From contig JALMGJ010000004.1 in assembly GCA_023362775.1 (NCBI GenBank), positions 51,604,298 to 51,668,297 of the forward strand: a stretch of DNA of 64,000 bases. Reading direction: 5' to 3'. Position numbers and translations under genes: made by a program. Source of the stretch: Charina bottae. Lineage: Eukaryota > Chordata > Lepidosauria > Squamata > Charinaidae. Within the stretch, counting starts at the first letter, position 1. Every line of letters starts with the position of its first letter. The notes beneath the pieces were generated by a model. It saw only the letters and a list, made by a program, of their open reading frames with translations, was not told the origin of the DNA and made no database searches. Shown one piece after another: positions 1 through 64,000 of the stretch.

Positions 1-1110
1 GTTACCCACCACTGGTGGAATCACAAGCTGAATTCTCCATTACCAAGAATCAGGCAGGAGGGCTGCTAATGAAATCTGTACAGTCATCAGCTAATCAGCA
101 AGCTACAGAGCTACAGTCAAAAGTTGTGCCTTCAAAGCAGATTCTTCATTCAGATAGCATGGAGATGGAACCCGAAACCATGGAAACAAAATCTGTTACT
201 GAATATTTTAGCAAGCTGCATATGGGGTCTGCAGTATATTCTTGCACTACTAAACGTAAAAGTAAGGGGATTGATGGGGAAGGGAAAGCTATTCTTGATG
301 GCAGTGCTGTTACGAAAAAAACAGGGACTGATGAGCAAAAGGGTAAAGCTCTGTCCTCAAGGGAGGGTCAACGTATAAGCACTTTTAATGCAGAGAGAAC
401 TGCCTTTCGCAAGGACAGTCAAAGATGGTATGCTGTTTTAGATGAAGGGGCAGTAGAGAAAACAGACCTGGAAACAATGAATGGAAAGAGTGTTCCAAGA
501 GTTTCCAGTCTTGGGAAAGCAGATATGAACTGTAAAGATGAAAGGCATCCCGAGATTGATCACAGTACTGTTTTAGGGCGTGGGCTAGATGAACATTTTG
601 TGCCTGGTGCAACTACTTTGCCTTTATCCAAAGACCGAAATGATTCTGAAGATACTAATTTATCTGCAGATGATCATCTTTCAAAGCTTCCAGAAGCAGA
701 ACACAGTATGATTGGATTGTGCGAGTATCACTTAGCTAAACGCATGTCCTCCTTGCAGAGTGAAGGCCACTTTTCCCTGCAAAGCTCACAGTGCTCTTCG
801 GTGGATGCAGGATGCAGTACAGGCAGCAGTACATGTGGAACTCCTGTCGAATCTCCTCTTTGTACCTCTGAGGTTAAGCACATTATGCCTGAAACATCAG
901 GAAAAAGCATCAGTTATATTCCAATAGAAGACAGAGCTGCCATGCATCCCAACCATGGAGCAACATATAAGGAGCTGCATCAGCAGTCTGAAACTGTATG
1001 CCACAGAATGGTTGTGCCTGCTCTGCATTCTGCAGTTAATTCTGCTGACCCTTTATTTGGGACTTTAAAAGATGGATGTCACAGGATTCCCAAGATTAAA
1101 GAAACTACAG
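1..1110 (+). CDS. FRMPD4: FRMPD4 penultimate coding exon (partial at left edge)
   Basis: Open from the window edge in the frame with codons at 3, 6, 9 and so on ([12 protein letters not shown]). It ends at a consensus donor: ACTACAG followed by GTATGG at 1111. If not spliced, the frame runs four more codons (GMVA) and stops at 1122-1124, giving a possible alternative C terminus. Composition is that of a disordered linker rich in Ser, Thr and Lys; no folded domain is visible. Confidence 0.85.
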
Positions 1111-4100
1111 GTATGGTAGCATGAAACCATTAATCTGATTATGTACTGTCTAAAACTATTGAAGTAAACAGGAGTACAGGTAGTCCTCGCTTAGCGACAA
1201 CAATTGGGACTGTCAACTTTGTTGCTAAGCGTCACAGCTGCTAAGCGAAACATCACGTGACCACGGCGGACTTATGATATCACTTCCCATTTGGTCGTTA
1301 AGCGAGACATCACATGACCACAACTTGCAATTTTACTGCCGGCTTCTCCATTGACTCTGCTTGTTGGAAGCCGGTTGTGAAGTGCAACAATGGCAATCAC
1401 ATGACCACAGGGATGCTGCAACGGTCATAAATGTGAGGACTGGTCGTAAAGGTACTTTTTCAGTGCCGTCATAACTTCAAACAGTCGCTAAACAGGACAG
1501 TCGTTAAGCAAGGTCTACCTGTATCCTTGTTGTTAAAATGTTATTAAGACTATTTCATACATACAGTAATAAAAAAAACCCTCAATTTGTACATTAGATG
1601 GGATGAGGTACTGGAACTTTGGAGAGAAAATATACACAGACAGACTTGAAATAATAATTGCAAACTAGACATTTTAAAACAATGTATCCAATATATTGGT
1701 GTAAATAGATAAAATTTATAGATAATCTCCAGCATACATTCAGTGACCATGTAAGAGAGCAGTAGGATTATATGGCTAGCCATTCCCCTTCTGGGCTAAT
1801 ATTTCCCAATACTTATACCTTTGCTTTATATACAGACAGAAGTACTTGTATGGAGCTCCTCTAAAAGTGCAGGAACTTTCCTTGGCTTTTGGGGGTTCTC
1901 ATTTACATGGAGGAGCTTTACAAGTTCATCTGTACAATCATAGCCTAATCATGCTGGCATCAAATTACATAATTGCTGGAGCATAAATGGCTATTATAGG
2001 CATTAATGTGGCTTGAAGTGAAATTAACCCATGGAATTCCTCATGTTATTTTATATAACTTTATCTATGCTTAAAATGAAAGTCTTTTGCACAGTCACAC
2101 ATACCCATGCTCTCTCTCTCTCGATGTGTAACTGCAGCTTTAATTGCACTCTGATTTATTGTATCTGCCATCTAGAAGCACTAATGGGAGTACACAGCCG
2201 TAGCACCTAAAGGCTGAATTTAGAGGGTGAAAGGTGGGGGTTCTCCGTCTTCCTGTCCCAGAAATCCTTGGGGTTTTATATACCTTGGCCCATCCTGGTG
2301 CAGTAGCCTGATAGATTACAACTACCGCCACCTACTGTATCTGCTTAAGGGATGCCTTTACTGGCACCCTCCCACTTAAGCCAGTATGTGGCACGGTATG
2401 TTCACCCAAAATTTGAATACTTACTTGCCAGTAACTGAGAATATTAGTAATAATAATAACAACAACAACTACAAAACTCTGTAGTGTCACCTCCTGGTCC
2501 TGGTAGCTTTGAGGCATGGTGTCAGGAAAAAAAAATCCATATCTTTGTTTGAGGAGGTAGAACAAAAGGATACAGTATCAGTTTAAAATCAATTTTATTA
2601 AAGATAAAAAAAAGGAACTAAGACACTGCTCAAATGCCTTGATATTCCCCTGAAATATAGATACTCAAATGCCCAGAACAATCGCAAGTGGATGAAATAA
2701 GGCACCGAGTGATGATAAAACCCCAAACAGCCTTTTAGAATCAATGTCCTATAAAATGCTGTGGGGGGGGGACAGGTGTGGATCCACAACGGGTGGGATC
2801 TACTGTACATCTCCAAGAGCTGAAGATGTAACAAACTGACGAACAACTGACTTCGATTTGCACAATAAACTTCAGATAGAAACGTTACTAGAGACAATTA
2901 CTAAAAACAATCAAAGATCAAATGCAATAAAAGATGTTCTACTTAGAAAGCAAAGGAGATTATTCTCTGTATGATAGATTTGTACATTGGCTATCTGCAG
3001 CCAGTTTGGGAATTGTCTTGTTTAACTGCAGGTGGCAAATCTGAGAGTGAATACAGGTTGCCCATTCACTACAACATATACATTTTTCAAATTGATTAAT
3101 TAACATAAAGCTAACTGCATCACTAATATATGTAGTTAACGTATTTTGTAAAAATCTGATAATGTTGATATTTGAAGCACATTTTAGAAAACAAACTTTT
3201 TGTAGATTATAGTGATAAAAACAAAGCAATTAGAACTTTTCTGTTATTGAAGAGGAAGCTCAGATTTTCCAGCATGTTTTTAAAGGAACAAGCAAATACG
3301 TGCAGTATGTCATCTAAATCATAGAAATATGAAAATATGAAAAAACTAATTCAGAATAAATATATGATTAATCATTCTGAATTTGTAATAGGGTTAAGGT
3401 TTCATTAATCATGATTCAGCTGTTAGCCCTAGTGATCCTAGTGTCCTAAATGATGACAGAAACATTTTTTTCCCCATTTATATCAGTGTCCCAATTTGGC
3501 CACCCTCTTGATGTGTGAACCAATTCTTCAGCCACACAGCCATTGATGAAAATTGTGGGAGTTGAAGTCCACACATCTGGAAGTTATCTGGGTTGGAAAA
3601 CACTGGTTTTATATTGACAAGGCTATGGATGCTATGTACGACTTTGCAAAAGTTATACGCATAGGTCAAATAGTTCACCAAAACATAATGGCAGATTCAT
3701 CCATAGGAGACAATGGGCTGAAAACAGCATACTTACCTCTCACTGCAAGCATACTGACTAAGAAGATCCCAGTGTAGTCAGTGTAGTGCTATATTACTTT
3801 AGAAGCATCCACCATGCACATACCAAAGACATTATTGGCCTCTTGAAACAAAAAGCACACTAAATGGGTTGGCCCACTCCCCTCTTGAGCAAACTACCTG
3901 ATGTACAAAAGAATGGAAACAGATGTTAAAGCCATGTGAAGTTGACCCTGAATACATATGGTTGCATGTAAAAGTTGAGGCACCCTGGGTCAAATTGTAT
4001 TTTTCAGTTAATCCCCAACTGACCGAAGTTGACACACCCTTTACATGGTTCAAAGTTAAACACGGCATTTTTCTACAAATCTGAATGCATACCTATGATT

Positions 4101-6673
4101 TATGAACAGTTGTTTACTTTTTTTAATTGAAGATCAACTGGCACCCACTGCCTGCAGCCCCCAAGGTGGCTGCCACCCCTACCTTGACCATATTTCCATC
4201 ACTGAGTGATATTCTAGAAGAGGGTTGGGCCAGCTGTTGATGACAGAGAGGTGCATTCTTTTTGTTCAGTTCAATCTTCAAAGCTTACGGGGACAGAACA
4301 GCAAGCAGAGAGGGGTGAGGCTGATATTTGCGGCTCTTTGGTGCTTTTTTGAAAGTGGAGGTTTTGATTTTAGAAGGTGAGACAAATTGGAAAAAATCAC
4401 AACCAAATTTCAGCATTTTCCAACTAATTTGGGTAGTGCTGTGTGAAAGCCCACACAAAAAGGGCTGCAAGGGACTTGTAAGCTACTAGCTGCCTGATAT
4501 ATTTAGTATCTGGATGAGAGTCCACTTAGTTATCAGAATTTAAGAATTGCTTTCTGAGTAAGATCAAAAGTCTTTGGTCTTTAGCACTGTATTTCAAATA
4601 ATGTATCACCTTGCTGCCTCTGAGAAGCTCACAATCTGAACACAAAGCAAAAAATCCTTTCCTAATGGTCATCTCAAGCATCTGTGACTCAGCAGTAGAC
4701 TTCTCTTGTGTGTAGAAGTCCCATTAGCATTCATGGCCAATAGAGCTTTCTTCTATGAACTCCTTTAAAGCAAGCCAAACATTTTAGAAAGAGGTAGATA
4801 GAAGTTGTTAAAGAAATAATAGAACACTATGCTATTGTGAAGGTCAAGGCCATCTTCAGAATGTTGTGCAAATAGGCTTTGGGTCTCTTACTTAAAGAGA
4901 AATAATAATAATGCTGGTGCATGACTATTTGGAGATGGCAGAAAGGAAATGGTATCTAATTGGTTATTTGTAATATCAAGGATGAGAAATCTTGTGTTGA
5001 GTAAAGCTTCATTTAATGAGAGGGGAGCAAAGGCCATAGGGTGGCATGATGATACCAAATAGAATATGCATGCCATTCAATAGCAATATAATAGGTATAC
5101 TATTCAAATTCGAAAGCCAAGAAAAAGTCCAGTTTTTATATTATGCCTGTCTTAAGCAACAAGCCTGATTTAACAGTTTTGGTTGTTCTAATGATCTCTT
5201 CTAAAAGAGCCATAATTAAATGTGTTGGTTACACAGTATCAATTTAGCCTTAATAAAAATGAATACGATAAGACTGAAGTGTTTAGACATTAAATTGTTG
5301 TTTTTTAGATTCTTAATTATTCTCTCTGTTCTTCTACTACCCCTAGTGTAGCTTTCACAGAGCCTGCGAGTGAAAGACAAGGAGGCATGCCTTCAGCTTT
5401 TCCTAAACAGCCCAGAGCTGGTTCCATCCTGCTATCATCCTACATTCACTCAGAATCAAAGGTGCCAAGTCAAAACCAAGACTCTTTTGATGTTCCCAAA
5501 GTCAACCTGTCAGGTGGGGTAGCAGTCAGTTTATGGCCATATGATACAATGGGAGGAAGCCTCAGAATACCACACAAGAAAAAGGTTTTGCGACGCAGCA
5601 GCAGTGTCACTGCAGAAACTACAGGCATTGAGATGTTTCTTGGGAAGGAGAAAGCTGCAGTCAGTGTATTACGTTCAGACATTTCTGAAGCATACAAATC
5701 AAAATCAGAAAAAAGAGGAGAACTTCCTCTGGGCAAAAAGCTATCAAAAAGTTATTCCAAAAGTTCTGTGAACATCAGCATGAACAGTAGAAGACCTTTC
5801 CTCTTGAATGCTGTCCAAAAGGAGCCCAAGCAATACAGAACGTTGCCATTACGAAAGCGAGATGCTAGCAACTGGAAATGCCGCAGCCCTTTTAGCTCTT
5901 GTTTCCTAATGACAGGGAATGCTGAAGACGATGATGAAATTGGATATGCAGGCAGCACTCAGCTCTCCTGCCTCTGTCATCCAGAGATACCGTGCACCCC
6001 CGTAGAAGAATTAACTACTCAGACTTCTTCCACTGAGAATGAGGAAAAGAAGGGGAAAGGTGTAGAGGCCCTCAGAGAAGCAGAAAACAATCAAGAGTGC
6101 AAAAGCAGAAGCAGTCAACCAGATCTCAGCAACACGTCCTTTGATGCACAAATTGCAAGGCTCAGTGTCATGAAAGAGAAGAATTATGCAGTGCCTGATG
6201 GGTTTCTTGCAGCACAAAAGGATGCCAATGAGCTACTCTGTTTGGTCCGGTCAAGTGTGGGGAAGAAGGGGGATCATCCAGAAACATATGACCTTAAACT
6301 CTCTCAGTACAAACAACTGTTATCTGTAGAATCACAACAGTTGGGAAGTGCCTGCAGGAAAATGGCCATGGCTGAAAAAAGCCCAGAGGAAATGCTTGTA
6401 GCAATGACTTCAAGCTTTCAAGTTCTCTGTTGCTTAACAGAAGCCTGCATGCGTTTAGTTAAAATCATGAACTCTGAAGCACAGCAGGAGGAGATTGTAG
6501 CGAAAGTAGATGAGGTTGTAATCAACTACATTTCTCTTCTAAAGGCTGCAGAAGCAGTGTCTGGAAAGAGTTCAAGTGACTCTAGCATCAAACTTTTGGC
6601 TCGTCATTCGACTACCATGGCCACTATTGTAAGCACACTAACACGTTCTCTTAAAATGCTTTTAAATAAATAA
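1..6673 (+). CDS. FRMPD4: FRMPD4, C-terminal part (two coding exons; 5' part outside window)
   Basis: Coding exons are 1-1110 (open at the left edge) and 5361-6673. FRMPD4 (Preso) is a WW/PDZ/FERM scaffold of dendritic spines that binds PSD-95 and group I mGluR complexes; those N-terminal domains lie upstream of the window. The first exon carries the serine-rich linker with the family block [20 protein letters not shown]. The last exon carries the conserved C-terminal region shared by FRMPD1/3/4, including [20 protein letters not shown]. The exon 1 donor (after 1110) leaves one base of a codon and the acceptor at 5359-5360 supplies two, so the frame is kept ([12 protein letters not shown]). 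FRMPD4 is preferred over its paralogue FRMPD3 because the next gene is clearly PRPS2; FRMPD3 sits beside PRPS1 in mammals. Confidence 0.88.
1177..1521. mobile_element. Mariner/Tc1-type MITE, copy 1
   Basis: A 345-bp non-autonomous element. Its ends are inverted repeats: the left begins CAGGTAGTCCTCGCTTAGCG and the right end reads the same with a few mismatches in reverse complement (about 20 bp). It is flanked by TA on both sides (1175-1176 and 1522-1523), as expected for the TA duplication of Tc1/mariner elements. The interior has several internal copies of a motif like GTCGTTAAGCGA and ACATGACCAC. No coding capacity. Confidence 0.72.
3550..3605. mobile_element. hAT MITE fragment (right half)
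   Basis: Matches the right half of the palindromic MITE at 23413-23536: GGGAGTTGAAGTCCACAC followed by a GTTGGAAAACACTG terminus. The left half is missing or too diverged to see. Confidence 0.5.
5361..6673 (+). CDS. FRMPD4: FRMPD4 terminal coding exon
   Basis: Starts after the acceptor TTTCACAG and reads through without interruption to TAA at 6671-6673 (about 437 codons in this exon). The first half is Ser/Lys-rich linker. The last ~150 residues form a helical conserved block (from about [20 protein letters not shown] to the end) typical of FRMPD1/3/4 C termini. It ends in KMLLNK, so there is no class I PDZ-ligand C terminus on this splice form. It lacks frameshifts or stops. Confidence 0.85.
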
Positions 6674-6920
6674 ACAGAAGTCACTTCATAATCTATCTTT
6701 GCAAAGCCATACATTTAAAAACTTTTATTTACTATCTATGTAAGAACTAAAATTAACAAACATGGCTCTCTCTATATATTTTGTTATTTTATATGAAATA
6801 GATAAGTGACTTAAAAATATCTATAAACTGATAAACTTCTGGCCATTTATATCCTCCTGTTTTTTTTTATTTATTATATATATTTTGACTGAAAAAGCCA
6901 AACTCCAAATGCTGTTTTTA

Positions 6921-6958
<38 letters not shown>

Positions 6959-7270
6959 TAAAAACAGCATTTGGAGTTAGGCTTTTTCAGTCAAATCTAC
7001 AGTTGCTTAATCTTAACATATAATAACTGCAATCCTAAAGTAATTACTTCCTTTTACTTTCCAGGTTTATACTTGGAAACCACACCATTTACAGCTAGAA
7101 CTAAAAAATGGAATTATAATGTATATAACAGTATTTAATGTTTGAAGTATAATTTTTAATAGTAAAATACATTTTAAACTCCAGAGACTATTATGATTTG
7201 TTAGAAATCAGCCACACATAAACACATACCAACACACAGACACAATAAATCTTTTGTTCATATTGCTTGC
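6674..7270 (+). other. FRMPD4: FRMPD4 3' UTR with candidate poly(A) signal
   Basis: AT-rich sequence after the stop codon. An AATAAA at 7244-7249 is followed by a T/G-rich stretch (TCTGTTATGTTG), which fits a cleavage/polyadenylation site. AATAAA overlapping the stop codon region (6666-6672) is too close to be the site. A 112-bp palindrome (6884-6995) lies within this UTR. Confidence 0.5.
6884..6995. repeat. 112-bp near-perfect palindrome with (AT)n centre
   Basis: Left arm TTTGACTGAAAAAGCC...TTTTTATGCA and right arm TGCATAAAAA...GGCTTTTTCAGTCAAA are reverse complements with one mismatch. A run of AT dinucleotides forms the loop. It lies in the FRMPD4 3' UTR and would fold as a very stable RNA hairpin. 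Confidence 0.85.
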
Positions 7271-10200
7271 CTGATGCATCTGTTATGTTGCAATTTATTT
7301 GTATGTTGCCTTTGGATTAATTTTTTTTTAAGTCCTAAAAGATTGCTTGCAAACATTAACACAGACCCAAAATTCAAACAATAAAATACCATTTACAGAC
7401 GTTTAAGACAGCAATATTTCAGGAACATCTATAGAACAAAATGGCATCCAAATCCTTCTCATGCTTAAAACACAGCCTCTCCACAATATCAAAACAGGCT
7501 GGAAGTAAACCTTTGTTCCAGACAGTCAGTCTTTCTTCCATGATCTGGATCCCCATCAAGAGATGATAAAGACAAGTAGAAATGCAAAACATGTGGGGTG
7601 TCAAAAGACTATTCTCCCACTGTTTTTCTAGACAGCAAGTTCTGTCTTGTTTTGCAGCCATATTTCCATATTGTTTTCTTCCCTGGCTATTTTGACAATG
7701 CTTGAAGCATTTGCTCAAAATTATTTTGAATAGCATGTGGCATTGCAGTAGTGGGCCATAAGAGTTTGTGTGGGAACACTCTTTCATTTGACACAGAAGA
7801 ATGACCATGCAGGCTGGGTCTGCTGTGAACTGTAGTCCAGCACTTCTGAACACTAAAATTCCCCATCTCTTCTATAAAGAGACGTTGACTCAGCAAAGAG
7901 CTGAAGCCATAGGTAGGCTGACAAAGTCCATACAATAGTTGGCCATGCTTCCTTAGAGAGGGTGGATGCATTTTTAAAAGGTCCTTGACTGAGTTTGTCT
8001 CGTCTGCAAGGTAAGGAAAGCGGGGTGCTTATTAGGAACTCATATTTTGTGGATGATGGAAGAGGCATACCCGCAGATTTGGGGGAATGTACTGGAGGGT
8101 CCCTCCTGGGTGGAGCTTTGGGGTCATGTAAATTTCTGAAGCCAGAGACCATGACAGCTGATATATTATGAAATTATTGATTAGATTCAAGACGGCTAGG
8201 GACATTTGTGGTACAACTTGTGCTTATGGGCTTATATAAGGTTTATTTATGTGTTATTTTAGTCTGTGTTTTCTCCAGAGAGCTCAGGATGGCAACATAA
8301 TTTCCCTCTTGTATTCTTGGAACAAAGCTTAGGCTCAATATGAGGGACTGTCCCAAGGGCTTTATGGTTGAGTTGGGTAATTATATGGCTGATAGCTATT
8401 CTTCTGTTATTACAGTACTCATGAGAAATTGGACTCCACCACAAAATGTGGTTACTAGAACTTCAGATGAATACAAATAATCACTATAATGCTGCCAGTT
8501 GCTGACCATAATTTGATATGTAACCAAGTTTTGTTCAACTGTGGTTTATTGAATAAACCAGAATTGCCTGTATTTGCTGAACACTGTAATCTATAAACTA
8601 TAGTTTACAAATCAGAATAGCTTGGGTCACACAACTTGCTATCAAAATCAAATGAAACACATTTTGGTTTAGATAAATATATCAATTTATCAAAATTCAT
8701 ACATTTTTCAGTCAGTATTCAGTACAGAAACATAACTACTATAAGTAGCATCAGTTAGCATCTTTTCTACTTGGAGCCCAAACACATAAATTATGATCCA
8801 GCTTTGTGTACATATTGCTCAACCAGATATTACAACTACGTCAATCAGCACTTTGTCAAGAAATGAAGTATGTGAGACAAACTTCAGCTATTCCGTTTCT
8901 CAAAGAGCTGTTCAGCACCACGCATATAATAGGATTAAATTACTATCATTTCAGCTTTTAAGGCGGCTTAGGAAATACATAGAGCATTTGTTTGCATGTA
9001 TAGTTCTATCTACTACTAGAGATACTGTAAATGTGAAGCAGCCTGCAGATGGCTTCTAATAAGACAAGGACAATGTTATTGAAGATGTTTCATTGATTTC
9101 AGCAGAATTTGTTTTTCTCCATGTAAGAGTTTAACAAAGATATGTTTTTCCTTCAAAGTTACATATTAACATATATTACTCTATTTCTGTGAGATAAAAC
9201 CAGAACTGAACTCATCAGGGTGATTATTGTAGTTGCCATCTCATGGTAAATGGCAGTGGGTTTTCTGTTTCTTTCCAAATTCTAGGTTAAAGCAGCTATA
9301 GAAAGATGCTGCTGCAAGACACCTGAAATCATTCTTTGGAAACATCCTAGAAAGACTACTAGTACACATAGTCTTAAATGATCACAGCGTCTAGGGATAA
9401 AATTGGTGTGGAGCCTTGGTAATATCTCCAAAACCAAATAACCCTTTTGGTATAAGAAGTTGGGCTATGCTCTGTCTCACTGTGAAGCCCAAACCACAGT
9501 GGAATGAGGTAATTCAGGCTGATTTTAATTTAATGAGGTGAGACAGAGGTTTTTAACTCAGCCTTTTTGATTCAAGCTTTTCCATGGAGCTCCACTCCTG
9601 TGTTCTGCAAAGGGCAGAGCATTGTACTAGGCACCAAAAAGGAGATGATTTTTTAAAATTACTTTTTAACTCTTGCTCACATAATACTGCAATGGGGAAG
9701 GGGAATATTGGGTTGAGGCTCGATAAGTCTATCCTTATATCTAAGTAGCTCTTGCAATTGGTCACTCTATCTTTTGGGTAGTGGCTGCAAAGATATACTG
9801 ATATAAATATGTATTTGCTGTTGCTGAAATCATACCATAGTGTGCCTAAGATCTTTTATGGTGTAATTGTGTGTGAGGAGATACTCTATGCAAACAACCG
9901 TTACTGACTTGTGAAAAATAATATTCTAAGAATAGTTATTGTGGTATCCTATTGTCAGGACTCCCATACAAAGAAAAAGGCCACAGGTTGTAAACAGACC
10001 TGCATGGAGGGCTAAAAGCTGGGGTGGGGGTAAAAAGAAGGTGAAATAAAAAGCCATACATGTGGGAAAGGATATCACTGCCACTGTGACCACAATTTCA
10101 AGGCATGGATGAATAAGCGCCTCTCTAAGATGCCAGGTAATTCCCCAAGCATCAACAGACACATACTTTCAAAATCACAGGAAGTAATCATTTCACTTTG

Positions 10201-10757
10201 TTCTATTTGCTCAAACCCATTGGTATCCAAATCAGGGCACCACACTTTAAGAAGGATTCAGACAAATGATCTGGTTGAAAGGTGGGCAATGAGAATGATC
10301 AAGGAAGTAGAAACTATGATGAAAGATTGTAGGAATTGGGAATGTTGAAGAGAGAAGCCTGGTGGGGGGTGGGGGAAGGATCTGATAGCACTCTTCAAAT
10401 ACTTGAAACGATGTCAGGGCACACAATGTCATATAGAAGGTTAAGACCTGCTCTGTATCAACCCAGCATGTGGCATGGGGAGTAATAGATTTTATGTTAT
10501 AGAAAAGCATACCTGATTAAATGTTAAAAATCCCTTCTTAACAATAAGAGCAGTTTGGCAGTATAAGCTATTATACAGGGCAGTGGTGTACCATTAGATG
10601 CATTCAGGTGGATGCCAAACAAGAATTTGTCAGGGATGTTTTATTATGGATAGCTGTACTGAGCAAGCTAACTTGTACTGACTTGCTGGACTAAATGCTC
10701 CTTTCCAATTTTATGAGTATATGATTATACTCATAAAATATATATAGTAATAATATT
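7271..10757. other. Intergenic, no gene seen
   Basis: About 3.5 kb of AT-rich DNA between FRMPD4 and the next recognisable repeats. Short open frames on both strands (for example on the minus strand between 7419 and 8152) have no recognisable domain, no splice support and ordinary intergenic composition. I see no defined element here. Confidence 0.6.
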
Positions 10758-10844
10758 ATTATAATATAATATAATATAATATAATATAATATAATATAAT
10801 ATAATATAATATAATATAATATAATATAATATAATATAATATAT
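10758..10844. repeat. (ATAAT)n pentanucleotide microsatellite
   Basis: About 17 copies of a 5-base unit, almost perfect. Flanked by AT-rich degenerate repeat. Confidence 0.9.
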
Positions 10845-10937
10845 ACACATATACAAACCTCATTCTTGTTTGTGGCTCCTTCAGTTTATATACCTCTTCA
10901 TTTCTCTTCTCCATCCCATTTCTTCCTTGGTTTATAC

Positions 10938-11008
10938 CAGTGTTTCTCAACCTTGGCAACTTTAAGATGGGTGGACTTCAACTCCCAGAATTCCCCAGCC
11001 AGCCAGCC
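10938..11008. mobile_element. hAT MITE fragment (left half)
   Basis: Begins CAGTGTTTCTCAACCTTGGC and continues through GGACTTCAACTCCCAGAATT, the same sequence as the left half of the palindromic MITE at 23413-23536. The right half is absent. Confidence 0.55.
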
Positions 11009-11200
11009 ATCATACATATTCCACGTCTACACTGCGTGTGTGTGTGTGTGTTTGCATGTCAGGCAATATAACCAAAGAGACTGTGAACAGAGGTGTAGGA
11101 ATGGTCTCGGTCAAAACTGCTCTGGCCAAAGATTGGTGGTAACTTTATCTTTCTTATAGTAGGTTTATTTAAAATATAGCCAAGCATATTTCAAGATTAA

Positions 11201-11530
11201 GGGGCGTGGTGGCTCAGTGGGTAAGACGCCAGGCTTGTTGATCGGAAGATTGCAAGTTCGGAGGTTCGAATCCCTAGCCCTGCGTGCGGAGTGAGCTCCC
11301 GCACTAGCTCCAGCTCTTGCCAACCTAGCAATTCGAAAGCATGCAAATGCAAGTAGATGAATAGGTACCACTTCGGTGGGTAGGTAACAGCGTTCCGCGC
11401 ATGTCATGCGGCCACATGACCGTGGAAGCGTCTTCGGACAACGCTGGCTCTTCGGCTAACAAACGGAGATGAGCACCGGCCCCTAGAGTCGGACACGACT
11501 GCACAAATGTGCGGGGGGTACCTTTACCTT
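11201..11530 (+). mobile_element. Sauria SINE, full length
   Basis: A tRNA-derived head carries an A-box-like block (TGGCTCAGTGGGTAAGACGC) and B box (GGTTCGAATCCC), then a conserved body, then a CCTTTACCTT 3' end like that of Bov-B LINEs, which are thought to mobilise Sauria SINEs. A 14-bp direct repeat, ATATTTCAAGATTA, flanks it (11186-11199 and 11531-11544), so target site duplication and both ends are clear. Confidence 0.9.
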
Positions 11531-11544
11531 ATATTTCAAGATTA

Positions 11545-13732
11545 CAGGAATTATGCAGAAACTGAGCCAATGGCCAAAAAAACATTAAACTTGAAAACCT
11601 GTACACTAGTTTCTAGGAAATTTGGAACATTTCATTCTGTGTCTAACTCTCCTACCATTTTCATCCCATTCTAATGAAGTCATAGGTACTTATACCTGTT
11701 TATAATTTTCCCAATTCAGCCATGGGAAGACAGAACTATAGCTTTCCTGAACAATGTTCCGCATTGTAAGGGGGTTGGGTTCAGCTACTGCCTGGACCAC
11801 AAGACGGATCAGGCTACTGTAGGAAGGAAATGCCTACAATTGCATGGTGTAATTCCTGTACAGAATACAAAGAAAACTTTATTCCAGTTCTTGAGTAAAT
11901 AAGGAACATATGAGCATTACTCAAATATGACAAGATCTGTTTATCACCTGGAAGGACACTTCTCAACATTAAATTGAGAAAGTTTCTCTTTAGGAAAATC
12001 ATATTGTGTAGTGTAGCCTATTGCATCCCTTTAGAATAAGAAGGGAGTCCACAGTCTTGTGGATCTTTCTTCTAAATAAGACTTAGAGATTTTTATGGAA
12101 TAACATATTGGAGGTGCATAGTATATTTACTTTTATAATTTTTTATTTCATTAACGATTAAAATAGGGAGAAGGGGTAATTTTTATAATGCAGGTTTGTT
12201 AATTCAGTATTCAGAATTCAAATTCATATCATCTAAACTTAATCTGAATCACTAATCATATTTAAGCTTCTGTTCTTCTATAAAGAATACTGACAAAAAT
12301 AACAATACTGTACAAAAGTGGCTGTTGCCATACTGTAATGCATGTTTTTCTTGTTTTTCCAGTTATTTATATTGATTCTATTAGATTTCCTCATACCTTC
12401 CAGGTGTGTTGTACTATCATGCCCATCACTCTCACCAGTTCAGACAATGTACTCATTAGGGTTATGGGGATTGCAGTACAAGACCTCTGGAAGGCTCCAC
12501 ATTGAGGAAGGCTGGTTTAAATAAATATTAAAGCCAGATCAATAACCTCTTGTAGAAACATTTTACTTTATATTGAATGTCTTCAGTGAATAAGAAATTC
12601 TGATGAATTCATGCTTGTCACAGAAGTTTCATTCTGCCATTATCCTTCTTGCTAGTTTGCTATTGTCTCAAAATATAGAAAGGATTAAATGAGGCTATAT
12701 CAAAGGGTTATAAAGGTAATAATGTGCAACATGAAGCATAAAATAAAAAACAAGAAGTATAGAACTCAATTACCTTGAGGTCTGTGTTCATTGATTATGC
12801 TGACATCTTATATCAAGCTATCATGTAGCTCTTTGTGTACATAGAAAATCATTTAAAAATAAAAGAGAAGTAGGTCCAAGCTGCAATATCTTTAACATGG
12901 ATTCATGAACTTGATATATTAAGCATTTCATTTCTTTATCATGGTGAGGTCACAACTGCTTACAAGCTGTGGATGACTGATGCGTCTTTCCACCCCAAAT
13001 GGAAGAGATGTGTTTTGATGACCCAGTATTGAAATATAGACATTGAAAATAGAAAGTATTACTGGATACTGATTCTCCCACCCACACCTCTTAGGTTGCA
13101 TACAATGCCAACAACCACACAATACATCTATAAACACAGTGATGCAATGCAGATTCCCAAAACTTCCAATTTGTTGTCACTTTCATAACAATCTTTTACA
13201 CTTTCTCCTTTACTTCAGAAATATATGAAATTTGATTTCAAAGAAATCCATCCTGTGTCTGTTTGGGTTGAACAATGGTTGGCTGAAGGTGTTCTCTGCA
13301 AGTTCCAGCTCATAAAAATATACACTGCACTATTCTGGAAATGTATGAGATCTGCAAGGGGTGAGGACAATGTGGGTTTACTTAAGCTGCATTGAGAACT
13401 ACTAGAAATTGGAAATGGAAAATGGTAAAGTTGGTGGCACCAGGGGTCTTCTATATTTTAAAGTAATTCATGGATCATAAGCTTTCATTAGTCTTTGTGC
13501 AGCTACTGCACAGCTTCCACATATGGGTTCTACACTGGTTTAGAAACAATTACAGGTTTCTGATCTCCCAGTGTCAGTAGTGTTGGGCAGCTGAGCTGAT
13601 ACCTGTTTCATAATTTGAACCTTATTTTCTCAATATAATCAAACAACCCCAGTGCACTACTTATATACTGACCACTGATTCACATTCTGATCCTGTATGT
13701 GTAAGTGAGCCATTCCCACTGTATTCAACATA
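11545..13732. other. Intergenic, no gene seen
   Basis: AT-rich sequence without a recognisable gene. Around 12390-12530 there is a stretch (GTACTATCATGCCCATCACT and following) that resembles another old DNA-transposon MITE, but it is too diverged to delimit. Confidence 0.5.
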
Positions 13733-14172
13733 CAGGTAGTCCTCGCTTACCAATGTAATTGGGACTGGGAACTCCATTGCTAAGCAATGTGATCATAAAG
13801 CATGACGTCACATGACCGCAGAGACATATGACGGCAGTTCCAGCAGTTCCAGTTGCTGTTGTTAGGTGAATCCCGTGCAGTTGCAGCATCCCGCAGTCAC
13901 ATGATAGCCATTTACGACCTCCTTCCAGCTTCCCCATTGCCTTTGCTTGTTGGAAGGTGGCAGCAAAGATCTCAAATGGCAATTGTATGACCGTGGGATG
14001 CTGTGATTTTGTAATTGCGAGCCAGTTGCCAAGCACTTGAATTCCTATCATGTGACCCCAGGGATGCTGCAAAGGCTGCAACTATGAGGACCAGTCATAA
14101 GTCCCCCTTGTTCAGCACCGTTGTAACTTCGAATGGTTGCTGGATGAGTGGTCGTTAAACAAGGACAATCTG
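13733..14172. mobile_element. Mariner/Tc1-type MITE, copy 2
   Basis: Same family as 1177-1521: it starts CAGGTAGTCCTCGCTTA and ends near CGTTAAACAAGGACAATCTG, with TA on each side (13731-13732, 14173-14174). 440 bp; longer than copy 1 because it retains an extra internal block. No coding capacity. Confidence 0.7.
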
Positions 14173-16369
14173 TACCTTTAAGTTTCTTTCTGACATACCC
14201 AATTCCACTTCCATATCACATTGTGTGCTAAAGCACACATTCTTATGAATTCCCATTTTTATTTCTTTTGAAAAACATTCATTCCTTGCAGTAAACCACA
14301 TTCTACTCATTGCCTTTCTACTATCCTTAGGATATTTCAACATATTCACAGCAGTTATAATTACCTTTCATTATCTTTTTTCCTTGGGTTCCAACCTGTA
14401 TAGCATTCTTTTCAAATGAACTCCTTTGATTTCATTTGAATTCTTATTCCCATACAAATCTCTAAAATTGTATTTCCATCATTCACTCAGTTCAATTTCA
14501 TCCCAAAACATAACTCCACTCATAGTCGTTGAGAGTCAGGCAGCATACAAGTTTAATAAATTATTATTATTACATTGTTTTAACTCCATTCATTCTGCTG
14601 GTGGCTTTTCTCCTACTCCAAAGCATTTTTAAAAATGTCTTAATATAGTGTCCATGTCTGTAACAGTTACCTTTTCTGTACTCCATCATCTTGTTTCCAC
14701 CCATCTATTCATGCCTAAGAGAATATCTGTTTCCCCCAGATCCCATTTATTCAGAAGGTTTAGCAATTTTTCCCAAAACTCTTTCCTTGTTGTTTCATTA
14801 TTACTATTCCCTAGAACACGGGTCGGCAAACTTTTTTATGCCAGGAGCCATTTTGACATGCTCGAGGGCATTTTGACATGCTCGAGAGCCAGGGGGCGGG
14901 GTTTGCGGGCGGGAGCCAATCGCATGGAAGGGGGCGGGGTTTGCGGGCGGGAGCCAATCGCGCACACTTAGGGCCTGCTGCCGCCATGCCCGCCACGCCC
15001 ACTGCATTGCCCGCCGCCGACACCACCACGCACACCATGCCCGCTGCCACGCCATGTCCACCACTGCACCTCCCCCGGGGTCCTCGCTGCTCCCGCCGCC
15101 GCTCCTTACTGCCTTCCTTTTTCTCTCCCTCGCCGGCACCCACCACCCCTGCCCCACCTCCGCCCACCCTTCTCCTCCCTCCCCCTCACAGAGATTTCGT
15201 CTGTATCTCCTTCTTCTGTCTTCTGTCTGCCTGTCTCCTTCGAAGCAAGCAAGCACGCACGCAAGCGAGGAAGAAGCCGCTCTTTCTCTCTTCCTACGTC
15301 CTATGCCTTTCCCTCCACCGTTTGGCATATTTCCACGCCCCCCTCGAGACTGGCGCGGCCTGAGGCGGCGGCTATGCCCCCTACGGTGGGCGAAGGCGTG
15401 CGCACGTGCGTGGGGGCAGGGGGAGCAAGCAAGCGCGCAAGCGAGGGAGAAGCCGCTCTTTCTCTACTCTGAATTAGATGCACGGGGTGCCTGTCGGGAT
15501 CGAGACTCTTTGTCCCACATTAGCACTTCACTTCCACTCACGGAGTTTCGCTGCGGGCAGTCGGGGCTTCCTTACGAACGGGGAGAGAGTCAGTCCCAGA
15601 CACTTGTTTTCAGCTGGGCTCCTTCTGCAACTCCTACGGGCCTCGTGGCTTTTGTTCTTTCTAGCTCTCTTGAAGTGGGGAGATATAAAATGTTCTTTTG
15701 TGCTATGTAGGATTGAGTGTGTATGTGTGGGGGGGGGGCTTTTTTTTAAAAAGCAGTCTGGACTTCCAGCAGTAAAAATGACCACTGATCCTTTTGAGCG
15801 TTAAGAGGGGGAGAAAAGGAGGGCGGCGCGAAGTTACACAAATAGGTTCGGTTTTGCCCTCTCCCCACCCCCACCCTCCACCACCCAGGTGGCAGTTGAT
15901 CTGCAGAGCTGCTTTGCGAGAGGAGGAACAGCGGGAACCCCTTTCTGCTTGCATCTGCAGCCCTCGCTTGCCTGACTTGGGAGTAATCATATCGGATTCC
16001 GTGGAGGGAACTTGCCTGCGGGTGGATAGGCGGGCAGCAGCCTTTTCCTTTCGCTTTCGCTCTCCCCAAATTGCGTAAACTGAAAGCCGAGGCGAATAAG
16101 CCCCCGCATCCACCTTTTCGGGTTTTGGCTCCCGTCCTCTTGAGCATGGAAATTCGCGGCTGCGGAAGCCAAAGCAGACAAGCTGTGGCGGCGCCAAGTG
16201 GTTACCTGGGACCGCTTTGGGAGTGATTACCCCCTCCTCCCGCCCTTCAGAGCCTGGGTATCGCCTTAGCAACCCCAGGATCCCTGGCTGGCCACTTCTC
16301 GCAGCCCTCCCCGTCCAGAGGCAGCGCTCCCGAGCCCCGTTCCACGCCAGGAGACTGCGACTCGCCTGC

Positions 16370-16766
16370 GAGCCACACTCAAGGGGCTCCTTGGGCTCCT
16401 TCCCAACTCCCAGGGGGCCCTCGGAGACTGCTGCCCACAGCGCTGCCTAGGAGCCTTTCAAGGCAAAGGCGGCTGGAGAGCCCTAACGCTGCTGGTGGGC
16501 AGCGACTGCTCGGCGTCTGCGCAGTGGGGGAAATGTTGGCTGAGGTGTGGCTGGCTTTGTCCGCTTGTTTCTTCGCCGCGCTGCTGGCTCTGCGAGCGCC
16601 GCCGCTGAAAGCTCCGCCTGTGGCTCTCTCGCTCAACCTCGCCGGGCTCTTTCAGGACCTGATCCAGTACGGGAAGACCAAGACCGCCTGTGGGCAGCGC
16701 CCTGCCCTTCTGCAGACTTTTGATGTTCCCAAGAGAACCCGCACAAGAGAGCCACACTCAAGGGGC
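16370..16766 (+). repeat. 18-bp direct repeats bracketing the SRD5A3 fragment
   Basis: GAGCCACACTCAAGGGGC occurs at 16370-16387 and again at 16749-16766. The second copy is part of the hAT right terminus (also present, slightly different, in the 53674-54260 element). The first lies just upstream of the SRD5A3 5' region. The 361 bp between them contains the SRD5A3 exon. Confidence 0.7.
16533..16735 (+). pseudogene. SRD5A3: Captured SRD5A3 first coding exon inside a hAT element
   Basis: The frame from ATG 16533 reads about 67 codons of a hydrophobic N-terminal helix followed by GLFQDLIQYGKTK and FDVPKR. This is the N terminus of SRD5A3, polyprenol reductase / steroid 5-alpha-reductase 3 of the ER membrane, which acts in dolichol synthesis for N-glycosylation; the human protein has FQDLIRYGKTK and AFDVPKRYF at the matching places. 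The similarity stops at KR, where transposon terminus sequence begins within a few bases. No other SRD5A3 exon is present, so it is a fragment. The frame is intact and stays open into the hAT end, so a fusion peptide is possible on paper. Upstream sequence to ~15.5 kb is GC-rich and may be the gene's own promoter. Confidence 0.78.
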
Positions 16767-17059
16767 CAAAGAGCCGCATCTGGCTCGCGAGCCGCCATTT
16801 CCGACCCTTGCCCTAGAACATAACATGCATCACAAACACCAACCTATGCATTTCTATTTTCATACACATCCACAACTGTCTCAACATCAATTCATACTTT
16901 CTGAAGCTACACCTTCCATTAATCAATTCTCCAAAAATTCAGACCACATTCACTCTGATCTATTACATTTATCAGCCGTGATGGGCAACAGAGGTCAATA
17001 TCCACTGGCCCATCTGGTGATAACCATGATATATGGAAGATTGCAACATAGAATGTAAG

Positions 17060-17243
17060 ATGGCTGTTGTGGGTCTTCCGGGCTGTGTGGCCGTGTTCTG
17101 GAAGTTGTGGTTCCTAACGTTTCGCCAGCATCTGGCCACAGATGCTGGCGAAACGTTAGGAACCACAACTTCCAGAACACGGCCACACAGCCCGGAAGAC
17201 CCACAACAGCCATCGAACTCCGGCCGTGAAAGCCTTCGACAAT
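17060..17243 (-). mobile_element. Fold-back Penelope-like (PLE) terminal-repeat pair, family A, copy 1
   Basis: Arms beginning TGGCTGTTGTGGGTCTTCCG are inverted about a centre near 17138 (GCCAGCATCTGGCCACAGAT). A one-sided 30-bp tail with CGGCCGTGAAAGCCTTCGAC lies at 17214-17243. A 14-bp duplication, ACATAGAATGTAAG, flanks it (17046-17059, 17244-17257). This is the shortest-armed of three copies in the window. The tail plus inverted LTR-like layout and variable 12-15 bp duplications fit known PLE insertions better than any cut-and-paste class. Confidence 0.65.
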
Positions 17244-17257
17244 ACATAGAATGTAAG

Positions 17258-19051
17258 GATAGTAAATGGTAAAAAGCATGAATTAACAAATAAAATGAAA
17301 GAAACCTCAATCTTAAAAGAAAGTGGAAAGATGTAGGCATTAAGTATTTGTTCACAACATCAGTTTACCTAACAAAATTCTCATGATAAGCATAAGTAGT
17401 AGTAGTCATAGTTATTTAGGGCCAGTACAGGAAAATCAAAATTACACACAATATAAACCAATATCACAATAAAACAATATAATAATCAATGTAAGAGATT
17501 TACTAATATAATAATACAAACAATTCCTAATGTTAGTACAACTTTAGTATAAAGCTAAGTGAATACAGTAATGAGAGAGAAGGCTTTTCCAGCTTCATAA
17601 GCATTTAAAGGCCTTTTTAAATTTAAATAGGACTCCGATTGTAATTCAAGGGCCAGTTGATTCTAACAAGCAGAACTTAAATGGAAAAAAGCCCTAAAAC
17701 ATGAGGTGGCAGTTTTAACATGAGGAAAAACCAATTGACCTTGATTTCACGATTCAGTCAAACACACAGGAGCAAGACGGGAAATAAAGTTTTTCAAATA
17801 ACTGGGTGTTTCTATATGCATGGGCCAGAAGGTCAGCACCAGCAAATTAAGCTGATAACACTTCCAAAGATTCAACCAACGTAAGGCATGATGAAAAGAA
17901 GGATTAGGGAGATATTGGGAGATATCTAGGATCGCATGAAGTGGTCTATTTTGGATATGAACCAATGGGCAGAGGACAGTTAGGAAGGCCTGCCTATTAC
18001 CACGGTAATCCAGCTGGGTCACCAGCAAGGCATGGGCTGACTGCTTAGCCATTTCTAAAGTAAGACGTGAACAAATTCTTAAGATATTTATAAGACTCTA
18101 AGCTGGCATTCTGCAGGCTAGAGGAAAGAGGAGCAATGCAGATCATGCATGGCACACATGAATCTTTGCATTTTGTTGGTCTGAAGCAATTAGCATTAAC
18201 GTGACATGCATTTACTCATCTGTTTTGCAAAGTATGATCAACCGTGCAATAATGCGTCACTGAAAAATGTAACATTTCTTTCCTCAAAAGAGTAACAGTT
18301 ATCCATCCCAGCTGGAGACAGATAAAAATTACAATAAAGATGACTATTTTATTCCAAGGATAGATCTCCATGTATTTTGGACTTCAATTCCCAACCTCCG
18401 GAAACATAAACAGTGGAAAGGGATTGCAGGAGCAGGAGCAAAAAGCCCACAAGGGCACCAAGTTGCTTACTTTGGCTTTACTCATTTACCATTCAGGATC
18501 TTGTAAAATATAGAAGAATATACCACTAACCCTGCCCTAAGGTATAGAAGTAAACATTTGAAGCAACAATTAAGAAATTATAATATTATGCTCCTTCCTT
18601 CTTACTCCCAAATATTTTTAACTGATTCAGCCTAATTACTTATTTGGGAATATATTGCATTCTTTAAAAAAAACTTGTCTAAAATTGGGTTGTTGTTTTC
18701 AGTATGATTAAAAAAGAGACACCCCAAAACAATATTTGAATGCCCTGTGTCGGGGTCAGCCCAAGAACAACGAGTCAGTGTATTCCAAATCTCCAGTTCT
18801 TTATTGCTCCCACCATACATACAGAATCTTGCCAGACTAAAGCTATCCTAACTAACCCAAGGGGAAATAACCTAGGAGAGTCTAGGGCAGGGCTACTCTG
18901 ACTCTCTTTGACTCCCTGCCATGACTCTCTAGACTGCGAGTCCTCTTATCTCCTTGGAATGCGCTCCCTCCTTCCTGAGAACCAGCGGCAGCCTCAAAAT
19001 CCACCACACCCTGTCTGTGTTTGCCCAAGGACTACCACATACTGTCCCATT
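17258..19051. other. Intergenic, no gene seen
   Basis: AT-rich. About 17560-18120 includes phrases (CCACGGTAATCCAGCTGGGT, GGATCGCATGAAG) that look like an old LINE 3' region on the minus strand, too diverged for a family call. About 18740-19040 looks like an interspersed repeat (TCCAGTTCTTTATTGCTCCC), class unknown. Confidence 0.45.
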
Positions 19052-19079
19052 AAAAAGAATAATTTAGCATTGGGAAGAC

Positions 19080-19864
19080 TTTGGGCTTTGTGCAACTTCG
19101 TGTTGTGCGCCAGTTACGCCCTTTCCTGGATCGGGAGTCCCTCCGTACAGTCACTCATGCCCTGGTCATCTCCCATATAGACTACTGCAATGCGCTTTAC
19201 ATGGGGCTACCCTTGAAGAGTATCCGGAGGCTTCAACTAGTCCAAAATGCGGCTGCGCGTGCAGTTATTGGTGCCCCTAGATCGTCTCATGTGACACCTC
19301 TGCTGCACCAGCTGCACTGGGTGCCAGTATGCTTCCGGGTGCAATTCAAGGTGTTGGTTATGACCTTTAAAGCCCTACATGGCATGGGACCAGGGTACCT
19401 GAGGGACCGTCTCATCCCCATAACTTCAAACCATCCCACTCGATTATGCAGAGAGGGCATGCTTCGGACCCCATTGTCAAGGGAGTTTTGCTTGACGGGG
19501 TCCAGAAGGCGGGCCTTCTCGGCAGTGGCACCTACCCTTTGGAACATTCTGCCCCCGGAGGTGAGGCAGGCGCCGTCGCTCCTGTCCTTCCGGAAGAATT
19601 TAAAGACCTGGTTTTGCCGCCTCGCTTGGGATGGGAACGGGAATAGTTCCTCATGGGGATGGCTGGTGCCATAGAGCCCTTTTAAAAGATCATTGTATCG
19701 CCTATTGGATTTTATATTTAACTTATTAATAATAATGATTATAGATTGTATTATTTTATATCTATTTATAGTATAAATTTTAATTGTTATGCTTGTAAAC
19801 CGCCCAGAGTCCCCTTTGGGGGAGATGGTGCGGTGATAGAAGTCGAAGGATAAATAAATAAATA
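19080..19864 (+). mobile_element. 5'-truncated L2-like LINE with long target duplication
   Basis: Open reading for ~197 codons to TAG at 19672-19674, matching the last ~190 residues of the intact LINE ORF at 29667-32792 (LRVVRQLRPFLD, HIDYCNALYMGLP, LHWVPVCFRVQFKVL). It then has the LINE 3' end (CCGCCCAGAGTCCCCTTTGG) and an AATAAATAAATAAA tail. A perfect 28-bp direct repeat, including AATAATTTAGCATTGGGAAG, flanks it (19052-19079, 19865-19892). The insertion therefore looks recent and was made by target-primed reverse transcription. Confidence 0.88.
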
Positions 19865-20254
19865 AAAAAGAATAATTTAGCATTGGGAAGACCATAGTTT
19901 TTTATGCAGACAATTCTATGTTCAATCTGCAACAACATCAGTTAAAAAAATCAGGTAGGTGGTGGGGAAGAATTGGGCTCTGCAAAGTTGCTGCCAAAAT
20001 AGATGGCATAAGATTAGTCTTTTCACCAAATATATAGCAGCTTAACAGAAGAGTTGCCCAGAATGCAGTAACTTTGTGGACATTTTAAAATAATATTTGG
20101 CAATTTACTTTTGAGTCAATTTTTATGTCCAAGATCTGTGGCTTAGGTACACTCCTGGCTCAAATGCAGAATGGGCTTTTCCCAAAGTTATAATAGGACC
20201 TCACAAATCTAATTACCTCCTCCCAGCACTATCATTCATGCATGGAGATGACTT

Positions 20255-20592
20255 AAGGTAAAGGTAAAGGTTCCCCCCGCACATTTGTGCAGTCGTGTCC
20301 GACTCTAGGGGCCGGTGCTCATCTCCGTTTGTTAGCCAAAGAGCCAGCGTTGTCCGAAGACGCTTCCGCAGTCATGTGGCCGGCATGACGCATGCAGAAC
20401 GCTGTTACCTACCCACCGAAGTGGTACCTATTCATCTACTTGCATTTGCATGCTTTCAAATTGCTAGGTTGGCAAGAGCTGGAGCTAGTGCAGGAGCTCA
20501 CTCCGCACGCAGGGCTAGGGATTCGAACCTCCGAACTTGCAATCTTCTGATCGACAAGCCTGGCCTCTTACCCACTGAGCCACCGCGCCCCT
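20255..20592 (-). mobile_element. Sauria SINE (minus strand)
   Basis: Reverse complement of the family at 11201-11530: it starts with the AAGGTAAAGGTAAAGGTTCC tail and ends at the tRNA-like head (GAGCCACCGCGCCCCT). The B box is seen as GGGATTCGAACC. The target duplication is not clear. Confidence 0.85.
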
Positions 20593-21309
20593 ATATTGAC
20601 TTAAATTTAAGATGACTTAAATTGGCCTAATTGTCCATGCACATAGAATAGATACCATTTCTGATAAAGCAACCTTGGTGGTCCTGAATTTCAACATTCT
20701 ACCCAACCTAAATTTGGTTTATAGAAGTGCCTAACTACTTTTCCTCATATCACTATTACCAATGTGTATCCTGAACACAGACTCCTCTGCCCTACCTAAC
20801 CAATTATCTAGATGGTGTTTGATGTCCACAGCCTTCACACCAGAAAGGTAAATTACCAGGCAGTTGGCATACCAATCTGTCTATGTCTCTAGTAATTGAA
20901 TCCCCCATTACTAAGAGTCCCCTCCAACCAGAAGTAAATTCTTGGTCACAATAATATCTGTTCATCCTCCAAGATCTAAGTTCCTTCTAAGAATTTTTTC
21001 TTCTTATTTTGAGAAATGTCCTTGAACCCTGAAAGCTTCATTCTCCATGACTGCTGAAACATTGCAATTGGAATGGGATGCCTCTGTTTCATCCCTGAAG
21101 GCTTCTGTTATTAACTCCTCTCTCGGCTTCTTCTGTTCAGCTACCTTAGTCTTAAGGGATTTTTGCTCTTGAGAGCCAGGAGAGCCAGGGGTTCATTGCA
21201 CCATGACTTCTGCCTGCAGGCAGATAATCAAACATACAATACTTGATACAGTATGTTGGATAACCTCCACAGTTCTGCTGAATTTCTGACTGCACAGCTG
21301 CACAGACAT

Positions 21310-21916
21310 TTTGGCGCCCTAGGAAAAGTCATATTCTGGTGCCCCTTATGGTTTGGCTCGTCTTGTGATTTGTTAGGAATTCCAAATAGGTGCCCTCTTT
21401 TTTTTTCCTTTTCTCAGACATTTTCACCCTATTTACTGTGAATTACAGTAAACAATTTTAATTACATCAGCACCCATTTTTGGCATATGGCAACAATTCT
21501 GCAAAGTTATATTTAACCCTCAAGCAGACACGCTGGCACAGAAAGTACGTCGTTACCATTTTTCCGGGTATACCTTTGATAAGCTGATAGTCATGTGACT
21601 CACTCGCTCAGTACCTTCTTATTGAACTTTTGTCTTGCTTCAGTAATATTAAAAGCTGCCTGAGATCCATAGCTGTAATAATAATTTCTTTTTCATGACT
21701 TGCAACGTCTGGCTAGTGCGCGGTTCACTACCATTCGACTGACTTTTTTGGTAAGTGTTTTCGAAAAGCGTAGAAAGAAAAAGTTATAAACCAACGAGGA
21801 AAGATTTTATACTCATATGATGTATTTCAGAAATTTTTCAATTTTGGCGCCCCCTAAAATTTGGCACCCTAGATGGCCTAGGCCTGGGTTGCCTAGGCCT
21901 GAAGCCAGTCCTGAGC
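21310..21916. mobile_element. Probable DNA-transposon remnant
   Basis: Both edges carry related phrases (TTTTGGCGCCCTAGG at the left, TTTGGCGCCCCCTAAAATT and GGCACCCTAG near the right) that recall the ends of a vertebrate DNA transposon family. The interior is not recognised and I cannot define a target duplication. Confidence 0.35.
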
Positions 21917-22084
21917 AAGAGGTATGTTTCCAGGAAAAGCCCCCGATTGCAGAGCCTGCTCTCTCCTGGGTGAGTAGCTTCATCTAGAGTCAGAGTTGGG
22001 ATTTCTCTGCAACCTAAAGACATTTGAATCAACAGTCATTCTGTTTGACTGGGGATTAAGTCTGAGCCTGTTTCTCCCTATCCA

Positions 22085-22330
22085 GGTACTGAAAGCCTCC
22101 AGGCACTGAGTCAAGACTTCAGCTGCATCTCCTGTTTAATCCAGGGCGTACATAAACAACTGGGAATCATCAGCATACTTAGTTCCATGTTGGCAAATAA
22201 TTCTTGAGAGGCTTTATGTCAATATTAAACAAGGGGGAGAGGGCCACGCCCAGGGGTAGTTTCTTCCTCCTATCTACTGGAACTACCTGTTCAGGAAGAG
22301 CCACTGTAACACAATGTCCCCCTCCCCCCA
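22085..22330 (-). mobile_element. Old L2-like LINE fragment
   Basis: AGCCTCCAGGCACTGAGTCA, TCATCAGCATACTTAG and GTCAATATTAAACAAGGGGG parallel the minus-strand RT region of the LINE at 29473-33760, with many changes and no open frame. Confidence 0.55.
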
Positions 22331-23412
22331 GCCCTTGCATGCCATGGAAAAACACCATGGTTGGCAGTATTGAAAGGTGTGATATTTTCCCCAAGCTTCC
22401 TTTCATTTACCAATAGAAAGAACTTGAGCGAGGCTTGGATGTAGTAAAAAGAATAAAGCAGTTTTTATTTGATCAAATATAAAGCTGGATGGATTCTTAA
22501 TGGTGCCATGACAGGCAAACACCATATAGGAAAACCATGACCACAAGGGGGTCTACAGACATTTTATACCCTGCAACTAGAGCAAGGTCACAAACAAGCA
22601 CGAATCAAATGACATAGACAACATAGAACAAAGGAGCTTCTCACGCCTCTTCCCAGTGCGTAGGCATTTCTTATCTCTGTCCTGTTCACTAGAAGGTGTT
22701 ACATTCTGTACTGAATAGCCTTCCTAGTCCTGGATACGTGTACTTTCTTAGCTGAAGCGTGTTTACAGAAGCAAAGAGCAGTTATGTTAACACAGCATAA
22801 TTCTAAAAGGTTTATACAGTTCATTAGGGTATACATTAGTAATACAAAATACAGCTCTTAAATCCCTTCAGTATCAAAATCCACTGAGATCCAACAGGAT
22901 GGGGGCAAGTGGGGATCCTTCTCCTATGCATAATAGTGGGTTTACAGTGTATCTGTTCAAGTCTATTTGCAACCTACCTCAGTAGTTCCATCAATATTTT
23001 ATTACTTAAGCTGTACTTGGATGCATTTTACAAATATCTCAATATATATTTGAGCAATGTACAAATAAGGAAATAACAAGAATTAATATAGAGCATAATT
23101 GAAATCACAAGCACCAGAGAGACAAGTTAAGCAACTGATAGAACACTACAGGAAATACCAAGAATCACAATTAGGTGACTTGTGCCTAAGTCTCCAGGGT
23201 CTCAGTATGAAGTCAATATATAAAATCAGTAACTTCCGATTCCTTAGTTCACCCAAAGCAAAGGTTTACACACTGAAGAAGACTCCTAAGTGATGTGGAC
23301 TTGGATGGGATAAAAATTATGTAAATAAATAAAAAGTAAAGAAAAATGTAAAAATAGGGCTACCAGAGCTGGTCTCCAAAACCCAGGAGAGACCGTTTGC
23401 AGCCATCTAGAT
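22331..23412. other. Intergenic, no gene seen
   Basis: AT-rich sequence without a recognised element. Around 22430-22880 is a possible interspersed repeat (AAGCAGTTTTTATTTGATCA), class unknown. Confidence 0.45.
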
Positions 23413-23536
23413 CAGTGTTTTTCAACCTTGGCGACTTTAAGGTGTGTGGACTTCAACTCCAAGAATTCCTGCTGGCTGGGGAATTCTGGGAGTTGAAGTC
23501 CATACACCTTAAAGTTGCCAAGGTTGAGAAACACTG
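23413..23536. mobile_element. Palindromic hAT-type MITE
   Basis: 124 bp that is almost wholly an inverted repeat: CAGTGTTTTTCAACCTTGGC at the left, and its reverse complement at the right ending AACACTG. It is flanked by ATCTAGAT on the left and ATCTAGAG on the right (8 bp, one mismatch). Fragments of the family are at 3550 and 10938. Confidence 0.75.
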
Positions 23537-23560
23537 ATCTAGAGGTCCTCCAGGTTTTGT

Positions 23561-23592
23561 AGATCAGATCAGATCAGATCAGATCAGATCAG
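23561..23592. repeat. (AGATC)n microsatellite
   Basis: Six to seven perfect copies of a 5-base unit. Confidence 0.85.
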
Positions 23593-24079
23593 CCTGCCCT
23601 ATTATACAGTTGCATACTTTAACTGCACAGAGTTCCTGAATTATGAGCACCTTAACAATAGCAGAAATGTGAGAGCGCGGTTAGCATGGAACAAATTCTC
23701 CATAACACAGCAAAATACCACGGTTAAACCGAAACTGCACCCTCCCTTCTCAGAATCCCTTTTCCATCCACCTCGACGTCCTTCCCACCAAACTTTGCTT
23801 CCCGTCATCCCTGCCCTTCCATCCATAATGCCTTCCATTCGTCATAGAGATAGAAAATGGAAGAGCGTTGCACTCCTAAGCGGCACATTTCCCGAAGTAA
23901 ACTTCCACATGATTTGAATGAAGTGCCTCATGGCCTCTCGGCCAAGGACAACCCTCCTACCCCAAGTTCTTCAAGCACGAACTTCGACGCAGAAGGTTTA
24001 AATTGGGATTACTACATTATATACATTGTACCTTTTCTATCTCTAACCTTGTTCCTCTACGCGACCTTTCTTTCCCCTT

Positions 24080-24349
24080 TCGAATCCCGCCCTTCTTGAA
24101 CGTCACCGGGGTCTGGCCCCGCCCACTCCGTTTCGTTGCCTCGGCGTCCCCGGAGAGCGATGGGGGCGGGCAGAGGGGCGGGCAGAGGGGAGGGCGGCCT
24201 TCTGGCGCCCTTTCCGCGAAGGAGGGGGCGGGGCCGCGGCTATTTGGTCGGCCTGCGGCGCGTGCCCGTTCTCTCTTTCTCTTCCTCGCGTGGCTCCGTC
24301 CCCCCGGTCTTCCCCGGCTCCGGCTCGTCTCGGCCCCCCGTACCCAGCC
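24080..24349 (+). promoter_or_regulatory. PRPS2: PRPS2 CpG-island promoter and 5' UTR
   Basis: A sharp rise in GC and CpG directly before the PRPS2 start codon. GC-box (Sp1-type) sequences are visible: CCCCGCCCACTCCG near 24117, GGGGGCGGGCAGAGGGGCGG near 24163 and GGGGGCGGGGCCGCGG near 24225. TTTCCGCGAA near 24210 resembles an E2F site. No good TATA box; CTATTTGG near 24239 is the only AT-rich word. The transcription start cannot be placed from sequence alone. Confidence 0.75.
24265..24287 (+). promoter_or_regulatory. PRPS2: Pyrimidine-rich tract in PRPS2 5' leader
   Basis: A 23-base tract (core GTTCTCTCTTTCTCTTCCTC) with a single purine, 62 bases before the ATG. Mammalian PRPS2 mRNA has a pyrimidine-rich translational element (PRTE) in its 5' UTR that makes its translation eIF4E-dependent; this tract is the obvious candidate for the same element here. 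This holds only if transcription starts upstream of it. Confidence 0.5.
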
Positions 24350-50146
<25,797 letters not shown>

Positions 50147-50805
50147 TTTCAAGTCAACATTGTTCTACATTTAGGAGCCCTACAATGAAGAACACAATTC
50201 AATATTAAGATAATTAATATCTTGGAAAGCTTTAGGTTGACTCTGCATTTCCTACTTCTAATATGGACAATAAGTAAAATGGCAACATCATTTTTATTGG
50301 TTGCAAATTTACAAACTTTGTGCATTAAAAGTAGTAGTTGCCATGCTTTATTTAGATGAGTAAATATCACATGAAACATAACATGACATTTTCAAAAGCC
50401 ACAGTTGCCTAAGGAGTTTGCATTTACAACATAATGCTACATCTGTTTATAGCCTTCAGACATTTAGATAAATTGTTCAGCTCGATCCCTTTCTGGGGGA
50501 GAAGTGATCTAGGCTACAGATTTTTTATAGGAAGGTAGTAATCATTTTGCCTCTCTTGAAATTAGTCTTGGGGTAATTATTAACTCCATTTCCTCTCATC
50601 CAAAGAATCTTCTGCTTTGAAAGTTTGTTTGAAAGAATAGGATCTCGGTATACAGCATCGTTCATCTCGAGTTACTGACTTAAGTTTAACATTGCAGATC
50701 TTTCTATTACAATTAAATGAAGAAGGTCAAACTAGACCATGTGTTTAGTTAAGTGACTTTTTTAAGATTGAAAAATATGCAGTTCTTTCAAACTATAAAC
50801 ACATC

Positions 50806-51048
50806 ATTGTATTGTCGAAGGCTTTCACGGCCGGAGTTCGATGGCTGTTGTGGGTCTTCCGGGCTGTGTGGCCGTGTTCTGGAAGTTGTGGTTCCTAATG
50901 TTTCGCCAGCATCTGTGGCCGGCATCTTCAGAGGGCAGGAGCACTATGCTCCTGCCCTCTGAAGATGCTGGCCACAGATGCTGGCGAAACGTTAGGAACC
51001 ACAACTTCCAGAACATGGCCACACAGCCCGGAAGACCCACAACAGCCA
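50806..51048 (+). mobile_element. Fold-back PLE terminal-repeat pair, family A, copy 2
   Basis: A 35-bp one-sided tail (50806-50840, with GGCTTTCACGGCCGGAGTTC) is followed by ~104-bp arms inverted around GGAGCACTATGCTCC. A 12-bp duplication, TATAAACACATC, flanks it (50794-50805, 51049-51060). Arms match copy 1 (17060) but extend further towards the centre, through CTTCAGAGGGCAGGAGCA. Confidence 0.68.
50950..51001 (+). ncRNA. Hammerhead-ribozyme-like motif in PLE repeat
   Basis: On the + strand: CTGAAGA (50959-50965), a GCTGGC stem-loop, then GAAA (50986-50989), ACGT-type short stem III, possible cleavage after 50993, and AGG that can pair with CCT just before CTGAAGA as stem I. PLEs are known to carry hammerhead motifs with very short stem III. 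One extra base lies between CTGAAGA and the first GC pair of stem II, so activity is uncertain. The left arm carries the same motif on the minus strand. Confidence 0.42.
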
Positions 51049-51681
51049 TATAAACACATCTATAATTAATGTTTAAGCTAATTACACAATTCTAGTGGCT
51101 TGTTCACACAAAGCTGGATGGCTATCAAAACCCATCCCCCCCTGCACTGCAGCTTTACATGTATAAAAGTGGATACCATGAACTTGCTTCTACTGTGTTT
51201 GGACAAATTGGCAGCCAGCTTGTTAAGCAGAGCCAAGAGTGAATTCTGAGAGGGCTCCAGTTTTTGGGGTGCAAGCTGGATTGCTGGCAGTAGTTACTCC
51301 TGCTCTGCATTGACAAGCAAACCAGCAACAAAGTTAGGATTTTATGCAGCTGCTACTATAAATAGCATGTATCAATCCAAATTAAATGCAGAACGAGAAA
51401 TGAGAGTGTCTGCCTTAAAAATAAATCCCTGGTTTCAGGAAATATCCCAAACATGCAAGCTCATCCTTCCTATTAAAAAAAATATGAGTTTAAGTTTGAT
51501 TGTTTTATTCTTTATTTCCGATTAAAAGAATTTATAAAAATTATATCGGTATATTTGGTATTTGAGATAGATTAAAATTTAATTATTAAAAGTAAGCAGT
51601 ATATTTATTTTCTTGACCATCCCTAACCCAAACAAAATCATTAATTTTATTCGTAGGAGTGTCACATGAATGCATATATCA

Positions 51682-51979
51682 ACGTATTGTCAAAGGCTTT
51701 CACGGCCGGAGTTCGATGGCTGTTGTGGGTCTTCCGGGCTGTGTGGCCGTGTTCTGGAAGTTGTGGTTCCTAACGTTTCGCCAGCATCTGTGGCCAGCAT
51801 CTTCAGAGGGCAGGAGCACAGACAGAAGCGAAATCTCTGTGCCCAGCCTGGGCACAGAGATTTCGCTTCTGTCTGTGCTCCTGCCCTCTGAAGATGCTGG
51901 CCACAGATGCTGGCGAAACGTTAGGAACCACAACTTCCAGAACACGGCCACACAGCCCGGAAGACCCACAACAGCCATC
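51682..51979 (+). mobile_element. Fold-back PLE terminal-repeat pair, family A, copy 3 (longest)
   Basis: A 34-bp tail (51682-51715), then arms of about 131 bp inverted around CAGCCTGGGCACAG. A 13-bp duplication, AATGCATATATCA, flanks it (51669-51681, 51980-51992). Arms contain all of copy 2's plus an added segment (GACAGAAGCGAAATCTCTGT) next to the centre, so copies 1-3 form a nested series with different turning points. Confidence 0.7.
51879..51931 (+). ncRNA. Hammerhead-ribozyme-like motif in PLE repeat
   Basis: CTGAAGA at 51888-51894 and GAAA at 51915-51918, with the same stem I/II/III arrangement as the motif at 50950-51001. Its mirror on the minus strand is in the left arm. Same caveat about one extra base before stem II. 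Confidence 0.42.
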
Positions 51980-52225
51980 AATGCATATATCATTTTAGAA
52001 GGCACCATGAGTTTGAGAATTTCTGGGTTAATGGCATATGGAGTCACCCGTACCTATTCAATGATGATGAATCATGCTACAGAAACAACATCAGTCTTGT
52101 TAGGCCAGAACATTGCTGCTTCAACCCATTTACTAATGCAGGCCTATGTACTATTTCTCCATAGCTTATATTTTGGTTATTTACATCCTCAAGGCCTAGT
52201 CCATGCTTCATCCCTATTAAAAAGG

Positions 52226-52322
52226 GGGCCAGTGGTGGCTCAGCGGTTAAGACACCAGGCTTGTCGACCGGAGAGTTGCAGGTTCGGTGGTTCAAAACCT
52301 GAGTTGTGCCTGAGGCCTCTGC
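52226..52322 (+). mobile_element. tRNA-derived SINE head fragment
   Basis: CAGTGGTGGCTCAGCGGTTA, AAGACACCAGGCTTGTCGAC and GGTTCGGTGGTTCAAAACC are A-box/B-box-like sequences related to the Sauria SINE head, but the body differs after ~52320. Probably a different SINE subfamily or a truncated copy. Confidence 0.55.
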
Positions 52323-52876
52323 CTCTATCTATGGCAAGAAAAATGCCATACGAATTAAATGGGGGGCCAGTCAGGCTTTCACAATTCATGCTTACAACAT
52401 TGGGAACTCTGCTTATTTAAAGCTATTCACATGAGCTTTCTTCTCTTCTAGTAGTAAGTTGGATATGCCAAAAGAGCCTGTATTTTTGTAATACATTTTA
52501 AGCAGTTACCTTTTTTTAAAGATTGCTCAGTATTTTCCACAACAGTTGCCTAAGTTGGTATTCCTACCTGTAAATTAAGTAAACGAAGTTGCATCCCTCA
52601 ATGACAACACAATACCATTTAAAGCATGAAATTCTTGACAGAAGTTGCAAAGTTTCTTAAGTTTAGTCCAAAAGTAGTGTACAATCAAAGTGTTGCATTG
52701 CCCAAACTATTTTTGTTACCCTAATATTTGATTTGCATTCCTTCTTTGTATCTCTCTTTGTCTTTTAGTGCGATCCTAAGAAAGCTGAGCCAAAGTTTGT
52801 TAACATGTTAAGTTATAAATCAAGTCTCCATTTCAAGTGCTATCAGAGAACTCTGTTCATTGTTTCAAAATGTCTC

Positions 52877-52882
52877 AATAAA
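52877..52882 (+). terminator. PRPS2: Candidate PRPS2 poly(A) signal AATAAA
   Basis: AATAAA in TGTCTCAATAAATC, followed ~30 bases later by GATTGATTGGTGGTGATA, a G/T-rich element. 2.7 kb after the stop codon. Confidence 0.5.
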
Positions 52883-52900
52883 TCTTAAAACAGCATTATT

Positions 52901-53673
52901 CCGATTGATTGGTGGTGATATTTAGCTCATTTGAGGAAGGACAAGGACATAATTCACTTGCATTTAAACTGTTGGACATGTTGGGATATCAAGACCCCTC
53001 AGTTGACCCATTTTGCCTACCTAGTCATCCAAGAAAAAAAGCAACAAGAAAAGTGAACCTCTCTTTTACTGTACTAATAGCCAAGACCCCACAGTGCAGA
53101 ATACAACTCCCTGGCACTCATCTGCGGCACCTAAACAAAACCTTCTGTTGTTTCCCTGACCAATGGGGAAGGGAGTAGTGATACCAGATGTTACTCAGAA
53201 AAAGCCTCTCTATTCCAACAAGTGATTTTTGATCCAGTTGTTTTGTATATTACACTGTGCAAATGGGATGAATATCTTCTGCCAGCCCTCAATTCCTTAA
53301 AGGATTTAAAATATATAACAATCATTAGCATTATATTTATCACTTGGTTAATTGTCCCATGCCAATCACCTGTTTGCTGAACTTTTGGCTTCTACTATTG
53401 CTGTGCTCACAACTCAGACATAATTACTAATGTTTACTGTCATGGGTTCAGGAGACAAACCCAGGCAGAACATGAGAACAACTCTCGTTGGGAGCTAAAA
53501 AACAAGAGCTTGTTACCAATGTGCACTACAAAAATAGACTTTGCTTATTAACTGAGCAGGAGGCCCTTTTTAATTTACTGGACCTTTTACTGTTCGTTAT
53601 ACTCCGTTTCTATACACTTGCTCTCATCCTAATTGATTTAACATTTTCTAGAGCTTAGTGCTATACCTTAGGG
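52901..53673. other. Downstream intergenic, no gene seen
   Basis: AT-rich, without recognised repeats or credible coding sequence. Confidence 0.55.
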
Positions 53674-54260
53674 CAGGGGTGGGGAAACTTTTTTATGCCA
53701 GGGGCCATTTTGACATAACATCACTCGAGGGCCAGGGGGCGGGGTTTGCGGGTGGGAGCCAATTGCATGGAAGGGGGCAGGGTTTGCGGGCGGGAGCCAA
53801 TTGCATGGAAGGGGGCGGGGTTTGTGGGCAGGAGCCAATCACGTGGAAGGGGGCGGGGTTTGCAGGCGGGAGCCAATCGTGCACACTTAGGGCCTGCTGC
53901 CTCCATCCCGCCACGCCCACTGCAGTGCCTGCCGCCACGCACACCATGCCCGCTGCCATGCCTGCCACGCCACATCCGCCACTGCACCTGCCGCTGCCAC
54001 GGCCGCCATGCCCGCCTCCGTACCTGCCCCCGCCATGCCCACCATGCCTGCCGCCACACTGGCTGCCATGCCCAGCATGCTCGCCGCCACGCCCAGCATG
54101 CCTGCCATTGCGCCTGCCTCCACCACGTCCGCTGCCGTGCCTGCCCCCGCCACGCCCGCCACGCCTGCCTGTGCACGCCCGCGTGTGGTATTTTGTGGAA
54201 GAGCCACACTCGGGCCAAAGAGCCGCATGTGGCTCGCGAGCCGCGGTTTGCCAACCACTG
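53674..54260 (+). mobile_element. Short hAT element, relative of the SRD5A3-carrying one
   Basis: Starts CAGGGGTGGGGAAACTTTTT, ends GTTTGCCAACCACTG; perfect 8-bp duplication CCTTAGGG (53666-53673, 54261-54268). The left part has four tandem copies of a ~40-bp unit (GGGGCGGGGTTTGCGGGCGG type). The middle is a degenerate C-rich run of CCGCCACGCC-like units. The right end has GGCCAAAGAGCCGCATGTGG. It lacks the host segment seen in 14817-16810. Confidence 0.85.
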
Positions 54261-54330
54261 CCTTAGGGTTACCATACTTTGCAGGGCCTGTTACATCTTC
54301 ATTCTACCCTTACTTGTCAATTCTCTACCT

Positions 54331-54585
54331 CGGAGCTTTCCAAACTTTTCATGTTGGTGACACACTTTTTAGACATGCATCATTTCGCGACACACTCTTA
54401 CAGCAGGGCACAAGGCAGGCACTAGGACCTGCGCGGAATCACAGCAGATTTGGAGGCAGCCAGGCACAAGGCAGGCACTAGGACCTGTGTGGAATCCTGG
54501 CAGAGCTCGGAGGCGGCAGCAGCCGCGACACACCCAGACACTGCAGCCGACACATGTGTCCTGACACACAGTTTGGAAAGCTCTG
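54331..54585. mobile_element. hAT-type MITE (AGCTTTCCAAACT family), copy 3
   Basis: Starts CGGAGCTTTCCAAACTTTTC, ends GTTTGGAAAGCTCTG. Flanked by CTCTACCT (54323-54330) and CTCTACCC (54586-54593). Contains an internal ~65-bp tandem repeat (GGCACAAGGCAGGCACTAGG twice). Confidence 0.82.
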
Positions 54586-54604
54586 CTCTACCCTATATTC
54601 CAGT

Positions 54605-54774
54605 ACCATGCTTAGACCTTTGCAGTGGTTTTAACCTGATCTTTAACCACTTCAGTTTTATCTTACTTATTTTTATTTTCTACTTCAATAAGTATTGAAG
54701 TAGAAAATAAAACTAAGATAAAACTGAAGTGGTTAAAGATCAGGTTAAAACCACTGCAAAGATCTAAGCATGGT
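54605..54774. repeat. 170-bp near-perfect palindrome
   Basis: Arms of ~83 bp (ACCATGCTTAGACCTTTGCA ... ACTTCAATA and the reverse complement) around a centre AGTA, with two or three differences. No known transposon end is visible and there is no tail or clear target duplication. Confidence 0.85.
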
Positions 54775-55307
54775 CCTAGTTTTCTATCCTTACTTCACCC
54801 TTATCCAACAGCAACTTTTTTTCAATTTGGCTTATCATCTCTGTGCCAATTCATTCTTCATCAACATCACATTTTCAATCTTAGCCTTATTTAATCTTTA
54901 TCACTCTACCTCTGTTCTGTTATTGTTCAGGTCCCGGTCCTTTTGTGGCAGTGTATCTGGCGGTGGCTCTGCCATCTCTTTCTCCTGTGGCTAGTTACAG
55001 TTGTGGTCATAACTGGGTGGTTCCTGCAGTACCTTCTGCATGAGTGTCTCTCTGGTGGGTTGCTTGGTGCTCCAGAGGGAGAAAAAGGTGGAGCAAAGCT
55101 ACCCGTTCTCCCCCACCTTCATCCCCTTCTTTAGACTTCATAACTTCTTTGGACACGGCCTGTCACTGTCAATCTGCCATCTCCTCTGGCACTCACACCA
55201 ATGCTTGTAACACCATAACAAAAGGCCTCTTGGGTCAGACCAGATGCCTATCTAGTCAATAGCCTCCCCCACAGTGGCCATCTGGGAAGCCAACAAGTTG
55301 GCCATAG

Positions 55308-55382
55308 TATTAGGTATGTTCGCCGCCTTGAGTTATTTATAAAAATAGGATAGAAGGCGGGATAGAAAATTAGATAAATAAT
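55308..55382 (+). mobile_element. LINE 3'-end fragment (GCCGCCTTGAG family)
   Basis: TAGGTATGTTCGCCGCCTTG followed by AGTTATTTATAAAAATAGGA and AAATTAGATAAATAAT tail. Same family as 59645-59850. Confidence 0.6.
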
Positions 55383-55742
55383 GCAGCAAGTCAGAAACCA
55401 ATAGCTGTTATTATTTTCCTCTTTTTTAAAAAACCTTTTAGGCATTTTAACTTCTTAAATTTGCTTCATCTATCCTTTTTCCCCTCTGTCTACCTATCTG
55501 TATAGAAACAATACAATGGAGATTTTAATATTCAGTAATTAGCTTAAGATCAAAACCATTATGCAACCAATACTTCGATGTGAGTTGCAGCAGTTCTTTT
55601 TTAATGTTATATTTAACTTTGGATGAAAAAGCCAAATAATTCTATGCTTGTAATATTGTCATCCTAAATTATAATTAACATTCATAGAATTTTTTCTTTC
55701 CTTTATTTGTCAATACTTTAAGCTATCTAAATAACAGAATGT

Positions 55743-56203
55743 AGCTTGAATCATGTCAACTGGATTTCTATTTTCTCAGTGGAAACGTTTCGCTCCTTAT
55801 CCAAGGAGCTTCTTCAGTCTGAGCAAAGTTAGTAAGGGAATCCTTAAATATGTTTCTAGGGTGGCTGTGTGACCTTGCACCTGGGGCTAGGTCATGGTTA
55901 TTTTGAGATGTTTATTTCTAAGTCCCTTTATCATCTAAAGGAGGATCGTTAAGATTACCATGCTGCTGTTGAGCTTGCGAAATGGTCTTAATCTTCCTAG
56001 GCACAGAAGACAAAGCAGGAAGGAAGATAGGGGAAAGATTGTACCTGAGGCCCCCACCTCTATTCAAGGAAGGATTTTCCAAGTTGGAATAAATGGATTC
56101 CTTGACCCCTCTCTCAAACCACCTATCTTCTCTGTCTAAAATGTGAACATTAATGTCCTCAAATGAGTGTCCTTTTTCCTTTAGATGAAGATAAACTGCT
56201 GAT
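55743..56203 (-). mobile_element. Penelope-like element (PLE) 3' fragment, family B
   Basis: On the minus strand it starts with an open stretch (56190-56030) encoding HLKEKGHSFEDINVHILDRE, WFERGVKESIY and ENPSLNRGGGLRYNLSP, the C-terminal part of PLE proteins (GIY-YIG endonuclease region). It then runs through ~250 bp of 3' sequence into a terminal repeat with the GAAGAAGCTCCTTGGATAAG and GAGCGAAACGTTTCC hammerhead-like block. A 12-bp duplication, ATAACAGAATGT, flanks it (55731-55742, 56204-56215). 5'-truncated, as expected for target-primed insertion. Confidence 0.8.
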
Positions 56204-56287
56204 ATAACAGAATGTTAATAATCATAACATATAATCACTGTATTGAAACAATACAATGTATCAAGGTGTATAACAACACAATAGGGA

Positions 56288-56288
<1 letters not shown>

Positions 56289-56329
<41 letters not shown>
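56289..56329. repeat. (ATT)n microsatellite
   Basis: About 14 perfect ATT units. Confidence 0.9.
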
Positions 56330-57431
56330 TTAAAAAGTAGGCCACGAGGCATAAATAGCTTCCTCCCACTATCCCCACCCCCAAGCTATTGTTCAATAAT
56401 ACAAAGCTAATAAGAAACAGACAGACAGGGCTTGTATCCATGGATTACCTTATTCTACATGGATCTGCTAAGTCTCTTTTAAAAGCCATCCTAGTTGGCA
56501 GTGACCACCATATCTTATGGAAATAAATGCCAGTTCAACTTATATTTAACTTCCTTGCATTTGGTTTCATTGGATGAATTGATGGCAGTATTAGAAAAAG
56601 TAGAATAGCTTGCTGTGTTTTGCATAATATTGCTTATCCAACAAAGGAATAGTCTGGTGAGTATGTATACATGCTATTTTCTCTGGCGTGTGGCATCCTT
56701 TTTCAGACCATGAGTTGGTGGCAGCAGCATCTGGATGTTCTTTTTTTCAGCATAGCAACAGTAGTAGTTGCTATTTGCCCAAACCTGCAACTGCCCAGTT
56801 CCCCATCCTGTGGTCACATTAGAAAACAGTGGGGACAGCTGGGCTAACTCCATAACCAAAGTGTAATATTTGAAGCATTTGAGAAATACAGGGTTTTTTT
56901 TGTTAGCTCCTATTTCAGGCGAATTGTTTTGGCTATCAGTATGGGGGGGGGGGGGGAAGCATGAATTGCACAGAGATAGGAAACACTTCTAGGCCTGCTG
57001 GATCCAGAATGAAAATTGTAGTCAATTGAACAGTGAAAATGTACTTTGTCTCAATAACCTGTTCGCCTTTGGATGCACCTTGAGAGTTGTTGACTCACCG
57101 CAAGCACTAGTATCCTTGGTTGGGGATCCAGCTCACCACCTGCCAAAGGGTATATTTGGAAAATATCACAAGCATTAGCTTCGACCCATTAAAACTTACA
57201 GGACAGGAGTTCATAATGCCATTCATTGGGTAAACTGGGTATCCCATAATTTTACAACTTTGGATCAATTCCTTCAAAGGATTGAAAACCTTTGAAAAAA
57301 GTGTTGAATTTGGTTTGCTTCAGAGAACTTCTTGGCAGTTTATTCAAATTAAGTATTTGTATTTTAAAGCTTTTTAATGTTGTGGCTTCCAAAATTCTGT
57401 TTGCAAAGAGTTTTGGATCTTTATTGGGTAT

Positions 57432-57671
57432 GTCGATGAAGGTTCTCAGTCATCCAGGTGGAATTGTCTGTAGCTTGAATCATGTCAACTGGATTTCTAT
57501 TTTCTCAGTGGAAACGTTTCGCTCCTTATCCAAGGAGCTTCTTCAGTCTGAGCAAAGTTAGTACTAAGTTAGTTTACTAACTTTGCTCAGACTGAAGAAG
57601 CTTCTTGGATAAGGAGCGAAACGTTTCCACTGAGAAAATAGAAATCCACTTGACATGATTCAAGCTACAGA
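57432..57671 (+). mobile_element. Fold-back PLE terminal-repeat pair, family B
   Basis: A 37-bp one-sided tail (57432-57468: GTCGATGAAGGTTCTCAGTC and following), then ~98-bp arms starting TGTAGCTTGAATCATGTCAA, inverted around AAGTTAGTTTACTAACTT. A 15-bp duplication, ATCTTTATTGGGTAT, flanks it (57417-57431, 57672-57686). The arm sequence equals the terminal repeat of the coding PLE fragment at 55743-56203, which ties fold-backs of this shape to PLEs. Confidence 0.78.
57583..57635 (+). ncRNA. Hammerhead-ribozyme-like motif, PLE family B
   Basis: CTGAAGA at 57592-57598, a GCTTCT/AGGAGC stem-loop with TGGATA loop, GAAA at 57618-57621, CGTT, then TCCACTGAG. Stem I pairs CTCAG (before the core) with CTGAG (after it). 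One extra A lies before stem II, as in family A. Mirror copy on the minus strand in the left arm. Confidence 0.42.
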
Positions 57672-57686
57672 ATCTTTATTGGGTAT

Positions 57687-59644
57687 TTTTGAACCTGCAA
57701 TTTATTGTTATCAGCAATGGGGGGGGGGAGACCTGAATATTATTTACATGACATTTTGACTAACATCTTTTACATCAGGGGCAGGTTGGGACTAAATCAA
57801 AATTTTACTGAGCTAATGCTCATTTTAATGAATGACAAACATGTCCCTCATTTTAGCTTTTATTGCAAATACATTCATATTTTAATTGCCTCACAATCAT
57901 TTAATCCATACATGCAAAAAAGTTTTATTGAAAAAGATTTAATCAATGATTTCCTCAGTCATAATATTGGTTTTGTAAAGTGGAACTCAGCAAAATTCTA
58001 CTACTACCCTTCTGAAGCCATATTATTATTCTCGTTAGAAAATATTTTTAGATTTCTATACAAGATGTCATACTTGAATGACTACTGCATGGGGAAAAAG
58101 CCTTGCTTGTGAATTTCTCTGCAATAAACTTTCATGTTACTGTGAATTGAAACTAAGGTGCTGGTTGATAGATAGCACGTGCCCTTTCTCCGAACTCCCC
58201 CTAAGTGGAAGGAAATAAGGTCTTAATAAGTCTAGTCTGATTTTCCATGGGAATTCTTGGACTGTCAGTGGTGTTACAAACTAGCAAAAAGGCTTTGTCA
58301 AGCTGGGGTATTTGTCAGGAGTGTAAAGATGACAACTTTGATCAGGTTAAGGAAGCCTGGGCTGTCAAAATCAGAATTCTGAGTCTCATAAAATCAAAAG
58401 GGAAAATATGCATAAAATATATTATTGGGTGGCCCCTGGTTTGACAAAGCCTGGCCCCTAGCCAAGAGTTTTGAGGGCATTTTCACAGCCTCCCACAGTT
58501 GCCATGTTGCCAACCTGGGGTTTACAGAGATTTGGAATGTCTGATAAAGCTTCTATGATGATTGTGGATATTTTACTGTTTCTTGATAATGGTAATGCAG
58601 TTGATTTGAAGAGTCCCTGATATTTGTTAAAATCAAAGAAATGGCAGAGTGCTGTATCTAGCACAGTGCCTGAGAGTTTTGACAGGACTAAACTGGAATC
58701 AGTTTTTCACAAACTGATGTGTATAATATTATGGCCCAGCTATTACTGAAGTAGCAGACCTGTATCACAACTGTATTGCTTCAAAATGCACAAGAAGGCT
58801 TACATCAGTCTCTTCTTTCAAAAACAGTTATGGACCAGACATTGGGGACTGTTTCTCTGCCATCAACAGGCATGGGTGAAGAGCATCTTGCATTCTGAAG
58901 TGGCATATTTCATCCAAAAAAAGGTTTACCAGTTTATTGAGAATTAAGCCTATTAACAACTGCATTAGAGGTTCCTCTGGACTCATGGTTCAGAGGACAA
59001 AGGATTGTACAACAGACCAAACTATTTTTAACCAGAGAAGAAGAAGTGGCAGTAGCACATATAAAATGCAATCTTTTGAGGAAGTGAGTAGTGATGGCAG
59101 CTGTCTCACGTGCTATTTATGTTGTAAGTTGTTTCTTCTGCAACAACCATGTGGATGAAAGAAGGGTTCCTGGTGAGCAAGCCTGCTTTGTACTCTTCTA
59201 CTTGATTTGAAACTGTAGGACTTCTTTCAGGGGTCCTTTCTACCACAGTCTTCCTGAAGGACAAGTCTTCTTAATGCTGTAGAGGAACACATAGAATGGT
59301 AGGTTCATTAAAAATCTTTGCATTTCTTTTGAAAAATAATTGTATTGGGAATTGATATTTGTGTCTAAGAATTCTTTCCAAGACTTCATTGTTCTTTTTA
59401 AAATTTATTTATACTGAATCTACTCCATTTCCTAAAACTCTTATTTTCTAAAAAATTAATGAATGTTATTTGCAGAAAAGAGGCTAATGAATGGGTTTAT
59501 TCACCTTAAAAATTGGCTTTTATTAGTATGCCTACTTTAGATTATAAGCCTGAACTTCATACTCATTCATGCAGAAAATATAAAAATCTCAATAAATTCT
59601 TAAGAAGGGTTTAGTTTGCAACCTTGGTCCTGACAAACATAGCC
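57687..59644. other. Intergenic, no gene seen
   Basis: About 2 kb of AT-rich DNA. An open stretch at 57705-58112 (135 codons) is rich in Phe, Tyr, Ile and Leu, as expected of chance AT-rich frames, with no known domain. No repeat recognised. Confidence 0.5.
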
Positions 59645-59850
59645 AAAATTATGTCCGAAAGATCCGGCTGGGTGACCTTGGGCCAGTCACACACTCTCGG
59701 CCCAACTCACCTCACAGGGTTGCTGTTGTGGGGAAAATAGGAGGAGGAAGGAGTATTAGGTACGTTCGCCGCCTTGAGTTATTTATAAGAATAATAAAAG
59801 CAGGATAAAAATTAAATAAATTAAATAAATAAATAAATAATACAGTTTCA
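59645..59850 (+). mobile_element. LINE 3'-end fragment (GCCGCCTTGAG family)
   Basis: GGGTGACCTTGGGCCAGTCA, CCCAACTCACCTCACAGGGT, AAAATAGGAGGAGGAAGGAG and GTTCGCCGCCTTGAGTTATT, ending in an AAATAAATAAATAAAT tail. The best-preserved copy of this family in the window. Confidence 0.7.
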
Positions 59851-60153
59851 CAGATAGGTCAAAACATAGAGTTTAGAGGAATGTAGCCTGATGTTTTAAC
59901 TCTAGCTGATATGAAACTCAGCTGATGTGTCTGACCAAGTTGATTTGTCATGAAACCATTCATACATCTTTTTCTCTCACTTCTACAACCATATGTTCTT
60001 CATCCCTCTTTCTTTTTAAGTTTCAGCATTTCCCACACATTTTCAGTTCTCTGCTAAGTTCCCCCTAGAACATTTTAATTGCTTGATTTGGGGGGGGGGG
60101 AAGTAGAAGTAAAAACATTTACGGAAATTACCATTATCACCTGACATGCTATC

Positions 60154-60955
60154 TGTAGGTTGAGTCATGGCAACTGGATTTCTTTCTTTTGGTTGAAACG
60201 TTTTGCTGCTTTTCCAAGTTGCTTCTTCAGTCTGGGCAAAAGTTGGTGTAAAGGTAAAGGTTCCCCCCGCACACTTGTGCAGTCGTGTCCGACTCTAGGG
60301 GCCAGTGCTCATCTCCGTTTGTTAGCCGAAGAGTCAGCAATGTCTGAAGACGCTTCCATGGTCATGTGGCCGCATGACGCGCGTGGAACACTGTTACCAT
60401 CCCACCGAAATGGTACCTATTCATCTACTTGCATTTGCATGCTTTCGAATTGCTAGGTTGGCAAGAGCTGGAGCTAGTGCGGGAGCTCACTCCATCATGC
60501 GAGGCTAGGGATTCGAACCTCCGAACGTGCGATCTTCTGATCGACAAGCCTGGCGTCTTACCCGCTGAGCCACCGTGCCCCTAAAGTTGGTGAGGGGACC
60601 CCATATAAGTCTTCCAGGGTGGCTGTATTGACCTTACACCTGATTGGCTTGTTAATTGGGCAATTGAGGTGTAGATAGTTTTTGGGATGTCTTACCCCTA
60701 AAACCTTTATTCATCCCCAAGTGGATCGTTAAATGTGGCCTTGCTGGTGAAATTGTGAAGTGGTCTTAATCTTCCTGGGGACTAATGAAAGAGCAGCATG
60801 ATAAATGGGGGACAATTTATCATGCTGTTATCATGAGAGGGGTTAAGGAATCCATTCATGCCAAAGTGGAAAATCCTTCCCTCAATAGAGGCGGAGGCCT
60901 CAGGCACAACTTGTCCCCTTTTTCCTCCATCCTGCTAGTAATTAAATATATTTCA
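60154..60955 (-). mobile_element. Rearranged PLE fragment (family B), split by a Sauria SINE
   Basis: 60154-60248 is a diverged terminal repeat in the same orientation as 55743 (GGTTGAGTCATGGCAACTGG, TTGCTTCTTCAGTCTGG). 60593-60800 continues as PLE 3' sequence (AAGTGGTCTTAATCTTCCTG). At about 60800-60835 there is a hairpin (AGCATGATAAAT...ATTTATCATGCT). After it the coding part runs in the opposite (+) sense: RGVKESIHAKVENPSLNRGG at 60838-60897. So this copy is also an inverted pair, with its turning point inside the coding region. Confidence 0.62.
60249..60582 (-). mobile_element. Sauria SINE nested in PLE fragment
   Basis: Starts TAAAGGTAAAGGTTCCCCCC and ends at the tRNA-like head GAGCCACCGTGCCCCT. 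Perfect 10-bp duplication AAAGTTGGTG at 60239-60248 and 60583-60592. It interrupts the PLE sequence, so it is younger than the PLE insertion. Confidence 0.9.
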
Positions 60956-61335
60956 GGCCCTCCGGTTCCAATTTATATCAATTTCTTTATTCTTTTCTTA
61001 CAGCATATGACATTTTCTCCACATATTTTCTTCCAATTAACCTGCCATTTTATTCATAAAAACAGATATAAAAATATAAGCTGCTCAAAAAAATAAAGGG
61101 AACACTGAAATAAGACATCCTAGATCTGAATGAATGAAATATTCGTATTAATTACTTTGTTCATTACATAGTTGAATGTGCTGACAACAAAATCACACAA
61201 AAAGCAATGGAAATCAAATGTAAGCAACCCCTGGAGGTCTGGATGTGGAGTTACACTCAAAAATTAAAGTGGAAAAGAACACTAAAGGCTGATCCAACGT
61301 TGATGTAATGTCCTTAAAACAAGTCAAAATGAGGC

Positions 61336-61920
61336 TCAGTAGTGTGTGTGGCCTCCACGTGCCTGTATGACCTCCCTACAACGCCTGGGCATGCTCCTGA
61401 TGAGGTGGCGGATGGTCTCCTGAGGGATCTCCTCCCACACCTGGACTAAAGCATCCCCCAACTCCTGGACAGTCTGTGGTGCAACGTGGCGTTGGTGGAT
61501 GGAGCGAGACATGATGTCCCAGATGTGCTCAATTGGATTCAGGTCTGGGGAACGGGCGGGCCAGTCCATAGCATCAATGCCTTCGTCTTGCAGGAACTGC
61601 TGGCACACTCCAGCCACATGAGGTCTAGCATTGTCTTGCATTAGGAGGAACCCAGGGCCAACCGCACCAGCATATGGTCTCACAAAGGGTCTGAGGATCT
61701 CATCTCGGTACCTAATGGCAGTCAGGCTACCTCTGGCGAGCACATGGAGGGCTGTGCGGCCCCCTAAAGAAATGCCACCCCACACCATTACTGACCCACT
61801 GCCAAACCGGTCATGCTGGAGGATGTTGCAGGCAGCAGAACGTTCTCCACGGCGTCTCCAGACCCTGTCACGTCTGTCACATGTGCTCAGTGTGAACCTG
61901 CTTTCATCTGTGAAGAGCAC
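61336..61920 (-). pseudogene. Tc1 transposase, C-terminal DDE part
   Basis: Catalytic domain: [11 protein letters not shown] (first Asp), GSVMVWGGIS, LMQDNARPHVAG (second Asp) and WPARSPDLNPIEHIWD (Glu). There are 34 residues between the second Asp and the Glu: the DD34E signature of Tc1. It ends normally at GGHTHY and is open throughout, but it is separated from the N-terminal part by a frameshift near 61950. Confidence 0.9.
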
Positions 61921-62405
61921 AGGGCGCCAGTGGCGAAGTTGCCAATCTTGTGTTCTCTGGCAAATGCCAAACGTCCTGCACGGTGTTGGGCTGTAAGCAC
62001 AACCCCCACCTGTGGACGTCGGGCCCTCGTACCACCCTCATGGAGTCTGTTTCTGACCGTTTGAGCAGCCACACGCACATTTGTGGCCCACTGGAGGTCA
62101 TTTTGCAGGGCTCTGGCAGTGTTCCTCCTGTCCCTCCTTGCACAAAGGCGGAGGTAGCGGTCCTGCTGCTGGGTTGTTGCCCTCCTACGGCCTCCTCCAC
62201 GTCTCCTGATGTACTGACCTGTCTCCTGGTAGTGCCTCCATGCTCTGGACACTACGCTGACAGACACAGCAAACCTTCTTGCCACAGCTCGCATTGATGT
62301 GCCATCCTGGATGAGCTGCACTACCTGAGCCACTTGTGTGGGTTGTAGACTCCGTCTCATGCTACCACTAGAGTGGAAGCACCGCCAGCATTCAAAAGTG
62401 ACCAA
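61887..62405 (-). pseudogene. Tc1 transposase, N-terminal DNA-binding part
   Basis: Starts upstream of [20 protein letters not shown] (the likely true Met is ~14 residues into the frame). Two helix-turn-helix segments of paired-like type ([34 protein letters not shown]) bind the terminal repeats. The frame departs from the Tc1 family near FAREHK at about 61950, consistent with loss of one base, and runs into a stop at 61887. Confidence 0.88.
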
Positions 62406-62656
62406 ACCATCAGCCAGAAAGCATAGGAACTGAGAAGTGGTCTGTGGTCACCACCTGCAGATCCACTCCTTTATTGGGGATGTCTTGCTAACTGCCTATG
62501 CTTTCTGCCTGTTGTCTATTCCATGTGCACAACAGCATGTGAAATTGATTGTCAATCAGTGTTGCTACCTAAGTGGACAGTTTGATTTCACAGAAGTGTG
62601 ATTGACTTGGACTTACATTGTGTTGTTTCAGTGTTCCCTTTATTTTTTTGAGCAGT

Positions 62657-63235
62657 ATATTATTTTAACAAAGACTAAAATGATAGGACAGATTATATTA
62701 TTAATTACTAATACAATTAATAATTCTATTATTAGGTTATACTTTTAACCTAGTGAACTTCTAAACAGCAATTTTAACTGTTCAAGCACAGGCCATCTAT
62801 TTTAAATTTTCTCATGATATGTTCTGAATTTGATGTTAATGAATAACCCCTAATTGATGTTTTTATATCAGTGCCAGATGAATGAAATGTAATACAAGTT
62901 AACTACTTAATATCCTTATTTTTTTTAAATCATAAAGTTATATATTTGACCAGTTTTCTCATGCACTGGGGGGAGTTTTGTGTTAACCATCAAATAGAGA
63001 AATTAAAAAACATCCATGACACTGTGATGCATATGAGAAGTTTGTGGACTTTACAGCAGATGGTACAAGAATTCCTTCAACAGATATCATGTCTGTGTTT
63101 ATCTAGAAATCCTTGTCTATTCAAACCACTGTACGCCTCTTCTTTGTGATGTCAAGCCCAGACTGTGCAGCAGAGACGGGACAATGTGTTTGGTCCGCAT
63201 TTCATTGCAAATTTGGCAACTTTGGGTGGGAAAAA
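62657..63235. other. Intergenic, no gene seen
   Basis: AT-rich, nothing recognised. Confidence 0.5.
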
Positions 63236-63722
63236 GGGACGCGGTGGCTCACCAGGTTAAACTGCTGAGCTGTAGGCTGCAGATCAGAAGTTCTGCAGTT
63301 CGAATCCCGCGCAACGAGGTGAGCTCTCGTTGCTAGTCCCAGCTCCTGTCAACCCAACAGTTCGAAAGCTTTGCAAGTAGATAAATGGGTACCACCTTAA
63401 GTGGGCTAATTTGCTGGCGTCCTGTCGGGAAGTTGGCACCACCGGAGGAAAAAGATCGGAGGAAGATCGAATGGCAGGCGGTGACGACGGACCCGGATGC
63501 AACAGCTACAGGACGTCAGCAGCCAGCTCAAGGCATCCTGGGAATTGTAGTCCAGAGCCTGAAAGGGTCGGTTCCCTTACCCCCTCCCCTCATGCGCGGT
63601 TAAAATGGTAAATTGTATAATTAATGTATATATGCTTGTAAGCCACCTAGAGTCCTCCATTAGGGAGGGAATAGGCGGGGTATAAATAGCACAATAAATA
63701 AATAAATAAATAAATAAATAAA
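63236..63722 (+). mobile_element. SINE with Sauria-like head and L2-type tail
   Basis: tRNA-like head (CGGTGGCTCACCAGGTTAAA, CAGTTCGAATCCC), a body related to the Sauria SINE (CAACAGTTCGAAAGC, AAGTAGATAAATGGGTACCA), a unique middle, then a LINE-type 3' end (TAAGCCACCTAGAGTCCTCC, GGCGGGGTATAAATAG) with an (AAAT)n tail. So the 3' end is not the Bov-B type of the other SINEs here. Confidence 0.65.
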
Positions 63723-64000
63723 TGTTGCCTATTCCAGTGTATGCCTGGATCGGAAACTGCTCACAGGATAAAATCTGTAAAGTACTTTCTGGACATTGCA
63801 TTATAGTTCATCAATATGTAGAACAAAAATGTATGAAGAAATGGGAATATATAAATGTATTTATTAGAAGAAAATGGTTAGCAAAAAAAGAGGTATATTT
63901 GAGGGACAGTGCACAGAAAAGGATGCAGAAAAGAGCCTCCATTCTTGTTCAACGTATTGCCTTATCCAGCATCAACAGTTTCGTTTCCCTTACCCTATTC
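63723..64000. other. Right edge, no gene seen
   Basis: AT-rich. A short frame (TGKVLSGHCIIVHQYVEQKC-like) has no recognisable domain. No sign of the next gene expected in this region (TLR7/TLR8 in mammals). Confidence 0.4.

Follow-up and report, generated by a model that had tools for sequence, protein, structure and literature searches.

SRD5A3 exon 1 inside a multicopy hAT transposon family of the snake Charina bottae

The locus

The window (i.e., the whole 64-kb stretch of Charina bottae DNA analyzed here) contains the 3′ end of FRMPD4 at 3-6670 on the + strand and matches to PRPS2 that span 24350 to 50143, also on the + strand, in seven matching pieces. The FRMPD4 sequence is 90% identical to that of king cobra, the top of 53 matches; the next match is to a bird, at 61%. 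A complete hAT element occupies 14817-16810. It has the same orientation as PRPS2 and lies 7.5 kb upstream of the first PRPS2 exon, and nothing links the two. Judging from an impression of the translations, reading frames at 61336-62447 resemble a putative Tc1/mariner transposase, and a 1043-codon minus-strand frame at 29667-32798 resembles a putative LINE reverse transcriptase ORF. An Rfam search with the window gave no match, and a viral-contig pattern search gave 0 matches. All genome searches were run against the assembly from which the window comes, which has a size of 1.80 Gb in 278 contigs. The features of the element and of a relative in the same window are as follows; type I copies are defined below.

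14809..14816, no strand: left target-site duplication CCCTAGAA (nnnTAnnn), from the sequence
14817..15074, + strand: hAT left arm, matching the 53674 relative at 91% of aligned bases
15081..15543, + strand: hAT internal module, 93-94% identical in L002-L007
15573..16387, + strand: body of a second, abundant hAT subfamily, from genome matches outside exon-1 sites
16370-16387, + strand: fossil right-arm start, the first 18 bp of the second subfamily's right arm, GAGCCACACTCAAGGGGC, from an exact repeat and L079
16388..16507, + strand: 120-bp segment present in all nine type I copies that were read (in L036 and L037 from 16393)
16508..16735, + strand: captured SRD5A3, comprising the coding portion of exon 1 and the 25 bp that precede the ATG, 96% identical to the host locus
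16533..16823, + strand: open frame of 67 full SRD5A3 codons, then hAT-encoded residues, with its stop in the flank, from translation
16736..16744, + strand: junction filler AACCCGCAC between two AAGAG copies, occupying the place of the gene's splice donor
16745..16810, + strand: hAT right arm with terminus CCATTTCCGACCCTTG, from the sequence
16811..16818, no strand: right target-site duplication CCCTAGAA, from the sequence
53674..54260, + strand: 587-bp relative without SRD5A3, flanked by the duplication CCTTAGGG at 53666-53673 and 54261-54268

The window copy is a composite

The element ends are CACGGGTCGG...CCGACCCTTG. An earlier note on this DNA had described CA...TG ends, a perfect 8-bp target duplication, and termini in common with the 587-bp relative, and all three descriptions are accurate: CCCTAGAA flanks the element on both sides, and both ends are shared with the relative. 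With gaps not counted, the two elements are identical at 226/248 aligned bases of the left arm and 56/63 of the right arm, and their left arms also differ by large length differences. A genome search with the left arm gave at least 40 scored matches, of 1575 first-look candidates.

The DNA between the arms had been taken as one “central 1.7 kb insert” from SRD5A3. This does not hold, since only 16508-16735 (228 bp) aligns to the host gene. The module at 15081-15543 is present in six other hAT copies (L002-L007), with different DNA downstream and no SRD5A3 match in their compared DNA. The segment 15647-16387 is found at no fewer than 33 genome places outside exon-1 sites, as well as in seven SRD5A3-bearing elements, among 40 scored of 47 candidates; 29 of those 33 places stop precisely at 16387. 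One member of this second subfamily, L079, reads past the 16387 position into a complete right arm. The 18-bp sequence at 16370 recurs exactly at 16749, where the maximum in 300 shuffles was 13. This repeat had also been considered as the scar of a template switch or as a duplication flanking the exon, but is explained by the fossil right end of the second hAT subfamily, as indicated by L079 and by the stops at 16387. The second-subfamily body and its continuation in L079 therefore identify the type I element as a composite of at least two hATs, one of them with the SRD5A3 exon. The 120-bp segment at 16388-16507 sits between the fossil right arm and SRD5A3.

The captured exon and its parental gene

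The open frame corresponds to exon 1 of SRD5A3: 68 residues align without gaps and are 88% identical to the polyprenol reductase (SRD5A3) of the boa Candoia aspera, and residues 1-68 are 76-81% identical to those of three colubroid snakes. The motifs FQDLIQYGKTK and FDVPKR had thus been correctly assigned to the SRD5A3 N terminus. PDB and Pfam searches with the window frame gave no match. A complete SRD5A3 gene next to the element, which the earlier note would have counted against capture, is not there, with no further SRD5A3 exon found in the 64-kb window.

The parental SRD5A3 is a single gene in five pieces at C100:19420301-19431861, with exon 1 at 19420301-19420507 and the last piece at 19431598-19431861. 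Window positions 16508-16735 correspond to 1476-1703 of the host locus sequence (L069), in which the ATG is at 1501, i.e., the homology of the window copy begins 25 bp before the ATG. In the parent, exon 1 ends in CCCAAGAG|GTAAACG (AAGAG|GTAAACG). The host locus has inverted CCAAT motifs upstream of the ATG, which we take to suggest a promoter rather than a transcript. The alignment to the host locus rules out an SRD5A3 promoter in the window copy.

A family of exon-1 copies

A search of the genome with Candoia SRD5A3 gave 80 matches from 86 candidates, all scored. Of these, 75 are ectopic and limited to exon 1; they represent about 73 sites, spread over 31 contigs (two sites have two matches each). 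Exon 1 of one gene at so many sites excludes chance. An internal stop is present in 8 of the 75 matches, and the frame is open in most. Two copies, at C245:32831819 and C245:32833194, are 1.4 kb apart and have identical scores, and may have arisen by nested insertion or by tandem duplication. With 16388-16740 as a DNA query, at least 40 matches were obtained, scored out of 75 candidates; 11 of the 40, including the window, start at 16388 or 16393, and 29 start at 16508.

The sequence was read for the parent and for 36 distinct ectopic copies. Two of these, L038 and L039, break off within exon 1 and were excluded from the counts, leaving 34 copies. The right junction is the same in all 34: apart from single-base changes it reads CCCAAGAG|AACCCGCACAAGAG, followed by the hAT right arm. 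The exon part ends at the last exon base, and the native donor GT is absent, in every one. AAGAG closes the exon and also occurs in the hAT right arms of the 587-bp relative and L008; the breakpoint carries the 9-bp filler, and the microhomology is five bases only. The proposal that a hAT captured SRD5A3 exon 1, that the package moved by transposition, and that other copies have the same 3′ capture breakpoint is borne out by this junction together with the exon-1 sites and the target duplications.

The 5′ side varies. Native SRD5A3 upstream DNA is present in 25/34 copies, which we refer to as type II. Their parental starts are 1229 (four copies), 1246 (two), 1262 (four), 1270 (one), 1367 (three), 1387 (eight), and 1391, 1395, and 1414 (one each). 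The longest upstream match begins 272 bp before the ATG; in 11 copies the upstream DNA starts 231-272 bp before the ATG, although alignment is poorer at the outermost bases of the 1229 class. Each of the main 5′ start classes has its own upstream DNA. The other nine copies, including the window, are type I, with SRD5A3 only from parental position 1476 (window 16508). L036 and L037 have another segment upstream of 16393. In L037, this DNA upstream of exon 1 (660-1490) includes a 165-codon frame, a possible coding exon, for which Pfam and PDB gave no match.

Two expectations of the earlier note are therefore partly borne out. One host locus and hAT-bounded copies with identical breakpoints had been predicted; there is one parent, and the 3′ junction is constant, but the 5′ starts fall into classes. 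Capture of a promoter fails for the window copy, where the CpG-rich DNA upstream of the short SRD5A3 homology is mostly hAT, but upstream DNA was captured in the family, as the type II copies show.

In a tree of the 228-bp exon segment, type I copies do not form one group, the parent is placed among the copies, and most of the support falls on very short branches, which points either to too short a segment or to sequence exchange between copies. Between the majority sequence of the 34 copies and the parent there are differences at 7/228 positions of the exon segment and, for the 11 copies compared upstream, at 3/201 positions; at the protein level, the majority differs from the host's own SRD5A3 at 4/67 residues. 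Residue E4 is common to the majority sequence and the host SRD5A3; Candoia lacks it, and gecko has it. At the sequence level, this shared residue gives moderate support to a capture that would have happened on the host's lineage. That a snake exon had passed horizontally into a non-snake genome was also considered and is ruled out by the FRMPD4 match to king cobra together with the residue that the copies share with the host's own gene.

Transposition and the hAT group

Both element ends were sought in the 34 copies, allowing at most one mismatch between the 8-bp flanks and without any requirement for TA. The search located both ends in 24 copies, and 20 of these have identical 8-bp flanks. 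The 20 perfect duplications comprise 19 different sequences, all with TA at positions 4-5 (nnnTAnnn). The 10 copies without an end pair come partly from short loci, and include the window, whose duplication was established separately. Among the 24 right ends, 11 read ...GACCCTTG and 13 read ...ACCTCTG or ...ACCACTG; with two right-end forms, the right side has therefore been exchanged too. Twenty loci were retrieved as left-arm relatives. Identical 8-bp flanks bound the element in 18 of them, L028 (itself an SRD5A3 copy) included, and 17 of these flank pairs contain TA.

The motif nnnTAnnn is given as the Buster consensus in PMC3517528, and the 8-bp duplications of the window element (CCCTAGAA) and its relative (CCTTAGGG) both conform to it. 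The constant 3′ junction and the 20 perfect nnnTAnnn duplications indicate that a Buster-like hAT transported the exon on many occasions. The family has the attributes of a Pack-hAT: host gene DNA lies inside hAT arms and has an identifiable parent on C100; one 3′ junction is combined with many different duplications, the 5′ structure varying by class; and the five bases of AAGAG provide breakpoint microhomology.

Other interiors within the same arms

A set of 18 two-ended relatives have in common a left arm of about 380 bp and the right end, and differ in their interiors. By element sharing, the interiors fall into class C (L009-L011), class D (L012-L015, L017, L018, L020, and L025), and class F (L019 and L021-L023), with L016 and L024 each alone. 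Within L009-L025 there are unrelated GC-rich interiors (e.g., L009, L017, L021, L016, and L024), some of them common to several copies. These interiors are possibly further captures of host CpG islands or exons; Pfam searches with four frames and a PDB search with one frame of the other fillers gave no match. It is only slightly less probable than its opposite that this snake hAT lineage is a general-purpose shuffler of vertebrate sequence, like rice Pack-MULEs, with host promoters and first exons taken up, multiplied, and recombined as modules by repeated template switching among its members.

Sequence decay and expression potential

Relative to the 34-copy majority, changes are present at 106/1428 CpG positions (7.4%) versus 39/6324 others (0.62%), i.e., CpGs have changed 12 times faster. 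Coding changes number 55 synonymous and 74 nonsynonymous, the latter including two stops, against 46.5, 78.9, and 3.6, respectively, expected without selection. The copies are related, so the events in both counts are not independent. There is no sign of coding constraint; the copies look young, and the CpG decay suggests that they are methylated in the germ line. In the 25 type II copies, 81% of the 27 parental CpG sites are kept on average.

Beyond the exon, the window sequence has no GT before 16878, and nowhere within 16500-18500 does a site agree with a donor at 8/9 positions. Searches for an SRD5A3-hAT fusion protein found none among 2 and 12 matches (proteins of ~53-168 and 109-346 residues). 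A mobile promoter or first-exon donor has a promoter and a usable donor, and the window copy has neither. The missing donor, the CpG decay, and a frame that evolves as if without selection make it less likely that every copy could serve as a source of chimeric first exons, as had been suggested.

Origin and spread of the family

The window element is very probably one copy of a high-copy, repeatedly re-shuffled Pack-hAT family that arose by DNA-level capture followed by transposition. In a snake ancestor, a non-autonomous Buster-like hAT would have copied SRD5A3 upstream DNA and exon 1 at the DNA level. On the exon side, copying would have switched back to the hAT right arm at the shared AAGAG, leaving the short filler in the place of the donor. 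A hAT transposase acting in trans would then have moved the element to dozens of sites, and the 5′ side would have been replaced again and again by further switches among family members; the lineage that led to the window copy would have received the body of another hAT subfamily in place of its SRD5A3 upstream DNA. In their present state, the copies resemble methylated, neutrally decaying passengers. The sites, the single parent, the shared 3′ breakpoint, the different duplications, the composite structure, and the unconstrained frame are observed; template switching at the DNA level, a first capture that was a single one, the order of events, the transposase, the methylation, and the absence of function are drawn from them.

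The position of the 3′ breakpoint, exactly at the exon boundary in 34/34 copies, could also mean that spliced RNA was involved, with exon 1, or a transcript spliced to the hAT, reverse-copied into the element. We regard this route as unlikely. DNA contiguous with the parent upstream of the ATG is present in 25/34 copies, in 11 of them from 231-272 bp before the ATG, so capture of a spliced exon is not favored; the inverted CCAAT motifs in the host locus point to a promoter and not a transcript; and neither poly(A) nor exon 2 was found at the 3′ junction of the 34 copies. The AAGAG common to the exon end and the hAT right arm is enough for a template switch. The copies likewise do not have the form of processed pseudogenes, in which introns are removed, poly(A) is present, and promoter DNA is lacking. 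Single-copy animal cases are usually read as gap filling in place (PMC8277862), in which the hAT inserted first and the SRD5A3 DNA was copied in later. As an account of this family, that is scarcely credible: with about 73 exon sites, one junction in the 34 copies read, and 19 different sequences among 20 perfect duplications, transposition after capture is needed. The very first capture may nonetheless have been a gap-filling event.

Could the copies be functional, acting as mobile promoters or first exons from which new transcripts, or a small SRD5A3-hAT protein, are made? The mostly open frame (a stop in only 8/75 matches), the upstream DNA of type II copies with its retained CpG sites, and the precedent of bat Helitrons with a NUBPL promoter (PMC4778049) speak for this. 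Against it, the donor is absent in 34/34 copies, CpGs decay, coding changes are neutral, the window copy has no upstream DNA, and the matches examined include no fusion protein. We consider such a role very unlikely, and functional spread of the copies is not supported, given the missing donor, the CpG decay, and the unconstrained frame.

Comparison with known systems

No report of an SRD5A3-carrying hAT family was found in the open-access literature, searched for SRD5A3 with squamate or transposon and for Pack-hAT or Pack-TIR, with relevance judged partly by title. The accessible text of a review of snake repeats (PMC8303610) mentions hATs, but words with the stem “captur” do not occur in it. 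Vertebrate cases in which cut-and-paste transposons captured genes have been documented before, and the animal survey of Tan et al. 2021 (PMC8277862) includes, as described there, only four multicopy families among reference genomes, with a worked example of three copies. The SRD5A3 family, with one parent, a fixed 3′ breakpoint, and graded 5′ breakpoints, documents capture, amplification, and re-shuffling in many replicates. Within a single genome, it allows a direct test of template switching against RNA and of filling in place against transposition. It is also a warning to annotators of about 73 stray SRD5A3 “first exons” in the Charina bottae genome.

Plant Pack-TYPE elements, as presented in PMC8903248, resemble the SRD5A3 hAT in being non-autonomous DNA transposons that shuffle coding DNA; their hosts are plants, whereas the SRD5A3 hAT is a vertebrate family for which one captured exon has been demonstrated. 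The nearest functional parallel, as far as the account in PMC4778049 goes, is the bat Helitron with the NUBPL promoter and a splice donor. Like the SRD5A3 family, HelibatN3 of Myotis bats is a vertebrate DNA transposon that amplified a captured promoter and N-terminal coding sequence. However, HelibatN3 is a Helitron with six codons and a splice donor, while the SRD5A3 hAT has about 68 codons without a donor and, in the window copy, no promoter.

The closest structural comparison is with animal Pack-TIRs. Tan et al. report 370 cases in 100 genomes, 208 of them in hATs, with a median filler of 224 bp; their multicopy examples include the frog hAT-N8_XT with the CAPSL 5′ UTR at three places and the fly Ssk-FB4 with four copies. 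In line with the survey's description of animal Pack-TIRs and Pack-hATs, the SRD5A3 family has hAT arms around host DNA, microhomology at the breakpoint, and a multicopy class that transposed. It differs from the Pack-TIRs described there in its roughly 73 sites, in carrying the coding part of a first exon, and in the repeated exchange of its 5′ side, including the fusion of hAT subfamilies.
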